64,000 bases of DNA, from NCBI GenBank assembly GCA_021324165.1, contig JAJPJR010000079.1, forward strand, positions 1 through 64,000. The letters are read 5' to 3'. Shown here in pieces: positions 1 to 64,000 of this stretch. Positions within the stretch are counted from its first letter, which is position 1. Each line of letters starts with the position of its first letter. The translations under genes and the position numbers were made by a program. This DNA comes from Armatimonadota bacterium. GTDB lineage: Bacteria > Armatimonadota > Fimbriimonadia > Fimbriimonadales > ATM1. The notes below the pieces were generated by a model. That model had not been told where the DNA came from, ran no database searches, and saw nothing but the letters and a program-made list of their open reading frames with translations.

Positions 1-255
1 ATTCTCAAAAACCGCTGCATCAGCTGTCACACCGGCAAAAGCGCAAGTGGAGGAATCCGCCTGGACTCATACGAAGGACTCATGAAAGGCGGGCAGCACG
101 GCAAAGTGATCGTTAAAAACAAGCCGGAATCGAGCAGGCTGATGAAACTGGTGAAAGGCTCAGCAAAACCGATCATGCCGCCAAGCCCTCCACGCCTCAC
201 GTCCGCAGAACTCGAAGCGATTTCTGATTGGATCAAAGCGGGAGCCAAGAAATGA
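1..255 (+). CDS. C-terminal part of a planctomycete-type cytochrome c protein (partial)
   Basis: Open from the first base of the window to a TGA at 253-255, so the start lies upstream. The 84 visible residues carry a c-type heme motif CISCH near the beginning, then GGIRLDSYEGLMKGG, a late methionine region IMPPSPPRLT and a C-terminal helix with SDWIKAGAKK. This is the layout of the short cytochrome c domain (PSCyt1-like) common in Planctomycetes and Armatimonadota, where the late Met is the second heme ligand. It probably binds heme outside the cytoplasm. The stop is directly next to the stop of the convergent M15 peptidase gene. A related heme domain sits at the N terminus of the protein encoded at 59305-62460. 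Confidence 0.75.
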   Translation: MLKNRCISCHTGKSASGGIRLDSYEGLMKGGQHGKVIVKNKPESSRLMKLVKGSAKPIMPPSPPRLTSAELEAISDWIKAGAKK

Positions 256-987
256 TCATTCAAGAATCCGATTGACTTCGAAATGCATTCCATCGCGCCG
301 GCTGAACCAGCCGCCCCAATAAAACCCAAACTGCCATGCGATTTCTACCAGTTCGCGCACGCACCCGCGTTCATACATCAATGCCGGCCTTCCGCCAAGA
401 GGGTTGAATTCGCAATTGATATCGAACGCCGCGCCATAGGCGTGCATCGAAAGCGATGACCTTCCGCGGATCATCCGCGGGACAAACGATCCGTCCCACG
501 TAAGAATCCGATCCACCAATCCTGCATCGTGCCATCGGCTGAACAGACGTTTCAACTGCGCGGCGGCCAACCGATGAAACGGCACCCCCAATTTCGGCGC
601 GCCTTTCACATTGGCCAGTTCCGGAATCTGCACGCGAACAATGTTTTTTTCCTCCCAGCCGTCGGTGATCCTTATCGCCTCGGGATCGTCGGACGTTGGA
701 GCAGGCACGAATGCGTACGCTCCAAAACTTTTCCTCCGCTGCGTTGCATTGAACGGCACCGCCCCGTCGGGTTTATCCGGCCAGGAGGGCGGCCTGAAGC
801 CTGCCTTGCGGGCCGCAGCGATTGTGATCGGGCCCAATAGGCCGTCGGCCTGCACGCCAAGATCGAGCTGCATTTCGGCGGTGGCCGCTTTGGTTTTCGG
901 GCCATAAACCCCGTCGCAAGCGATTCGAGCGCCGTGAGCGCGCAGATACAACTGCCAGGCAAGGGTGCGTTCGGAAAACTGTGCCAT
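256..987 (-). CDS. Peptidoglycan-binding M15-family D-Ala-D-Ala carboxypeptidase-like protein
   Basis: 243 residues. The N-terminal 65 residues form a PG_binding_1 repeat (DGVYGPKTKAATAEMQ, DGLLGPITIAAARKAG). The C-terminal half is a VanY/M15-type zinc peptidase: SMHAYGAAFDIN supplies His182 and Asp189, and GMHFE supplies His235, the usual His-Asp-His zinc set. It probably trims peptidoglycan stem peptides. No clear N-terminal signal peptide is visible with the ATG chosen here, so export is uncertain; it could also act as an endolysin-like enzyme. The upstream neighbour at 1041 is divergent, so this is a single-gene unit, and its stop abuts that of the gene ending at 255. Confidence 0.8.
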   Translation of the reverse strand: MAQFSERTLAWQLYLRAHGARIACDGVYGPKTKAATAEMQLDLGVQADGLLGPITIAAARKAGFRPPSWPDKPDGAVPFNATQRRKSFGAYAFVPAPTSDDPEAIRITDGWEEKNIVRVQIPELANVKGAPKLGVPFHRLAAAQLKRLFSRWHDAGLVDRILTWDGSFVPRMIRGRSSLSMHAYGAAFDINCEFNPLGGRPALMYERGCVRELVEIAWQFGFYWGGWFSRRDGMHFEVNRILE

Positions 988-1040
988 AACCCTAAGTGCA
1001 TTTCAGCGCAGGTTTTCAACCATTGGGCTAAGATTTCAGA

Positions 1041-1544
1041 GTGCGCGACTCCGAAGGCAGGCAGAAATTCGGGCATCTGGAAACCGACGAGCCGTTTGTG
1101 GGAGCCAAACCGATCCAAGAGGACATGGATCGGTCGGTGCTTCGAGGCTGCGGCGTGATCGCAGCCGCGCTGATTCTGGTGTATGCCAGCATCGCGATAC
1201 CGATCATGCTCCAAACCCCCTTGCTCACCAAGCAGGAACTCACTCGGGCCGTGGGAATTGCCGCCACGCTTTCGTTGTTAACAGGCATAGGCTTTACGGC
1301 AAAAACCGGGCTTTCGGGCCTCAGCGGAAGCATCGCGGGGCTGATTGCTGGAGCGGTTTTTGTGTGGCTCCGCCTCGAAGGGGCCGCCCAACCACCCGCA
1401 ATTGAAGGAGCCCCGAAGGCCGAGTTCGGTTCCTTTGCGGCGTGGGCCGTTCCGCTCGCCGTTTTCGTCCCTATGGGGCTGGTGTGGTACGGCGTTTATA
1501 AGTTCAACGCCTCGATGGAACGACGCCGGGAAGATAAGCCGTAA
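1041..1544 (+). CDS. Small polytopic membrane protein of unknown function
   Basis: 167 residues if it starts at the GTG used here. An ATG at 1125 (residue 29) follows AGAGGAC and is an equally good start, leaving 139 residues. Hydrophobic stretches near residues 36-56, 70-87, 91-110 and 135-153 suggest four membrane segments. The stretch after segment three holds a polar loop with GAAQPPAIEGAPKAE, and the end is basic (MERRREDKP), suggesting a cytoplasmic C terminus. I recognise no family. It is followed at 41 bases by the MacA-like gene and could share its transcript, which makes a role next to that efflux system possible but unproven. Confidence 0.6.
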   Translation: MRDSEGRQKFGHLETDEPFVGAKPIQEDMDRSVLRGCGVIAAALILVYASIAIPIMLQTPLLTKQELTRAVGIAATLSLLTGIGFTAKTGLSGLSGSIAGLIAGAVFVWLRLEGAAQPPAIEGAPKAEFGSFAAWAVPLAVFVPMGLVWYGVYKFNASMERRREDKP

Positions 1545-1584
1545 TGTATGAGGGCGCGCAGAAACTGTTTATGGAAGTAGGAAT

Positions 1585-3306
1585 TTGAAAAAGACGATCG
1601 CAATTTTCGGCTTTCTGTTTGTGTTGCTGTTCTGCTCATGGTTTTTCTTTATTCGAGGGGGGATGCAGGGCAAGCCCGACGTGATCTATCGCACTCAGCC
1701 CGCTATGCGGGGAGATGCCACCCTGAGCATCACCGCAACCGGCGTTTTGCAGCCGCTCACGACCGTGGATGTGAAAAGCAAGGCTGGAGGCGAAGTGGTG
1801 AAACTGGCGGTGGATGAGGGCACCGAGGTCGAACCCGGTCAGCTGATCGCTGAAATTGACCCCCGCGACACCAAGGCTGCCTATGATCAAGTGCAGGCCG
1901 ATCTGAACGCGAACATCGCCCGCGCCCAACAGAGCCGGCTGAACGAAAGCATTGAATCGGTTTCGCGCAAGGCGGCTGTCGAAAACGCAGAAGCCGCTCT
2001 GAAATCAGCCAAACTTCGGCTGCAAACGTTGGAAGCAAGGGCGGGCGCTCAGCCCACACTTACGGCTGCCGCAATCAAACAAGCCCAAACCAATTACGAT
2101 ATTGCCGTGCGGAATCGCGATCAGTTGATTGCCATCACGATTCCGCAGACGCGCGCATCGGTGCAGGGAGAATACAACCGATCGCAAGCCGATCTGGATG
2201 CGGCCAAAGCGAACTACGACCGCAAAAAGATGCTGCTGGACAAGGGATACGTTGCCGCGGCCGACGTGGAGACCGCAAGAACCCAATATGAAACCGCACA
2301 AGCCGCATTCCGCAACGCGAAAGAGAAATTTGACAGGCTGGAAGATGACCTCCGCATTCAGCGCGAATCGGCGGAGTTCCGCGTGCAGCAGGCGAAAGCC
2401 GCATTGGATACCGCGAACGCAAACAGAATTGATATCGGCGTGAGCAGGCGGGATTTGGAAGACGCAAAACAGGCCGTGATTCAAGCCCAAGCCACGCTCG
2501 ACACCGCCCGCGCGAACCTCAATCAGGTGGCGATTCAGCGCGAGGATTATCAGGCCGCGCAGGCCGCGATCGTGCGAAGCAAAGTGGCAAGAGACAACGC
2601 AAAAGTTCAGCTTCAAAGCACCACGGTGGTTGCGCCGCGCAAAGGCGTGGTGACCATCAAATACATCGAAGAAGGAACGATCATTCCGCCTGGCACCAGC
2701 ACTTTTTCGCAGGGGACATCCATCGTTCAAATCGCGGACACCACGCGGATGTATGTTGAAGTGCAGGTGGACGAAGCGGACATTGGAAGTGTGAAACTGG
2801 GCCAGCCGGTGCTTGTAACTTTGGAAGCCGCTCCACGCTCGCCGATCCCGGGAACCGTTTCGCGCATCAACCCTTCGGCCGTTACAACTTCGGGAGTAAC
2901 GACGGTAAAAGTGCGCGTCGAAATCAAGGGCAACGACCGTGTGAAACTGATGCCCGGACTGAATGCGAGTTGCGAGTTCATTATCAATCAGCGCAAAAAC
3001 GTGCTGGTGGTGCCCAACCCGGCGATTCAACACGACGGCGACAAAACTTATGTCGAAATCTTGGCAAAAGATCAAAAGCCGGTGCGCAAGTATGTGAAGA
3101 TCGGCGCAGTGGGCAATTCGAACACCGAGATTTTGGAAGGCATTGAAGAAGGCGCGAACGTGATCACTGCAAAGATTGACCGCAAACTGATCGAAGAACA
3201 AACCCAGCGCATGCAAGACGCATCCACGCAGCGCAGCCCGTTCAGCGGCGGCAACACCGGCCGCGGCGGAAGCGGCGGCGGCGCAGGAGGAGCACGCGGA
3301 CGATGA
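1585..3306 (+). CDS. MacA-like periplasmic adaptor (HlyD/RND membrane-fusion family)
   Basis: 573 residues from a TTG start preceded by GGAAGTAGGAA. An N-terminal anchor (KKTIAIFGFLFVLLF...) is followed by the biotinyl-lipoyl half TTVDVKSKAGGEVVKLAVDEGTEV, a very long alpha-helical hairpin (about residues 90-340, rich in Ala, Gln, Arg, Lys), the second lipoyl half VVAPRKGVVTIKYIEEGTIIPPG and beta-barrel and membrane-proximal domains. The C terminus is a Gly-Ser-Arg tail. MacA-type adaptors link an inner-membrane ABC permease to an outer-membrane channel. The helical hairpin is much longer than in E. coli MacA (about 370 residues total there). Its stop overlaps the ATG of the MacB-like permease (ATGA), so the two are translationally coupled. 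Confidence 0.85.
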   Translation: MKKTIAIFGFLFVLLFCSWFFFIRGGMQGKPDVIYRTQPAMRGDATLSITATGVLQPLTTVDVKSKAGGEVVKLAVDEGTEVEPGQLIAEIDPRDTKAAYDQVQADLNANIARAQQSRLNESIESVSRKAAVENAEAALKSAKLRLQTLEARAGAQPTLTAAAIKQAQTNYDIAVRNRDQLIAITIPQTRASVQGEYNRSQADLDAAKANYDRKKMLLDKGYVAAADVETARTQYETAQAAFRNAKEKFDRLEDDLRIQRESAEFRVQQAKAALDTANANRIDIGVSRRDLEDAKQAVIQAQATLDTARANLNQVAIQREDYQAAQAAIVRSKVARDNAKVQLQSTTVVAPRKGVVTIKYIEEGTIIPPGTSTFSQGTSIVQIADTTRMYVEVQVDEADIGSVKLGQPVLVTLEAAPRSPIPGTVSRINPSAVTTSGVTTVKVRVEIKGNDRVKLMPGLNASCEFIINQRKNVLVVPNPAIQHDGDKTYVEILAKDQKPVRKYVKIGAVGNSNTEILEGIEEGANVITAKIDRKLIEEQTQRMQDASTQRSPFSGGNTGRGGSGGGAGGARGR

Positions 3307-4511
3307 CCCTTCGCGAAAGCCTTCAAGCCGCCGGAGCGGCGCTCGTTTCAAACAAACTGCGCTCCACGCTCACCACGTTGGGAGTGGTGATCGGTGTGGC
3401 TTCGGTGATTGCGATGATCGGCATCGCCGAAGGCACGAAACGCCAAACCCTTTCGCGGCTGGAAGCGATGGGCAGCAACATGATTGTGGTGTTCCCTCAG
3501 TGGGGTCAAGGCAACCGAACGCAAACCGGCGAAGCGCAATCGCTGAAACTTTCTGATGTCGCAACGATCGCTTCGAAAGTTCCGACTGCAACGCACGTCG
3601 CCGGCGAAGTGCGCATGCGCGTTACCGTGAAATATGGAAGCAACACGCAGCAATCGAACGTTACGGGCGGGCCGCCCGAAATTCAAGACATTCGCAACGT
3701 GAGGCTGCAGGAAGGAAGGTTTTACACGAAAGCCGAAGACGAAGCGGCCGAAAAAGTGTGCGTTTTGGGATGGGACATCAATGATCGCTTGTTCGGGCAG
3801 GAAAGCCCTTTGAACACCCGCATTCGCATCAACAACCAAGACTTCGAAGTGATCGGTGTGGCGATGTTCAAGGGCGGAAGCATGGGCCCCCAAAACTTGG
3901 ATGATATGATTTGGGTTCCTTTGCACACCGCTCTCAGCCGCTTGCAGCGGCGCGACACGCTCAGTTCGATTTCGGTGCAGGCCGCCGACAGCAGCGTGAT
4001 GCAGTACACGCTCGACCAAGTGCAGGACACGCTTTCGAAAACGCGTCGAAGCGCAAGCGGAGAACAGCTGTTCCGCGCGTTCAATCAAGGCGAACTGATC
4101 GAAACGGCGGAAGAATCCGCGCGCGTTTTGAGCCTTCTTTTGGCGGGCGTTGCGAGCGTGTCGCTGCTGGTGGGCGGAATCGGAATTATGAACATTATGC
4201 TTGTGAACGTTACCGAACGAACCAAAGAGATCGGCCTTCGAAAAGCGCTGGGCGCAACGCAGGATATGATTCTTAGTCAGTTTCTGCTTGAAAGCGTCGG
4301 TCTGTGCCTGCTTGGTGGACTGATCGGCGTTGTGCTTGGTGTGAGCGGCGTATTCGCAGTGGCGCGGCTCATGGCAGTTCCTCCGGTGATCGTTCCTGCA
4401 GGCGTGGTCATCGCGTTTGGATTTGCGGCGATGGTCGGAATCTTCTTCGGGTTTTATCCAGCGTATCTGGCGAGCAAACTTCAGCCGATCGTGGCGCTTC
4501 GCACTGAGTGA
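3303..4511 (+). CDS. MacB-like ABC transporter permease (FtsX family) without ATPase domain
   Basis: 402 residues. The N-terminal segment contains LRSTLTTLGVVIGVASVIAMIGI, the usual first helix of MacB/FtsX permeases; a periplasmic MacB_PCD domain spans about residues 50-270; three further helices are near 280-305, 330-355 and 370-395, and the family motif MNIMLVNVTERTKEIGLRKALGA follows the second helix. With the MacA-like protein it should form an efflux or lipoprotein/peptide export unit powered by a separate LolD/MacB-type ATPase. E. coli MacB carries that ATPase as an N-terminal domain; it is absent here and no ATPase gene lies next to this pair. Confidence 0.88.
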   Translation: MTLRESLQAAGAALVSNKLRSTLTTLGVVIGVASVIAMIGIAEGTKRQTLSRLEAMGSNMIVVFPQWGQGNRTQTGEAQSLKLSDVATIASKVPTATHVAGEVRMRVTVKYGSNTQQSNVTGGPPEIQDIRNVRLQEGRFYTKAEDEAAEKVCVLGWDINDRLFGQESPLNTRIRINNQDFEVIGVAMFKGGSMGPQNLDDMIWVPLHTALSRLQRRDTLSSISVQAADSSVMQYTLDQVQDTLSKTRRSASGEQLFRAFNQGELIETAEESARVLSLLLAGVASVSLLVGGIGIMNIMLVNVTERTKEIGLRKALGATQDMILSQFLLESVGLCLLGGLIGVVLGVSGVFAVARLMAVPPVIVPAGVVIAFGFAAMVGIFFGFYPAYLASKLQPIVALRTE

Positions 4512-4602
4512 GATGTTTTTCGGCTTGACCCTCTCTGCCTGAGTGAATCTTTTCCACGCGCACGCATTTCGCGTTTGTCAGTTCGCAACTGCTAAAGGCC
4601 TA

Positions 4603-4696
4603 TGGCGGAGCGGGTGGGATTCGAACCCACGACCCGCCGATTAGACGAGTACGCGATTTCCAGTCGCGCTCCTTAGGCCAGCTCGGACACCGCTCC
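4603..4696 (-). tRNA. tRNA-Ser (anticodon GGA)
   Basis: On the minus strand the molecule begins GGAGCGG and ends CCGCTCC-G-CCA, giving a perfect seven-pair acceptor stem, a G discriminator and an encoded CCA (complement of 4603-4605). The anticodon loop reads CTGGAAA, so the anticodon is GGA, reading UCC and UCU. The variable arm is long, as expected of a class II serine tRNA, and the T arm carries GTTCGAATC. Total length is 94 bases including CCA. Confidence 0.97.
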
Positions 4697-4712
4697 AGTC
4701 GCGGGCTAAAGA

Positions 4713-5387
4713 TTACCGCTTTCCGGCGGCTTGCTCGTGTGTCGGCGCTACGTGGTAGTCGAAGTACACCGCAAAACCGGTGTTTCCGTGAGGCGTAGTG
4801 ATGACTCCATTTCCATCTGCGTCCCAAAAGTGATCGAACAGATAGGGAACGGCAGCCGCGTCGGGAATTCTGGATGGCGACGCGAACACATGACCCTTGC
4901 CATCGATGAGTTTAAAGTGACGGAGCATAAATGTCGTCATATAACTTGTATATCGCTGACGATGATCGTCTCGGAGATCAAACATCGCTTTGAAGTCGGA
5001 ATTTCGATGGGGATCGAGCGGGCACCAGAAAGACTCTTCATGCGCGCCCCGCTCTTTCAAGCAGTCTTTCCACTTTTCTGGCGCGCCCACCAAAATGTGC
5101 GGGCGCGGCCTTAGTTTGGATTCAGGATCGTACTCTGACTGCGTGGGCCACGGCGGAACAAACTCATTGTTGTCGGCGACATAAGAAGAAAGCGCAACAG
5201 CCAACTGACTGAGATTGCCCGAACATGTAACAACTTTGGATTTGTACACCGCTTTGCGAAACACGACCGCCACCAACGCGGCAAGAATGATGATGGTCGC
5301 CGCGGCAACTGCCAACTCGAAGATCGTCAACCCTCGCATGCGGCTGACATCATGAGCATCTATTCGTCTGGGTTCGGAATTCTGCAT
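4713..5387 (-). CDS. Type IV prepilin-like / type II pseudopilin-like protein
   Basis: 224 residues from the ATG at 5387; a second ATG at 5339 would give a three-residue leader only. The motif RMRG|LTIFELAVAAATIIILAAL is a prepilin N-methylation site: a Gly before the cut and Glu at mature position 5, followed by a hydrophobic helix. Downstream are CSGNLSQLAVALSSYVADNNEF and a C-terminal HGNTGFAVYFDYHVAP, the pattern of the DUF1559-like prepilins common in Planctomycetes and Armatimonadota. It is likely processed by a prepilin peptidase and assembled at, or displayed from, the inner membrane. The 5387 start overlaps the end of the upstream Cys-rich gene by 28 bases; no good ribosome-binding site decides between starts. 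Confidence 0.75.
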   Translation of the reverse strand: MQNSEPRRIDAHDVSRMRGLTIFELAVAAATIIILAALVAVVFRKAVYKSKVVTCSGNLSQLAVALSSYVADNNEFVPPWPTQSEYDPESKLRPRPHILVGAPEKWKDCLKERGAHEESFWCPLDPHRNSDFKAMFDLRDDHRQRYTSYMTTFMLRHFKLIDGKGHVFASPSRIPDAAAVPYLFDHFWDADGNGVITTPHGNTGFAVYFDYHVAPTHEQAAGKR

Positions 5388-5602
5388 CTCTTTTTGTCCA
5401 CGGTCCAAGAGTCCGTCTGGGAAGTGCAACCGCTGTCGCTGTACAATTTCAGTGTGCACACCACCCACTTGCAGGGCGGTACATTTTGGTCCTGACACTG
5501 TTTTACATACTTGGGCACGAACCGATAGAACTGGTCCAGCCCGCCATAAGGAGAGCAGGTGGTCGGACTGCAAGCCTCCGTGCCTGATATACAATTGTCC
5601 AC
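5360..5602 (-). CDS. Small cysteine-rich, probably exported protein; 5' end uncertain, possible frameshift
   Basis: The supported part is 80 residues from a GTG, with eight Cys in pairs spread as in MDNCISGTEACSPTTCSPYG and KQCQDQNVPPCKWVVCTLK, ending RCRIPNPDE. The frame stays open and protein-like upstream to about 5696 (…VAFARAEAGGDKICVDN) but offers no ATG there. In another frame, an ATG at 5727 follows AAAGGAGGTT (at 5741-5750) and encodes a signal-like start, MFGTHAFSRYLFPILTVVLLPLSG. A single-base shift near 5665-5690 would join that signal peptide to the Cys-rich domain, giving a secreted protein of about 120 residues. It precedes the prepilin-like gene and may be co-transcribed with it. 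I recognise no family. Confidence 0.5.
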   Translation of the reverse strand: MDNCISGTEACSPTTCSPYGGLDQFYRFVPKYVKQCQDQNVPPCKWVVCTLKLYSDSGCTSQTDSWTVDKKRCRIPNPDE

Positions 5603-5800
5603 ACAGATTTTGTCTCCGCCGGCTTCAGCCCGCGCGAATGCGACGGTAATCTGAAACCGGACAGCGGCAGCAACACAACCGTCAAGATTGGGAACAGATA
5701 TCTGCTAAAGGCATGGGTTCCGAACATTCGAGTGCTTTCAACCTCCTTTCCACTTCCGATATTGAATCAGGGCAGCGCTCGAACACAAGAGGAGAGAGAT

Positions 5801-5816
5801 CTGGTATTTTTACCAG
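5801..5816 (-). terminator. Possible weak terminator hairpin after nadK
   Basis: CTGGTA-TTTT-TACCAG is a perfect six-pair inverted repeat located 17 bases past the nadK stop on the minus strand. The run after it on that strand is only ATCTCTCTCC, so it lacks a proper U tract. It may also affect the downstream Cys-rich gene's leader. Confidence 0.3.
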
Positions 5817-5832
5817 GGAGCCTAAGTCGGCC

Positions 5833-6681
5833 TCAACTGCGTGCGCCCCACATCAGCCGGGTTCGGAGCTTCACCAGAAAATCCGACCGATCGAACACCA
5901 ACAGCCTGGTGACCCGTTCCGAGCGGGTTACCACCACCTTGTCTCCCGAAAGCATGTTCAGCCGGTGTCTCCCGTCGGCTGTGAAAACCGCGTCGCCGCG
6001 CAAATCCACGCTCACCTCGATGCGCGAATCCGGCGAAAACACCAACGGCCGAGCCGCCAAAGAGTGTGGAGTGATCGGCGTGAGCAGAATCGCCATGACC
6101 CGCGGATCAACGATCGGCCCGCCGGCGCTCAAGCTGTAAGCGGTGGACCCTGTGGGCGTGGACACCAAGATCCCATCGGCCGGATACGTGGTGATGTCCT
6201 CCCAATCCACGTTCACGCCGAACGTCATCATGTGCTGCGTAATCGAACGCTGCACGGTGATTTCGTTGAGAGCGTGCATGCTGGCGATTACCGCGTCGTT
6301 TCGCATCAGTTCGCCTTTCAGCATCATGCGTTCTTCGAACTCCGCCTCGCCGTCCAGAAACTGTCTGATCGCTGCGCGCACTTCAGTAGGATCGGCTTGG
6401 GTTACGAAGCCGAACCTTCCGAAGAAAACTCCGAGCATCGGTGTGCCGGTCTCGCTGCACGGGCCGCTGGCGCTGATCAGCGTTCCATCGCCGCCGAACG
6501 TTACGACAAGATCGCAGTTGCCAAGATCGCTGAACAGAACGCTGTGCCTGCCCAACGACGGCGCGCTCTCATGATCGAACCCGACTTCCACACCCAAACC
6601 ATCAAGCCATTTGGCGCAGTCGAGCGCGGCGTGCACGGCATCTTCACGCTGAAGATTGACCGCAAAGTTGATTTTGTGCAC
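5833..6681 (-). CDS. nadK: NAD kinase
   Basis: 282 residues from a GTG start. It phosphorylates NAD to NADP in the cytoplasm using ATP or polyphosphate. The diagnostic motifs are present: FGGDGTLI with the catalytic Asp65, HALNEI (the NE/D motif), and ADGILVSTPTGSTAYSLSAGGPIV, the Gly-rich NAD-binding region. The usual G-N-x-G-x-L-G-F-L motif reads GVFFGRFGFVT. Length matches bacterial NadK (about 290). It lies 20 bases downstream of the TPR gene on the same strand and is probably co-transcribed with it. Confidence 0.95.
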   Translation of the reverse strand: MHKINFAVNLQREDAVHAALDCAKWLDGLGVEVGFDHESAPSLGRHSVLFSDLGNCDLVVTFGGDGTLISASGPCSETGTPMLGVFFGRFGFVTQADPTEVRAAIRQFLDGEAEFEERMMLKGELMRNDAVIASMHALNEITVQRSITQHMMTFGVNVDWEDITTYPADGILVSTPTGSTAYSLSAGGPIVDPRVMAILLTPITPHSLAARPLVFSPDSRIEVSVDLRGDAVFTADGRHRLNMLSGDKVVVTRSERVTRLLVFDRSDFLVKLRTRLMWGARS

Positions 6682-6701
6682 AAATGCGTCCAGGCGAACG
6701 G

Positions 6702-8147
6702 CTAACTGCCGATTGACTTCAGGCGGTCGAGATTGCGCTTTGCATCGGCAAAGTCGGGGTCAATTGCAAGCGCTTTTTTGAGCATTTTAATCGCCTCAGC
6801 CTTCTTGTTGTTTCGTTCCAGAACGCACGCCAGGTTGTTATAAGGCTGCGCGAAGTTTTCATCGGCGGCAATCGCCGCGCGGAACTGCTTTTCTGCTTCG
6901 GCCATGTTGTTAGCCTTGTAAGCCAGCAGTCCCAGCCCGTTCAGCGCCTCGGCGTTTTTCGGATTCGCCAGCAGAACCTGCTTGTAATGAAACCGAGCGC
7001 CATCGAGATCGTTCAACTGATACAGCGCGTTCGCGAGCGAAAGTCGCACGTCGTGCCGCGCCGGCAGTTTCTGAAGCACGTCTTTCCACAACGGAACCGC
7101 TTCGGGCAGCTTGTCGAGTTTGGCTTTCGTGGCGGCAAGGTTCAGGCGCGCATCGGTCGAATCTTTGAGGCCAAGAAGTTTCGTGAAACTGGTTTCGGCA
7201 TCGGCATAATGCCCCATGTTGAACTGGGCAAGACCCAGATTCAGCAGCGCATCGGTGTCATCGGGAGTGATTGCGAGCGCTTTTTCATAACATGCCGCGG
7301 CATCCGACCAGCTGTTTTGCTTGCCATATAGAACACCGAGGTTGTACCAAAGAACCGCGTCTCCTGGCGCGCGCGAGGCGGCTTGAGTCAGCATTGTCAT
7401 CGCCTTTGCGGGCGAACCGGTTGCCGCATACGCCTGCGCAAGCCCGGCGATGGTGTCGCTGTCGTTGGGTTGAATTTTGTCGGCGCGCTCCAAATACGGA
7501 ATCGCTTCGCGCGGCTTGCCGCACCTGAGATAAGCGAGTCCAGCGTTTTGCGCAAACGACGCCCGATCTGGTTTCGCATCGGATGCAGCGGCGAACAACG
7601 CGGCAGCCTTTTCGTTGTTTCCTTTGTTGGTATAGGCCGCACCAAGATTGTTCTTGGCGAACGGATCGGACGGCCGAATTGCCAGCGCCTTTTCATACGC
7701 CTGAATCGCTTTGTCGTTTTCGCCCTGCTTCAGGCGGATGTTGCCGATGTTGTACCAAGCCTCGAAAAACGAAGGCTGGGCGACCACCACATCGCCGAAT
7801 GCACGCAGCGCTTTATCATAATCTTTGACCGCCAGGTATGCGGCGCCCAGATTGCTTTTGATTTCGACGCTTTTGGGGGCAAGCGTGGCGGCTTTTTCCA
7901 AATGCGGAATCGCATCCTGCGCGCGGTCTTGCTGCAGATACACATATCCAAGCCACTGCAAAACGTCGGCGTTGTCGGGCGCGTCTTTCACGAGGCCTTC
8001 GAGAGCCGAAGTGGCTTCGGTTTTTTTGTCTTCCTTCCACAGTTTGATGGCGGCTTCCAGCCTTTGATTTACGGTGCCCGACTGCGCCAAAACTGCGGCT
8101 GCGAAAAGCGCAAGTGCGGCGATGACGAATAACCGAGTGTGTTTCAT
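6702..8147 (-). CDS. Exported tetratricopeptide-repeat (TPR) protein
   Basis: 481 residues. MKHTRLFVIAALALFAAAVLAQSG is a clear signal peptide; the rest is about twelve consecutive 34-residue TPR units (examples: AVRPLDxxFAKNNLGAAYTNKGN-type helices, ALLNLGLAQFNMGHYADAE, EALNGLGLLAYKANNMAEAE). TPR arrays are protein-binding scaffolds; here the array would lie in the periplasm. A GGGGAG ribosome-binding site stands nine bases before the ATG. It is upstream of nadK with a 20-base gap. Partner unknown. Confidence 0.85.
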   Translation of the reverse strand: MKHTRLFVIAALALFAAAVLAQSGTVNQRLEAAIKLWKEDKKTEATSALEGLVKDAPDNADVLQWLGYVYLQQDRAQDAIPHLEKAATLAPKSVEIKSNLGAAYLAVKDYDKALRAFGDVVVAQPSFFEAWYNIGNIRLKQGENDKAIQAYEKALAIRPSDPFAKNNLGAAYTNKGNNEKAAALFAAASDAKPDRASFAQNAGLAYLRCGKPREAIPYLERADKIQPNDSDTIAGLAQAYAATGSPAKAMTMLTQAASRAPGDAVLWYNLGVLYGKQNSWSDAAACYEKALAITPDDTDALLNLGLAQFNMGHYADAETSFTKLLGLKDSTDARLNLAATKAKLDKLPEAVPLWKDVLQKLPARHDVRLSLANALYQLNDLDGARFHYKQVLLANPKNAEALNGLGLLAYKANNMAEAEKQFRAAIAADENFAQPYNNLACVLERNNKKAEAIKMLKKALAIDPDFADAKRNLDRLKSIGS

Positions 8148-8202
8148 TGCGGCAATCTCCCCTCGACTTAGTCCTTATGAATTCTACCTAACCGGCCCCG
8201 GC

Positions 8203-8541
8203 CTAACCCTTCGGCGTTTCGGGTGCAGACAGCCCCTCGCGGGCAGCAAGGTACATTCTGATCCCTTTGCCGCTTACGATTGACCCAACGATGCTCATCA
8301 CCAGCAGAAGCCCGATTCTGAGCAGAACGTAGCTGAAATCGCCCACCAAAGCCGTTACTTCGGGGTTTTGACGCTGAATCAGTTCGCTTTGCGGCGTGGA
8401 AAACAGGCTGAACGCGTGGAAAAAGGTGATTCCCAACAGCACGATGCCGCCCAAAAACACGGCCGCGCCAAGCACGACCCCAAACCAGTCCGTTCGTCGT
8501 CCTTCTGTCACGGCTCGGGAGGCGTTATCTGCAGCCTGCAT
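8203..8541 (-). CDS. Small two-helix membrane protein of unknown function
   Basis: 112 residues with two hydrophobic segments, about residues 20-44 (WFGVVLGAAVFLGGIVLLGITFF) region and 70-90 (YVLLRIGLLLVMSIVGSIV), and short polar ends. I recognise no family. It sits between the lipoprotein gene (33 bases upstream) and the TPR gene (55 bases downstream), all on the minus strand, so the three plus nadK may form one transcript. Confidence 0.6.
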   Translation of the reverse strand: MQAADNASRAVTEGRRTDWFGVVLGAAVFLGGIVLLGITFFHAFSLFSTPQSELIQRQNPEVTALVGDFSYVLLRIGLLLVMSIVGSIVSGKGIRMYLAAREGLSAPETPKG

Positions 8542-8573
8542 TGATTTGTCCTTCGGATCAGGCGCGACCCAGT

Positions 8574-9773
8574 CTACCGTTCGAACGTAACATCGGGCGT
8601 AGTTCCCGTGGGGCCTCCGTCTCCGCCGTCGTCCCGCCGATCCTCGCCTACGCTGTAGAGGCTGAACTCGCTGCCTTTGGGTGTATATCGAAAGTCGCGG
8701 CCTGTGAACGGATCGGTTCTCAAATCGAGGGGCAGCGCCCGCAGGTCAACCGGCAGGGGCTTTCTTTCTTGAACCCGCGCGATCAGCGCGCAGCGGATCG
8801 CCAGCAGCCGCAGCCGAGCTTGGTTCATCTGCCACCAACCGGGCAGATCGTCAATGGTTGAAAAGTACGCCGCGGCGAACCGCTTCCACGGCCGGTCACC
8901 CGCAGGCTGGGGCAGATCCGACCATGTTTCGGAAGGTTTGGACAGCATCTGCGCATACGCCTTCCCTTTGTCTTCGGCCTCTTGACCGAACGCCTGAAAG
9001 TATTCGACCTGCTGCTGTTCTGGTTTCGCCTTCAGGTTCACCAAGTAGCTGAACGCCGGTTGTGCGCTTGGGCCGAGCGCGTCTTGAAGCGGCTTTATAT
9101 CGTTGGAAAGGAACGCATCTTGAATCGCCTGCACCGCCCTAAGCATATTCGCCGTTTCGTTGCGTGCAGTGGACGAAGGAGAAGGCGCGTCTGTCATCGC
9201 CCGCCGAATCGCGTTGAAGAGCGATCGCAGCGCGGCAGGAGAGAGTTTATCAAGCGAATCCCAAAGCGTGGTGCAAGCGTTCGCAGCGATGGAAAAACCG
9301 AGATTCGCATCATACGCATCGCCGCCCGAAATCGCAAGCCCAAACCGGATTGCCAGTTTTGCCGTTTCCGCCGCCGCATCGGGACGATCGGATCGAAGCT
9401 GCTCGTCGAGTTGATACGCGAGCACGTTGCCCAAGAACCTCCAGCCTCTTCGATACGCGGGCGGAGCAAGCGGCGAATTCACCGCATATGCAAACTGCAC
9501 TTTGTCTTCAACGGCGCGCTCGATCTCCTGCAACGCGGTTTGGGACTTTTGCATGGCAGCGCGCTTTTCGCCGATGGTCAGGTCGGGTTTTTCGATCAGT
9601 TTTGGACAAGCGCGTTCCACTGTGGAAGCCGCATCTAACAGAAGATCGAACCTGCTGTTCGATGGAACGTTCGGGTAATCTTCGAGCGGCTTTGGAAATG
9701 CGATACGCGGCGGTTTTGAGCAGCCGATGAGAAAGGCTGCCACCAACAGATACCGACATCCGTGTCGCAACAT
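8574..9773 (-). CDS. Lipoprotein of unknown function
   Basis: 399 residues from the ATG at 9771-9773. The N terminus RYLLVAAFLIGCSKPP is a type II signal peptide with a lipobox ending at Cys18. The mature part is largely alpha-helical, with a C-terminal block LPVDLRALPLDLRTDPFTGRDFRYTPKGSEFSLYSVGEDRRDDGG. That block (small hydrophobic, then DPFTGxxxxY and YSxGxDxxDDGG) resembles the C-terminal tail of secreted planctomycete/Armatimonadota proteins and of pseudopilin-like C termini, but I cannot name a family. The reading frame is open far upstream of this start, into the divergent nucleotidyltransferase; the signal peptide fixes the real start. Confidence 0.75.
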   Translation of the reverse strand: MLRHGCRYLLVAAFLIGCSKPPRIAFPKPLEDYPNVPSNSRFDLLLDAASTVERACPKLIEKPDLTIGEKRAAMQKSQTALQEIERAVEDKVQFAYAVNSPLAPPAYRRGWRFLGNVLAYQLDEQLRSDRPDAAAETAKLAIRFGLAISGGDAYDANLGFSIAANACTTLWDSLDKLSPAALRSLFNAIRRAMTDAPSPSSTARNETANMLRAVQAIQDAFLSNDIKPLQDALGPSAQPAFSYLVNLKAKPEQQQVEYFQAFGQEAEDKGKAYAQMLSKPSETWSDLPQPAGDRPWKRFAAAYFSTIDDLPGWWQMNQARLRLLAIRCALIARVQERKPLPVDLRALPLDLRTDPFTGRDFRYTPKGSEFSLYSVGEDRRDDGGDGGPTGTTPDVTFER

Positions 9774-9809
9774 GGTTTGGCTAACTCGAACGATACCGCA
9801 ATCAAACCG

Positions 9810-10739
9810 ATGAAAGGTGTGATACTTGCCGCCGGGAAAGGAACGCGCCTTTACCCCATCACCAAAATCGTTCCCAAGCCTCTGCTTCCCCTTGCGAACA
9901 AGCCCACCATTCTTTACGCATTCGAGCGGCTTGCCGAGATCGGCGTTCAAGAGATCTGCATCGTGGTGGGCGAAAATGAACCTCAGATGAGAAACGCGTT
10001 GGGTTCCACCTCGCCCTTTGATCAGCGGCTGACTTATGCCGTGCAGACTGAACCGAAAGGTCTTGCGCATGCGATGTCGTTCGCGCGCGAAACGATCGGC
10101 GGCGACGATTTTGTGATGTATTTGGGAGATGAGATTTACACCGAACCCTTGACTTCGCTTGCGCAAACGTTCGCTGCCTCGCGCTGCGCAAACTTGAACA
10201 TGGTGAAGGAGGTAGATGATCCGCGCAGGTTTGGCATTGCGAGCGTGAATGGAAACCGGATAACCAAGTTGGTTGAAAAACCCACGAATCCGGATTCGAA
10301 CTTGGCGCTTGCAGGATTGTATTTTTTTACAAAACGGATTTGGGACACGCTCAAAGATCTGCGGCCCAGCGCGCGAGGCGAATATGAAATCACCGATGCG
10401 ATTCAGATTCTTGTTGATTGGAACGAAACTGTGCTTGCCGGCGTTTATTCCGGCGGCTGGTTCGATACCGGCACTTTGGATTCGTTCCTCGACTGTTCGA
10501 ATTATCTTTTGAACGGCGGCACGCTGATTGACGAAACCGCTCAGGTCAGCGGTTCGATCGGCGGCGCGGTTTGCGTGGGAGAATCCGCCGTTGTGGAATG
10601 CGAATCTATTCAGGACTGCGTGGTGCTGCCCGGAGCCGATGTTCGATGCGAAGGTGAGATTCGGCACTGCATTCTTGCAGGGACGATTCGGTCCGACAGC
10701 CCGCTGGTCAACGCTGTGCGCTATTCCGATATGGTCTGA
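9810..10739 (+). CDS. Sugar-1-phosphate nucleotidyltransferase (RmlA/GlmU N-domain type)
   Basis: 309 residues from the ATG at 9810; the frame is open earlier but MKGVILAAGKGTRLYPITK is the family's true N terminus. LAAGKGTRL is the nucleotide-binding loop, KPLLPLANKP and MYLGDEIY (with the Mg-binding Asp) follow, and EKPTNPDSNLALAGLYFF is the sugar-binding region. The last 70 residues look like a short left-handed beta-helix (hexapeptide-like GGAVCVGESAVVECESIQDCVVLPGA), as in the long-form glucose-1-phosphate thymidylyl/uridylyltransferases. It makes an NDP-sugar, probably for surface glycans; the exact sugar and base cannot be read from sequence. It is divergent from the lipoprotein and overlaps the convergent ArgC-like gene by 19 bases. 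Confidence 0.87.
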   Translation: MKGVILAAGKGTRLYPITKIVPKPLLPLANKPTILYAFERLAEIGVQEICIVVGENEPQMRNALGSTSPFDQRLTYAVQTEPKGLAHAMSFARETIGGDDFVMYLGDEIYTEPLTSLAQTFAASRCANLNMVKEVDDPRRFGIASVNGNRITKLVEKPTNPDSNLALAGLYFFTKRIWDTLKDLRPSARGEYEITDAIQILVDWNETVLAGVYSGGWFDTGTLDSFLDCSNYLLNGGTLIDETAQVSGSIGGAVCVGESAVVECESIQDCVVLPGADVRCEGEIRHCILAGTIRSDSPLVNAVRYSDMV

Positions 10740-11428
10740 TCCAAGCCGAGCGACTCTTCGAATCCCGCCATCACGTTGAAAAGATGCACAATCTGCGCCG
10801 ATCCGGCTTTGCCGTCAATATCGGAACAGACCTCGACGCGTGCCGCTCCGCCGGTTCGCGTGTCGAGCGCATACGCGGCAAAAGGCGAGTTTTCGACTTT
10901 TGGGTCTTCAGCCGAAGTGCGAACAAAAAACGATCGTCCAAACGATTCGTTGAACATCGCTTCGATTTCATCGGGACGCACGCCGGAAACCGGGCATATG
11001 CAGCGCGCACGGATCAATCTTCCCGCCGGTTCTAACGTGCAGGTCATTTCGGCTTCGCACCCTTGTTCAAAGTTTTCGAGCGCACCTTCGCACTCTTGCA
11101 GATCGGCAGAAAACGTGAACTGAATTTGCGGCCGTCCTGAAACAACGCCGGCGCGCAAAAGCGGCCCGATCGCAATGAGCGCCAATGTGGCGCCGGCGCC
11201 GGGACAAGAAGCCTCTTGCGCGCAAACCAACGGGTTGTTGTCCATCAGTTCGATCAACCCGTACTGTTGACACGAACGGTCGGCGCTGGCAGCGCGCCGG
11301 TTTTGCGATCCAGTTTGGAACAGAATCTCGCCGTGCGCGGCGCTTTCGAACCGTTCCAAAGTCACGCGGGGATGCCGCGAAAGCAACGAAAGCAGAGCAG
11401 AATCACCTTTGGCAGCAACTTCGATCAC
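10721..11428 (-). CDS. Shortened, divergent ArgC-like protein (N-acetyl-gamma-glutamyl-phosphate reductase family)
   Basis: 235 residues against about 345 in normal ArgC. The C-terminal half follows ArgC closely: YGLIEL, then ASCPGAGATLALIAIGPLL in place of the NPGCxPTA catalytic motif (Cys kept), FGRSFFVRTS, and DIDGKAGSAQIVHLFNVMAGFEESLGL in place of DNLxKGAAGQAVQNxNLMxGxxExxGL. The N terminus begins like ArgC (LLSLLSRHPRVTL) but the GATGYxG NADP loop reads AAKGDS and about 70 residues of the Rossmann domain are missing. The catalytic His region (HLVPMxRG) reads LEPAGR. I infer that it does not bind NADP normally and may be a pseudoenzyme or a repurposed family member. True arginine-pathway neighbours are absent. 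Confidence 0.65.
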   Translation of the reverse strand: MIEVAAKGDSALLSLLSRHPRVTLERFESAAHGEILFQTGSQNRRAASADRSCQQYGLIELMDNNPLVCAQEASCPGAGATLALIAIGPLLRAGVVSGRPQIQFTFSADLQECEGALENFEQGCEAEMTCTLEPAGRLIRARCICPVSGVRPDEIEAMFNESFGRSFFVRTSAEDPKVENSPFAAYALDTRTGGAARVEVCSDIDGKAGSAQIVHLFNVMAGFEESLGLDQTISE

Positions 11429-11437
11429 AGTTCAACA

Positions 11438-12088
11438 CTACCTGAACAGGCTGTCTACCACATACCACACTCTTTCGATGAGCGCTGAGAGCCGCGTCAT
11501 GAGCGTGTTGCCAAAGAACGCTCCGAAACCGACCATCAGCCAAAACCTGCCGACACGCGCCGCAACGCGCGGAAACGCATGACGATGGTCAATCGTGAAG
11601 AAAAAGAAAAATAGTACCGAAATGAGCGCCGTTAAGAAAACGATGTTGTTGAGCGATTCCCACCAACTCACGCCGCCGTTTTGCACCATGATGGGCGACC
11701 GAAACGAAGAGGTGAGAACCGGCATCTGCTGCGTAAACTGAAGCCGAATAACTTGGCCAGCGCCTGCCCCGATCACAATTCCCACAACCAGGCGCATCAG
11801 CCATTCGGTTTTTTTGAAGTAGCCTCCATACCAGCACAAACCCAGCATGAAAACGACAATGCCGATGGCGATTGCAGAAAAATCGCGTGCGGCAATTCCG
11901 TCCATCAAAGGCATCAGCCATTTCGGCTTCAGGTATTCGAACCAGATCGCGACGGTGGCGTAGCCCACCGAAAGCCCAAGCAGAAGGTGTTCGCCGAAAC
12001 GATACGCCTTGTTTTCGCGCCATAACAAGCTCAGAATCATGATGACGCAAAGCGATCCGACTAAACTGCCGAAAAACGCGCCGTTCAT
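11438..12088 (-). CDS. Polytopic membrane protein of unknown function (pair, member 2)
   Basis: 216 residues with about six hydrophobic segments (for example FFGSLVGSLCVIMILSLLW, IAIGIVVFMLGLCWYGGYF, LVVGIVIGAGAGQVIRL, IVFLTALISVLFFFFFTI, WLMVGFGAFFGNTLM). I recognise no family. Its ATG overlaps the stop of the upstream membrane protein by four bases (ATGA), so the two are translationally coupled and probably form one complex. The ArgC-like gene starts nine bases after its stop and may belong to the same transcript. Confidence 0.65.
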   Translation of the reverse strand: MNGAFFGSLVGSLCVIMILSLLWRENKAYRFGEHLLLGLSVGYATVAIWFEYLKPKWLMPLMDGIAARDFSAIAIGIVVFMLGLCWYGGYFKKTEWLMRLVVGIVIGAGAGQVIRLQFTQQMPVLTSSFRSPIMVQNGGVSWWESLNNIVFLTALISVLFFFFFTIDHRHAFPRVAARVGRFWLMVGFGAFFGNTLMTRLSALIERVWYVVDSLFR

Positions 12089-12933
12089 GGTTTTTTTCGC
12101 TTGGCGAAATATCCGCCGACGTTTCCAAGAATGATTCCGACAATCAGCAGCAGGTGGCCGGCAGTTTGGCCGATAAGCAGACGTTCGCCGAACGTTTCAC
12201 CGCTGCGCCTTCCTTCGCGCCGAGCGATCATCTGTTCATATTCGCCGCCGCCCCTCGCGCCGATCAGAATTCCGCTCATTGTGCCCGCTGTGAAAAACGG
12301 ATAACTGAACGTGGAAGAGATCGCGGCGCAGCCCACTGCATACGGCGTTCTTCCTGCTTCCACGAAATAGGTTAAGAACTCTCGGATTTCGGCATATACC
12401 ACGCTGATGACCAATCCCCAATCTTCCGCAGTCTTCACTTTCTTCAGCCAGGCGTATGCCGATGCGGGCCGGTCATATCGGTCGGTTTTCACGTGCAGCG
12501 GAAAGTTCCGTGCAAGCGATTCCACCGAAATCGGTTTTGGGTCGGGCAAGCGGAATCCGAACGAAACCCAATCTTTTCCGTACTGTTTGCCATATTCTTT
12601 CGACAAAAGATCCATCTGTTCAAGATAAAAACGCGGCCCAAGCACGTTGCCGCTCACCAGCACGAATTTTATGTTGCGCAAGAACAGGTGCCGCACCGTT
12701 GCGATGAATTGAGCGCGCAGTTCGCCCACGGTTCCCATGTCCCAATCGCTCATCACGAGCACCGGTTTGGTGCCGTCGAGTTTTTCGATGGCATCATAAA
12801 ACGCCCGCGTTTCTTTGCTCGGCTCCACTTTCAGCGGGACGCGCGCATAGGCCGAAATCACGATGAGGCCGATCAGAGCGCCGTAAAGCCACCTCGGATC
12901 GAGCCGGTCGAGCCTCGCGAGCCGGTCGAGCAT
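12085..12933 (-). CDS. Membrane protein with a central soluble alpha/beta domain (pair, member 1)
   Basis: 282 residues. A first helix (WLYGALIGLIVISAYAR, about 14-30) leads to a soluble domain of roughly 140 residues that alternates strands and helices (KPVLVMSDWDMG, RNIKFVLVSGNVLGP, WVSFGFRLPDP, WGLVISVVY), followed by hydrophobic segments FFTAGTMSGILIGARGGG and LLLIVGIILGNVGGYFA and a basic tail. The soluble part resembles a Rossmann-like fold by pattern only. It is coupled by a four-base overlap to the next membrane protein. Function unknown. It is divergent from the prephenate dehydratase gene across 63 bases. Confidence 0.65.
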   Translation of the reverse strand: MLDRLARLDRLDPRWLYGALIGLIVISAYARVPLKVEPSKETRAFYDAIEKLDGTKPVLVMSDWDMGTVGELRAQFIATVRHLFLRNIKFVLVSGNVLGPRFYLEQMDLLSKEYGKQYGKDWVSFGFRLPDPKPISVESLARNFPLHVKTDRYDRPASAYAWLKKVKTAEDWGLVISVVYAEIREFLTYFVEAGRTPYAVGCAAISSTFSYPFFTAGTMSGILIGARGGGEYEQMIARREGRRSGETFGERLLIGQTAGHLLLIVGIILGNVGGYFAKRKKP

Positions 12934-12980
12934 GGTGGAGAGATTCGACCTCGCCGTTGGCCGTTCCTTTCAAAATGGCC

Positions 12981-12986
12981 GATAAT
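12981..12986 (+). promoter_or_regulatory. Candidate -10 element of the pheA gene (leaderless pattern)
   Basis: GATAAT lies ten bases before the ATG at 12997, with TTGGCC at 12957-12962, an 18-base spacer. There is no Shine-Dalgarno sequence between. If used, transcription would begin about four bases before the start codon. Confidence 0.35.
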
Positions 12987-12996
12987 AACGGTTCCC

Positions 12997-14094
12997 ATGG
13001 CCCCCAAACGCACAAAAACCATCCTGGATATTCGGCAGGCGATTGATAAATTGGACGAGCAGCTGATTATGCTTTTGAACCAGCGGGCCGCGTTGGCAAT
13101 TGAAGCCGGAAAGCTGAAAAAGGGCGACGATAAGCCTTATTACACGCCCGAGCGCGAGCGCGAGATCGTTCAGCGGCTTTCGGAAACGAGCCCCGGCCCA
13201 TTGCAGATTCGACAACTTCAATCCATTTATCGAGAGATCATCAGCGCCGCGCGGAGCGTGGAAAAACAGCTGACAGTTTCTTATTGGGGGCCGCCGGGAA
13301 CGTTCTCGCATCTTGCGGCAATCAAACAGTTTGGAAACAGCGTCAAGTTGAACCCGTGCGACACCATCGAAGATCTGTTCCGTTCAGTGGAGCATGGACA
13401 AGCCGATTATGGAGTTGCGCCGATCGAAAACTCTTTGGCGGGAGTTGTTCCCGAAACTCTCGATATGTTTCCGCAAACCAACGTCAAAATCTGCGCCGAA
13501 GTGTATGTGCACATCGCCCATCATCTGCTTTCGCGCGCAAAATCGCTTGCGAAAATCAAAACTGTTTATGCAGGGCCGCAGCCTGCGGCGCAATGCCGCA
13601 AATGGCTGAAAGCCAACCTTCCGAAGGCGCGCATCGAGGAGGCCGCCCCCACCGCGGCCGCAGCGAAGAAGGCGGCGGCCGACGCTTCTTCGGCGGCGAT
13701 CGGAAACGCCCTCGCAGCAGAGATCATCGGCCTGAAACCGCTCGTTGAACATATCGAAGACAACCCTAACAACCGAACCCGGTTTCTGGTGATCGGTTAC
13801 AACGAACCTCAACCGACAGGACAAGACAAAACGTCGTTCATGTTCAATCTGCGCAACCGTCCGGGCCAGCTTTATCGCGCGCTTGGCGCCTTTGAAAAAA
13901 ACGGCGTGAACCTGATGATGATCGAGAGCCGGCCCGCTCAGCGCGCAAGTTTTGAATACATTTTTTATGTGGACTGCCAGGGCCACCAACGCGATGCGAA
14001 CGTGAAAAAAGCCGCAAAAGCGCTGAAATCATTTTCGCTGGAATGCGTGCTGCTTGGAAGTTATCCAGCAGCGCACGATTCCGCGCCGAGTTAG
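12997..14094 (+). CDS. pheA: Bifunctional chorismate mutase / prephenate dehydratase
   Basis: 365 residues from the ATG at 12997; the frame is open earlier but this Met begins the mutase domain. Residues 8-90 are an AroQ-type chorismate mutase helix bundle (LDIRQAIDKLDEQLIMLLNQRAALAI, with the conserved Arg and Lys and EREIVQRL). Residues about 95-270 are prephenate dehydratase (WGPPGTFSHLAA, ADYGVAPIENSLAGVVPETLDM, and NNRTRFLVIG, the TRF catalytic motif). The rest is an ACT domain with MIESRP, the phenylalanine-binding motif, so feedback inhibition by Phe is expected. It makes phenylpyruvate from chorismate. The stop overlaps the convergent metK stop by four bases. Confidence 0.95.
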   Translation: MAPKRTKTILDIRQAIDKLDEQLIMLLNQRAALAIEAGKLKKGDDKPYYTPEREREIVQRLSETSPGPLQIRQLQSIYREIISAARSVEKQLTVSYWGPPGTFSHLAAIKQFGNSVKLNPCDTIEDLFRSVEHGQADYGVAPIENSLAGVVPETLDMFPQTNVKICAEVYVHIAHHLLSRAKSLAKIKTVYAGPQPAAQCRKWLKANLPKARIEEAAPTAAAAKKAAADASSAAIGNALAAEIIGLKPLVEHIEDNPNNRTRFLVIGYNEPQPTGQDKTSFMFNLRNRPGQLYRALGAFEKNGVNLMMIESRPAQRASFEYIFYVDCQGHQRDANVKKAAKALKSFSLECVLLGSYPAAHDSAPS

Positions 14095-15230
14095 CCCTTC
14101 AGTCGGCTGGCCATTTCGGTGCTTTCCCAGGGGAACTGCTTGTCGCCGAAATGGCCGTTTTTTGCGGTGGGAAGATATTTGAACCCGTTGCGAAGTCCCA
14201 AATGTTTAGTGATCGCCGCCGGGCTGAACTTGAACGTATCGCGCACGCGCTCTTCGATTTGCGCGACCGGAATCGCTTCGGTGCCGAACGTATCCAAAGT
14301 GATTTCGACCGGTTCGGCCACTCCGATCGCATAGGCGAGGCTCACCTGCGCCTTCCGCGCGAGTTTGGCTGCCACGATGTTTTTGGCAACGTGCCGAGCC
14401 ATATACGCCGCGCTTCGATCAACCTTTGTTGGGTCTTTTCCGCTGAACGCGCCTCCGCCGTGCGGGCAAAACCCGCCATAAGTGTCAACAATGATTTTCC
14501 GCCCGGTTACTCCGCTGTCGGCTTCCGGCCCGCCTTGTTCGAACACACCCGTCGGATTGATGTGATAAATGATGTTTTGGCAGACATCCACCCTGTCGGA
14601 ATAATGCTCCAAAACCGGATTGATAATATCCTGCTTCACGCGCTCGCGGATTTCATCTTGATTAGTGGTCGGCGTGTGCTGAATTGAACAAACGATTGTG
14701 TGCACATATCGAGGAACGCCGTTTTCATAAGCGACGGTGATTTGACATTTTCCATCGGGGCGATAGATGGACGGATGTTCGCGTTTCATTTTTGCGTGTT
14801 CGCGCATCATTGCGTGCGCCATCGCGATGGGCAGCGGCATCAGTTCCGGCGTTTCATCCACCGCCAATCCGAACATCATTCCCTGATCGCCCGCGCCTCC
14901 TGCATCCACACCTCTGGAGATATTGCTGCTTTGCTCGTGCACGGCCACCAAAACGCCGCACGTTCGGCCGTCCATTCCGCTTTCGATGTCGCTGTAGCCC
15001 ACGTCTTGAATCGTTCGACGAACGATCTTCGCCATGTCCACATACCCTTCGGTGCGGATTTCGCCGGTTACGACCGCAAAGCCCATTCCGAGCAGCGTTT
15101 CTATTGCGGTGCGGCTTTCGGGGTCTTTTTCCAGGCACTCATCCAAAATGGCATCGGAAATCTGATCGGCGACTTTATCGGGGTGGCCCTCACTCACGCT
15201 TTCGGACGTGAAAAGGCGGATGTTGGACAT
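14091..15230 (-). CDS. metK: S-adenosylmethionine synthetase
   Basis: 379 residues from the ATG at 15230. An in-frame GTG seven codons upstream is possible, but a GGAAGG at 15242-15247 and the family N terminus (NIRLFTSESVSEGHPDKVADQISDAIL) favour this start. It makes S-adenosylmethionine from ATP and methionine in the cytoplasm. Motifs: GHPDK for ATP, GAGDQGMMFG, and GGGAFSGKDPTKVDRSAAYMAR, the phosphate-binding loop and signature. Length is normal. It is convergent with pheA. The 93 bases upstream hold no SAM-riboswitch-like structure that I can see. Confidence 0.97.
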   Translation of the reverse strand: MSNIRLFTSESVSEGHPDKVADQISDAILDECLEKDPESRTAIETLLGMGFAVVTGEIRTEGYVDMAKIVRRTIQDVGYSDIESGMDGRTCGVLVAVHEQSSNISRGVDAGGAGDQGMMFGLAVDETPELMPLPIAMAHAMMREHAKMKREHPSIYRPDGKCQITVAYENGVPRYVHTIVCSIQHTPTTNQDEIRERVKQDIINPVLEHYSDRVDVCQNIIYHINPTGVFEQGGPEADSGVTGRKIIVDTYGGFCPHGGGAFSGKDPTKVDRSAAYMARHVAKNIVAAKLARKAQVSLAYAIGVAEPVEITLDTFGTEAIPVAQIEERVRDTFKFSPAAITKHLGLRNGFKYLPTAKNGHFGDKQFPWESTEMASRLKG

Positions 15231-15323
15231 GCTCGAAAGGATACCTTCCACCTTTTATGGTGCGCGATGCAACCCGTCATCCGCCCCGAAGAAGCCGTCT
15301 CCCCGAAACAAGGGGAGAGTGCC

Positions 15324-15740
15324 TTAAATTTTCAGGTCAACAATCGCGCTGATGCCGACGCCTACAACCCGCTTGATATTCTTCACAACGTCTTTCGATT
15401 CGACGGGGATGAGCGCCTTCAACCGCACGGCTCGAACGAAATCGGTTTCAAGCTGCGCAACCGCTTTCACTTTTTGAACCAACGCAGGCGGGCCCATCAC
15501 TTGCACCGCGCCGATATATCCGCCTTTTCCAACCGAAATGATTGGCACGACCTTGGTCATGAGCTGTTGCGAATCGCTGAAATTTTGAAGTTTGTTGATC
15601 GCCTTATTGATATCCGGACCGAAGCGATCTACTGCAACGCCCACACCGGCCACTTTGATCACATCGCCCAACTTGATCTGCGCATGCGCTCCAATGAGCG
15701 CCAGCGAAATCACGCAAACAAACACTCTTCTCAAACTCAT
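15324..15740 (-). CDS. Small exported protein of unknown function
   Basis: 138 residues. The start is set by a perfect GGAGG (complement of 15747-15751), which lies six bases from the ATG at 15740 and directly against the alternative ATG at 15746. The N terminus RRVFVCVISLALIGAHA is a signal peptide. The mature part is about 115 residues with repeated short Val-Gly-rich strands (LGDVIKVAGVGVAVDRFG, VVPIISVGKGGYIGAVQV, VVGVGISAIVDLKI). I recognise no family. It is upstream of metK on the same strand with a 93-base gap that contains a CTCCCC/GGGGAG hairpin. Confidence 0.7.
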   Translation of the reverse strand: MSLRRVFVCVISLALIGAHAQIKLGDVIKVAGVGVAVDRFGPDINKAINKLQNFSDSQQLMTKVVPIISVGKGGYIGAVQVMGPPALVQKVKAVAQLETDFVRAVRLKALIPVESKDVVKNIKRVVGVGISAIVDLKI

Positions 15741-15746
15741 TTTCAT

Positions 15747-15751
15747 CCTCC
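15747..15751 (-). promoter_or_regulatory. Ribosome-binding site deciding the start at 15740
   Basis: GGAGG on the minus strand, six bases before the second of two ATGs (15740) and zero bases before the first (15746). Spacing selects the second. Confidence 0.7.
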
Positions 15752-15819
15752 TTTTTGAGAGATTTTAGCGCATAGACGGCAGCGATGACAAAACGGCGGC
15801 TTCGCCGAGCCCGATTCAA

Positions 15820-16488
15820 TCAGCCGATGGAAGGAGAGTGCATCTGATTTGGCTCGGTTTTCGGCGCCTGTTTGCCCGTAAGCTGCGCGTACTTAATCAG
15901 ATGCCCTTTGCGGAAACCGTCCCACGTAACCAGCCGAATGAGCGTCGGCGCATCCCGCTCGATATCTTCTGCTGTCAGTTTCCAATGCGACACCTCATCA
16001 ATCGGCTTGCCGTTCGACCGCTTCAAGTGATCAATATGCCACGCGACCTGCAACAAATTGACTAACAGCATCGGCGTTCCAAAAACTGCGCCCATCTTCG
16101 AATCGGTGAGCGTGGGCGTCCCATAAATGGAAGTCTGCCAACCTTGGTCATTCCTTATCACTAACCTGCAGCTGCCCTGAGCGCCGCCCCCTTGAACGCG
16201 GGTTTCCTCTTGCACAACCTTCCGGTACCCCGCGATTCGAGGCTCGATCAAGAGCCGATACGCTTCCCGGAGCGACTCGAGGGTTACGCCTGTAAGCTCC
16301 TTCTCTTCAGGCATCATGTAGTCGAACAGAAGGTCTGTGTCGCCGAACAGTTCCGCATAGGCGATTCTGCGCGCGTGATCTGCCATCGTCACCGGACGGA
16401 AGTGAAGATAAATTGCGATTGATCCCGCAGCTGTGACCTTCAGCGCCAACGCAATAAGAGGATTTCTCCTCAAGCCCATTTTAAGCAC
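15820..16488 (-). CDS. Membrane-anchored or exported protein of unknown function
   Basis: 222 residues from a GTG; the ATG three codons later (16479) is equally possible. A hydrophobic N-terminal segment (PLIALALKVTAAGSIAIYLHF) is followed by a soluble domain of about 180 residues with ARRIAYAELFGDTDLLFDYMMPEEKEL and a middle beta-rich part. The composition suggests a helical NTF2-like or DUF-type domain, but I cannot place it. TAAAAT lies 3 bases before the GTG and 12 before the ATG, a possible -10 element. The pseudogene at 16573 lies upstream with an 84-base gap. Confidence 0.6.
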   Translation of the reverse strand: MLKMGLRRNPLIALALKVTAAGSIAIYLHFRPVTMADHARRIAYAELFGDTDLLFDYMMPEEKELTGVTLESLREAYRLLIEPRIAGYRKVVQEETRVQGGGAQGSCRLVIRNDQGWQTSIYGTPTLTDSKMGAVFGTPMLLVNLLQVAWHIDHLKRSNGKPIDEVSHWKLTAEDIERDAPTLIRLVTWDGFRKGHLIKYAQLTGKQAPKTEPNQMHSPSIG

Positions 16489-16572
16489 GTGATTTTAGTT
16501 TGGAAGCGAAACGGGGATTTAACACACGCCGTGCCCTTGAGCAATGCGGCAGTTGAAGGTCAAACTGTTTCA

Positions 16573-17118
16573 TCACCAAAAATCGCAGCGATTCCAATTT
16601 CCCATTTTCACAAACTTGCTAAAATCTCCGTCCAGGTATACGGCCATCAACCTGTTATGCACAAAAGGCGATGCCTGGGCGGCAGGCGGATTGTGGTTGG
16701 GGTCAACGAAAAGCACCGTATGCTCGCCGACTTCTTTTGAATACTTTTGCCATTCCTGCTGCAGGTACAGCGGATCGCGGAGCGTTGGAATCATGTAAGT
16801 ATAAGCGGCATCCAGGCCGGGTTCAGGTGCGAATCCTCCACATTGGAAAACCGATCTCGGAACCCCCATTTCGAAATACAACACTTTGGTGTGAAACGGC
16901 AGACCCATTGCACAGGCATCTCAATATGCCGGGCCGCCGTCGTAGCGCTCGCGATACAACGCGGTCGCCACCCACAACTGATGCAAGTTCGATGCGCACA
17001 CCGACTCTTTCGCCGCCTCTTTTGCGCGCATGATCACAGGCGTCATCACCGCAGCAAGCACCACCAATATGCTGCACACAACCACCAACTCGGTCAGCGT
17101 ATATCCTCTTTGTTTCAT
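16573..17118 (-). pseudogene. Prepilin-like gene interrupted by one in-frame TGA
   Basis: Both halves lie in the same frame. Codons from 17118 encode a classical prepilin start, MKQRG|YTLTELVVVCSILVVLAAV, through YRERYDGGPAY; then a TGA at 16921-16923; then, without any shift, DACAMGLPFHTKVLYFEMG and on to a stop at 16573, ending in HNRLMAVYLDGDFSKFVK. The C-terminal part is typical of Armatimonadota/Planctomycete prepilins (a late DG motif). A single base change of GGA (Gly) to TGA would explain it, giving YGDxxAMGLP. Read as one protein it would be 181 residues. Its ATG overlaps the stop of the upstream gene (ATGA). It is either a true nonsense allele or an assembly error. Confidence 0.8.
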
Positions 17119-17432
17119 CGCTTCACCTGAACGAAGGACGGGATCTTGTCCACGTCCGTTTGCATCGCTGCGATCCTCAAGCCGCCTTCGAACAACAGAT
17201 AACGCGGAGCGAACACAGCATTAAGCGGCGGATCGTTGCGGGCATCGAATCCGCTCGAAAATTTTGACTCAAGCCCGGGCTTCCAGATGGCCGATCGAAC
17301 GTCGGGGTTGGAAAGAAGCACAAACAGCGCAACAATGATAGCGGCGCAACCTAACCCCCAGAGCACCAGAAGGCGCCCCTCGGACAGCGATTCCCGAGGT
17401 GCATCCTCCCGCCCTAAATCCTGCCTGGTCAC
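17115..17432 (-). CDS. Small bitopic membrane protein linked to the prepilin-like gene
   Basis: 105 residues with one membrane helix (LLVLWGLGCAAIIVALFVLL, about 22-41) and a C-terminal extracytoplasmic part of about 60 residues (DPPLNAVFAPRYLLFEGGLRIAAMQ). I recognise no family. It overlaps the following prepilin-like gene by four bases (ATGA) and so was probably made together with it. It lies downstream of the OmpM-like porin but beyond that gene's terminator. Confidence 0.6.
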   Translation of the reverse strand: MTRQDLGREDAPRESLSEGRLLVLWGLGCAAIIVALFVLLSNPDVRSAIWKPGLESKFSSGFDARNDPPLNAVFAPRYLLFEGGLRIAAMQTDVDKIPSFVQVKR

Positions 17433-17465
17433 CCCATGACACCATCAATCTAACAAACGGCCCGC

Positions 17466-17504
17466 AAAAAAGCAACGGCCCGGGCAAGATGCCTTGCCCG
17501 GGCC
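17466..17504 (-). terminator. Rho-independent terminator of the porin gene
   Basis: GGCCCGGGCAAG (17477-17488) pairs perfectly with CTTGCCCGGGCC (17493-17504) around an ATGC loop: a 12-pair stem. On the minus strand it is followed after a few bases by six T (complement of 17466-17471). It begins 26 bases past the porin stop. Confidence 0.85.
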
Positions 17505-17530
17505 CCGCTTCCTTCTTTCAAAAAGTTCGT

Positions 17531-19486
17531 TTAGAACTTCTTGTAGTACTGAAGCGTGAAGATGCCGCCTCGGCGCTCAGGCCCCCAGACACCGTCATAG
17601 TATCCGTTGCCGTCCGAGTCGTAATCGCTGAACTCATAGAACAACTTCAGGCTGGAAGTCGCATCGGTCTTGTAGTTGAAGCCGACTCGATACCAGTTGA
17701 ATCGAGGTGTTCCATCGGCCGGAGTGTCCTGCTCGAACCTTTCGTATCCAAGCATCATGCTCCAGTCGTCGTTGATCTGATAGTCCAAACCAACGTTGTA
17801 GTTGCGAATGTCGCTGTCGGGGAACCAGTAGCCAAAGCCGCTCGAATCGTCAATGCTTTGATCGAACGAGGCTTTCGCCCAGATGTCCATCCGGTTGTTG
17901 GCTTTGAATCCGGCCTTCACCCAGAATCCTTGAATGTCTCGCGGATTCCAGTAAGGACCGATTCGGCCCCAATCGCCAGGCGCCGCATAGAACCATTCGA
18001 TTCTGCGATATCCGCCGGCGAGGTTCCAGTTGGCGTTGTGCCAATCGGCATTCGCCCACCACGCTGTGTTTTGATCATCCAGCGCTTTGCTGGTGTTCTC
18101 CATGTAGTCGGTCTTTCCATAGCCGCCGTGAACCATCAGGTTCTCCGCGACTTTGAAGTCGAGCGCGCCGCCGAGCACGGTAACTCTGTTGTAGTCGTCG
18201 CCGGTGATCGGTGCGGTCTCAATCGTGTCCGAATCCAGGAAGATGTAGTTGACCATCAGGTTCGCGCGGTCTCCCATCTTGAAGTTGAGATTGGCGCCAA
18301 GATGACGATCAACGGTCAGATCGAGCGAGTTGTCGTCAATTGACCAGAAGCCGCCGACCCACATATTGCTGAACGGAAGCGAATCTGTCGCAGTTTGCGA
18401 ACTTTGTCGGCCGCCCCAAACATCGAGCGACACGTTCGGGCCGAAGTTCATTCCAACTTTGGCGCCGTCGAAGATCCAGTTTCCGTCATCCCAGCGCGGG
18501 ATGTCGAAGTACGGCGTAACATCCGGCTTCTTGAAGAAGTACGGATTGGTTTGATATCCCTGACGACCCAGGGTCAAATCGAATCCCTTGCCCATCAGCG
18601 AGGTTCCGATCTTCACCCAAGCATCGGGAATGTAAACGGCCCACACGCCTTCGTGGAAAGGTGTGAACGACGCGTTGTGCGTCGCATCGCCGCCAAATCC
18701 GCCTTCGCCAGTGAATCCCAGGAAGTTGCCTGCGACAACCGCCACATGCCATTTCGGGCCCGTGTCGTTCGTGCCATCAAAATCGAATCCGATCTGATGA
18801 GCAAACGTCCAGTCGCGGGTGATCCCAACGGGCTCGCCACTATAACTGCCGCGGCCATAGCCTTCGAAGCGGTTATCAACGGTTACGCCGAAAAGATCAT
18901 CGGTGGAGTGAGCCATGACAGAGACCATGTTCACGTCGCCATGAATGTCCACAGCGGGCTTTCTCTTTTCAAGAATGCCCAGCCGGTTGTTCATGTCGGC
19001 GAGGTCTTTCTTCATCGCTTCGACGTCCACACCCATCTTCGCAAGGTCCTTCTGGAACATGTCGGCCATGCGCTTGAGCGCGGCGATGTCATCGCCCCAG
19101 CCTTTCATGCCATCCAGTTGGCGCTTCAGATCTTCGAGCGCGTCTTTCAGCGCAGCGAGATCGGCCTTGGAAGCGTAGTCGTCGCCCATACCAGCAATCT
19201 TCTGGTTGAGCGCATCTATCTGGTTTTGAACTCCTCCCAGCATCCCCTTCAGCTTCTGATAGGCGCGGTCAATCGCCGCAGCCATCTCATAGCGGGAAGC
19301 CGGTCGGCCTCCTCGGAAAAGCCCGTCCGGGTACCCAACAAGGATCCCTTCTCGCTTCATGTTGAGAAGGGCCTCATAGGCCCAGTGATACTCGGGCGCG
19401 TCCGGGAAGTTGTCTTGAGCGAACACAGGCGCGACGAAAAGTGCGCCCGCAACGGCCGCGAGGGCCAATTTTAGCGTTCGGTTCAT
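17531..19486 (-). CDS. OmpM-like outer-membrane porin with SLH domain and coiled coil
   Basis: 651 residues. Signal peptide NRTLKLALAAVAGALFVAPVFAQ; one S-layer homology domain at about 26-72 (FPDAPEYHWAYEALLNMKREGILVGYPDG, ASRYEMAAAI); a predicted coiled coil at about 75-180 rich in Leu, Lys, Asp; then a large beta-barrel of alternating aromatic strands ending in a C-terminal Phe (FTLQYYKKF). In Terrabacteria diderms such proteins bind secondary cell-wall polymer on peptidoglycan through the SLH domain and so tether the outer membrane, while the barrel is a porin. A strong AGGAGGAG (19493-19500) is six bases before the ATG and a strong terminator follows, consistent with an abundant protein. 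It is divergent from rlmN. Confidence 0.9.
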   Translation of the reverse strand: MNRTLKLALAAVAGALFVAPVFAQDNFPDAPEYHWAYEALLNMKREGILVGYPDGLFRGGRPASRYEMAAAIDRAYQKLKGMLGGVQNQIDALNQKIAGMGDDYASKADLAALKDALEDLKRQLDGMKGWGDDIAALKRMADMFQKDLAKMGVDVEAMKKDLADMNNRLGILEKRKPAVDIHGDVNMVSVMAHSTDDLFGVTVDNRFEGYGRGSYSGEPVGITRDWTFAHQIGFDFDGTNDTGPKWHVAVVAGNFLGFTGEGGFGGDATHNASFTPFHEGVWAVYIPDAWVKIGTSLMGKGFDLTLGRQGYQTNPYFFKKPDVTPYFDIPRWDDGNWIFDGAKVGMNFGPNVSLDVWGGRQSSQTATDSLPFSNMWVGGFWSIDDNSLDLTVDRHLGANLNFKMGDRANLMVNYIFLDSDTIETAPITGDDYNRVTVLGGALDFKVAENLMVHGGYGKTDYMENTSKALDDQNTAWWANADWHNANWNLAGGYRRIEWFYAAPGDWGRIGPYWNPRDIQGFWVKAGFKANNRMDIWAKASFDQSIDDSSGFGYWFPDSDIRNYNVGLDYQINDDWSMMLGYERFEQDTPADGTPRFNWYRVGFNYKTDATSSLKLFYEFSDYDSDGNGYYDGVWGPERRGGIFTLQYYKKF

Positions 19487-19492
19487 TTCGAA

Positions 19493-19500
19493 CTCCTCCT
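19493..19500 (-). promoter_or_regulatory. Strong ribosome-binding site of the porin gene
   Basis: AGGAGGAG on the minus strand, six bases before the ATG at 19486. It is one of the best matches to the anti-Shine-Dalgarno in the window, in line with high expression of a major porin. Confidence 0.7.
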
Positions 19501-19684
19501 TGAGTCATTGCCTTCCGGGAGGGTACGTCCGCCTGCCGCACGGCTGAAGCAAGCCTATGTTGACCTCCAACCTGCAAGCAAAGAGCACCTTCCCTTGGGC
19601 GTTGCTACCGACAATCAAGCCATCGGTATGGCCCCATTGTACACCTTAAGTGATGGCTTTTGGGACGTTTATCGGTACCCCGAG

Positions 19685-19690
19685 TAAAAT
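19685..19690 (+). promoter_or_regulatory. Candidate -10 element of rlmN (leaderless pattern)
   Basis: TAAAAT stands six bases before the rlmN ATG at 19697 and no Shine-Dalgarno sequence lies between. TTGGGA at 19660-19665 is a possible -35 with a long, 19-base spacer. Transcription would then start at or next to the start codon. The rest of the 210-base divergent spacer 19487-19696 shows no gene. Confidence 0.35.
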
Positions 19691-19696
19691 TTTGCG

Positions 19697-20770
19697 ATGA
19701 ACTTCCGCCCTTCGGTCGTCGGTTTGAGCCCAGACGGCCTGCAGGCCGCACTGGGAGAAGCCCCCGATGCCCCACTCCGAGCGAGGCAGATCTGCGCCTG
19801 GGTCTACCGCCGGGGCGCTCAGTCGTTCCAGGAGATGACCGACCTGCCCGAGGGCCTTCGGGAGTCGCTCTCCCGAGAGTGGGAGATCAACCCCCTTCGA
19901 GTTCTTTCGCGGGTCGAGGCCCCCGACGGGGTGATCAAACTGCTGGTGCACTCGGGAGACGGCGAAGGGTTCGAGTGTGTGCTCCTGCCCTCGGCAGGAA
20001 GGGTTTCGTGCTGTCTCAGCACCCAAGTCGGGTGCGCCATGGGCTGCGAGTTCTGCGCCACAGGGCTGGGAGGCTTCGATCGTAATCTCACCGTAACCGA
20101 GATCGTCGCTCAATATCTCGTTCTGCAAAGTCTAAGCAAGAACCGGATATCGCACGTGTCGTTCATGGGGATGGGAGAGCCGCTCTTGAATTTTGAGAAT
20201 CTGATGGCTTCCATAGCGATTTTGCACGACCAGGTAGGAATCAGCCACCGGCACATCACGGTTTCCACTGTGGGAATCGTTCCTCAGATGGAAAAACTGG
20301 GGGAAACCGGCGTTCCGATCAACGTGGCCGTTTCTCTCCACTCGCCGTTCGATGAGGTGCGATCCGAGTTGATGCCGGTGAATCGAAAGTGGAGCGTGGG
20401 AGAGCTGATGGCCGCAAGCAGGCGGCTTGTTGAAACGACTGGGCGCAAAATCACGTTCGAATATCTGCTGATTCGCGACAAAACGGACTCGGTGCAGCAA
20501 GCGGACGCGCTTGCCAGCCTGGTGAAAGGTACGCCATGCTTGGTGAATCTCATCCCGTTCAACGCCGTGCGGACCGAACAGAAGTTTCGGCGGCCCGAGC
20601 CGAGCCGCATTCGAGCATTCCGTGAAAGGCTCGAATCTTACGGCGTGAACGTAACCCAAAGAGTGGAGCGAGGACATGAAATCAAAGCAGCATGTGGACA
20701 GTTAGCAGGAAAGCATCGAGGCCGTTACGCGAAGCGCAGATCACAGTTTTCGCTGCGCTCGGAAGCCTGA
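19697..20770 (+). CDS. rlmN: 23S rRNA (adenine-2503-C2)-methyltransferase
   Basis: 357 residues. Radical-SAM enzyme that methylates C2 of A2503 in 23S rRNA (and A37 of some tRNAs). The iron-sulfur cluster motif CxxxCxxC is Cys113, Cys117 and Cys120 (GCAMGCEFC); the S-adenosylmethionine motif MGMGEPL follows; the resolving Cys near the C terminus is Cys333 in KAACGQLAGKH. The N-terminal helical domain (LRARQICAWVYRRGAQSFQEMTDLP) matches the family. First gene of a six-gene plus-strand operon; its 3' end overlaps the LptC-LptA gene by 79 bases, an unusually long overlap. Confidence 0.95.
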   Translation: MNFRPSVVGLSPDGLQAALGEAPDAPLRARQICAWVYRRGAQSFQEMTDLPEGLRESLSREWEINPLRVLSRVEAPDGVIKLLVHSGDGEGFECVLLPSAGRVSCCLSTQVGCAMGCEFCATGLGGFDRNLTVTEIVAQYLVLQSLSKNRISHVSFMGMGEPLLNFENLMASIAILHDQVGISHRHITVSTVGIVPQMEKLGETGVPINVAVSLHSPFDEVRSELMPVNRKWSVGELMAASRRLVETTGRKITFEYLLIRDKTDSVQQADALASLVKGTPCLVNLIPFNAVRTEQKFRRPEPSRIRAFRERLESYGVNVTQRVERGHEIKAACGQLAGKHRGRYAKRRSQFSLRSEA

Positions 20771-22230
20771 TCGCGCTGGCAACGATCGGATGCGGATCGC
20801 ACACTCCCGCGCCGGCACCCGGCCAAGACCAGACCGCCGACACGCCGCACCAAACCGATTTCAACGTCAAGTTTTCCAACCTAACAGTTCGCACCGGATC
20901 GAAAACCGGACAAACCGTTTGGGAAGTGCATGCCCAAACCGCCGACACCCAGATGTCCAGCGCAGAATCGAGCGGCAAAATGAACGGCGTTTCGATTACG
21001 GTGTTCGAAAAGCAGGTTCCCTCGATAGCGATTCAGGCGCCCGAAGGCGAAAAGCGAGGCGCAGAGTTTAGGCTGTTCGGCGGGGTCGCCGCGCAATCCC
21101 GGCAGAAAGGGGTTCAACTGCGGGCCGATTCGCTGACCGGCTCGCCCGACAGAAGCCGGCTCGACGCCGAAGGCCGTGTCGTTGCCAGCCTGAAGGACGC
21201 TCGAATCACGGGCGCCGATTCGTGCGGCGCCGATTTCAAGTCTAATAAGAAGATGAATCAAGCCGCGCTCGGCGCTCTCGTTCTTACTTCCCTTGCGCTT
21301 CAAGGGCAGGATGTGCAACTGGTTGACCACGCCAACGATCTGCACATTTCCGGAGCTCGGCAGATTACAGTGAAAGGGATCGAAGGCGACAGGCTGAGCA
21401 TCGTGGGAAGCGGATCGCCCGTGACGGCAGATTGGATGAAGAGCGGCTTGAAGATTCAAGCAGCCCGAATCACAGGATCGGTTGCGCGCGGAGAAAAGTA
21501 CCGGCTCGAAGATGCCGCGGCCTCCGGAAATGTGAGAGTCGTGGTAACCGAACAAGATGGAAACTTGACCGCAACCGGAGATGCAGCAAGTTTTTCCCGC
21601 CAAGAGAACGCACTCACGCTGAAAGGAAACGTGAAGGCGGTCAGCACTCGCAAATCCATCCCAGGCGAGATGCATGCGGATAAAGTGGTTGTGCATTTCA
21701 AACCGAATTCGGAGCGATATGAAGTCGAGAGCATCGAGGCGTTTGGACCGGGAATCAGTTATCGAGGCGAAGTGGATGCAGGGACGGTCGAATCCGCCGG
21801 CGTCGAACACATTCAGTTGTGGCCCGGCGACAGCGGGACTCGATTCGAAGCTGCCGGTCAAAATGCCGCGATCTGGATGACACCGAAAGATGCCGCAAAA
21901 ACCCCATCGTGGCGCGCAACATCGCCATTGCTGCAGGGAACCTTGCTGAAAACCGGCGAACTGGCAACACTCGAGGCATCAAACCGCGTTGTGCTGCAAA
22001 CGGGCGGAATCTCGCAAAACAAAAAGTGGCAGATGACCACGAACTCTGCCGAACTGCATTATTCGCGCGCGGATTCGGTGATGCGGCTTGAGGGCGGCGT
22101 CGCCGTTTCCGGCACCCATCCGGCGCTCGCGGGAGGCGGCGCGACGATGACTGCGAAGCGTGCGGAGATTGACTTCGAACCCAACTCTTTGACACCCAAA
22201 GAAGTACGGTTGTTCGGAGGTCAGCGTTGA
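20692..22230 (+). CDS. LptC-like lipoprotein fused to an LptA/OstA-like protein
   Basis: 512 residues. The first part is an LptC-type protein with a lipoprotein signal (SLIALATIGCG, Cys34), a FSNLTVRTGSKTGQTVWEVHA strand region and a beta-jellyroll with repeated V/L-rAD-L. At residue 188 a second, complete signal-peptide-like stretch begins (MNQAALGALVLTSLALQGQ), followed by LptA/OstA repeats (DRLSIVGSGSPVTAD, NLTATGDAASFSRQENALTLKGNVKAV, EMHADKVVVHFKP). LptC and LptA form the periplasmic bridge carrying lipopolysaccharide from the inner to the outer membrane. Normally these are two proteins. The next genes are lptB and lptF/G. The ATG at 20692 has no good ribosome-binding site. Confidence 0.75.
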   Translation: MWTVSRKASRPLREAQITVFAALGSLIALATIGCGSHTPAPAPGQDQTADTPHQTDFNVKFSNLTVRTGSKTGQTVWEVHAQTADTQMSSAESSGKMNGVSITVFEKQVPSIAIQAPEGEKRGAEFRLFGGVAAQSRQKGVQLRADSLTGSPDRSRLDAEGRVVASLKDARITGADSCGADFKSNKKMNQAALGALVLTSLALQGQDVQLVDHANDLHISGARQITVKGIEGDRLSIVGSGSPVTADWMKSGLKIQAARITGSVARGEKYRLEDAAASGNVRVVVTEQDGNLTATGDAASFSRQENALTLKGNVKAVSTRKSIPGEMHADKVVVHFKPNSERYEVESIEAFGPGISYRGEVDAGTVESAGVEHIQLWPGDSGTRFEAAGQNAAIWMTPKDAAKTPSWRATSPLLQGTLLKTGELATLEASNRVVLQTGGISQNKKWQMTTNSAELHYSRADSVMRLEGGVAVSGTHPALAGGGATMTAKRAEIDFEPNSLTPKEVRLFGGQR

Positions 22231-22943
22231 TCATTCGAACCGACAAACTTTCGAAAGCGTATCGAGGAAGGAAAGTTGTTGACCAGGTTTCGCTGAAGAT
22301 GGAAACCGGCGAGATCGTCGGTTTGCTCGGCCCTAACGGAGCAGGAAAAACCACGACGTTTTATATGATCGTTGGACTTGTAAAGCCGATGGAAGGTCAG
22401 GTGTTTTTGGAAGACCGCGAGATCACCAAATGGCCGATGTACCTGCGCTCGCGCGCCGGGATCGGATATCTGCCGCAAGAATCGTCTGTGTTCCGCCGCC
22501 TTTCGGTCGAAGACAACTTGCGGCTGGTTTTGGAACTGCGCGGAGTTTCAAAGAAACAGCAGAACGAAACGATCGAGCGGCTGTTGGAAGAGCTGCACAT
22601 GACCAAATACGCCAAAAGTTTGGGAAGCGTGCTCTCGGGAGGTGAACGGCGCCGGGTGGAGATCGCGCGGGCCCTGGCAACCGACCCGAAATTCATTCTG
22701 CTCGACGAACCGTTTACCGGCATTGATCCGCGCACCATCGAAGAGCTGCAAGTGATCATCTTGGCGTTGAAGCATCGAGGAATCGGGATTTTAATTACCG
22801 ATCATAACGTGGGCGCGACGCTGAACATTACCGACAGCAACTTCATTATTTTCGAAGGAAAGATTTTCGCGCAAGGAACGCGGGATGAAATTGTGAACAA
22901 CCCCGATGTCCGCAAGCATTATTTGGGTGAGAGGTTCGAGTGA
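22227..22943 (+). CDS. lptB: Lipopolysaccharide export ABC transporter ATP-binding protein
   Basis: 238 residues from a TTG that overlaps the previous stop (TTGA). Walker A is GPNGAGKTT (35-43), Q-loop YLPQESSVFRRLSVEDN, the ABC signature LSGGERRRVEIARAL, Walker B FILLDEPFTGIDP and the switch His in ITDHNVGATL. The signature with GERRR and the DHNVxxTL ending are specific for LptB rather than other ABC ATPases. It drives extraction of lipopolysaccharide from the inner membrane with an LptF/G permease, the next gene. Confidence 0.95.
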   Translation: MIIRTDKLSKAYRGRKVVDQVSLKMETGEIVGLLGPNGAGKTTTFYMIVGLVKPMEGQVFLEDREITKWPMYLRSRAGIGYLPQESSVFRRLSVEDNLRLVLELRGVSKKQQNETIERLLEELHMTKYAKSLGSVLSGGERRRVEIARALATDPKFILLDEPFTGIDPRTIEELQVIILALKHRGIGILITDHNVGATLNITDSNFIIFEGKIFAQGTRDEIVNNPDVRKHYLGERFE

Positions 22944-24055
22944 AACTGCTCGACAAGCTGGTGTTTCGCGAACTGATCGGGCCGTGGATTTTCGGCGTGT
23001 TTATGTTCACCGTGATGCTGATGGCCGGAACCTATCTGTTTCGGCTGACGGACATGGTGGTGCGCGGAGTGCCGATCAGCTCGGTGCTGATGCTGAGCAT
23101 AGACTATCTTCCGGGCCTCATGGTGAAAACGTTTCCGATGTCCACACTGCTTGCGTCGCTTTTGGCGTTTGGCCGGCTCTCAAACGATTCCGAAGTGATC
23201 GCGACGATGGCGGGCGGTGCGAGCATTCTTCAAATGATGCGCCCGGTTGTGGTTTTTGGTGTTCTGGTGAGCGGCGCAACCATCGCGATCAACGAGATTT
23301 TGGTGCCGCCTTCGAGCATGCAGGCGATGGCGCTGTATTCCAACATCACGAAATCGTTGAAAGGATTCGGGTCGGAGACGTTTTATCTGCCGATTCGAAG
23401 CGGAGGGAAGTTTTTAGGTTCGATTTCGGCACGCGATGTGGACGTGGCGACGGGCGCGATGACCGATGTTACCGGCACATGGTTTGGCGACCGCCAAAAG
23501 CCGCAGTTCATTTTTTTTGGCGACGAGATGCGCTACACCAACGAGAACCGGTGGGAGATCAGCCACGGCACCGTGTTTCACTTAGACCCAGACCGATTGA
23601 TATCCGAAACTTTCGACCACGCAATGCCTAACGGCTTCGATGTGAACTTTTCTCCCAAAGATGTTACGACGCTTAAACTGCAAGACGCCGACGCGATGCC
23701 GATGCGCGATTTGGGCAGACAGATCGTTTCGCTGAAAAACAAGGCCGTGCAAAGCGAAGGAGACCGACGGAAACTGCTCGACCTTCAGGTGAGTTATTGG
23801 ACGAAGTTAACCCTGCCGCTAAGCGGTTTGGTTTTCGCGCTGGTGGGCGCGCCCGCAGGAATTAGAAGAAGCAGGCAGAGCGTGGGGGTTGGCGTGGCCC
23901 TCAGCATCACCATTACGTTTGTTTACTATCTTCTGCACAACTATATGACGATCATCGCAAAAGGCGGATTGGTGATGCCAGTCGTCAGCGCGTTCACGCC
24001 GTTGATTCTTGGCTTGGTCGTCGCGTACATGCTGATTCGCAACAAAAATGGATAG
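22940..24055 (+). CDS. LptF/LptG-family lipopolysaccharide export permease
   Basis: 371 residues from a GTG overlapping the lptB stop (GTGA). YjgP/YjgQ family layout: N-terminal helices (ELIGPWIFGVFMFTVMLMAGTYLF, then SSVLMLSIDYLPGLMVKTFPMSTLLASLLAFGRLS with the LptB-coupling region and SNDSEVIATMAGG), a periplasmic beta-jellyroll domain at about 130-250, and C-terminal helices (LPLSGLVFALVGAPAGIRR, VGVALSITITFVYYLLHNYMTII, LILGLVVAYMLI). It extracts lipopolysaccharide from the inner membrane. LptF and LptG normally pair; only one member is encoded here, so it may form a homodimer or its partner lies elsewhere. Confidence 0.92.
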   Translation: MKLLDKLVFRELIGPWIFGVFMFTVMLMAGTYLFRLTDMVVRGVPISSVLMLSIDYLPGLMVKTFPMSTLLASLLAFGRLSNDSEVIATMAGGASILQMMRPVVVFGVLVSGATIAINEILVPPSSMQAMALYSNITKSLKGFGSETFYLPIRSGGKFLGSISARDVDVATGAMTDVTGTWFGDRQKPQFIFFGDEMRYTNENRWEISHGTVFHLDPDRLISETFDHAMPNGFDVNFSPKDVTTLKLQDADAMPMRDLGRQIVSLKNKAVQSEGDRRKLLDLQVSYWTKLTLPLSGLVFALVGAPAGIRRSRQSVGVGVALSITITFVYYLLHNYMTIIAKGGLVMPVVSAFTPLILGLVVAYMLIRNKNG

Positions 24056-24061
24056 ATTGAT

Positions 24062-25549
24062 ATGGAAGTCTCACCCGTAATTCTGTTGATTCTGCTGAGC
24101 GCTTTGGGCGGAACGATCGCTTATTTGGGCGATCTTCTTGGCAGAAAACTGGGCAAAAAACGGTTGCGCATTATGGGCCTTCGCCCCAGGCACACCGCCA
24201 TTTTGTTCACCGTTCTCATGGGCGTTCTTATCCCGATTATCACGGGCTTTGCCTTGATCAGCGTGAGTGAACCGGTAAAAGAGTGGATCGTCCGCGGCCC
24301 CGTGCTGATTCGACAAGTTAAAGAACTGGGCGACCAGCGCACGAATCTGCAATCGCAAGTAACCGAACAAACTGCACGCCTGCTCGAGCAGAAAACGACC
24401 GTTTCGAGGCTGGAATCAGAACGCAACCACCTGGAAGCAAGCACAAACCTTGCAAGGCAGCAGGCAAAGCAAGCCGAAAGCGCCAAAAAAAATGCCGAAG
24501 CGCGCGTGGTGAAACTTCGTGCCGAAGCCGCGACGCTCACCAAAAACATTCAAAAAATGACGGCCGAAAACGAATCGCTGACACAGCGCAACAAACAACT
24601 TCAAAACCAAAACTCCGACTACGGCCGACAAACGATCGTTCTTACGCAGCAGATTGCGCAGCAGGAAACCGAAAACGACCGCCTAACCAAGTTAGGAGCC
24701 GACTTGCAGCGTCAACTCGATAACCTTGGAAGAGACAAACGCAGCCTGGACAGCGAACTTTTTGACCTGAAAACCCAGCGCGTTCAGCTCAACACCGAAC
24801 TTGACACGGTTCGCAGCCAGCTGCGCGATGCGCAAGCGATGTTTGGCAAACTGATGGCGGGTTTGGAAAGCGTTAGGGAAAGCGAACTGATTCTTAGGAA
24901 AAGCGAAGAACTTGCACGCATGATTATTCCACCTGGCTTGAGCCCCGCAACGGTGCGCGACAGAATTCGGCAGTTGGAGAAAAACGCCAACACCGCGGCA
25001 TTGGAGCGCGGCGTGAAGCCCGATTCAGCCGGAAGGGCCGCAGCGATTATGGATCGTCAGAGAAGAAATCCCGATGGAACGCTCACGAACATCACAGCAG
25101 AAAACCTGATTGATTCGTTCGTCAACGCGATCTCAAAATCACGCGAGGAGGTTGTGATCGCCGCGGTTTCGTTTTATAACTATTTTGAAGATGACAGCGG
25201 CGTGCGGCCCGTTCCGCTCGATTTGGGGTTGGCGTTCAACCGGCTGATTTTCAGCAAAGGCGATGTGATCGCCACGGCTTCGGTGGATGGAACGATGTCT
25301 GAAGAAGATCTGGCGAAGTTCATCACGGGGTTTTTGAATTCGCAAGTGCGCGACGGCGCGCTGCGCGCGGGACTTCTTCCGGTTTACGGCCGCAACCAAG
25401 GCATCGCGCCGGTTACCGTTTCCCAAGTTTCGTCGCTGATTTCAAAAATCCGTCAAATGGGTGGAACTGTCATCATAGACGCGCTCGCTTCGCAAAACAC
25501 AAAAGCCGCCGACATGCTGGTTTTGGAGTTTCGGGTACGCAAAGCATGA
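24062..25549 (+). CDS. DUF3084-type membrane protein with long coiled coil
   Basis: 495 residues. The start SPVILLILLSALGGTIAYLGDLLGRKLGKKRLRIMGLRPRHTAILFTVLMG gives two membrane helices and the GRKxGKKRLxxxGLRPRxTA motif that marks DUF3084 proteins. Residues about 90-270 form a long coiled coil (many Gln/Lys/Glu heptads), and the C-terminal 200 residues are a mixed domain (IIPPGLSPATVRDRIRQL, EEVVIAAVSFYNYF). Function is unknown in the literature I recall; the family is best known in cyanobacteria. It is six bases after lptF/G and overlaps the RNase H-like gene by four bases (ATGA). Confidence 0.85.
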   Translation: MEVSPVILLILLSALGGTIAYLGDLLGRKLGKKRLRIMGLRPRHTAILFTVLMGVLIPIITGFALISVSEPVKEWIVRGPVLIRQVKELGDQRTNLQSQVTEQTARLLEQKTTVSRLESERNHLEASTNLARQQAKQAESAKKNAEARVVKLRAEAATLTKNIQKMTAENESLTQRNKQLQNQNSDYGRQTIVLTQQIAQQETENDRLTKLGADLQRQLDNLGRDKRSLDSELFDLKTQRVQLNTELDTVRSQLRDAQAMFGKLMAGLESVRESELILRKSEELARMIIPPGLSPATVRDRIRQLEKNANTAALERGVKPDSAGRAAAIMDRQRRNPDGTLTNITAENLIDSFVNAISKSREEVVIAAVSFYNYFEDDSGVRPVPLDLGLAFNRLIFSKGDVIATASVDGTMSEEDLAKFITGFLNSQVRDGALRAGLLPVYGRNQGIAPVTVSQVSSLISKIRQMGGTVIIDALASQNTKAADMLVLEFRVRKA

Positions 25550-25953
25550 AAACCGTGCTCGGCATAGACCCGGGCCGATCCAAAGTCGGCCTTGCCGTGG
25601 TGCAGTCGTCCGATAACGGCCGGCAGATTCTGCTTCGCGGCGTTGTGGAAGTGCCGAATCTGCTCAACGAACTCGATGCGTATCTTCGCCCGTTTGCAAT
25701 TGACTTCGCGGTCATCGGAAACGGAACGAATTCCAAAAAAGTGCAGGAGATGATCCGCGAGTGCGCGCCTGGACTTTCCATTCTGATTTTAGATGAGCGC
25801 GACACTTCGATCCGTGCAAGGGAGCGGTATTGGGAGCATCATCCACGGCGGGGATGGAGGCGCCTGCTTCCAAGCAGTTTGCAAGTTCCGCCAGAACCGA
25901 TTGACGATTTTGTTGCCGTGATCCTCGCCGAAAACGCGTTGAGTGTGGATTAG
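25546..25953 (+). CDS. RNase H-like nuclease of the YqgF/RuvC type
   Basis: 135 residues. GIDPGRSKVGLAVV holds the first catalytic acid, Asp7, in the standard GxDPGxxxxGxAV motif; LILDERDTSIRARERYW holds the second acid (YqgF-like DExxT), and PIDDFVAVILAENAL holds the last Asp. Families with this fold cut RNA (pre-16S rRNA processing YqgF/RuvX) or Holliday junctions (RuvC). The protein is not full-length RuvC (about 165) and is placed next to DUF3084. The AUG overlaps the DUF3084 stop. Its stop overlaps the convergent glutamine amidotransferase stop by four bases. Confidence 0.8.
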   Translation: MKTVLGIDPGRSKVGLAVVQSSDNGRQILLRGVVEVPNLLNELDAYLRPFAIDFAVIGNGTNSKKVQEMIRECAPGLSILILDERDTSIRARERYWEHHPRRGWRRLLPSSLQVPPEPIDDFVAVILAENALSVD

Positions 25954-26633
25954 CCCGAACACGCTTCGACAAACGCCCTGAACAACTTTTTCGAAGCCTC
26001 AGATTCGGCCGTGCGCTCCGGATGCCATTGCACGCCGATGCGCCAACTGCTGCCGCTTTGCTCGATCGCCTCGATGCAGCCGTCATCCGAATCGTGCGCA
26101 ACGACGTTCCAACCCTCGGCGGCCTGGTCAACCGCCTGATGATGAAAACATCTCGCTTTAAATTCCCGCGGCAGACCGATCGCATCGAGCCGTGAACCCG
26201 GTTCAATCCTAATCAGCGATTCGCCCTGCGTATGTCTTTCGTGTTTCACCTGGTCAGGAAGGTGTTGTTGCAGCGTTCCTCCGTGCATCACGTTCAAAAA
26301 CTGCATGCCGAAGCAGATGCCAAGAATCGGTTTGCCCGTGTTTTTGAACTGCTCAAACATCCTTTGTTCCATCGTCGTGCGCCGTTCGTCCATCAACTTC
26401 GTCTGTTCGTGCAAAGGCTGGCCGTACAGGCAGGGAGGAAGGTCGGCCCCGCCCGTAATGAGCCAGCCGTCAATCAAGTTTGCTGCGCGTTCGGCGCTTG
26501 AAAACGGTGAAATGATGAACGGCTCGCCGCCTGCCGAATGCACGCAGCACAGGTATTCGAACTCCAGCGAAGCCTGATCGCCGCCCTTCGCGTTGTTCGA
26601 AATGTTCGCGCTGATTCCGATGACGGGTTTCAT
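25950..26633 (-). CDS. Class I glutamine amidotransferase (PuuD / peptidase C26 family)
   Basis: 227 residues. Residues GICFGMQ hold the nucleophile Cys107 and QWHPE holds His204 and Glu206, the usual Cys-His-Glu triad; LITGGADLPPCLYG and FHHQAVDQAAEGWNVVAHDSDDG are typical of gamma-glutamyl-GABA hydrolases (PuuD) and related C26 peptidases. The usual GICRGxQ reads GICFGMQ. It probably hydrolyses a gamma-glutamyl amide. It is last in the sugar operon, 12 bases after the Asp-box protein. Confidence 0.85.
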   Translation of the reverse strand: MKPVIGISANISNNAKGGDQASLEFEYLCCVHSAGGEPFIISPFSSAERAANLIDGWLITGGADLPPCLYGQPLHEQTKLMDERRTTMEQRMFEQFKNTGKPILGICFGMQFLNVMHGGTLQQHLPDQVKHERHTQGESLIRIEPGSRLDAIGLPREFKARCFHHQAVDQAAEGWNVVAHDSDDGCIEAIEQSGSSWRIGVQWHPERTAESEASKKLFRAFVEACSG

Positions 26634-26645
26634 CAGCGTGACGTT

Positions 26646-27917
26646 TTATTTCACAAGATCGGCGTGTTTGATCATCGCCGTCCACACACTGGTCTTGCCG
26701 TTATCCATCCGCGTCCAAATCGGGGCGATGATGCCTCCGTTCGCCGAAATGCAGTTGTAATCACCCAAAAACTTCGATTCGATGGGAGTGAAAGGCGTTT
26801 CGCTGATCTTGCGTTCTTGAAACGTTGCGCCTCCATCCGTCGAAAACGCAACCATCACATCCGTTTGGTTGTCGGCGTAGCTTCGCCGATCGTAATACAC
26901 AACGTAAATGTATCCAGAAGTTTGATCTACTGCCATCCACGGAAAGAACTGGTGCCTTCCCGACTTGTCTTGATTCACAGTCATAGGATTCGACCATGTT
27001 TTGCCTTTATCTGTCGAACGCATGAACAAAATGTCGCTATCGGCTGCCCCATTGCGCTGATCTGCCCACACCAGATACAAACTTCCTTTATGGGGACCTT
27101 TGCTGTTGTCAATCATCAGCGCAGGCATGCCGTTTGCGCGCTCGACTCCAGGAATCGTCATGTTCCATCCGCCAAACTGTCTTGCAATCGGCAGATTGTA
27201 AGAAAGCCAACTGTTTCCGTCGTCTGTTGATTTAGTGAACCAGATGACACCGCCGCACGACCAGGTTACATAAATCGTGCCATCGCTTCCCACGGCAGGA
27301 ACGGCGCCTTCGGTCGTGCCGTCGTCATCCAAACAGTCGCCCGAAATCGTGTTAATCTTTACGGCTTTCGACCACGTTGTTCCCGCATCCTTCGACATGC
27401 TGAACATGATGTTCGACATCTTTTTCGGATCGTGCGAACCGTACTGATCGAACTGCGTCCACGTAACATAAACCCACGGTTTCGTGGGGTGGGCGGCCGC
27501 CCACTGCTTGTCTTGATCGGCGGGAGGATTGTGCCCAATGCCAACGCCGTCAGTCCAAGTTCTGCCTCCATCGGTGGACTTTTGACAGACGATGCGGTCA
27601 ATCCAGCCGTCGCCCCCTGTGTTGGAAAGATGAAAATAATAAAAGTTTCCCAAGCAGTCGGAAACGAGCGTGGGATCGCCCCACACACCGAACTTCGATT
27701 TCATTTTGCCCACGGTCCAACTGTTCCCGCTGTCGGCGCTTGTGGCAACTCCGTCCAGCACATATCCCGCAACGATGTTCGAACTGTTGGTGCGACTGAC
27801 CGCGATGCTTGGCTCGCACGGATTGAACCCACCGGAGCCTCCGCCCGAAATCATGACGTTCTTGAAGGAAGCCTGCGGGACGCAGTGAACGAGCGCAGAC
27901 ACCAAAAGTTCAACCAT
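26646..27917 (-). CDS. Exported BNR/Asp-box repeat protein (sialidase-like fold)
   Basis: 423 residues with a short hydrophobic N terminus (VELLVSALVHCVPQA) that may be a signal peptide. Six Asp-box motifs (S-x-D-x-G-x-T-W) are visible: SADSGNSWT, STDGGRTWT, SKDAGTTWS, STDDGNSWL, STDKGKTWS, STDGGATFQ. This indicates a six-bladed beta-propeller. The FRIP motif of true sialidases is absent, so the enzyme activity, if any, is unknown. It is ten bases after the binding-lipoprotein gene of a ribose-type importer and so is probably co-transcribed with it, consistent with glycan processing outside the cell. Confidence 0.8.
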   Translation of the reverse strand: MVELLVSALVHCVPQASFKNVMISGGGSGGFNPCEPSIAVSRTNSSNIVAGYVLDGVATSADSGNSWTVGKMKSKFGVWGDPTLVSDCLGNFYYFHLSNTGGDGWIDRIVCQKSTDGGRTWTDGVGIGHNPPADQDKQWAAAHPTKPWVYVTWTQFDQYGSHDPKKMSNIMFSMSKDAGTTWSKAVKINTISGDCLDDDGTTEGAVPAVGSDGTIYVTWSCGGVIWFTKSTDDGNSWLSYNLPIARQFGGWNMTIPGVERANGMPALMIDNSKGPHKGSLYLVWADQRNGAADSDILFMRSTDKGKTWSNPMTVNQDKSGRHQFFPWMAVDQTSGYIYVVYYDRRSYADNQTDVMVAFSTDGGATFQERKISETPFTPIESKFLGDYNCISANGGIIAPIWTRMDNGKTSVWTAMIKHADLVK

Positions 27918-27927
27918 GAATTTTCAA

Positions 27928-28929
27928 TTAGAACACCGAGTCGGGGAAGTAATAACGATCCGCGTTATCAGGCAGAATCATGTCCACGTCAATCACCATG
28001 TGCCGAGGCATGAACTTCATGATCTCTTCTCGTTTGCCGTCTCTAAGAACGGAAACCGCCTGATGAATTCCTATGGCGATCATCGAAGGCGGATAGGTGA
28101 TGTCCGCAGGGAACATCGAGTCGCCGTCTTTCACGCGCTTCACAATCTCTTTTTTGCCAGCGCCGCCGAGCATCCAGATCTGTTTCTCTCTGCCCGCCTC
28201 TTTTATCGCTTGTTCGGCGCCCTCGGCCATGTCATCGTCTTGCGCCCAAACGGCGTCAATCTGATTGAATTTCAAAAGCATCGTCTGCATCACGTCGTGT
28301 GCTTTTTCGCGGTTCCACATTCCGGTTTGCGAATCCAAAATCTCGATGCCGGGATTCGCTTTGAACACGGCTTTTGCGGCCTCCACGCGGTCGGTGTTCA
28401 CCGTCGAGGGGATTCCTTCCAAAATCACGATTTTGCCTTTGCCGCCGAGTCTTTGAACCATATACTCCGCGGACTTTCTGCCAAAAGCCTTATTGTCGCC
28501 TTCGATAAAAATATCGGCAACCGGCTTCAAAAATCCGCGATCCACGTTGATCAGCAAAATCTTGCGTTTGTGAATCTCTTCGGCAATCGGAGTGATCGGC
28601 GCGCTTTCGGTTGCCAGAACCACAATCGCATCCACGCCCTTGACCATCATGTCCTCGAGGTCTTTGATCTGCTTGTCCGAGGTCTCGGCGGTTACCACCG
28701 TCCACTCCACATCGGGATACAGTTCGGTGGCCTGCTTGCTCCACCAAACGACTCCTGCCGTCCAGCCGTGGTCGGCCGCCGGTATTGAAACGCCGATGCG
28801 GAGTTTCTTCCCGCTCGAAGAGCCGCCGGCCGAGCCGCCTCCGCCGCCTCCGCTGCACGAAGCCAACACCAAAACCATCAAAACCGAGAAACCCAAATAA
28901 AACAGGCGCAACACGGATCGCATTCTCAA
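27928..28929 (-). CDS. Ribose-type sugar-binding lipoprotein of an ABC importer
   Basis: 333 residues. Lipoprotein signal (SVLMVLVLASCSGG, Cys25) and a Gly-Ser-rich linker, then a Peripla_BP_4 fold: LRIGVSIPAADHGWTAGVVWW, KDLEDMMVKGVDAIVVLA, LLINVDRGFL, GKIVILEGIPSTVNTDRVEAAKAVF, DAVWAQDDDMAEGAEQAI. It captures a monosaccharide at the outer face of the inner membrane and hands it to the permease upstream. The sugar cannot be read from the sequence. Confidence 0.88.
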   Translation of the reverse strand: MRMRSVLRLFYLGFSVLMVLVLASCSGGGGGGSAGGSSSGKKLRIGVSIPAADHGWTAGVVWWSKQATELYPDVEWTVVTAETSDKQIKDLEDMMVKGVDAIVVLATESAPITPIAEEIHKRKILLINVDRGFLKPVADIFIEGDNKAFGRKSAEYMVQRLGGKGKIVILEGIPSTVNTDRVEAAKAVFKANPGIEILDSQTGMWNREKAHDVMQTMLLKFNQIDAVWAQDDDMAEGAEQAIKEAGREKQIWMLGGAGKKEIVKRVKDGDSMFPADITYPPSMIAIGIHQAVSVLRDGKREEIMKFMPRHMVIDVDMILPDNADRYYFPDSVF

Positions 28930-28953
28930 CCTCCCAAACGGTTGGTGAGAATC

Positions 28954-29958
28954 TTACTCCGAGCGCGAGCGCTGTAGCAGAACCGCCGCCAAAATGATGC
29001 CGCCCTTCACCGCCCCCTGGTAGTACACGCTGATCTTGTCGCTGTTGATCGTAAGAATGTTCGAGATGAGGCCCAGCATCAGCACGCCGGCCACCGTCGC
29101 CCAAATTCGGCCCTTCCCGCCGCTGAGCGAAGTCCCTCCGATCACCACCGCCGCGATCGCGTCCAGCTCGTAATACTGCCCCATCGTCCCCGAAGCCACC
29201 GAGTTCATCCTCGTAACCTGCGCGAACGCCGCGAGGCCGGTGAACACGCCCATCAGGGCATAGGCGATGAACTTCACCCGCTTGGTCGGCACAGCCGAAT
29301 ACACAGCCGCACGCTCGTTCGCTCCGGTGGCTATCAGGTGCCTGCCCAGTTTCGTCCAGTTGAGCACAAACCCCGCCGCAAAAGCGCAGCCGACGAACAG
29401 CAGCATTCCATAAGTGATGACCAGCGGCCCGCCGCCGTCTATGTGAAGAAACGGCACCGGCAGGCCGCCGTTTCCGAGCGCCGGAAAAACCGTGTCGCTC
29501 GCCGAACGAATCTCTCCGCCTTGGGCGATTCCCGAACATAACGATCGAAATCCCACCAGCCCCACGAGCGTCGCGATGAACGGAACGATCCGCGCATAAG
29601 CGACCATCAGACCGTTGAACGCGCCCATCGCCGCCGCCGAACCCACGCAAACCAGAAACGCGATCAGCGACGCAGCAGCCTCCGATCCGTGATCGCCAAC
29701 CGCTTTGCGAAGCGCCAAAAGAGAGAGTGCGGAAGAAAGCGCAAGCATGCTTCCAACCGAAAGGTCAATTCCGCCCGTGATGATCACCAGCGTCATTCCG
29801 ATCGCGATGATTCCGACCGACACGTTCTGATTAACGAGGTTCTTTAGATTCTCCGGCTTCAAAACCACATCGGGACGGATTGCGGCGCTGATCACAAACA
29901 GCAGCACGAATGCAATCAGCACGCCGTACCGCTCGAAAAACTCCACCCACTTTTTCAT
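28954..29958 (-). CDS. Ribose-type sugar ABC transporter permease
   Basis: 334 residues from the ATG at 29958, which overlaps the stop of the ATPase gene (ATGA). The frame is open further upstream but MKKWVEFFERYGVLIAFVLLFV is the family start. The RbsC-type core is present: GMTLVIITGGIDLSVGSMLALSSAL, and LDAIAAVVIGGTSLSGGKGRIWATVAGVLMLGLI near the end, the region that touches the ATPase. About eight to ten helices. It is 24 bases upstream of the binding-lipoprotein gene. Confidence 0.9.
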   Translation of the reverse strand: MKKWVEFFERYGVLIAFVLLFVISAAIRPDVVLKPENLKNLVNQNVSVGIIAIGMTLVIITGGIDLSVGSMLALSSALSLLALRKAVGDHGSEAAASLIAFLVCVGSAAAMGAFNGLMVAYARIVPFIATLVGLVGFRSLCSGIAQGGEIRSASDTVFPALGNGGLPVPFLHIDGGGPLVITYGMLLFVGCAFAAGFVLNWTKLGRHLIATGANERAAVYSAVPTKRVKFIAYALMGVFTGLAAFAQVTRMNSVASGTMGQYYELDAIAAVVIGGTSLSGGKGRIWATVAGVLMLGLISNILTINSDKISVYYQGAVKGGIILAAVLLQRSRSE

Positions 29959-31442
29959 GCCGCCGCGACTCCCGCGGCCAGCGTCATAATCGCCTGTTCG
30001 GTGATCGCATCGTCCGCAAGCGATCCGACGATTCGGCCCTCGCGAAAAACGTAAACGCGGTGGCACAATCCGACCAGTTCGGTCATTTCCGAAGAGATCA
30101 CAATGCACGCCATGCCTTCGAGCGCCAATTTAAAAATCAGATCGTAGATTTCGCGCTTTGCGCCGATGTCAACGCCGCGCGTCGGCTCATCCAAAATCAG
30201 AATCTTCGGCTTGCGTTCCAGCCATTTGGCAATCGAAACTTTCTGCTGGTTTCCTCCGCTCAAAAACATCACCGCCGATTCCGGCCTCGCCGCCTTGATG
30301 CTTAGCGATTGCATCCATCGCTCCGCCGCCTTCCGCTCCAGTTTCGCATCGAGAAACGGGTGCGCATATGCGTCGAGGTTTGGCAGCGTCACGTTTTGAA
30401 TCACACTCAGCGGCAGAATCAGCCCTGCGCCTTTTCGGTCTTCGGAAACGTACGCCAACCCAGCCGAAGATGAAGCCCGCACCGACTGCAGTTTCGTTTC
30501 GGAACCGAACAGCCCCACTTTGCCGCGCAGTTTCTTGCGCAAACCAACTAACGTTTCCGCGAACTCGGTGCGCCCCGAACCCACCAACCCTGCAAACCCA
30601 ACAATTTCGCCCTCACAAAGTTCGATGCTCGCATCCAAAGGCATCGGATCTCCGCACAGCGATTCGACTTTCAACACCATCTTCTTTCGAGGGCTTTCGA
30701 TCTTGGCAGGAAACAGATCGCCGAGCGGCCGTCCCACCATCTGAGCCGCCATTTCAGCGGGCGACAGCGCGCCTCTTTCAAATGTGCCTACGACGCGCCC
30801 GTCTCGCATCACCGTTACCGTGTCGCAAATCGCCTCGACTTCGTTCAAACGATGCGATATGTAAAGAACTCCAACCCCCGATTCCCGCAGCTGGCGAATC
30901 AGCGCGAAAAGATCGGCGGTCTCGTGCTCGGTCAGCACCGCCGTGGGTTCATCCATAATCAACAGCGACGCATCGTCTGAAAGCGCCTTTGCGATTTCGA
31001 CCAACTGCTTCTGCGCGATGCTCAACCTTCCCACCAGCGTCTTTGCAGAAATCTGCGCGCCGACTCTTGCCAAGCTTTTTTCGGCCAGCGCGCAGATTTC
31101 TGCTTTGTCCAGCAGTCCAAAGCGTCCGATCTCCTTCCCCAAAAAAATGTTTTCAGCAACCGTCAGTTCATCCACCAAATTAAGTTCTTGGTGAATCATC
31201 GAGATGCCTTGCGATATGGAATCTCGAACCGACCTGAGCGCGACTGGGCAGCCCTCGATGATCACGAATCCCGAAGTGGGAAACTGAAGCCCGGCAAGCA
31301 CCCGCATCAGTGTGGATTTCCCCGCGCCGTTTTCTCCGATAATCCCGTGCACCACGCCAGGCTGAAACTCGAGGCTCACCCGGTCGAGCGCGCGCACGCC
31401 GGGAAACTCCACAACAAGATCCTGAACCTGGACGCGCGGCAT
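29955..31442 (-). CDS. Sugar ABC transporter ATP-binding protein, two ABC domains (RbsA type)
   Basis: 495 residues. Domain one has Walker A GENGAGKSTLMRVLAG, the signature LSIAQKQLVEIAKAL and Walker B LLIMDEPTAVLTEHE. Domain two has a degenerate Walker A (GLVGSGRTEFAETL), the signature LSGGNQQKVSIAKWL and LILDEPTRGVDIGAK. This intact plus degenerate pattern is normal for RbsA/MglA/AraG. It powers the importer encoded downstream. It is 18 bases after the oxidoreductase gene. It might also serve the orphan importer at 56278-59271, which has no ATPase. Confidence 0.92.
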   Translation of the reverse strand: MPRVQVQDLVVEFPGVRALDRVSLEFQPGVVHGIIGENGAGKSTLMRVLAGLQFPTSGFVIIEGCPVALRSVRDSISQGISMIHQELNLVDELTVAENIFLGKEIGRFGLLDKAEICALAEKSLARVGAQISAKTLVGRLSIAQKQLVEIAKALSDDASLLIMDEPTAVLTEHETADLFALIRQLRESGVGVLYISHRLNEVEAICDTVTVMRDGRVVGTFERGALSPAEMAAQMVGRPLGDLFPAKIESPRKKMVLKVESLCGDPMPLDASIELCEGEIVGFAGLVGSGRTEFAETLVGLRKKLRGKVGLFGSETKLQSVRASSSAGLAYVSEDRKGAGLILPLSVIQNVTLPNLDAYAHPFLDAKLERKAAERWMQSLSIKAARPESAVMFLSGGNQQKVSIAKWLERKPKILILDEPTRGVDIGAKREIYDLIFKLALEGMACIVISSEMTELVGLCHRVYVFREGRIVGSLADDAITEQAIMTLAAGVAAA

Positions 31443-31460
31443 TCTGCGTCTTTTACTCGA

Positions 31461-32714
31461 TTACGAAAACTTCGTCACGCCCGGCATCGCCACGCTCGGA
31501 ACGGGCTTATCGCCAAACGCAACTTCATCGGGGAACAGTTTCTCCTGCGAATTCATCGCTTGATCCCAACTGATCTCCTGACCCGTATACGCCGCCATCC
31601 GGCCCATGATCGCCGTCAACGTTGACTCCGCTACACGCACACCTTCGTTAATCGTCTTGCCCGTTTTGATCGCTTCGATCAGATGTTTGTGCTCTTCTAC
31701 ATACGGATTTGGACGGTCGCCGTCGAACATCCACGGATTCGATCCTTTGATGAAGTTGTTGCCGTCCGAAGTGCCTTTTGTCCCAACGATGTATTCCGAC
31801 ACCCTGCTTGCCGTGCCGTCTTGCTGGCGGCACATGCTCACCATCTTCACGCCGTTTTCATATTCAAACTCGGTGGCGAAATGATCAAAAATATGGCCGT
31901 AGTTCGGGCTCGTTCTCACCTGCCTTCCGCCCAGACTGATCGCCTTCACCGGATGCGCATCCATCGCCCAGTTGCAAACATCAAGGTTGTGAATATGCTG
32001 CTCCACGATGTGGTCTCCCGAAATCCAAGTGAAATACAGCCAGTTGCGCAGCTGCCATTCCACATCGCTCCATTCGGGCTTTCGTGCAACCATCCAAAGC
32101 CCGCCCTGATTCCAATAGCAGTTCATCGAGGTGACCTCGCCGATCGCGCCGTCGTGGATCCGTTTCATCGCCTCACGATACGCCACATCGTGCCGCCGCT
32201 GGGTGCCCGCCACGATGTTCAGTTTTTTCTTTTCCGCCAGTTTTGCCGATTCGATCACTGACCGAACGGAGGGAGCATCCGTGCCGATCGGCTTTTCCAT
32301 AAACACATGCTTGTTCTTTTCGATCGCATAGGCCAGATGCTTCGGCCTGAAGCCAGGAGGCGTGGCAAGAATCACCAGATCAACGCCGCTGTCCACCACT
32401 TTTTTGTAAGCGTCCCAGCCCACAAACTGCCGATCTTTGGCCTTGAAACGCTCCTTGAGCCCGTTTTCTAAATTGGCGCGCGAACCATCCAGCCGGTCCT
32501 GAAACAGATCGCCCATAGCCCACAAAACCACCGACGGATCGGCATTGGCCGAATCGCCTGCGGCTCCTGTGCCGCGGCCTCCGCACCCGATCAGCCCAAC
32601 CTTCAGTTCGGCGCTGGATTCGGCAAACACGTTCATCGGAATGGCCAGACTTGCTGTGGCGGCGGCAGAGGTCACCAAAAACTCTCGGCGTGTGAGATCA
32701 CTCTTGTTTCCCAT
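31461..32714 (-). CDS. Gfo/Idh/MocA-family oxidoreductase with Tat signal
   Basis: 417 residues from the ATG at 32714; a TTG two codons earlier is less likely. The N terminus LTRREFLVTSAAATASLAIP is a twin-arginine signal, so the folded, NAD(P)-loaded enzyme is exported. The Rossmann loop is VGLIGCGGRGTGAAG; MEKPIGT is the catalytic Lys-Pro motif; ISGDHIVEQHIHNLDVCNW gives the C-terminal substrate-domain motif with the catalytic His. Closest known type: planctomycete secreted dehydrogenases acting on sugars or inositols. Substrate unknown. It lies 18 bases after the FGE-like gene and upstream of the sugar importer. Confidence 0.9.
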   Translation of the reverse strand: MGNKSDLTRREFLVTSAAATASLAIPMNVFAESSAELKVGLIGCGGRGTGAAGDSANADPSVVLWAMGDLFQDRLDGSRANLENGLKERFKAKDRQFVGWDAYKKVVDSGVDLVILATPPGFRPKHLAYAIEKNKHVFMEKPIGTDAPSVRSVIESAKLAEKKKLNIVAGTQRRHDVAYREAMKRIHDGAIGEVTSMNCYWNQGGLWMVARKPEWSDVEWQLRNWLYFTWISGDHIVEQHIHNLDVCNWAMDAHPVKAISLGGRQVRTSPNYGHIFDHFATEFEYENGVKMVSMCRQQDGTASRVSEYIVGTKGTSDGNNFIKGSNPWMFDGDRPNPYVEEHKHLIEAIKTGKTINEGVRVAESTLTAIMGRMAAYTGQEISWDQAMNSQEKLFPDEVAFGDKPVPSVAMPGVTKFS

Positions 32715-32732
32715 AAGCAAAGCATAGCCGAT

Positions 32733-33479
32733 TTATCGCTCGCAGACAACCCGGAAACCCACGAACCCGCCATCGGAAAGCCACCAAGGGCTCTTCGGAT
32801 TCTGCGGATCGGTCTGATTCCATGAAGGCTGCTGCAAAGCCCGAGCGCCAAACCCCACATTTTCTTTCTTATCGCGATAGGTGCCACCGCACAACACCGG
32901 CTTGCCGTCCATTCCGGCCGCCCACTCGCCTGCGTTGCCCAAACAGTCGTACAAACCCCATGCGTTCGGCTGCTTCTTTGCGCACGGGTGGGTTTTGAAC
33001 TCCGAGTTCTCCCTGAACCAAGCGACCGCACTCAGGTCTGCCGGCAGATCTGCCGCTCCACCCCTGGCCGCATACTCCCATTCGGCTTCGGTCGGCAATC
33101 GGTACGTTCTGCCCGTTTTTTTCGAGAGCCATTTGCAGAACATCTCGGCGGAATGATAGGTCATGCTGAGCGCAGGATAGCCCGAATGTCCAAACCCCCT
33201 GTCGGGAGCGCCGTACGGTTTGGTCGGCCTTGCCTGCGCGTCTACGCCTTGTGCCCGCTCGTCCAACGAAAGATCAAGACTAAAGGCGTAAATGTCGAAC
33301 ACATCCCACGGCAGCTCGGTCTCTCCGATGGCGATGTTTTGGATTTTGACTTCTTTGCCTTGAATCAAAATCGAGCCGGGCGGCAGCGGGATCATTTTGA
33401 ATGACACCAAACTGCCCGGTATCTTCTGTTCGAACGGCGTTTGAAGGTGAAAAACGAAGGATAGGACGGCTGTGAACAT
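32733..33479 (-). CDS. Formylglycine-generating-enzyme-like (SUMF1 fold) protein
   Basis: 248 residues from the ATG at 33479; the frame is open 19 codons further upstream but that runs into the divergent ApbE gene. SUMF1/FGE-sulfatase fold: MIPLPPGSILIQG, YPALSMTYHSAEMFCKWLSKKTGRTYRLPTEAEWEYAARGG, NAWGLYDCLGNAGEWAAG, and FVGFRVVCER at the end. The catalytic Cys pair of true formylglycine-generating enzymes is not seen: VLCGGTYRD has one Cys where the family has Arg, and the later CxxxxC is missing. It is therefore more likely a ligand-binding or other non-sulfatase-activating member. First gene of the minus-strand sugar operon. Confidence 0.75.
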   Translation of the reverse strand: MFTAVLSFVFHLQTPFEQKIPGSLVSFKMIPLPPGSILIQGKEVKIQNIAIGETELPWDVFDIYAFSLDLSLDERAQGVDAQARPTKPYGAPDRGFGHSGYPALSMTYHSAEMFCKWLSKKTGRTYRLPTEAEWEYAARGGAADLPADLSAVAWFRENSEFKTHPCAKKQPNAWGLYDCLGNAGEWAAGMDGKPVLCGGTYRDKKENVGFGARALQQPSWNQTDPQNPKSPWWLSDGGFVGFRVVCER

Positions 33480-34392
33480 CTTGTTAGCTTCAGTATTGAC
33501 GGTTTCGGATATCGGCCGTGTCGGCGGCGAACTCACACGCTATCAGTATAGCCAGCTGCACATGGGCGGGCGCGTTGCCATCACGCTGTATTCCGCGAGC
33601 AGCGAGGCGGCAGAAGCCGCTGCCAAAGCCGGGTTTGCCGAGTTTGCGCGATTGGAAGACGTGATGAGCGACTATCGCCCGGCAAGCGAACTGATGCGCC
33701 TTTGCGAAAAGGCCGCGCAGCGCCCCGTCGAGGCAAGCCCCGATCTTTTCAGAGTGGTTTCCATCGCTCAAAAAATCTCTGCCAAGTCGCATGGCGCCTT
33801 CGACATCACGTGCGGCCCGGTGGTGGCGCTATGGCGCCGCGCGCGGGAAACGAAGCGGCTGCCCCCAAAACAGGCGATTCAAGAGGCCCTGCGTGAGGTC
33901 GGCTATCGGTTTGTCCGGCTCGATCCATCGCGCCGCACGATCCAGCTTTTGAAGCCCGGAATGAAACTCGATTTGGGAGGCATCGGGAAAGGGTACGCCT
34001 GCGATGCGGCATCTGCCGCGATCCGCCGCGCCGGCTGTTCGATTTTTTTGATCGAAGCCGGAGGCAACATTCGGGCGGGAAACCCGCCGCCCAATCGCGA
34101 ATGGAGAATCGGCATCGGCAAATCTCGGGTGATCGCGATCGAGAACGCGTCGGTTTCAACCAGCGGCGATGCCGAGCAGTTTGTGGAGATCGGCGGCAGA
34201 AGGTATTCCCATATCGTTGACCCCCGAACTGGAATCGGCGTGACCAACCGCGTTCAGGTTACGGTCATCGGCAAAGATGGGGCGGCGGCTGACGCGCTCT
34301 CGACGGCGCTCTGCGTTTTGGGAGAAAGAGCCGGAAAGCGGCTCGCGAAGGAGTTCAAATGCAAACCGTTGTTTTTGCATCCCGGCGATTGA
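33472..34392 (+). CDS. ApbE-family FAD:protein FMN transferase
   Basis: 306 residues from a GTG; the true start is uncertain, with the domain itself beginning at YQYSQLHMGGRVAITLYS about 24 residues in. Motifs: ITCGPVVALW, LDLGGIGKGYACDAA, EAGGNIRAGNPPP, SVSTSGDAEQ, HIVDPRTGIGV and AADALSTALCVLG, with the Mg-binding Asp in ADALSTA. The enzyme attaches FMN covalently to Thr/Ser of flavoproteins in the periplasm. No signal peptide is certain. The start region overlaps the divergent FGE-like gene by eight bases. The thuA gene follows at 16 bases. Confidence 0.85.
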   Translation: MNILLASVLTVSDIGRVGGELTRYQYSQLHMGGRVAITLYSASSEAAEAAAKAGFAEFARLEDVMSDYRPASELMRLCEKAAQRPVEASPDLFRVVSIAQKISAKSHGAFDITCGPVVALWRRARETKRLPPKQAIQEALREVGYRFVRLDPSRRTIQLLKPGMKLDLGGIGKGYACDAASAAIRRAGCSIFLIEAGGNIRAGNPPPNREWRIGIGKSRVIAIENASVSTSGDAEQFVEIGGRRYSHIVDPRTGIGVTNRVQVTVIGKDGAAADALSTALCVLGERAGKRLAKEFKCKPLFLHPGD

Positions 34393-34408
34393 GATATAAC
34401 TAACGATC

Positions 34409-35134
34409 ATGGCAGCCGCCCTCATTTCCGCCGTTTTCGCCGCCGTTCTTGGGGGCGCGTACACGCCCACTCCAGCGCACTCCCTTAGCGTGTTGGTTTT
34501 TTCCAAAACCAAAGGATTTCGTCACGACTCGATCCCCGACGGAAAGAAGATGATGATGGAGATCTGTGCCGGGCAGGGCTGGAACGTCTGCTTTACCGAA
34601 GACGCCGATCTTTTTTCGAACGACAACCTCAAGAACTTTGACGTTGTGATGTTTTTGCTGACCACAGGTGATGTGCTGGATGAAAAGCAGCAGTCGGCCA
34701 TGGAACGGTTCATCAGATCAGGCGGCGGCTATGTTGGAATTCATGCCGCAAGCGACACCGAATATGACTGGGCGTGGTATGGACAGTTGGTGGGAGCGTA
34801 TTTCGCCGGACATCCGGCCATTCAGCAAGCAACGATTCATATCGAAGATTCCAGCCACCCCGCGACCAAACACCTCGGCTCGGAATGGGTGCGCACCGAC
34901 GAATGGTATTCGTTCAAATCGAATCCCCGTTCGCGCGTTCACGTTTTGGCGACGGTGGATGAATCCACGTTTCAAGGCGGCCTCATGGGAAAAGATCACC
35001 CGATCATCTGGTGCCATGATTTCGAAGGGGGCAGGGCGTTTTATACGGCGCTTGGGCACACCAAAGAGTCCTATAGCGAGCCGAAATTCGTCCAGATGAT
35101 TACCGAGGCCGTGCGCTGGGCAGCGCGTCGGTGA
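34409..35134 (+). CDS. Exported ThuA-domain protein
   Basis: 241 residues with a short signal-like N terminus (AAALISAVFAAVLGGAYTPTPAHS). The ThuA (class I glutamine-amidotransferase-like) core shows VLVFSKTKGFRHDSIPDG, DVVMFLLTTGDVLDEKQQ, GGGYVGIHAASDTEYDW, FAGHPAIQQATI, and DHPIIWCHDFEGGRAFYTALGHT. ThuA proteins are tied to trehalose or sugar use in some bacteria; the precise reaction is not established. TATAAC lies eight bases before the ATG and may be a -10 element. The family often sits with Gfo/Idh/MocA enzymes in Planctomycetes, as here nearby. Confidence 0.85.
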   Translation: MAAALISAVFAAVLGGAYTPTPAHSLSVLVFSKTKGFRHDSIPDGKKMMMEICAGQGWNVCFTEDADLFSNDNLKNFDVVMFLLTTGDVLDEKQQSAMERFIRSGGGYVGIHAASDTEYDWAWYGQLVGAYFAGHPAIQQATIHIEDSSHPATKHLGSEWVRTDEWYSFKSNPRSRVHVLATVDESTFQGGLMGKDHPIIWCHDFEGGRAFYTALGHTKESYSEPKFVQMITEAVRWAARR

Positions 35135-35152
35135 CCGGTTTCAAAGACCAAC

Positions 35153-35159
35153 GAGGAGG
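35153..35159 (+). promoter_or_regulatory. Ribosome-binding site deciding the start at 35164
   Basis: GAGGAGG, four bases (AAAG) before the ATG at 35164; it selects this ATG over the upstream in-frame GTG at 35131 that would add 11 residues without a signal peptide. Confidence 0.7.
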
Positions 35160-35163
35160 AAAG

Positions 35164-35658
35164 ATGAAAAAGATCGCTGCGGTTTGTGCATGTTCATTCG
35201 CCGCGTCGCTTTGTGTGCTTGCGCCGGCTTATTTTGCGATTGCGAGCCCTGCGCAAGCGGGGCAGCTCGACGCCGCTGGACTCAAAAGCATGATTGAAGG
35301 TTTGGGCTATGAACCGAAAGTGTTGGTTTCCGATCCCGGCAAGGAGAAGTGGGAAATCACCGTAAAGCGGACGGACTTCACCGTCCCCGTTGCGCTTGAA
35401 ATCAGCCCGAGTCGCAACTTCATCTGGCTCACCTGCTTTTTGGGCGATGCTCCTGCCGAAAGTTCTTCCAAAAACGCCGCGATGCTGAAACGGAACGCGC
35501 AGATTCAGCCCACGATGTTTTATGTTTCGGACAAGGGAAGCCTGATGCTTGGGGTGGCAGTTGAAAACCGCGCGCTGACGGCGGCGATTCTGAAACGGCA
35601 CTTGGACAAACTGGTAGATGATGTGGTTGCCACAAGCAGCCTTTGGAACAAAAACTGA
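35164..35658 (+). CDS. Exported YbjN-like protein
   Basis: 164 residues with signal peptide KKIAAVCACSFAASLCVLAPAYFAIASPAQA, cut near AQA. The mature domain (LKSMIEGLGYEPKVLVSDPGKEKWEITV, NFIWLTCFLGD, then a late helix LKRHLDKLVDDVVATSSLW) follows the strand-and-helix order of YbjN/T3SS-chaperone-like folds. I rank this as a probable but not certain assignment. It is 29 bases after thuA and may be co-transcribed. Confidence 0.65.
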   Translation: MKKIAAVCACSFAASLCVLAPAYFAIASPAQAGQLDAAGLKSMIEGLGYEPKVLVSDPGKEKWEITVKRTDFTVPVALEISPSRNFIWLTCFLGDAPAESSSKNAAMLKRNAQIQPTMFYVSDKGSLMLGVAVENRALTAAILKRHLDKLVDDVVATSSLWNKN

Positions 35659-36068
35659 ACGAACAACGTGCGGCCGAACTCGCGCAGACTGTGTGCCGAT
35701 GGACCGAGCGCCAAAACGACATTCTTGCGCTTGCCCTTGCAGGCTCGTGGGCCCGCGGCGAACCGCGGAGCGATTCCGACCTTGATCTGATTGTGCTGTG
35801 CGAATCACCGGAACTCTATCGCACGTTGGATGCGAAGTCGGTGCTCGAAGAACGCATTGTGAAACAGGGTTTGGAACAGTATGGGAATCTGTTTTCTCAT
35901 CGAATTCATTTGGCCGACGGAGCCGAGGTCGAGCTCGGATTTGCCGCCAAAACGTGGGTGGACGATGCGGAGAGTGTGCAGGTGGTTTGTGGTGGATTCA
36001 AGCCGCTTGCAGACAAGGCGGGGCTGATAGCCGGTCTTTTGCAAGCGATAAAAAAGGCCGCCTTTTGA
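35643..36068 (+). CDS. Small MNT-type nucleotidyltransferase-domain protein
   Basis: 141 residues from a TTG that overlaps the previous stop by 16 bases. The nucleotidyltransferase signature is AGSWARGEPRSDSDLDLIVL: the GS...D-x-D metal-binding pattern of NTP_transf_2. The rest (VKQGLEQYGNLFSHRIHLADGAEVELGFAA) is the family's beta-sheet. Such genes are sometimes antitoxins of HEPN-MNT pairs, but there is no HEPN gene next to it. Its last bases form part of the terminator for the opposite strand. Confidence 0.75.
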   Translation: MEQKLNEQRAAELAQTVCRWTERQNDILALALAGSWARGEPRSDSDLDLIVLCESPELYRTLDAKSVLEERIVKQGLEQYGNLFSHRIHLADGAEVELGFAAKTWVDDAESVQVVCGGFKPLADKAGLIAGLLQAIKKAAF

Positions 36069-36080
36069 ACCAAGGCGGCC
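36050..36080 (-). terminator. Terminator of the T2SS operon, built into the convergent gene's stop region
   Basis: GGCCGCCTT (36056-36064) pairs with AAGGCGGCC (36072-36080) around TTGAACC: a perfect nine-pair stem. On the minus strand it is followed directly by six T (complement of 36050-36055), a textbook rho-independent terminator. The left arm and the TGA (36066-36068) belong to the convergent nucleotidyltransferase gene. Confidence 0.9.
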
Positions 36081-36105
36081 AATTTGAATGGAATTGATTG
36101 CTTGG

Positions 36106-36843
36106 TTACAAGCCTCCGCCGCCTCCGCCCGATGGCGTTTCCAGTTTGAACGGCTTTCCGCCCATGGCTTTCAGCTTCGCCGATTGATCGGCAGTGAGCA
36201 GTTTGCCAAGTTCGGTGTTGAACGTTTCATTGTTTTTGGTCATGCGGTCGCGCAAGGTGGTTCTGTCCCCTCCGTTTCGCATGTCATCCATCAGCGCGCG
36301 GTTTGCGGACGATAGATCGTCTTGCAGTTTTTTGATCTTCGATTTTTGGTCGTCGCTAAGCCCGAGGGCTTTTTGAACTTCCGGATCGAGGATCGCGCGA
36401 TTGCCTTGCACTTGAATGCTGATCTCTTTCAGCCTTTTCATCTGATCGGGCTTCAAGATCGCTTCGAGTTTCTTCATGTTTTCGGCGCGCATTTTCTCTC
36501 TTTCGGCTTGCATTGCCGCCGGGTCAAAACTGCCTCCGCCGCCGCCTCCACCAGCATTTCGCATGCGTTCGCGCATCGCGTCTTGCTGCGCCTTCTGAAG
36601 TTCATCGAGTTTCGTTTTTTGATCGGCAGTGACTCCGATCTCTTTTTGAACGTCCGCGCGCATTGCAAGGTTGAACGGATCGCCCATGTTGCCCCGCATG
36701 CCGCCGCGTTGTCCGAAGCCGCCTCGACCGCCGCCTCCTCCGCCGCCTGTGCCGGCACCGCCTTGGGCAAGCGCCGCGGCGAACAACACGATGGCGAACA
36801 GGCCGATCGCGGTTCGCATAACTGAGTTAATTGAACGTGTCAT
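36106..36843 (-). CDS. Exported Spy/CpxP-like helical protein with Gly-rich linkers
   Basis: 245 residues. Signal peptide (INSVMRTAIGLFAIVLFAAALAQ), then Gly-rich runs at both ends and in the middle. The body holds repeated LTxxQ-type helices: VQKEIGVTADQKTKLDELQKA, KLEAILKPDQMKRLKEIS, VQKALGLSDDQKSKIKKLQDDL, KLLTADQSAKLKAMGGKP. These are the LTxxQ-like motifs of the Spy/CpxP periplasmic chaperone family, spread over about three copies. It follows gspD by six bases, so it is the last gene of the secretion operon. Confidence 0.75.
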   Translation of the reverse strand: MTRSINSVMRTAIGLFAIVLFAAALAQGGAGTGGGGGGGRGGFGQRGGMRGNMGDPFNLAMRADVQKEIGVTADQKTKLDELQKAQQDAMRERMRNAGGGGGGGSFDPAAMQAEREKMRAENMKKLEAILKPDQMKRLKEISIQVQGNRAILDPEVQKALGLSDDQKSKIKKLQDDLSSANRALMDDMRNGGDRTTLRDRMTKNNETFNTELGKLLTADQSAKLKAMGGKPFKLETPSGGGGGGL

Positions 36844-36849
36844 AGTGAT

Positions 36850-39288
36850 TTAGTTCCCCTTTCCACCGCCGCCGGTGGACGTTGTTTTTTCGCCGCCGCT
36901 TTTCTTCGGCGGATTTGCTTCTTTAACAGCGTTTTGTGCGGCTTTGCTCAGCCGGTTTTGTTCCTCTTCTTTCAGTTTCTTGGCTTCTTCCGGATCGCGA
37001 ACCACGTGCGGTGTTAGAAACACCAGCAGCTCGGTTTTCACGTTGTCTTTGTCGGTCGTCTTGAAAATATTTCCAAGAATCGGAATGTCGCCAAGCAGAG
37101 GAATCTTTTTTGTTGTGCTGGTAACGGTTTTGCGGATGATTCCACCCAAAATGATGGTTTCGCCGTCTTTTACCGAGACCGTGGTTTGCGCCTCTCTTTG
37201 ATTGATCAGCGGAGCGTTGAAATCGGTGAAGCCCTGAAGATCGTTCGCCGTTTGCGTCACGTCCATCGTCACAACGCCGTTCGCCGTGATTCGCGGCGTA
37301 ACGGTGAGAACGATTCCCACATCTTGAAACGCATAGTTGAACGTGAGGTTTCCGTTCGTATCTTCGCGCGTGCTCAAAACATAAGGAACCCGCTGGCTGA
37401 TGTTGATTTCAGCCTGAACGTTGTTTGATGTGAAGATTCGAGGAGTCGAGAGCACCTGAAACTTCTGATCGGTTTGCAGCGCGTTCAAAAACGCCGTAAG
37501 ATTCCCGCCCGTCAACGTGTATTTGAACCCTTGCAAAGGCGGGTTCGCATTGCCAAGGCCGAAGTTTGTCCCCACGTTGCCCGTAGAATTCTTGTCGCCG
37601 AACGCTTTGCCCTGAACGAAGTTCCATTCCACACCCAACTTCGAAGATGAGTCAAGCGTCGCTTCCACAATAATCGTTTCGATCATCACCTGCTCGGGAA
37701 TCTTGTCGAGCTGCCCTAAAATCTGGCGGATCATGTCCACGTTTTCTGGGCCCGTTACAATGATCAAAGAGTTCGTGTTCGGATCGGGAATCACCGTAAC
37801 TTGTCCGCTCAAATCGCGCACGTTCACAATTCTGCCTTGCGAATCTCTGCCTTGGGTGGGCTGCTGGTTCTGCTGCCCGCCACCGAAAAACTGCTGAAAC
37901 ACTCCGCCCTGCACCGCCACGTCGGTATACAGTTCGCCAAAATCAAGCGCGGGGTTTTGAAGCGGCACTTCAAGCGCCGTGTCGCTCGAGTCGTTTTGCG
38001 ATTGCAGCCCGCCGCCTCCGTTGAATCCACCGCCGCCGCCCAGGTTGTTCCGGTTGTTGTTATTGTTGTTGCGATTGTTGTTGTTGTTCGTATTGCGATT
38101 CGTAAACCCTTGGTTGAAGCCCGACGTGCCCGTCCGGCTGCCCGTAGTGCGCTGCCCAAAGGCTTGCGACAAGAGCGTCGCCATCTGATCCGCTCGCGCA
38201 TTCACCAACGGAAACACAAACGTGGATTCGTGATACGTCACTTCCTTATCCAGCTCGGCAATCACCTTTTCCAAAACCGCAAGGTTCTCGTCGGTGGCAG
38301 TTACCACCAGCGCGTTCGTCCGCGCATCCGCAACAACCGTTCCAAATGCGGCTTGTGCGCTGCCCGTTCGAAACATCTGCTGGAACCTCTGCTCGATCGG
38401 AACGTTCGAATTGCCCGCACCGCCGCGGCCTTTGGGCGCGTTCGAAATCAATACGTTTTGAACCACGGGCACCAAGTCAGCCGCGCTCGCATAGTTCAAC
38501 ACGAAAACGCGCGGATGCAACGGCTGCTCGATGTTTTTGTCAATCTGCTTGATCAGATCGGCAACCTGCGTCTGATCGCGCGCGGGAGCGTTCACAATCA
38601 CTGTGTTGCTGTAATCGTCCGACGAAGCGCGCACGTTCGACGTATTTCCCAAACCGCCTCCAAACCTGCCGCCGAAGTTTCTTCCTTGATTGTTGCCGCC
38701 TGGCCCGTTATTCCCAAACAAAAACTGAAACGGATTGCCGTTGTTGGATTGGCCGTTTCCGAAAACATCGTTGATGACCCGCGCAACCTGCGACGCGTTG
38801 GCATATTCGATCGGATACACCCGAAGTTCGCTCGATCCGCCGCCGCCGCCGCTGAACAACTGCGCCATCATATCGGGAGTCAGCGAACTCATGTTGAAAT
38901 TGCCTCTGCCGCCCGCCGCCCCGCCCCGCTGCGGCCGCGCTTTGATCACCAGCAGGTTGCCTTCCTTCGTCATGTCGAAGTTTTTCAGGCTCAGTGTCGT
39001 CGAGAGCATCTGAAAAGCATCACCCAAACTGATCGCGCCCGCGCTGGTTAAACTAATCGGACCCGTCAAACTCGGATCTTTCACAATCGAAATCCCCGAA
39101 GTCTTCGAAAACAGCGAAATCACCATGTCCACATTCGCATTGCGAAAATCCAGTTTGATTTTTTTGTTGGGAAGTTTGAACTGCTCCCACGGCTTAGACG
39201 ACCCGCTCGAACCCGAGCCGAAATCGAACTGCGCGTTGAGCGCGAACGGCAGAAGCAGCACACACAAAATCAAAACTTTTCTAACCAT
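36850..39288 (-). CDS. gspD: Type II secretion / type IV pilus secretin
   Basis: 812 residues. Signal peptide VRKVLILCVLLLPFALNAQ. N0-like domain at about 38-115 (KIKLDFRNANVDMVISLFSKTSGISIV), N1-N3-type domains from about 155 to 520 (YPIEYANASQVARVINDVFG, HPRVFVLNYASAADLVPVVQNVL, TYHESTFVFPLVNARADQMATLLSQAFG), and the secretin barrel at the end (VMIETIIVEATLDSSSKLGVEW, FQVLSTPRIFTSNNVQAEI, VSVKDGETIILGGIIRKT, KIPLLGDIPILGNIFKTT). It forms the outer-membrane channel. A low-complexity Asn/Gly region near 400-440 interrupts the periplasmic part. Its ATG overlaps the end of the PilP/GspC-like gene by eight bases. Confidence 0.95.
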   Translation of the reverse strand: MVRKVLILCVLLLPFALNAQFDFGSGSSGSSKPWEQFKLPNKKIKLDFRNANVDMVISLFSKTSGISIVKDPSLTGPISLTSAGAISLGDAFQMLSTTLSLKNFDMTKEGNLLVIKARPQRGGAAGGRGNFNMSSLTPDMMAQLFSGGGGGSSELRVYPIEYANASQVARVINDVFGNGQSNNGNPFQFLFGNNGPGGNNQGRNFGGRFGGGLGNTSNVRASSDDYSNTVIVNAPARDQTQVADLIKQIDKNIEQPLHPRVFVLNYASAADLVPVVQNVLISNAPKGRGGAGNSNVPIEQRFQQMFRTGSAQAAFGTVVADARTNALVVTATDENLAVLEKVIAELDKEVTYHESTFVFPLVNARADQMATLLSQAFGQRTTGSRTGTSGFNQGFTNRNTNNNNNRNNNNNNRNNLGGGGGFNGGGGLQSQNDSSDTALEVPLQNPALDFGELYTDVAVQGGVFQQFFGGGQQNQQPTQGRDSQGRIVNVRDLSGQVTVIPDPNTNSLIIVTGPENVDMIRQILGQLDKIPEQVMIETIIVEATLDSSSKLGVEWNFVQGKAFGDKNSTGNVGTNFGLGNANPPLQGFKYTLTGGNLTAFLNALQTDQKFQVLSTPRIFTSNNVQAEINISQRVPYVLSTREDTNGNLTFNYAFQDVGIVLTVTPRITANGVVTMDVTQTANDLQGFTDFNAPLINQREAQTTVSVKDGETIILGGIIRKTVTSTTKKIPLLGDIPILGNIFKTTDKDNVKTELLVFLTPHVVRDPEEAKKLKEEEQNRLSKAAQNAVKEANPPKKSGGEKTTSTGGGGKGN

Positions 39289-39889
39289 TGTTTCTTCCTC
39301 GGCGCATCGGCTGCAGACTGTTTTGTTCCGGCGTCACGGTTACGTCCGGATTCACCGCGCGGCTGGCCGCGCTCGATACATCCAGGGGCCCGGCGGCCGC
39401 CGCCATATCATACGGTATCAGCTTCACGCGGTACGTTTCGCCGTCCGCCCCAGCAAGCACAACAAAATCCGGCCCAATCTGCATAACGACCGAACTTTTC
39501 CAATGTTCTCCCTGCTTCAAGAAAACCCCCTCGCGCGTGGCGGCGCTTTCAAATAGAGCCACCGGCACGCTGTCAATCTCGGCCGTACCCGTGTACATCC
39601 AGTCGCGCTCGTTCGCGGCGAATGACGGGGGGATCGCATCCGGCCTCTGCAAAGGGGTGCCGGCGCTCGAACCGCCAGCCGGCATGAAAACGTTCTTTGC
39701 GGCCTGAGTGTACGGCTCATATCGCCGCGAATAGTCCTCGGCCGTAAACTCCGAATCCTGAGCCTTCGGTTTCAGGCTCGAACTTTTCGGCTTGCTCGAA
39801 GCCTTCGGGGCGGCCGGCGCCGTCCACAGATAAGCCGCCACCGCGACGACGCCTATCCCCCCATAAACGATCGGCCTCGAGATTTTCAC
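39281..39889 (-). CDS. PilP/GspC-like inner-membrane protein of the secretion system
   Basis: 202 residues from a GTG that overlaps the previous stop (GTGA). One helix (PIVYGGIGVVAVAAYLWTA, about 6-24), a Pro/Lys/Ser-rich linker, and a C-terminal beta domain (RDWMYTGTAEIDSVPVALFESAATREGVFLKQGEHW, VVMQIGPDFVVLAGADGETYRVKLIPYD). The order (anchor, linker, HR-like domain) and the position between the PilO-like gene and the secretin fit PilP or GspC, which connect the inner platform to the secretin. Sequence similarity alone would not settle which. Confidence 0.7.
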   Translation of the reverse strand: MKISRPIVYGGIGVVAVAAYLWTAPAAPKASSKPKSSSLKPKAQDSEFTAEDYSRRYEPYTQAAKNVFMPAGGSSAGTPLQRPDAIPPSFAANERDWMYTGTAEIDSVPVALFESAATREGVFLKQGEHWKSSVVMQIGPDFVVLAGADGETYRVKLIPYDMAAAAGPLDVSSAASRAVNPDVTVTPEQNSLQPMRRGRNNG

Positions 39890-40434
39890 TTCGTTTTGTT
39901 TCCCGTCACGTCGGTAGATTCCCGCAAGGCGACAACCTCCACCGAAGCCGTAACGCTGTCGGTCGCGGCGTCCGAGGAAGCCACCTGTAAAACTGTTACC
40001 GGGAGCCTCGTCTCGGGAGTTCCCAGCCTCGCCGCGAATCTCACCACCGCCGGGAACCTGCCTTCCAATGAGATCACATAAGGCTGCTGAATCAGCCCTC
40101 CGCTTTCGGTGGGACGCTGAGGTCTGAAGGCAACCATTTTCAGCCCGGACTCTCTTGCCAGCGCAGTAACCCGCCTGGCCGCCTCGGTTTCGATCTGTTC
40201 CGCTTCGCCCACCCAAGTCAACGCCTTCACCAATGCACTGCTTTCGGATAAGCGGCCCTTCAAGCGGGCGGTTTCGGCCCTCGCCTCCGCTTCGCGCTTC
40301 ATCAAGTCGCTGCTTTGTGCCGTGGATGCGTCTTTTGGCCGAACCGCCATCACAAGCCCAACGATGAACAGCGCTGCCGCGGCCAAAGGAATCGCCGTAA
40401 GAAGCCGCTCCGAACTTCTGCGTCCAAAATTCAC
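39886..40434 (-). CDS. PilO/GspM-like inner-membrane protein
   Basis: 182 residues. A single helix (LLTAIPLAAAALFIVGLVMAV) is followed by a coiled coil (LMKREAEARAETARLKGRLSESSALVKAL) and a ferredoxin-like C-terminal domain (VTALARESGLKMVAFRPQRPTESGGLIQQPYVISLEGRFPAVVRFAARLGT), the plan of PilO and GspM. It partners PilN/GspL in the inner-membrane platform. Four-base overlaps join it to the genes on both sides. Confidence 0.8.
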   Translation of the reverse strand: MNFGRRSSERLLTAIPLAAAALFIVGLVMAVRPKDASTAQSSDLMKREAEARAETARLKGRLSESSALVKALTWVGEAEQIETEAARRVTALARESGLKMVAFRPQRPTESGGLIQQPYVISLEGRFPAVVRFAARLGTPETRLPVTVLQVASSDAATDSVTASVEVVALRESTDVTGNKTK

Positions 40435-41708
40435 CGCGTGCCTCCCGCAGTTTTATCCACCAGCGGCAGATTTCCAATCACATGTGCGGTCGCAGAAAAC
40501 TGCACCGTGTTGAATGCGTTGCTGCCCGCGTTGTTCATGAAAGCAAGTTTCACATCGCGGAAACGGCCGGAATTCCCCAGCCGCTGCATGAACTCGGTAA
40601 CTTGCTGCGAAGAAAGCGCGCTGCCCCTAATCTGCAGCGGCTTGCCTTTTTCAAAGATCAACCCGGTGAGCCAAACGCCGGAAGGCACGCAGTTCGAAAC
40701 GACCGACGCCACATCTGCTGCGGGCTGAGCGGGGTGAAACGCACGCTCCACAATCTGCTGCTTCTGCAGCGATGCGTTCAGCTTGGATTGCTCTGCGTTT
40801 TTGATGGCCGTCGCCGATTGCAAAGCGATCTGCTGTTTTGCCGAAATCTCGCTCAGTTTCCGGCTCGCGTCGGCATATTGCAAAAACACCACAATCCAGA
40901 TCAGCGCCGCTGCAAGAGTAGAAAAGACCGCGAGCCTCGCTTTTGATGAGCGCGCCTTCGCTTCGCGCGCCGCAATCACATGTGGAGCGACCAGAGAGAT
41001 GCCCAACGCGTCGGCGTTCACATGAGCCAGCATCTCGGCCGATCCGAGCTCGGAACTCTGCGTCGCTTCCCGGGCCGGAAGACCGCCTGCGGCCAGAATC
41101 TGATCGGTGGATGTTCCCGCAACCGCGAAAGTCCTTTTCAGTTCGTTTGCGATTTCATGTTCTGAACTAACATCGGGCGCCAGCCTGCTGTAACGAAGCT
41201 CGCCATCGGCGATCAGATCCAATGCCAGCCCGTCGGGCGTATATTCCAAAACCGCGCAATCGCGAAGGCCTCTTTCTTTTGCAAGAAGCGCCGAACCGAA
41301 TGCTGCCGGCACAACCCGCTTGATTTGTGCCCCCGCATCTTTCGCCTCGCGTTCGATCTGATCCAGCAGCTCCGATTTCACTGCGCAAACCACGGCTAAC
41401 CGACCCTCGGATGTCACATCGTTCGTCAATCGAAAATCGGTTGCCGCATCGCTTGCACTAATCGGAAGCAGTTGATTGAGCTGCAGATTTAGAATCTGCC
41501 TGACTTCGCTCGGCGGCACATTCGGAACGCGAACCGACTTCAAATACGTCACCCGCCGCGATGGAGCGATCACAACGCTGCTTCCAGGCGCCACAACCGA
41601 CGCCACGGAGTCTCCTGATTTCCATCGTCCCGACTGCGCGTCAAAAGCGCGGACTTTGTTCGGCGCCCATTCGACCACCACCACGCCGTTCAGCTCAGGA
41701 TGACTCAC
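40431..41708 (-). CDS. gspL: PilM-PilN/GspL-like inner-membrane platform protein
   Basis: 425 residues. The first 250 residues form an actin-like cytoplasmic domain (VVVVEWAPNKVRAFDAQSG, PSEVRQILNLQLNQLLPISASD with the PilM motif region, CAVLEYTPDGLALDLI). One helix (ARLAVFSTLAAALIWIVVFLQY, about 258-280) is followed by a coiled coil and a PilN-like periplasmic domain (PAADVASVVSNCVPSGVWLTGLIFE, GRFRDVKLAFM). GspL has exactly this cytoplasmic-helix-periplasmic plan; it recruits the ATPase GspE and interacts with GspM. Overlaps gspK and the GspM-like gene by four bases each. Confidence 0.85.
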   Translation of the reverse strand: MSHPELNGVVVVEWAPNKVRAFDAQSGRWKSGDSVASVVAPGSSVVIAPSRRVTYLKSVRVPNVPPSEVRQILNLQLNQLLPISASDAATDFRLTNDVTSEGRLAVVCAVKSELLDQIEREAKDAGAQIKRVVPAAFGSALLAKERGLRDCAVLEYTPDGLALDLIADGELRYSRLAPDVSSEHEIANELKRTFAVAGTSTDQILAAGGLPAREATQSSELGSAEMLAHVNADALGISLVAPHVIAAREAKARSSKARLAVFSTLAAALIWIVVFLQYADASRKLSEISAKQQIALQSATAIKNAEQSKLNASLQKQQIVERAFHPAQPAADVASVVSNCVPSGVWLTGLIFEKGKPLQIRGSALSSQQVTEFMQRLGNSGRFRDVKLAFMNNAGSNAFNTVQFSATAHVIGNLPLVDKTAGGTR

Positions 41709-42970
41709 TGCTGTGCAACCTCGAGATCAATATCTGCCGCCGTATCAGAAGGCCACCGCCACCGCGTCGTCCACACCGAACTGTCTTTCGGATCTATGCG
41801 CACCACCCGCGGGCCGTTTTGGTCCACCGTAATCCACGCTTCAATCGCCGCTTGAACCCGCCCGGCAGTTCCAAGACACCGCACCACGAACGACTGCGAC
41901 TGCACACTGAAATACCTGGCCGTCTGCTGAAGCAGCTGCATGCTGTAGCCAGGCACATTCAACAGGTCGGCCACGGAAACAAACCCCGTCTGCTGCTGGG
42001 CAACGATCGCCGCACTGATGTCCGGCGTTAAATTCGGGACGGTATTCAGCACCGATTCCGATGCGGTGTTGAGATTGATCAAGCCTGTCAGTTGCGTTCC
42101 CCCCGTCGTGGTTAGGTTATCCAAAATGGTTCGTGCCGTGTTGTTGTTCACTCCCGGCACACGAAGTACGTCTCCGATATCCGTAAACGTTCCCTGCGTG
42201 TTGCGGCGCTGAATGATCGCCTGCGCCAGGGGGCCGGGCAGCCCTCTTTGCGTCAACTGCTGCTGAGTCGCCGTATTCACGTTGAGTTTTGTCTGCCCCG
42301 AAGGCGTGATGTTTCTGGATGCCGACGCAACGGTTACAAGATCAGCAAGCACGGGTTGAGCGTTCTGAGAACCTTGCACTTGGGTTGCAGTTGAAACCAC
42401 ATTGTCCTGAGGCATATACAACGCCCTCGAAGTGAACCCCCGAATCAGAAGCAGTTCATCAACCGTGTCGAGCGGCCCAAGTTTGGCGTTATACGGGTTG
42501 TCCAGCGCATTATAGTAATCGTCTTTGGCGCCGTCGGGGCGGGGATTTCTGCTCGGTTCGCGCCAATCCAAAAGAGAATCAATCTGCTCTTGCGTCAACG
42601 GCATGCGCATCAGTTGATCTTCGGTAACGGTGTTCAGATTGATGAATGCGCAGGCATCCACAATCTGCACGCGGAACGAGCCGTCGTTCACCAAGAACCG
42701 ATCGGTGCCGTGCGTCCCCAAAAGCGCCCAGTCGTCTTGGGTTCCCGTTACGCCGGGCTGCGCCTGCGTGGTTTGCGCCGAAAACAACGCAAGAGCGCGC
42801 GCAAGTCCCGCTTCGGCGTTCCGCTGAGCGCGAATCTCATCAATCCGATTGATCTGCGCCCTGAACTGAGTGTGCGTAAGGCGGGCGACGCCTGAAAGGA
42901 TGATCGTGAGCGCAATGAGCACAACCAGCGTCATCACAAATACCACTCCCCGCTCGCGGTTTGCGCTCAT
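41705..42970 (-). CDS. gspK: GspK-like minor pseudopilin with helix-hairpin-helix repeats
   Basis: 421 residues. The N-terminal segment NRERGVVFVMTLVVLIALTIILSGVARL is a hydrophobic pseudopilin helix with G before the cut and a non-Glu residue at mature position 5, as in GspK. The rest holds three ComEA-like Leu-Asn-x-Asn-Thr-Ala modules: INLNTVTEDQLMRMPLTQEQIDSLLDW, LNVNTATQQQLTQRGLPGPLAQAIIQRR and INLNTASESVLNTVPNLTPDISAAIV, the last two with LRVPGV and LNVPGY. GspK normally has one to two such helical modules; three is a strong version. It caps the pseudopilus tip. Four-base overlaps on both sides. Confidence 0.85.
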   Translation of the reverse strand: MSANRERGVVFVMTLVVLIALTIILSGVARLTHTQFRAQINRIDEIRAQRNAEAGLARALALFSAQTTQAQPGVTGTQDDWALLGTHGTDRFLVNDGSFRVQIVDACAFINLNTVTEDQLMRMPLTQEQIDSLLDWREPSRNPRPDGAKDDYYNALDNPYNAKLGPLDTVDELLLIRGFTSRALYMPQDNVVSTATQVQGSQNAQPVLADLVTVASASRNITPSGQTKLNVNTATQQQLTQRGLPGPLAQAIIQRRNTQGTFTDIGDVLRVPGVNNNTARTILDNLTTTGGTQLTGLINLNTASESVLNTVPNLTPDISAAIVAQQQTGFVSVADLLNVPGYSMQLLQQTARYFSVQSQSFVVRCLGTAGRVQAAIEAWITVDQNGPRVVRIDPKDSSVWTTRWRWPSDTAADIDLEVAQQ

Positions 42971-43683
42971 GAACCGCCTCCAGCCGCCACAGGATTTTGC
43001 GGCGTAACGTCGCTGTTTTGAAGCCGAATCAGGATTGTGTGCTCCTCATCATCTCCCGAAAGGCGGTAATGAATCTGCACGGCGGCAGGAATCCGTTTTT
43101 GCGCCATGGTGCTGGTATCCCAAGCGCCCACCCAGTTCAATCCGTCGAAAAACTCGAACCATATCTGTTCAACGTCGGGATCGAGAAGCTGCTCGACACC
43201 GCCCTGCGTCGCATCGCCGTCTGCCGGGATTTGGGTGCGGAGAAACAGCCCGGTTTTTCCGTTCGCATTGCCAACCGGCGTCATCGAAATCGAATACTCG
43301 GCGATGCCTCCTTGCGGCCCCGCGGTTCTGTTGGAAGTTTCGAAATCGTCCTGCGAATCCACCAACGCCCCCGCCGGATGCGAATCTGCCGTCCAGGCAA
43401 TCGAGTTCGACGATTGACCGTCGCCTCCCATGAACACGGCTCCCGCAAGAAAGAACGACGCGGTGGATGCGTTGTTCGAACTCAACCTTGCAAGGCTGAG
43501 TTTTGTTCGCAAAGTCTGCTCAAACGCCCGGTGCCTCGCCGCCGACTCATCCTGCGACGTGATTCTTCTTTCAAAACTGTTTGCACTTTCGAACGTTTTG
43601 GCAACCGATGCCATCAGCAGCGCCATCAACGCGATCGAAAGCAGAAGTTCGATCAGCGCCAATCCTCTCTGACTGTTTTTCAC
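42967..43683 (-). CDS. gspJ: GspJ-like minor pseudopilin
   Basis: 238 residues from the GTG at 43683, which overlaps the gspI stop (GTGA). KNSQRG|LALIELLLSIALMALLMASVAKTFESANSFE is a prepilin start with Gly at -1 and Glu at +5. The long C-terminal part, ending FEFFDGLNWVGAWDTSTMAQKRIPAAVQIHYRL, is typical of GspJ (WxxxWD, PxxV). An upstream in-frame extension exists but the prepilin site fixes this start. It forms the tip complex with GspI and GspK. Confidence 0.85.
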   Translation of the reverse strand: MKNSQRGLALIELLLSIALMALLMASVAKTFESANSFERRITSQDESAARHRAFEQTLRTKLSLARLSSNNASTASFFLAGAVFMGGDGQSSNSIAWTADSHPAGALVDSQDDFETSNRTAGPQGGIAEYSISMTPVGNANGKTGLFLRTQIPADGDATQGGVEQLLDPDVEQIWFEFFDGLNWVGAWDTSTMAQKRIPAAVQIHYRLSGDDEEHTILIRLQNSDVTPQNPVAAGGGS

Positions 43684-44102
43684 TGTCCGGCTCCTCCGTT
43701 CTGCGGCGGCACATACACATAGCACGTTGCCAACGCCACCTGTTCTGCATTCCGGCCTTTTTTCGTAATCCTGACCGTTACTGCCTCGAGGTTTTCAACG
43801 CCGGTCGGCTGAGTCGTCGCCGTCCACGCATAATCGTTGTCGGTGAACTCCCCACCCAGATTCGCCTGATCGAACGTGTGCGTGCCGATAATTTCGTCGA
43901 GTTTTTGCTGCGCAAGCCGCTCCACCAGTTCGGCTTGGTTCAACTTGGCAGAAGTGGAAAGCGCGCTGCCGAAGCTGCCCACCACTGCCACAATTCCGAC
44001 CGACAGAAGAAGCGTCGAAATGACAACTTCCACCATCGTAAAACCCCGTCTAAGACCCCGTCGAAAAACCCGTCTAAAGCCTGGGCTAAAACCGTTTCTC
44101 AT
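43680..44102 (-). CDS. gspI: GspI-like minor pseudopilin
   Basis: 140 residues from the ATG at 44102, which has GGAG five bases upstream; an ATG seven codons earlier is possible. RNGFSPGFRRVFRRGLRRG|FTMVEVVISTLLLSVGIVAVVGSF is a prepilin start with Gly at -1 and Glu at +5 and an unusually long, very basic leader of about 21 residues. Downstream are LVERLAQQKLDEI and YAWTATTQPTGVENLEAVTVRIT, matching GspI. It overlaps the gspH stop region by 17 bases. Confidence 0.82.
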   Translation of the reverse strand: MRNGFSPGFRRVFRRGLRRGFTMVEVVISTLLLSVGIVAVVGSFGSALSTSAKLNQAELVERLAQQKLDEIIGTHTFDQANLGGEFTDNDYAWTATTQPTGVENLEAVTVRITKKGRNAEQVALATCYVYVPPQNGGAGQ

Positions 44103-44619
44103 ATTCTCCGGCGGGCCAAACATCGCTTGAAGTGTCAGGGAGATTCGTCGTGTAAACCGTTACGTTTCCGGTTTTGGAATCAATCTGAAAACTGCGGGTT
44201 GTTTGGCCGTTTTCTTGAAATTCGATGCCCCCGCCAAGGCAGGTGCCGTCGGGCTGAAAACTCATCTGCCAACCCGCAGCGTCAACAGAATTCGTCTGCA
44301 CCTTCGCATCGCCCCACGTAATTCCCGTGGGAAGCGCGAGCGTTTGGACTGTTTGCATCGCGCCGCTTCCATCCGCCGCGGGGATAAGTTCTTCCAAACT
44401 GTTGTTATCGCCGATCCGCACGATGTGCTGCGTTCCTTCGGTGATCGCGTTCTCGCGCGCGCTCACGAAAAGCGCCCTCGCTTCGGAATAAAACCGGCGC
44501 GTTTCGGCGCTCTGCCTGACCGGCGCAAACCGCGGCACAACGATCGCGATGCACATCGCAATCAGCGTGACCACGATCATCAGCTCCAACAGAGTAAACG
44601 CGCGGCGGTTACTGGTCAC
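44086..44619 (-). CDS. gspH: GspH-like pseudopilin
   Basis: 177 residues from a GTG at 44619 that overlaps the gspG end by 11 bases; ATGs at 44640 and 44673 give longer leaders. TSNRRA|FTLLELMIVVTLIAMCIAIVVPRF is a prepilin start with Glu at +5 but Ala, not Gly, at -1. The short leader matches that of gspG (MNKRRRA), which supports this start. Downstream: ARALFVSARENAITEG and a beta-rich C terminus (GWQMSFQPDGTCLGGGIEF, SFQIDSKTGNVTVY) typical of GspH. Confidence 0.78.
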   Translation of the reverse strand: MTSNRRAFTLLELMIVVTLIAMCIAIVVPRFAPVRQSAETRRFYSEARALFVSARENAITEGTQHIVRIGDNNSLEELIPAADGSGAMQTVQTLALPTGITWGDAKVQTNSVDAAGWQMSFQPDGTCLGGGIEFQENGQTTRSFQIDSKTGNVTVYTTNLPDTSSDVWPAGEYEKRF

Positions 44620-45031
44620 CTTCGGAAATGTCCTCCGCATCGCCCGTTCCGCCCGGAGCGCCGTCCGATCCATAACAGATCAAAAGAAACGAGTCGTCGC
44701 CCTGCGCGCCCGGATACTCATAATGGTATTCGTGTTCCCACGGATCGAGCGGGATTTGGCGCGTCAAATACGGCCCTTTCCAGTTCTTGATGTTTGCGGG
44801 CGGATTTTCCAGCGCATTCAGCCCTTCTTCGGTTGTGGGAAACCGGTCGGTATCCACTCGAAACTGCTGCAGCGCGTTGCTCAGCGTCGCGATGTCCGAA
44901 GCGGCTTTTGCTCGTTTTGCTTCCGATGAGCGGGAAAACACCCGCGGAATAATCAGCGCCGCCAAAATCCCCAAAATAATGATCACAACGATCAGTTCGA
45001 TCAGTGTGAACGCTCTACGTCTTTTGTTCAT
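44609..45031 (-). CDS. gspG: Major pseudopilin GspG
   Basis: 140 residues. NKRRRA|FTLIELIVVIIILGILAALIIPRVFSR is the GspG prepilin start, Glu at +5, with Ala at -1. Then SDIATLSNALQQFRVDTDRFPTTEEGLNAL and NWKGPYLTRQIPLDPWEHEYHYEYPG, the calcium-binding/GspG signature region. It is the main fibre subunit of the pseudopilus. A good AGAGGTGAT ribosome-binding site lies five bases before the ATG. It follows gspF by 13 bases. Confidence 0.95.
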   Translation of the reverse strand: MNKRRRAFTLIELIVVIIILGILAALIIPRVFSRSSEAKRAKAASDIATLSNALQQFRVDTDRFPTTEEGLNALENPPANIKNWKGPYLTRQIPLDPWEHEYHYEYPGAQGDDSFLLICYGSDGAPGGTGDAEDISEGDQ

Positions 45032-45044
45032 ATATCACCTCTTG

Positions 45045-46256
45045 TCATTTCACTGCACTTTGCGCCGCATAAATCGGCAGCAACACCGACAGCACGACGA
45101 ACCCAACCATCAATCCCATCACCACGATGACCACCGGCTCAAACGTGTTGATCAATCTTCGCAATCCGTTGTCAACCTCGAAATCCAAACTATCGGACAC
45201 CCGCGAAAGCATCTTGGGAAGGTCTCCCGTTTCTTCGCCGATCGCCACCATGTGAATCAGCACAGGAGGAAACGCATCTGTGTCCTTCATTGCCGAGGCG
45301 ATCGTTGATCCTTCGCGCACTTCCTCTCGTACCCGATCCGTGCTGACGCGGATCACCCGATTGCCGGCAGACATCCCCGCCAGCGTCAACGATTCCAAAA
45401 TCGGAACGCCGCCATAAACCAGCGTGCCCAAAATCCGCGCGAACCTCGAAATCGTCGCCTTGCCGATCACTTTGCCCACCAACGGAAGTTTCAACAACAT
45501 TTGGTCGCGCGCAAATGCGCCCTGCGGCGTCGAAACAAACGCGCGATAACCGATCACCAATCCTACAATCCCTAACAGAATCAGCAAACCGTGTTTGTTC
45601 ACCACATCGCCCAGCGTTAGCAGCAGTTTCGTCGAGCCCGGAAGATCGGCTCCCAGCGAATCGAACACCGTCCGCAGCCGCGGAACCACGAATGAAATCA
45701 GAAACACCACCGCGCCGATCGCCGCAAACGTCAGCACCGAAGGATAAATCAACGCCGATGCGAACTGGCTTCTGCGCGTCACTTCGATCTGCTGAAAATC
45801 CGCAAGCCTCGAAGCAACTTGAGGAAACTGTCCGCTCGCTTCGCCCGCTCGCAGCGTTTGCGTGAACACTTCAGAAAAAAGTTTGGGATGTTTTGCGAGC
45901 GCATCCGAAACCGGCATTCCACCGCGCACATCGTCGAGCACCTGTCCGCATACCGTCGCAAGAGTCTCACTTTCCGACTGCTCCGAAATCACCTGCAAAA
46001 CCCGATCCAAAGGAAGCCCTGCCGATGAAAGGTCGGCCAGCCGCCGTGTAAACAACGCGAGTTCATCGCGCGTTACCTTTTTCGACCGGCTCGGAGTCCC
46101 GCTTGGGCGGGCCCTGGCTCGCCGCTCGGCAATCTCAAGAACAAACCGGCCCTCTTGCGTGATGGTTTGAATCGCCGCCTCTTTGTCCGCCGCCTCGACA
46201 AATCCGCTCTTCCTGCGCCCCGAAGCGTCGAGCGATACATAAGCAAACGATCTCAC
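45045..46256 (-). CDS. gspF: Type II secretion / type IV pilus inner-membrane protein GspF
   Basis: 403 residues from a GTG that stands directly after the gspE TAG; GAGGAG lies seven bases upstream. Two T2SSF repeats: LALFTRRLADLSSAGLPLDRVLQVISEQS with LFSEVFTQTLRAGEASGQFPQVASRLADFQQ, and ATISRFARILGTLVYGGVPILESL with PPVLIHMVAIGEETGDLPKMLSRVSDSL. Helices near 165-190, 210-230 and 370-395. It is the platform protein moved by the GspE ATPase. Confidence 0.94.
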   Translation of the reverse strand: MRSFAYVSLDASGRRKSGFVEAADKEAAIQTITQEGRFVLEIAERRARARPSGTPSRSKKVTRDELALFTRRLADLSSAGLPLDRVLQVISEQSESETLATVCGQVLDDVRGGMPVSDALAKHPKLFSEVFTQTLRAGEASGQFPQVASRLADFQQIEVTRRSQFASALIYPSVLTFAAIGAVVFLISFVVPRLRTVFDSLGADLPGSTKLLLTLGDVVNKHGLLILLGIVGLVIGYRAFVSTPQGAFARDQMLLKLPLVGKVIGKATISRFARILGTLVYGGVPILESLTLAGMSAGNRVIRVSTDRVREEVREGSTIASAMKDTDAFPPVLIHMVAIGEETGDLPKMLSRVSDSLDFEVDNGLRRLINTFEPVVIVVMGLMVGFVVLSVLLPIYAAQSAVK

Positions 46257-47936
46257 CTAAAACTCCTCACGCTGACACACGCGCAAAACTTCCTCGATCG
46301 TGGTTTTTCCGTCCAACACTGCCAGCCGGCCGTCGCCCAACAGCGTTCTCATGCCCTGTGAACTTGTAGCATGCTGTTTCATCACTCCGGCAGAGGCGCG
46401 GTCTACGGTCATCCTTCGAATCGTTTCATCAACCAAAAACAGTTCGAACAAACCCGCGCGCCTTCGAAAGCCGGTGTTCGAACATTTCTCGCAGCCTGTG
46501 CCTCGCTGCAATGCGCCGTTTACGGCTTCGCTTTTCGAAATGGAAAGCGAACGCAGCGCCTCTTCGGTCTCTTCGATCGGCACGCTGCACGCGGAACAGT
46601 TCTGGCGCACCAGCCTTTGCGCCACAACTCCCACTAACGAACTCGCCGCCAGATAAGGTTCCACACCCATATCCAAAAGCCGCGTCACCGCCCCCGCCGC
46701 GTCATTCGTGTGCAAAGTGCTGAACACCAAGTGACCCGTGAGCGCCGCATGAATCGCGATCTCTGCTGTTTCATGGTCGCGGATTTCGCCGACCATGATG
46801 ATATCGGGGTCCTGCCTCACGATGCTCCGCAGTCCGTTAGCGAACGTCAGCCCGATGTTCGGCCGCACCTGAATCTGCCCGATTCCCGGCACTTGATACT
46901 CAACCGGGTCTTCGATCGTGAGAATGTTCGTGGTCGGTGACCAGATCTCTTGAAGCGAAGCGTATAACGTGGTGGATTTGCCGCTTCCCGTTGGACCCGT
47001 AACCAGAATGATGCCGTGCGGAAGACTGATGAGGGATCGAAATTTTTGAAGCGTGTCTGCGCGCATCCCAAGTTCGGTAAGCCCGAACATCGCCGTGGTT
47101 TTGTCAAGAATGCGCATCACAGCGCGTTCGCCGAACACCGTCGGCACGATCGAAACGCGCACGTCAATCTGCCGGCCTGCGATCTGCAGTTTAATTCTGC
47201 CGTCTTGCGGCAGCCGCCGCTCGGCGATATTCATTTCGCCAAGAATCTTGATGCGCGAAACCAATGCGGCGTGCATCCGTTTTGGAGGGCGCATCACATC
47301 TTGCAGCATCCCATCAATGCGGTAGCGCACCTTCATTTCGCGCTCATAAGGCTCGATGTGAATGTCGCTCGCGCCATCGCGGACGGCCTGCGCAAACACC
47401 AGGTTCGCCATCTGCACCACGGCCGTTTCACCCGCCATCTTCTGCAGGTCGGCAAGGTCGGTCGTGTCGTCGAAATCCGAATACGCCGAGTCATCCCCAG
47501 GCAGCCCGGCCATGATCTGTTCGATGAACCGCTCCTCGATCCGCTCTCGAATCAGCGCCGGATCTCCCCGCACAACCGTCACGGGCCGCTCCAAAAGAAC
47601 CGCCAGGTCATCCGCCGCAGCCAGAGAATCCGACGAGCCGATCGCCACCACCACCGTTTCTCCCCTCAGTTCGATCGGCAGCACCTGATGCTTCAGGGCG
47701 AAATCACCCGGCACCAACTCGATCACCTCGCGGTCGGGGTGCAGAGAGGTGAGGTCAACGAACGGCAGCCCGATGAGGGCGTCCCTCTCGGCTCCGTTCG
47801 TTGTGGGGATCAGGCGGTCTTCAATGCTAATGGGATTCAACCTTGCCGCCGGGCTCGGCCCGTTCGGCGACAAAATTACATTACTCTCGCAGCTGGGGCT
47901 GTTGTTCCGGCTGGCCGCCTTATTTCTCGCTGCCAA
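46257..47936 (-). CDS. gspE: Type II secretion / type IV pilus assembly ATPase
   Basis: Up to 559 residues. The start is uncertain: the TTG at 47936 gives the longest form, another TTG is at 47873, and no ATG is near. N-terminal T2SSE_N domain (GLPFVDLTSLHPDREVIELVPGDFALKHQVLPIEL), ATPase core with Walker A GPTGSGKSTTLYAS, Asp box (TIEDPVEYQVPGIGQIQV), Walker B EIRDHETAEIAIHAALTGHLVFSTLHTNDA, and a tetracysteine zinc module (CSACSVP ... GCEKCSNTGF). It powers pseudopilus growth. First gene of the operon; about 116 bases separate it from the divergent sugar dehydrogenase. Confidence 0.93.
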   Translation of the reverse strand: MAARNKAASRNNSPSCESNVILSPNGPSPAARLNPISIEDRLIPTTNGAERDALIGLPFVDLTSLHPDREVIELVPGDFALKHQVLPIELRGETVVVAIGSSDSLAAADDLAVLLERPVTVVRGDPALIRERIEERFIEQIMAGLPGDDSAYSDFDDTTDLADLQKMAGETAVVQMANLVFAQAVRDGASDIHIEPYEREMKVRYRIDGMLQDVMRPPKRMHAALVSRIKILGEMNIAERRLPQDGRIKLQIAGRQIDVRVSIVPTVFGERAVMRILDKTTAMFGLTELGMRADTLQKFRSLISLPHGIILVTGPTGSGKSTTLYASLQEIWSPTTNILTIEDPVEYQVPGIGQIQVRPNIGLTFANGLRSIVRQDPDIIMVGEIRDHETAEIAIHAALTGHLVFSTLHTNDAAGAVTRLLDMGVEPYLAASSLVGVVAQRLVRQNCSACSVPIEETEEALRSLSISKSEAVNGALQRGTGCEKCSNTGFRRRAGLFELFLVDETIRRMTVDRASAGVMKQHATSSQGMRTLLGDGRLAVLDGKTTIEEVLRVCQREEF

Positions 47937-48052
47937 ACCCGTTTGTTTACGGGGGACAAATGCTCAACGGAGATGGGAACCCGCCAAACGCCCTTTCGTA
48001 CTGGTTTCAGGTTTTTGAGATTTTCAGACCGATTACGAAGAGGAGAACAATC

Positions 48053-49369
48053 ATGATTACTGCCCTTGCGATAGGTTTGGTCGCGATTAGCCATCCGCGG
48101 CCTGCAATTTCACAGTATCCGCCCGTTGGAGCTGAAGTCGCACTAAAAACGATGGTAACAGGGCTTACGGCGCCTGTGGCGATGGTTCCTTCGCCCGACA
48201 AAACGGGCCGAATGTTTATCGTTGATCAAACGGGACTGATTTGGATTATGAAGCCCGACGGAACCGTTTTCAAAACACCGTTTTTGGATGTGCGGTCCGA
48301 AATGGTATCGCTGAGGCCCGGTTATGACGAACGCGGCTTGCTCGGCCTTGCGTTTCATCCAGATTTCGCAAACAACGGAAAGTTCTATGTGTATTACAGC
48401 GGCCCGTTGCGCGACGGCGCGCCGCCCGGATGGGATCACACAGCGCACATCGCGGAATTCAAAGTGTCAAACGATCCTAACGTGGCCGATCCGAATTCCG
48501 AACGCACCGTGATGCTGGTGGATGAGCCGCAGCTCAACCACAACGGCGGCACGCTGATTTTCGGCCCCGATGATGGCTATCTATACATTTCGCTGGGCGA
48601 CGGCGGCGCGGCAAACGATCAAGGCCTGGGCCACGGCCCCCACGGCAACGGACAAGATATCAATGTGCCGCTTGGAAAGATTCTTCGCATTGATGTGGAT
48701 CACGGCGATCCGTATGCGATTCCTCCTGACAATCCTTTCGTGGGCAAAGACGGTCTGGACGAAATTTACGCTTACGGTTTCCGCAATCCGTATCGCATGG
48801 CGTTTGATTCGGAAGGATCGCATCGCCTGTTTATCGGCGATGTGGGCCAAAACTTGTACGAAGAACTGGACATCGGCGTGCTGGGCGGCAATTTTGGGTG
48901 GAACATTCGCGAAGGCAATCACTGTTTTGATCCCAACAACCCGAACGACCCGCCGCCAACATGCAGCGACACCGGATACTTCGGTGAGCCGCTTTTGTTT
49001 CCGGTGATCGAATACTCACACCCAGGTGTTGACGATCATGCGATCGGGCTGGTGATTGTTTGCGGCTATGTGTATCACGGTTCCTTGCTGAAAAACATTC
49101 GCGGCAGATTTGTGTTCGGCGATTGGAGCACCGATTTCGGCGCCGCCGACGGAACGCTGCTGGTGGCAAAAGAAACCCCGCGCGGAGATTGGCAGGTTCA
49201 GAAAATCAACATCGTCAATTCGCCAAACAAACGGATCAACAAGTTCATCATGGGTTTTGGTCAAGACAATCAAGGTGAAATCTACGTTCTTGCCAAAACC
49301 ACGCTGGGCCCGACCGGCGACACCGGAGTTGTTTACAAAATGGTAAAGCCCGGCGCCGCCGTGCACTGA
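48053..49369 (+). CDS. Exported PQQ-type sugar dehydrogenase (glucose/sorbosone dehydrogenase fold)
   Basis: 438 residues from the ATG at 48053, with GAGGAGAACAATC giving the ribosome-binding site. Short signal-like start ITALAIGLVAISHPRPAIS. Six-bladed propeller motifs of the GSDH family: RGLLGLAFHPDFANNGKFYVYYS, HNGGTLIFGPDDGYLYISLGDGGAANDQGLG, LGKILRIDVD, YAYGFRNPYRMAFD, GDVGQNLYEELDIGVLGGNFGWNIREG, YGFRNPYR and the closing GEIYVLAKT. The His in HNGG and the Arg of the RNPYR loop match active-site residues of this family. Substrate unknown. It is divergent from the gspE gene. Confidence 0.88.
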   Translation: MITALAIGLVAISHPRPAISQYPPVGAEVALKTMVTGLTAPVAMVPSPDKTGRMFIVDQTGLIWIMKPDGTVFKTPFLDVRSEMVSLRPGYDERGLLGLAFHPDFANNGKFYVYYSGPLRDGAPPGWDHTAHIAEFKVSNDPNVADPNSERTVMLVDEPQLNHNGGTLIFGPDDGYLYISLGDGGAANDQGLGHGPHGNGQDINVPLGKILRIDVDHGDPYAIPPDNPFVGKDGLDEIYAYGFRNPYRMAFDSEGSHRLFIGDVGQNLYEELDIGVLGGNFGWNIREGNHCFDPNNPNDPPPTCSDTGYFGEPLLFPVIEYSHPGVDDHAIGLVIVCGYVYHGSLLKNIRGRFVFGDWSTDFGAADGTLLVAKETPRGDWQVQKINIVNSPNKRINKFIMGFGQDNQGEIYVLAKTTLGPTGDTGVVYKMVKPGAAVH

Positions 49370-49370
49370 C

Positions 49371-49429
49371 CTTTCCTCCACCCCCTCCTCCTGAAGCGCA
49401 GCGAAAGGAGGAGGGGGCAGGGGGTGGCG
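49371..49429. repeat. GC-skewed palindrome, possible REP-like or terminator element
   Basis: CCCCCTCCTCCT (49381-49392) and AGGAGGAGGGGG (49406-49417) are perfect 12-base inverted repeats around GAAGCGCAGCGAA, flanked by CCA and GGGGGTGG which extend the symmetry. It lies just after the sugar dehydrogenase stop. No T tract follows on the plus strand, so it is not a classical terminator. The pure purine/pyrimidine arms look like a dispersed repeat. Confidence 0.6.
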
Positions 49430-49569
49430 GCGTTTCGCGCTCTGAGTATTCTGCGCGTTCGATCGTTTTGAGGAGCGTTCAGTTGACGCTGTGTCCAAGC
49501 CGAATCAACAAAAACCGCGAGAGATCAAAAGAGACGGACTCGATGCGATCAGCGCACTCTTGAAAAGTT

Positions 49570-49645
49570 TGGTGGAGATGATGGGATTCGAACCCACGAC
49601 CTCTGCAGTGCGATTGCAGCGCTCTCCCAGCTGAGCTACATCCCC
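49570..49645 (-). tRNA. tRNA-Ala (anticodon CGC)
   Basis: On the minus strand the molecule begins GGGGATG and ends CATCTCC-A-CCA, with the CCA encoded (complement of 49570-49572). The anticodon stem CTGCA/TGCAG encloses ATCGCAC, giving anticodon CGC for GCG alanine codons. D arm TAGCTCAGCTGGGAGAGC and T arm GTTCGAATC are standard. Total 76 bases. Confidence 0.96.
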
Positions 49646-49676
49646 GAAGCGCACGCCAGTTTACCAGTCGCTCTGC

Positions 49677-50408
49677 TCATCGCAGTTCCACTTCCCTAAA
49701 CCGCTCCAAAACCCGCTCTTTCGACGGCGGATTCAGCACGCTTTGGAGCGCGAACTCTTGGGCGTTCGGATAATCTGCCGCGCTGATCCTTTCCGCCGCT
49801 TCGCGCAGATCGTATTCGGTTCTCATCAGCCTGGGCCCGCCATCAATCAGCAGCCAGAACGCACCTGGTTCGCCAAAGGGACTTCCAACACTGCCGGAAT
49901 TCACAACGCGCACTCTGCCCACCATCCGATCGAACTGCATGTGCGTGTGTCCGCACACCACGAGTCCGGCTCCCGTTTCTTCAAACATCGGTTTCAATCT
50001 GTTTTCATCGGTGGTTTCGAAAAAAACATCTGTGTCGCTGCGCGGCGTTGCGTGACAAAACAGAACGTCGCCAAATCGCAACGTCGGCGCCCATTGGGCT
50101 GCCTTTTCGGCATGTGCGGGTTTCAGCTCAGCAACAACCCACTCGACCGCTTCGCGATACCGTTCAGGAACTGTTTCTGGCGATGCCCCATTGCGGATTG
50201 AAAGCACCTCGCGGTCGCCGTTGCCGCAAATGAAAGCGGTTGGAATCTCCAGCTCGAACAGCAGATCCATCACTTCGTTCGGCATCGGGCCAGGCAGCAC
50301 ATCTCCACCCACTACAATCTTTTCGACATCGAACGAACGCATGTCGGCAACCGCCGCTTCCAAGGCGGGCAGATTGCCGTGAATATCATAAAGGGCGGCT
50401 ATTTTCAT
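49677..50408 (-). CDS. Metallophosphoesterase (YfcE/calcineurin-like)
   Basis: 243 residues. YDIHGNLPAL (Asp8, His10), VVGGDVLPG (Asp36), CGNGDRE (Asn61), CHATPRSDT and VCGHTHMQFD provide the metal ligands of the two-metal calcineurin fold. YfcE-type enzymes cleave phosphodiesters such as 2',3'-cyclic nucleotides or cyclic dinucleotides; the substrate is not shown. The tRNA-Ala gene and the divergent MFS gene flank it. Confidence 0.88.
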   Translation of the reverse strand: MKIAALYDIHGNLPALEAAVADMRSFDVEKIVVGGDVLPGPMPNEVMDLLFELEIPTAFICGNGDREVLSIRNGASPETVPERYREAVEWVVAELKPAHAEKAAQWAPTLRFGDVLFCHATPRSDTDVFFETTDENRLKPMFEETGAGLVVCGHTHMQFDRMVGRVRVVNSGSVGSPFGEPGAFWLLIDGGPRLMRTEYDLREAAERISAADYPNAQEFALQSVLNPPSKERVLERFREVELR

Positions 50409-50600
50409 TGCCAGTCATAGGTCATTTTGCCCAATGCGAGCGGCAAAAAACCGCATTTGGGTAAAGTCCGTTTTCTTCTCACCCAATCGAGGGGCCTTTG
50501 ATGTTGTACGCGATCATTCATTAGCATTCCCGAGTCGCCTCTGCACGTTCTTTTGTCACGCAGCCAGATCGGCCCGCAGTGACCGGAAAAATCTCCTTTC

Positions 50601-51884
50601 ATGCCTGAATCAAAACCGCACGTACTTACTTTGCCTGGATACAGGCAGCTTTGGATCGGCCAACTGATTTCACAGTTTGGCGACGTTCTGCATTTTATGG
50701 TGTTCATGTGGTGGGCAGGAGAACTCGGCGGCCCAAAAGCTGTTGGCGTTGTCGCGGCGTGCTCGGTGTCAACGGCACTCTTGATGAGCATGATCGCCGG
50801 AACCACGGCTGATCGCGTTGATCGTCGAAAAATTCTTTTGATCAGCGATCTGGTGTGCGGTTTTGTGGTGCTCGGGCTGGCTGCAGTTGCCTTTATGGAC
50901 CGCACGCCGCCGCTGTGGGTTTTGTGCGTGTTTGTGATCGCGCTCAAGACGGCATTTGTGTTTCAGGCGCCCGCACGAACGGCATCGGTTCCAAGACTGG
51001 TGCCGATGGAAAGGCTGCTGGAAGCGAACTCTGTCAACTCCTCGATTCAAACCGCAATGCCGCTTGCAGGAAACGCGGTCGGCGCGATGGTTCTCGGCTT
51101 GGTTTATCAGATCAGCCGACCGCTGACTTATGTGCTGGCATTTGCAATCAACGCTTGCAGTTTTTTCACAAGCGCCCTGTTCATGGCGCGGCTTCCGAAA
51201 ATAAAACCGGAACGCACCGAAGTTCCAAAGCACCCGCTGCACGATGCGGTCGAAGGCGTGCGCTACATTTTGGGGCATCCGGTTTTGCGCATGGCCGTGT
51301 TCGTTTACTTCGGATTCGATCTGTTCGTTGCGCCGTTTATGCAGGCCTATGTGGCGGTTGCGCAAACAACTTTAAAAGAGGGCACTTGGCTGTTCGGCGT
51401 ACATCTGCAGGGTCCTGCGCTGCTGTCGCTTCTCGAGGCGGCGTTCTTCGCGGGTTACGCAATCGGTTCTTACCGGCTTTATGCAAAGCCTGTGCGGCGC
51501 GTGGGTTTGGCGTTTTCGTTTTCGATTGCCGTGGGCAGCGCGCTGATCATACCGATGGGCTTTGTCAAGAGCGCCGCGCTGTTTTCGCTCCTCAACTTCG
51601 TCAGCGGGTTGTTTTTCCCGTTTGGGCTCATCACCTTGGACACATACATTCAAGCAGACACTCCCGACGCGTTCCGCGGAAGGGTCTCTTCTGCAATCGC
51701 GACGCTCGCCGGGATCGCGCTTCCTGCGGGGATGCTCGGGGCGGGATACCTGATCGAGGCGATCGGCACGGGCGGCATCTATGTCGTGATGGGATCGGGC
51801 CTCGCGGCGTTTGCCGTGCTCGGGTCGGTTTCGCCCGCGTTCCGGAATGCAGAGATCCCCGAACCCGTAACTTTGCCCACCTAA
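50601..51884 (+). CDS. Major facilitator superfamily transporter
   Basis: 427 residues with about twelve hydrophobic segments. Family marks: MVFMWWAGELGGPKAVG, the loop-2/3 motif TADRVDRRKILLISDLVCG, FQAPARTASVPRLVPMERLLEANSVNSS, and a central loop. The family is the MFS_3 (EntS-like) efflux group by pattern, so drug or siderophore efflux is likely, but the substrate is not shown. Only a weak ribosome-binding site precedes the ATG. A short gap separates it from the next membrane protein. Confidence 0.88.
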   Translation: MPESKPHVLTLPGYRQLWIGQLISQFGDVLHFMVFMWWAGELGGPKAVGVVAACSVSTALLMSMIAGTTADRVDRRKILLISDLVCGFVVLGLAAVAFMDRTPPLWVLCVFVIALKTAFVFQAPARTASVPRLVPMERLLEANSVNSSIQTAMPLAGNAVGAMVLGLVYQISRPLTYVLAFAINACSFFTSALFMARLPKIKPERTEVPKHPLHDAVEGVRYILGHPVLRMAVFVYFGFDLFVAPFMQAYVAVAQTTLKEGTWLFGVHLQGPALLSLLEAAFFAGYAIGSYRLYAKPVRRVGLAFSFSIAVGSALIIPMGFVKSAALFSLLNFVSGLFFPFGLITLDTYIQADTPDAFRGRVSSAIATLAGIALPAGMLGAGYLIEAIGTGGIYVVMGSGLAAFAVLGSVSPAFRNAEIPEPVTLPT

Positions 51885-51940
51885 GCGCCTTTACGGCTGA
51901 GCCCGATCATAATTCAGTAGACACGTGCGGCAGAAAACCG

Positions 51941-52780
51941 ATGACGCCCCAAAGACTCAGCCTCATTTCCGGCGCGTTCGCCCTGGCTGCGGGCGCCTAT
52001 TGGATTGTGTACGCGCTCATCCAGTTTGAGTTCATTCAACAGGAATACCGAAACGATCCGGCAATAACGTGCATCGTCGGAGGCCTTGCCGTTTTGGCGG
52101 TTTTGTGCAACGTTGCGGCAGGTATCGAAGCGTTTCGAGGAAAACCATCGTGGTGCGGGCTGCTCGTCAAAACCCATCTGCTCGTTTTGATTCTGATTGC
52201 GATCTGTTACAGCGCATTTTCTGATTCTTATATGCTGTCTACTTTGGCGGTCGCTTGGTGCGGAGGCTGGTTTGGAATCGGCTCGGTACCCCTAAGTCTT
52301 ACGCCGTTTTTGCTGATGGGCCAATGGATCGCTGCCGAACGCGCGGAAGCAGTTGGAACTGCCTCTTTGATTCGGGGAGTCGCAATCGGCGCGCTGCTGA
52401 TGTTGGGCGCGTTGGGAATTGCGGCATCTGCCTCGACATTAGATTCGCATTCGGTCTTCACGTTTTTTGCCTTGGGCACCGCATTGCATTTTTTCACGGC
52501 GTTTGCTCTTTATTGCAACTGGCGGCTGGGCGCATGGATGGCGATGATTGTGGGAATCGTGTGTTTGGTTTCCGGGATGACTTTGGAGCGCTTGGAAGTT
52601 TCGAATCCTGCCTCGATGATGGCCGGCGTGCAGTTCGTCATCAATTTCGGCTGGCACGGTTTGGCGCCTTGGATTCCGCAAATGGGTTATGCGGCGATGA
52701 CAATCTGCGGCGTTTGGCTTTGCTTTTTTGGCCCGAACGCACCGGCCCCTAATCGCCTGTCTTCTTGGAATCGGCAATAG
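51941..52780 (+). CDS. Polytopic membrane protein of unknown function
   Basis: 279 residues from the ATG at 51941; the frame is open much further upstream inside the MFS gene but that part is a shadow. About seven hydrophobic segments (LSLISGAFALAAGAYWIVYALI, CIVGGLAVLAVLCNVAAG, GLLVKTHLLVLILIAICYS, GVAIGALLMLGALGIAASAS, SVFTFFALGTALHFFTAFALY, MAMIVGIVCLVSGM). I recognise no family. CATAAT at 51908-51913 is a possible -10. It overlaps the convergent epimerase-like gene by 32 bases. Confidence 0.65.
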   Translation: MTPQRLSLISGAFALAAGAYWIVYALIQFEFIQQEYRNDPAITCIVGGLAVLAVLCNVAAGIEAFRGKPSWCGLLVKTHLLVLILIAICYSAFSDSYMLSTLAVAWCGGWFGIGSVPLSLTPFLLMGQWIAAERAEAVGTASLIRGVAIGALLMLGALGIAASASTLDSHSVFTFFALGTALHFFTAFALYCNWRLGAWMAMIVGIVCLVSGMTLERLEVSNPASMMAGVQFVINFGWHGLAPWIPQMGYAAMTICGVWLCFFGPNAPAPNRLSSWNRQ

Positions 52781-53588
52781 CCTGTTTTGCAAACTGCAAA
52801 CACGCTTCGATGTCGTGAATCGGATCGTTTTCATTCGCTTCGTATTCCAGCGCCACCAGATTGGCATAATTGAGTTTGCGCAGACCTTTGAAGAACTCAA
52901 CCACGCGAAGATCGCCCTGCCCCAAAACCGCCCATTCTGTTCGATTTTTCACATCTTTCAAATGAACGTCATACACCCGCTTGCCCAAAACCGAAAGCCA
53001 ATCAACCGGATCTTCTCCTGAACGCAGCGCATGGCCCGTATCAATGCACGCTCCGATCAAAGGATGGCGTCCGTTGAGCGCCTGCATCACAGATTGCAGT
53101 TTGTCATATCGCGCGCCGGGGCCGTGATTGTGAATTGCGATTCGGATGTTATACTGCCGAACCAACCGTTCTAAATGCTCGAACGATTCAGGCGCAGGAT
53201 CGGCGCTGATCACCCGAATCTTCATCGCCTTTGCAAACTCAAAAACGTTCTTTGCTTTGTCGGCATCGCCATCGAAGCCTTGCACTCCCCACGACCACAA
53301 CGTGATGTTCTGCTTGTTCAAGTTGGTTAACCGCTGTGCGTTTGCCGCAGAATCTGGTGAAAGCGGCACGTGATCTTGATACGATTCCCAAAAGCGCAGG
53401 CCAAGCGCGTGCGTTTTCGAAACCGCCTCGTCGAACGGATAATGCCGCAAGGAATAACTTTGAATCCCCATTTTGAAGGGCGCGTACGCATCGGCAGTTT
53501 TCCAAAACTTTTCTGATTTCACCAACGGCAGCGCGAAGCCCGCCGAAAGCCCGGCCCAAATCAGTTCGCGGCGCGAGATTCTTTCCAT
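52749..53588 (-). CDS. Sugar phosphate isomerase/epimerase-like TIM barrel with Tat-like signal
   Basis: 279 residues. ERISRRELIWAGLSAGFALP is a twin-arginine-type signal (SRREL), so the protein is probably exported. The AP_endonuc_2/xylose isomerase-like barrel shows FKMGIQSYSLRHYPFDEAV, IAIHNHGPG, GACIDTGHALRSGEDPV and VYDVHLKDVKNRTEW, with the metal ligands Glu, Asp, His spread over these. Substrate unknown. Planctomycete and Armatimonadota genomes carry many exported members with Gfo/Idh/MocA enzymes. Its stop overlaps the previous gene's end by 32 bases. Confidence 0.87.
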   Translation of the reverse strand: MERISRRELIWAGLSAGFALPLVKSEKFWKTADAYAPFKMGIQSYSLRHYPFDEAVSKTHALGLRFWESYQDHVPLSPDSAANAQRLTNLNKQNITLWSWGVQGFDGDADKAKNVFEFAKAMKIRVISADPAPESFEHLERLVRQYNIRIAIHNHGPGARYDKLQSVMQALNGRHPLIGACIDTGHALRSGEDPVDWLSVLGKRVYDVHLKDVKNRTEWAVLGQGDLRVVEFFKGLRKLNYANLVALEYEANENDPIHDIEACLQFAKQAIADSKKTGD

Positions 53589-53625
53589 GCACTAATGTTT
53601 ACCTTGTTTCGGCTACAATCCGGGA

Positions 53626-54003
53626 GTGTTTTCGATCCTTGCCCTATCGGTTCGATTGCCGTGCCGAAGCCTCAAGCGGACGACCGAGTTCTACACCAAG
53701 CTGTTGGGGTTTTCGGTTCAAACGGCATGGCCCGAAGAAAACCCAGAATACGCGGGGCTGAGGTTCGGCGATGTGCTCGTTGCCTTTTACGAAGTTTCGG
53801 ATCTGCCTGCGATTCGGGCAAGTTTTGTTTTGGAAACCGACGATGCGATGGAGATTTATCGCCGCGTTCAAAACGAAGCGACGGTCTTGTGGGGGCCGGA
53901 GGTTTATTTTTATGGCTGCCGCGAATTCTGTTTTGAAGATCCCGACGGCCATCAGATTATCATTTCGGAAATCACGAACGATCCGGTTACGTGCGAAGGA
54001 TAA
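53626..54003 (+). CDS. VOC-family protein (glyoxalase/bleomycin-resistance fold)
   Basis: 125 residues from a GTG. One betaalphabetabetabeta repeat pair: TTEFYTKLLGFSVQTAWPEENPEYAGLRFGDVLVAFYEVSDL and a second half YGCREFCFEDPDGHQIIISEI (the DPDGxxxxI motif). Only one metal-ligand-like Glu/His set is clear. Activity unknown; dioxygenase, lyase and resistance members share this fold. TACAAT at 53614-53619 is a possible -10 only six bases before the GTG. It overlaps the end of the convergent GH78 gene by 17 bases. Confidence 0.8.
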   Translation: MFSILALSVRLPCRSLKRTTEFYTKLLGFSVQTAWPEENPEYAGLRFGDVLVAFYEVSDLPAIRASFVLETDDAMEIYRRVQNEATVLWGPEVYFYGCREFCFEDPDGHQIIISEITNDPVTCEG

Positions 54004-56278
54004 CAACGTGTCTTCCCGGACCCAGTTTCGGCTTCGCGCTTTGAACGGTTTTTCCATCCAACACACATTCGCGCGTTTGATTCGCGATCTGCGCGGTCAT
54101 GCCGCTTGGAACCGTGCAAACGATTTTCATGCCGTCTGACTGCTTTTCGGCGCGCACTTTCAGCAGTCCGAACGGCGTCGGCACGTCGCCTTCGGCGAAA
54201 CTCAAATCGCCCAAATCGGGCTCGATCACGGCTTCGCGGAACCCGCCCGCAACGGGCCTCACTCCAAGCACCCGTTCGGTAAGGAAACTCGTGGGGCCCG
54301 AAGACCAGCCGTGCGAAAGGCTCACGAAGTAGCCGTTATCGTTATCGGCGTTCAAATGCCGGTGAAAATCCTCTTTGGGCCACTTTGGGTCGTAGCCTTC
54401 CCACCAGCTCGTCGCTCCCTGCGCGAGCATTCCGCCCCAATACTTTCGAATGAAATCCACGGCTTCTTGCGTGTGGCCGGCCATGCTCATCGCAAAGATC
54501 ACATAGTTATTGTAATAAGGCGTAGCCTGAATCTCCCACGCTTTTGAATTTGGATTCAATACTGCGTTCCAAATCGCCGCCTTTTGCTCATCGTTCGCAA
54601 CTCCGGAATAGATCGCCATCGCGTTGGATTGACGCCTGTCGCCGAACACGCCGTTTGCATCGGCAAAGTTTTGTTGTGCGCAGCGCGTGAGGTCTGCGGC
54701 CAAATTGCGATATTTTGCGGCGTTCTGATTATCGCCGAGTTCGGCAAGCAAAAACGCCGCCTCTTTTACTGCTTTGGTAAAGAAGAGATGGGTTGCCATT
54801 CTTGCGAAAGGTGTATCGCCGTTGAATTCAGGAGCCCAGTCTACGAACGGCCACTGCCCCCTTTTGTTAGCAAACAGGCCGTTTGCATCCATTTCGCCTT
54901 CGAAGTATTCGAGCATAGAAAGGATCAGCTCATGCTGCTTTTTCAGATACTCAAAATCGCCCACGTGGCGGTGAAAATCCGCCAGCCCGCAAAGCCAAGC
55001 GCACGAATATCCCGGAATGCCGTTGACATGGCTGTTGGGAAGCTGATTCGGAGGTTTTGGGCCCTGCGCGTCGCTGCGAAGCCTTTGCATGGTCTGTTCC
55101 AACAAGAACTTATCAAAAAACACGTTGTTGATCACTTCGGCTTCCACATGCAGATCGCCCATCCACCGCATTCGATCGCGTTTTGGAGCGTCCCAAATAT
55201 CTTCCTGCATGCAAAGATGCACGGTGTTCGCGCCCATGTACCAGATGCGCGTGAGCAGAGGATCGGAACATTCGAACCGCCCTTTGTATTCCACGGGGTA
55301 ATACAGATGATCGAACGTGAATGTAAACCGCGCGCTGGTTTCGAACGAGATTTTTGCAAAACGCATTGCGGTGTACGGCGTAAAAGCCGGTTCTGCCGCG
55401 CGCAGCGAAACCTGTGTGTTCGTCCACGGCTTGTTGATCGCCTCTTCGCGCGATTCGCCTGTGCCGATGGTAATGCGCGCGTCTTTGTCGGCGGTCACTT
55501 TCACCCGTCCCGTGAGTTCCTGGCCAAAATCCAACACGAAACTGGTTTCGCCTGTGCCTCTTCGGTTGATGCGGATGCGTGCGGTCGAGCCTTTCTTCAC
55601 CGATTCAAGACCCGAAAACGCCGTCGGATCTTTCACGTCCGAATATCCCACCGCAAACATCGTGAGGTGCCGCAGATAGTCAGGTTCCAACCGAATGGGA
55701 ACGGGCCAGCCTTTCAGGCGTCCTCCCCACGGATCCATCCCGGCATCGCCGAGTTCCACAGCGTTGTGGTTTGTGCCTTCCACTTTCCAAGTTTTGTCGG
55801 TGAACAACGCCGGCGCTCCATTGATTTCGAACCGCGCGAGCACGCCTCCCGGCCCGCCCGCGTTCACGGCTTCGATGCGGATCGTGTTTGTGCCGGCTGT
55901 GAGTGCCGATGCGATGTCATAGCGCCGCGCCGTGTCCCAAACAAAATCGTTGTTCGGCTCAGGCGTGGTCATTCCGATCTTTTTGCCGTTGACAAACAGA
56001 ACAAAAAAGTTGTCCGCAGTGACATAGGCAGCCGCTTTGGAAGGAGCTTCTCTTAGCGAAAACGACCGCGAAAACGTGAAGGTTTCGGTTTGCGATCCGC
56101 CAATCACGGCGGAACCCGCATCGCTCCAAATCCATTTCGCATCCAACGGAAGTTTTTTCGGCGCGGAAACCGGTTTCGGAACTGGAAAGCCGTAAGTGGG
56201 ATCAATAGTCGGCGGCCGTGTTTGTGCACACAAAGCCGGAGCTAAGCAAACGATTAAGAATCCCGAAACTGTTTTCAT
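53987..56278 (-). CDS. Exported GH78-type alpha-L-rhamnosidase
   Basis: 763 residues with signal peptide KTVSGFLIVCLAPALCAQ. An N-terminal beta-sandwich (about 45-200: FTFSRSFSLREAPSKAAAYVTADNFFVLFVNGKKIG) is followed by the (alpha/alpha)6 barrel of GH78. Motifs: DLTVRAxFxDKFLLEQT-like inner region, IWDAPKRDRMRWMGDLHVEAE, NSHVNGIPGYSCAWLCGL, SWWEGYDPKWPKEDFHRHLN and LSHGWSSGPTSFL, with the catalytic acids in the GDL-E region and the WEGYD loop. It releases terminal rhamnose from glycans. It follows the binding lipoprotein by a one-base overlap (TGATG), so uptake and hydrolysis are linked. Confidence 0.87.
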   Translation of the reverse strand: MKTVSGFLIVCLAPALCAQTRPPTIDPTYGFPVPKPVSAPKKLPLDAKWIWSDAGSAVIGGSQTETFTFSRSFSLREAPSKAAAYVTADNFFVLFVNGKKIGMTTPEPNNDFVWDTARRYDIASALTAGTNTIRIEAVNAGGPGGVLARFEINGAPALFTDKTWKVEGTNHNAVELGDAGMDPWGGRLKGWPVPIRLEPDYLRHLTMFAVGYSDVKDPTAFSGLESVKKGSTARIRINRRGTGETSFVLDFGQELTGRVKVTADKDARITIGTGESREEAINKPWTNTQVSLRAAEPAFTPYTAMRFAKISFETSARFTFTFDHLYYPVEYKGRFECSDPLLTRIWYMGANTVHLCMQEDIWDAPKRDRMRWMGDLHVEAEVINNVFFDKFLLEQTMQRLRSDAQGPKPPNQLPNSHVNGIPGYSCAWLCGLADFHRHVGDFEYLKKQHELILSMLEYFEGEMDANGLFANKRGQWPFVDWAPEFNGDTPFARMATHLFFTKAVKEAAFLLAELGDNQNAAKYRNLAADLTRCAQQNFADANGVFGDRRQSNAMAIYSGVANDEQKAAIWNAVLNPNSKAWEIQATPYYNNYVIFAMSMAGHTQEAVDFIRKYWGGMLAQGATSWWEGYDPKWPKEDFHRHLNADNDNGYFVSLSHGWSSGPTSFLTERVLGVRPVAGGFREAVIEPDLGDLSFAEGDVPTPFGLLKVRAEKQSDGMKIVCTVPSGMTAQIANQTRECVLDGKTVQSAKPKLGPGRHVVILRT

Positions 56279-57294
56279 CAGAAGTGGTACTCGTTGATGG
56301 TGTTTTGGTCGAAGGTAACAAGCGGACCGGTGATCACCACATTGTTCTTCCCGAAACTTCGTTTGCCGATTTCGGGCAGCTCGAACTCCACGCCCTCGCC
56401 GGGCTTCACTTTGCCCTGTTTAATGCTGATTGCGAGCGAGCAGGCGAGCCTGCCCATCTCGCGCGGGCTCCAAAGCTGGAACGCTTTGACCACCCCGTCC
56501 TGCACGAACTTTCTCATCTGGTTTGGGGTGCTGAGCCCGGTAAGCGCAACGCTGGGATATTTGTTTGCGATCTGAAGCGCCTGGGCGGCGGCTGCAAGGC
56601 CGACGCTTGTCGGCGAAACGATTCCTCGCAGGTTCGGGTGTTTGGTCAGCAGACCTTCGGCTTCGGTGGCGCTTTTTTGGGGTTCATCGTCTCCATAGGC
56701 GATTTCGACGAGTTTCATTTTTGAGTATTTCGGCTGCGCGAGCGCATCTTTCATTCCCGCGATCCACGCGTTTTGATTGGGCGCATCGCGCGTTGCGCTC
56801 AAGATGGCGATCTCGCCCTGATAGCCGATCTGGCTTCCCAAAAGTTCGATCTGGCTTTCGCCCACTTTCGAAAAATCGGTGGGAAGAACCGAAGCATCGC
56901 GGTGCGCTTCGTTGCCTGCCAAATCCGCATCCACGGTTATCACGACGATTCCGGCTTTTCTTGCATCGTCCAGCACGGCGTTCAGCGCATCGGGACTGTT
57001 TGGAGAGATCGCGATGATGTTCACGCCCCGTTGAATCTGCTCTTTCAAAATCGGTATCTGCGATGTTGCTTCGGCGGTTGATGGAGCGATCGTCGAAAAC
57101 TCGCACCCTTGCTGTTTGCACACCTCTTCAAAGCCTGCCACGATCTCGTTGAAATACGGATTGCCCGTGTTTTTTGGAATGTAAACCACGCTCAGGCGCG
57201 AGCCGGAACTGTTGTTCTGCACGGTCTCGCGCTTCTCGCATGCGGCGAAAAACAGCATGCCCAAAAGAGACAAAACCACCCAAACTTTTGACAC
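56278..57294 (-). CDS. Rhamnose-type sugar-binding lipoprotein of an ABC importer
   Basis: 338 residues from the GTG at 57294, seven bases after the permease stop and preceded by AATAGGTG. Lipoprotein signal (VVLSLLGMLFFAACEK, Cys19). Peripla_BP_4 core: LSVVYIPKNTGNPYFNEIVAGFEEVCKQQGCEFS, GVNIIAISPNSPDALNAVLDDARKAGIVVITVDADL, SVALTGLSTPNQMRKFVQDGVVKAFQLWSPREMGRLACS. The GLSTPxxMRxxVxDG block is characteristic of the RhaS rhamnose-binding group. It stands between the permeases and the GH78 rhamnosidase. Confidence 0.88.
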   Translation of the reverse strand: MSKVWVVLSLLGMLFFAACEKRETVQNNSSGSRLSVVYIPKNTGNPYFNEIVAGFEEVCKQQGCEFSTIAPSTAEATSQIPILKEQIQRGVNIIAISPNSPDALNAVLDDARKAGIVVITVDADLAGNEAHRDASVLPTDFSKVGESQIELLGSQIGYQGEIAILSATRDAPNQNAWIAGMKDALAQPKYSKMKLVEIAYGDDEPQKSATEAEGLLTKHPNLRGIVSPTSVGLAAAAQALQIANKYPSVALTGLSTPNQMRKFVQDGVVKAFQLWSPREMGRLACSLAISIKQGKVKPGEGVEFELPEIGKRSFGKNNVVITGPLVTFDQNTINEYHF

Positions 57295-57301
57295 GATGCA
57301 C

Positions 57302-58252
57302 CTATTCGGCACGGCCGGCAAGCCCTCCTGCCTTCGCCCCTGAAAAAACCCCGCCGATGGCAAGCGTCAGCACCAGAACCGCACCTATGATCGTGAGTTG
57401 AATCTCGGTTTTGACATTCGCAAGGCCCAAACTCACATGAACCGCGGCCATCAACAACAGCGCCAGGAACGACCCGGTCATCGTCGCTTTTCCTCCATAA
57501 ATGCTCGTTCCGCCGAGAACGGTGGCTGTGATCACCTCCAGCTCCAACCCCCTCGCGTGATCGTAGCGCGCCACGCCCAATCGGGAATCCATCATCACTC
57601 CCGCAATTCCCGCCATCAGGCCCGAAAGAGCGAACACGCTCAAAACGATTCTGTTCACCTTAATTGCCGAATACTCGGAAGCGGTGGAGTTTGCGCCGAT
57701 CGCGATCACCCTCCTTCCGAAAGTGGTCTTGGCGAGCGCCACCCCAAACGCCGCCGCAAGCACCACAAAAACCGCAAACGGCACGGGAACGATTCCGCCC
57801 GGCAGATACCAACGATCAATTCCGCAAAGCGATTCAGGAAATTTCACCGAAGCCGCACCCATCAGCGCCTGCGCGATTCCGCGATACAGAGCGAGCGTTC
57901 CCAAGGTCACCAAAAACGATGGCAGGTTTGCATAGGCAACCAGAAGCCCGTTCACAATTCCAAGCATCGTTCCCAAACCGATGCCGATGCAAATTCCCAC
58001 CGCGGGATGCACCCCCATTTGAAGCAGCTTTGCCGTTGCGCACGACACCAGCGCCAGATTCGATGCAGCCGATAAATCAATCTGCCCAAGCGCGATGACG
58101 AAGGTCATTCCAATAACCAGCAGCCCCGTTTCAACATGAAGTGAAGTGGAATCGAGCAGGTAGCGCAAATCCCAAAAATGCGGCGACAGCATGCCTCCCG
58201 CGATCATCGCCGCCGCAAGAAGACCGAGCGGCACCAACTCTGCCCTCTTCAC
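57302..58252 (-). CDS. Sugar ABC transporter permease (second of two)
   Basis: 316 residues from a GTG at 58252 that overlaps the previous permease's stop (GTGA); AGGAG at 58262-58266 is nine bases upstream, supporting it over the ATG at 58279. RbsC-type core: GMTFVIALGQIDLSAASNLALVSCAT, TFGRRVIAIGANSTASEYSAIKVNRI, VLGGTSIYGGKATMTGSFLALLLMAAV. Residue D in GQIDLS matches RhaQ/RhaP-type permeases. With the first permease it forms a heterodimeric pore; the matching ATPase is missing from the cluster. Confidence 0.9.
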   Translation of the reverse strand: MKRAELVPLGLLAAAMIAGGMLSPHFWDLRYLLDSTSLHVETGLLVIGMTFVIALGQIDLSAASNLALVSCATAKLLQMGVHPAVGICIGIGLGTMLGIVNGLLVAYANLPSFLVTLGTLALYRGIAQALMGAASVKFPESLCGIDRWYLPGGIVPVPFAVFVVLAAAFGVALAKTTFGRRVIAIGANSTASEYSAIKVNRIVLSVFALSGLMAGIAGVMMDSRLGVARYDHARGLELEVITATVLGGTSIYGGKATMTGSFLALLLMAAVHVSLGLANVKTEIQLTIIGAVLVLTLAIGGVFSGAKAGGLAGRAE

Positions 58253-59271
58253 CGCGAAGCGCTCCTGAAGCGCGGCCATTTCGCGGCCAACGCATCCAGC
58301 CAAAGCGCAGCGATGATCACCGCGCCATAAACCAGCTGCTGCCAATCGGCCTCGATGTGCAGCACCGACAACCCCACGAAAACGGTGGACAAAAACACGC
58401 ACCCCAAAAACGCCCCGATCACGGTTCCTGCGCCGCCCCGGATGTCGCAGCCGCCAACCACAACCGCCGCGATGCTCATCAGTTCCAACCCCAAACCGGC
58501 AGTCGCGGGATTCACGAATCCGAACTTCGAGGCGTACATCAACCCCGCAAATCCCGCGAGCGCACCGCAGATCGCATACGCTCCGATGACCGTTGCGAAG
58601 ACTGGAACCGCCCGCAACCGCGCCGCCTCCGAATTGGAACCGATGGCAAAAAGCCGCAGCCCCCACACGGTTCGATGCGCGAGCACAAACACCAAAGCGA
58701 AGAACGCCAGTGCGATGATCAGAAGCCAAGGCACGGACAACTGACCGATCTTGAAAGGCCCTTGCAGCGACCAGGCGGTGAGCGCGTTCGGAATGTCGTT
58801 CGAGTCAATCTGCTGTCCCCTCGAAATGATAAAGGTCAGCCCTCGAAAGATACTCATCGTGCCCAGCGTCGCCACAACCGGCGGTACCGCAAGCCGCGCG
58901 ACAAGCAGCCCGTTGATCAACCCGAAAACAACCCCCATGCCCAACGCCGCGCCGGCGGCCAAACTCATCGGGAGATTCGGAAAACTGCGGAACATCAGCC
59001 CCAGGCAGATTCCTGCCAGCCCCACCATCGAGCCCACCGATACATCAATCCCCCGCGACACGATGACCAGCATCTGCCCCAAGGCGACCACCAACAGCAG
59101 CGGAACGGCCAGCAAGACGGTGTTGAGCGAGGAAGGCGATAACAGCCGGGGGTCCTTCAGCCAGCCTGCCGCCAGCACAAGCAGAATCAGAACCGCCGAC
59201 CGCACCTCCGGCCGCCAGACGCCCGATCGAACCGCTGCCGGCCCTACCACGAATGACAGTTTTACACCCAC
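58249..59271 (-). CDS. Sugar ABC transporter permease (first of two)
   Basis: 340 residues from the GTG at 59271; a second GTG at 59250 is possible and the frame stays open further upstream without a start of good quality. RbsC-type core: LVVALGQMLVIVSRGIDVSVGSMVGLAGICLGL, LFAIGSNSEAARLRAVPVFATVIG, LELMSIAAVVVGGCDIRGGAGTVIGAFLGCVFL. First gene of the rhamnose-uptake operon (permease, permease, binding protein, GH78). It is divergent from the cytochrome-c/DUF1553 gene at 59305 across about 33 bases, so both promoters must overlap the start regions. Confidence 0.88.
   Translation of the reverse strand: MGVKLSFVVGPAAVRSGVWRPEVRSAVLILLVLAAGWLKDPRLLSPSSLNTVLLAVPLLLVVALGQMLVIVSRGIDVSVGSMVGLAGICLGLMFRSFPNLPMSLAAGAALGMGVVFGLINGLLVARLAVPPVVATLGTMSIFRGLTFIISRGQQIDSNDIPNALTAWSLQGPFKIGQLSVPWLLIIALAFFALVFVLAHRTVWGLRLFAIGSNSEAARLRAVPVFATVIGAYAICGALAGFAGLMYASKFGFVNPATAGLGLELMSIAAVVVGGCDIRGGAGTVIGAFLGCVFLSTVFVGLSVLHIEADWQQLVYGAVIIAALWLDALAAKWPRFRSASR
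58262..58266 (-). promoter_or_regulatory. Ribosome-binding site deciding the start at 58252
   Basis: AGGAG on the minus strand, nine bases before the GTG at 58252, which overlaps the upstream TGA. It favours this start over the ATG at 58279. Confidence 0.6.
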
Positions 59272-59304
59272 AGCGCCCGCCGGAACGTTCCAAACGGAGA
59301 TAAT

Positions 59305-62300
59305 ATGAACTCGATGCGGAGAGTTTTTTGGATTCTCTCGGGAGCAGCCGGTGCGGCGGCGGCGATCGCGTTCGCTCGGCAATCGCCGCCGGAGCCGAAG
59401 ATTGATTTCAACCGCGACGTGCGGCCGACCCTTTTCAAGTGTCTTTCGTGTCACGGCCCCACGAACGGAGAGGGCACTGCGGGCTTGCGGCTCGATTCGT
59501 TCGAGGCCGCAACCAAAACTCTTCCCAGCGGCAGACGCGCGATCGTTCCTTTCAAGCCGGAAGACAGCGAGCTGTTGCAGCGCGTTGAAGCCTCGGACGA
59601 AACGGTTCGAATGCCGCCAGCCTTCACCCACAAAACTGTTACTCAAGAAGAGATCGGGGTTCTGCGCGAATGGATTAATGAAGGCGCCGTGTTCAAACAG
59701 CATTGGGCGTTTGTCAAACCGATTCGATTTGCTCCGCCCAAAGTCAAAGAGACGGCGTGGCCCAAAAACGACATTGACAGGTTTGTGCTCGCAAAACTCG
59801 AAGCCGCGGGATTGAAGCCTTCACCCGAAGCCGACAAACGCACGCTCATCCGCCGCGCAACGCTCGATATCACGGGCTTGCCGCCGACGCCGCAGGAGGT
59901 TCAAACGTTTTTGAACGACCGTTCTGCAAACGCATATGAGAAGGTTGTAGACCGGCTGCTGGCCTCGCCGCGATATGGCGAACGGATGGCGATGGACTGG
60001 ATGGATTACGCCCGCTATGCCGACAGCAACGGCTACCAGGCCGATTACGAACGGTTTCAATGGCGTTGGCGCGATTGGGTGATTGACGCGTTCAACAAAA
60101 ACATGCCGTATGACCAGTTCACGATCGAACAGATCGCGGGCGATCTTCTTCCTAATCCGACGCTCGATCAGAAACTCGCGACGGCGTTCAACCGCAATCA
60201 CCGCATCAACACCGAAGGTGGAGTCATAGCCGAAGAGTGGCGCGTGGAAAACGTGATTGATCGTGTGGAGACAACCAGCGAAGTGTGGCTCGGCCTTACT
60301 GCCGGATGCGCAAGATGTCACGACCACAAATATGATCCGCTCACGACGAGGGATTTTTATCGGATCTTTGCCTATTTCAACAACGTGCCCGAATCGGGAA
60401 CCGGTGAAGAGCGTCCCGTGAATCATCCGCCCCTGATGCTTGCGCCTTATCCCGATCAAGCCGCGCAGCTCGAGGAGCTCGATCGCAGCCTCGTTCAACT
60501 GCAGAAATCGCGCGATCAGATGATCGAAGCAAACATTCCGGCTGCAAAGAGATGGAAACTGCCGAGCGAACCGCTTTCTGCTGAACTTCGGAGCGCGCTC
60601 GAAGCAGGTTTTCAACTCTCTGCTTCGCCCAAGCGCACTTACGGCAAGGGCGATCAGCCGAAAGTGATTGGAAAAGTGACGGCGGACGAGGGCAAGTCGA
60701 GCGGAGCGATTCTTACCGGCGATGAAGGGTACGTAAGCGCAGGAAAAATCGGCGACGTGGACAAAACTGACGCGTTTTCTTATGGCGCGTGGGTTTTCCC
60801 GACCGAAGGCAACGGCGCAGCCATCGCAAAGATGGATTCCAACGCCGATTTTCGCGGATGGGATCTTTACTTCGACGGCGCAAGGCCGATGGTGCATCTC
60901 ATCAGCAAATGGCCCGAAAACAGTTTGAAGATTATCGCGCGCCAAACCGTGCCGATGAATCGGTGGAGCCACGTGTTCGTTACTTACGACGGCTCTGCAA
61001 AACCGGAAGGATTGCGGCTTTATATTGACGGTCGAAGCGTTCCCGTTGATGTGGAGACGAACTCACTCACCGGATCGCTCAAAAACAACGTTGATTTCAC
61101 CATTGGCCGCCGCACCAACAGCAACGTGTTCAAAGGAAAAATTGACGATCCGATGTTTTTCCGAAAAGCGCTCTCGGGTGCGGAAGTGGTGAAAGTGATG
61201 AACGCACATGCCGCTCAGCGGCTGCGAGCAATTGCCGATTCCAAACGAACCCAAGATCAAAACAAAGAGCTTTCGCGGCTTTACCTGAGCGAAAACAGCA
61301 AGCGGTTCGAAGACCTCAACGATCAGATTCGCGCAACAAACGATCGAAAGTCCGCGGTGCTGGCCAACGTTTCGACCGTGATGATCATGCAAGAGATGGA
61401 TAAGCCGCGCGAATGCTTTGTGCTTACGCGCGGACAATATGACAAGCACGGCGAAAAAGTAACTGCCGGGCTGCCGGCGTTTCTTCCGCCCATGCCCAAA
61501 GGCGCGCCGAACAACAGGCTTGGATTGGCCGAATGGATCGTTTCGCCCGAAAACCCTCTCACGCCCCGCGTGACGGTGAACAGGTTGTGGGAGCGGTTTT
61601 TCGGGGTTGGAATCGTTGCAACATCGGAAGATATGGGCACGCGCGCCGAGTTTCCATCGCATCCTGAACTATTGGATTATCTTGCCACCGAACTGATTCG
61701 GCTGAAATGGAATTTGAAGGCGATGATCAAAGAGATTGTGATGAGCGCAACGTATCGCCAAGCATCTTTTCAAAACGCTGAAGGCGAAAGAGTGGATCCG
61801 CAAAACCGGCTGTTGTGGCGCGGCGCACGGTTTAGGCTCCCTGCCGAAACGATCCGCGATCAGGCACTTTTTGCTGCCGGGCTGCTCGTGGAAAAACTCG
61901 GCGGCCCTTCCGTCCGCCCCTATCAGCCCGAAGGAATTTGGGATGAAACCAACGTTTACGGCAACCTGCGGAACTACAAGCACGATACGGGCGACGGTCT
62001 GTATCGCCGCAGTCTTTACACCATTTGGAAACGCACGGCGGCTCCGCCCGAAATGACTACGTTCGACGTGCCCGCGCGCGAAACCTGCCGCGTCAAGCGG
62101 GCACGCACCAACACGCCGCTGCAAGCGCTCACGCTTTTGAACGACGAAACGTTTGTCGAAGCCGCCCGCGTGCTTGCCCAAAGAATGATTCGCGAAGGAG
62201 GCACGACACCTCAAAGCCGAATCGCTTACGGTTTTTCGCTGCTTCTTGCAAGAAGCCCATCGCAACAGGAGTTGGAAATACTCCTTCCGGGAGTGTTGCG

Positions 62301-62460
62301 CAGAATTGATTATTACAAACGCAACCCGAACGATGCGATCGCGCTGCTTTCGATCGGAGAAAAACTTCCCGATATGAACATCAACTTTGCCGAACTCGCC
62401 GCCTATACGGTAACGGCGAGCGCGCTGCTCAATCTTGACGAAACGGTGACCAAAGAATGA
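59305..62460 (+). CDS. Exported cytochrome c / DUF1549 / LamG / DUF1553 multidomain protein
   Basis: 1051 residues with a hydrophobic N terminus ([22 protein letters not shown]). Heme-binding CLSCH at Cys46/Cys49/His50 starts a PSCyt1 domain (to about 125). A PSCyt2/DUF1549 region follows at about 150-420, with a second heme motif [11 protein letters not shown] (Cys335, Cys338, His339). A LamG/concanavalin-like domain occupies about 455-630 ([43 protein letters not shown]). The C terminus (about 720-1045) is DUF1553/PSD1 ([44 protein letters not shown]). The whole architecture is planctomycete-type; its function is not settled. ATGA overlap with the DUF1501 gene. GGAG precedes the ATG. Confidence 0.92.
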
Positions 62461-63932
62461 ATGAGAACAACCTGATTCGCCTTCAAGATCAGTTCAACCG
62501 AAGAACTTTCATTAGAAGAACCGGAGGACTCGGGCTTGCGGCTCTCGCCACGATTTTCGCCGACGAAGGTTGGGCAAAAGCGGTTTTATCGGCGGATCAG
62601 CAAAAACGGTTCGGCGGTCTTGATGGAATTCCGCACTTCGCGCCGAAAGCCAACCGCGTTATTTATCTTTTTCAATCAGGCGCGCCGTCGCAGCTGGATC
62701 TTTTCGACTACAAGCCCGAACTCGAAAAGCGCCGAGCAGAAGACCTTCCTGCGAGCGTTCGAATGGGCCAGCGTCTTACGGGAATGACCTCCGGCCAAAA
62801 AACGTTCCCCGTGGCGCCCAGCATTTTTAAATATGCGCAGCACGGCGAGGGCCGCATCTGGTTCAGCGAGATTCTTCCGCACATGGCGTCCATCGCCGAT
62901 GAGATCTGCATGATCAAGTCCATGTATACCGAAGCGATCAATCACGATCCTGCTGTTACGTTTTTTCAAACAGGGTTTCAGCTTGCAGGAAGGCCCAGCA
63001 TCGGCTCGTGGCTGAGTTATGGTCTGGGAACCATGAACAACGACCTTCCGGCGTTTGTGGTGCTCACCAGCAAAGGTTCAGGCCGTGCCGACGACCAGCC
63101 GCTTTATGATCGCCTGTGGGGCTCGGGTTTTCTGCCGACGCAGCATCAGGGAGTCAGATTCCGCAACACCGGCGATCCCGTGCTGTTTCTTTCCGACCCG
63201 CACGGAATTGACCGGGCAACCCGCCGCGAAATGCTCGATGAAATCGTGGGCCTGAACAAAATCAAAAAAGCCGTGGTGGGCGATCCGGAAATTGACACCC
63301 GGATTTCACAGTACGAACTCGCGTTTCGCATGCAGACATCGGTTCCCGATCTGCTCGATATTTCAAAAGAGCCTTCGGCGATCATCGAAATGTACGGCCC
63401 CGATGTCAAACGGCCCGGCTCATACGCTTACAACTGCCTGCTTGCGCGGCGGCTGGCAGAACGGGGAGTGCGCTTCGTTCAGCTTTTCCACATGGGATGG
63501 GATCATCATTTCGGACTGCCGATGGCGATCCGCGGCCAAGCGAAAGATGTGGATCAACCCACAGCCGCGCTTATCAAAGATCTCAAGCAGCGGGGAATGC
63601 TGAATGACACCCTTGTGGTTTGGGGAGGCGAATTCGGAAGGACGGTGTATTCGCAGGGCGATCTGACACCCGACAACTACGGCCGAGACCATCATCCGCG
63701 GAACTTTGCTGTGTGGATGGCGGGCGCGGGAGTGAAAAAATCGCTCTCTTATGGCGAGACCGACGATTATTCTTACAACATCGTGGAAAACCCGGTGAGC
63801 GTGCACGATCTCCACGCCACCATGCTGAACATTTTGGGAATTGACCACACGCGGCTCACCTATCGGTATCAAGGGCGCGACTTCCGCCTGACCGACGTGT
63901 TTGGCAATGTGGTGAAAGACCTGTTGGAGTAG
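62457..63932 (+). CDS. DUF1501 protein with Tat signal
   Basis: 491 residues. [23 protein letters not shown] is a twin-arginine signal. The alkaline-phosphatase/sulfatase-like fold of DUF1501 is marked by [87 protein letters not shown] and [34 protein letters not shown], the metal-binding residues of the fold among them. DUF1501 and DUF1553 proteins are almost always encoded together, as here, and are thought to act outside the cytoplasm on an unknown substrate. Confidence 0.92.
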
Positions 63933-63960
63933 AATCCTGCTTGCAAACAAAGGGGTGCGC

Positions 63961-64000
63961 ATGAAAAGTCCGCTGGTGTTCTGTTTGATTTCGGCAATCG
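63961..64000 (+). CDS. Start of an exported protein (partial, cut by the window end)
   Basis: An ATG at 63961 follows AAAGGGGTGCGC, and the 13 visible codons encode MKSPLVFCLISAI, a signal-peptide-like start. The gene runs off the window. It lies 28 bases after the DUF1501 stop and is probably in the same operon. Confidence 0.55.
   Translation, partial: MKSPLVFCLISAI

Follow-up and report, generated by a model that had tools for sequence, protein, structure and literature searches.

Type IV pilin-like and type II secretion pseudopilin-like proteins (PF07963) combine a prepilin motif with a long N-terminal helix and a C-terminal sheet. Bacterial selenoproteins of the UxxC/bSECIS type (thioredoxin/AhpC-like) feature an in-frame TGA, a Cys at +3, a hairpin with a G in its loop, which starts 16 nt downstream, and the machinery for selenocysteine (Sec) decoding. 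Recent nonsense pseudogenes, which arise in bacterial paralogous families, show one substitution, a frame intact apart from it, further family members disrupted in like manner, and lost neighbors. The gene described here, located in a 64,000-nt stretch of DNA (the window) from an uncultured bacterium of the order Fimbriimonadales, resembles all three. It has the motif, helix and sheet of the first group, but differs from it in a globular part typical of a Fimbriimonadales family that carries MGLP and WW motifs, and in the TGA that interrupts it. The listed features of the selenoproteins are found as well, the hairpin being SECIS-like though not clearly beyond chance; in contrast to them, its family carries Gly with almost no Cys at the site, its fold is not a redox one and its SECIS score is weak. 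With the pseudogenes it shares every feature, and no differing one was found. A young nonsense mutation, one of the options offered by the initial annotation of this DNA, here placed in an operon that is decaying, fits best the glycine of the relatives, the rate of stops in the family and the erosion of the operon; we put its probability at about 0.7, and this weight, like those expressed in words for the other readings, is a judgement, not a computed value.

The gene comprises 181 codons, read from 17118 down to 16573, and its translation, MKQRGYTLTELVVV...GGPAY*DACAMGLP...NRCDFW*, contains the TGA at codon 66 as its sole internal stop. The frame had been described as unbroken on either side of this codon, the two halves making one prepilin-like protein: translation, homologue alignment and PF07963 all confirm this, and add the strand, left unstated at the time, which is the minus one; the plus strand of the same interval translates into something unrelated to the pilin-like frame. 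The N-terminus matches the N-methylation motif at 25.5 bits, against a Pfam cut-off of 21.2, while the half following the stop aligns with homologues along its entire length and retains all strongly conserved residues (M71, G72, P74, W123, D139, G164 and G173), so that the two halves are a single gene rather than a chance pair. A model of the read-through product (mean pLDDT 88.9, pTM 0.80) features a helix at residues 8–58, the TGA position in the loop behind it, and a sheet in the second half; a Foldseek search of this model against the PDB gave no significant match, the best one, with an E-value of 0.94, being a PilA. A product ending at the TGA would be 65 residues long, predicted to contain the N-terminal membrane helix and to be devoid of the globular domain. 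The ATG at 16908 was considered as a point of internal restart and rejected: the MGLP that it opens is a motif found in the interior of the family's proteins, and a product begun there would have no helix. The features of the locus are collected in Table 1; an Rfam scan of the window returned two tRNAs only.

Table 1. Features of the prepilin-like gene and of its surroundings (window coordinates)
Feature	Position	Strand	Evidence
Prepilin-like gene, 181 codons	16573..17118	-	Translation, PF07963, full-length homologues, read-through model
TGA in frame at codon 66, located in the loop behind the long N-terminal helix	16921..16923	-	Translation, homologue alignment, model
SECIS-like hairpin	16890..16914	-	Folding, comparison with control TGA genes
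Upstream gene, remnant of a membrane redoxin, ATGA overlap	17115..17432	-	Comparison with operons of relatives
84-bp gap in place of the small Cys-rich gene of relatives	16489..16572	-	Operon comparison
Last cassette gene, 222 aa, without a Pfam family, frame still open	15820..16488	-	Operon comparison, Pfam

The family pattern around the interrupted position is Y-G-x-x-x-M-G-L-P. A glycine had been expected at the TGA, and a comparison with orthologues proposed to look for it: the residue is indeed Gly in 50 of the 64 full-length homologues of the class-wide set and Cys in only one, the paralogue found in the same genome having Asp. Since Gly prevails, a one-base change is enough to explain the TGA. 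A single-base nonsense change of the Gly codon GGA yields TGA, and the kind of stop is thus uninformative. No homologue with a TGA at codon 66 was found among those examined in the class search (113 genomes, none of the same genus), and no relative in this set ends at the same point; similarly, no same-genus relative with the same TGA was found in the GTDB contig collection, where the only match, TGS_ARM1, concerned the neighboring SLH porin (49% identity). A recoded glycine, discarded already by the initial annotation, is rejected, because the family has no conserved TGA at the Gly position. Readthrough, whether leaky or regulated, in which a near-cognate tRNA would yield some full-length pilin, would agree with the preservation of the frame and of the conserved residues past the stop; it is nonetheless a very remote prospect, the stop being conserved in no relative examined.

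Besides the TGA, the gene has acquired a Cys at position 69, which gives a U-x-x-C arrangement (U-D-A-C); a Cys at +3 is found in one of the 64 other homologues. Cys178, likewise unusual, is perhaps its disulphide partner. One homologue, in genome G023 (L048/L008, G023:C1:1195800), reads YCDSYCMGLP: one Cys coincides with the TGA site, another lies at +4, and the two might form a disulphide in the loop; no tRNA-Sec was detected in this genome.

In relatives, the pilin gene is the second of a cassette of four, for which no published description was found. It is preceded by a redoxin-like membrane protein of roughly 190–213 residues with a CxxC, whose best Pfam match, PF08534, lies just under cut-off, and followed by a small secreted Cys-rich protein (83–116 aa) and by a protein of about 206–226 residues, homologous to the last cassette gene of the window (o222-type). 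The cassette was observed in relatives at L032, L033, L034, L037, L043, L045 and L046. In the window, the first gene encodes only 105 residues: the D-x-x-x-D-P of its membrane segment joins directly to LNAVFAPRYLLF, and about 90 residues, including the CxxC redox core, have been lost, with the membrane segment left at the N-terminus and the tail at the C-terminus. The deletion is in frame and preserves the ATGA by which the pilin gene starts within the stop of the upstream ORF. The coupling to an upstream partner, pointed out by the initial annotation, therefore holds as far as the overlap is concerned, but the partner is not intact, its redoxin core being gone when compared with relatives. 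Further downstream, no Cys-rich gene fits between the pilin gene and the last one. Beside the TGA, two of the four cassette genes are damaged or missing; this damage, brought out by comparison with relatives' operons and hidden from the initial annotation, is the strongest argument for decay. An in-frame deletion that keeps the ATGA could, on the other hand, also mark a streamlined, working operon.

The state of the neighbors also bears on whether the T is real. The assembly is a draft of 83 contigs, and the damage to the pilin gene consists of a single base in an otherwise intact frame, as might result from a wrong consensus or from mixed strains in the assembly, the living gene having a sense codon. 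We consider this improbable: the neighboring deletion and the missing gene are not single-base errors, and single nonsense codons recur in the family, also in assemblies of few contigs (G004, about 20).

Such codons are found at other sites in 5 of the 104 other full-length members (about 5%), among those listed in the class search: L090, L137 and L139 are interrupted by a TAG, L130 and L131 by a TGA. One of the TGA cases lies in a genome with no detected tRNA-Sec (G065). Other members flagged for stops have only the terminal stop within the match. The occurrence of both TAG and TGA at this rate indicates that nonsense is common in the family and has no link to UGA decoding; these pilin-like genes often carry nonsense mutations, or else reflect mixed strains.

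A rival reading that called for a direct test is that the TGA is a selenocysteine codon, decoded by SelB and tRNA-Sec with the aid of a downstream hairpin, the loop behind the helix then holding U-D-A-C as a redox pair. Selenocysteine had been dismissed too quickly: the genome contains a full decoding set, composed of a tRNA-Sec (80.2 bits; anticodon TCA by ARAGORN), SelA (399.7 bits), SelB (390 bits against a cut-off of 242) and SelD (369 bits against 125), along with thioredoxin-like genes having a TGA of the Sec type. A tRNA-Sec was also detected in 6 of the 7 other pilin-family genomes searched, the one without it being 73% complete. A search for the AhpC/TSA family found single-TGA thioredoxin-like genes in the genome itself, on contigs C39 and C33, and many in relatives. 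The former two, thioredoxin/AhpC-like, lie at C39:4195-4551 (L183) and C33:4770-5126 (L184), each with one in-frame TGA, in the contexts FWGFW-U-GPC and NPGFC-U-GYD. Judging from their sequences, both are probable selenoproteins, likely to be shortened in standard annotation. About 19 further genes of this kind were observed in relatives (L185-L202; G001-G006, G009), some with the context GSY-U-PPFR. Given the machinery and these genes, the organism very probably makes selenoproteins, reading some UGA codons as selenocysteine.

No relevant papers on selenoproteins in Armatimonadota were found. SelD itself (C4:13178-14095, L069) is of the Cys form, with the motif ECAGCAAK. Formate dehydrogenase, examined as a Sec control, has no TGA, and no molybdopterin oxidoreductase with a TGA was found, molybdopterin enzymes being present on contigs C17 and C62; the Sec trait is nevertheless kept. 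In a 2006 survey, all Sec decoders without FdhA had a Sec-containing SelD (PMC1794560), a rule to which this lineage may be an exception.

At the pilin gene, the initial annotation had noticed no SECIS-like context. A hairpin is in fact present downstream of the UGA, UGUG-C-AAUGG-(GUCUG)-CCGUU-U-CACA, in the register of likely true elements, although not clearly beyond chance. Its apical loop, with G first and U second, spans nucleotides 20–24 from the U of UGA, starting 16 nt after the UGA, the same register as in many control TGA genes, and its score of -8.9 kcal/mol is to be compared with a median of -9.6 for 21 controls evaluated by a uniform hairpin score. The codon of the new Cys is also part of the lower stem. 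The same score is, however, reached by 4.5% of 1500 random TGAs in the window, by 11% of synonymous shuffles of the same peptide and, in register, by 3 of 49 MGLP homologues (6%). A covariance model of the lineage SECIS assigns the hairpin 2.9 bits, against 7.8–15 at 13 other places of the window; this model, derived from 19 control elements mainly of thioredoxin-like genes, is biased against other families. A simple fold z-score of the TGA region (-0.66) is uninformative. In the other two TGA-interrupted members of the family the hairpin score is zero. The hairpin is largely an incidental result of the conserved MGLP codons, together with the new Cys codon: as those codons build most of it, and shuffles and random TGAs match it, the signal for Sec at this TGA is suggestive, no more.

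Selenocysteine at codon 66 thus keeps some weight from the machinery, backed by thioredoxin-like TGA genes that look genuine, in this genome and its relatives, from the register of the hairpin and from the new UxxC; the G023 homologue, with its Cys at the very site, also speaks in its favor. Most of the weight is lost to the glycine of the family, the base rate of nonsense and the operon, whose decay, together with the 5% of stops, accounts for the codon without Sec. The relatives do not have the Cys that such a site would suggest: a published filter requires at least 2 Cys homologues and more than 50% Cys/TGA pairs (PMC1088965), and the gene fails it, while rare selenoproteins arose mostly from Cys forms (PMC1794560). 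A literature search found no paper on a pilin-like selenoprotein. On the whole we hold this reading to be unlikely. Doubtful, too, is the specific form that it would take, a pilin-like surface subunit with Sec at a Gly site, born in one step from a nonsense change, the MGLP codons having pre-formed a hairpin usable by SelB.

A young nonsense mutation remains the preferred reading. According to it, a recent single substitution would have turned a Gly codon into TGA in a pilin-like subunit gene of the Fimbriimonadales family; translation would most likely stop after 65 residues, and no working subunit would be made. The change would be one step in the loss, in this lineage, of the conserved redoxin/pilin/Cys-rich/o222 operon, whose redoxin has been trimmed to its two termini and whose Cys-rich gene has disappeared. 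The stop itself, the Gly of the relatives, the gutted redoxin, the absence of the Cys-rich gene and the rate of nonsense in the family are shown directly, while the direction of the change at codon 66, its age and the non-functional nature of the product are what we infer; the retention of all conserved residues past the stop argues for a young mutation. As in recent pseudogenes, the disabling change is absent from the relatives examined, the rest of the gene is intact, and selection on the locus looks relaxed, the redoxin core being deleted and the Cys-rich gene absent. Against this reading stand the Sec decoding set of the genome, the undamaged frame past the stop, and the coincidence of a hairpin in SECIS register with a Cys at +3, both somewhat unusual.

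As a broken gene, this one is ordinary. We know of no pilin-like selenoprotein; should the selenocysteine reading prove true, this would be the first known to us, and its Sec site would be one not derived from Cys. As it stands, the gene is of value mainly as a caution and a test case: even where the Sec machinery exists, plain nonsense can underlie an in-frame TGA that has a UxxC and a credible hairpin beside it, and it is the neighbors and the homologues, rather than the local sequence, that decide between the two.
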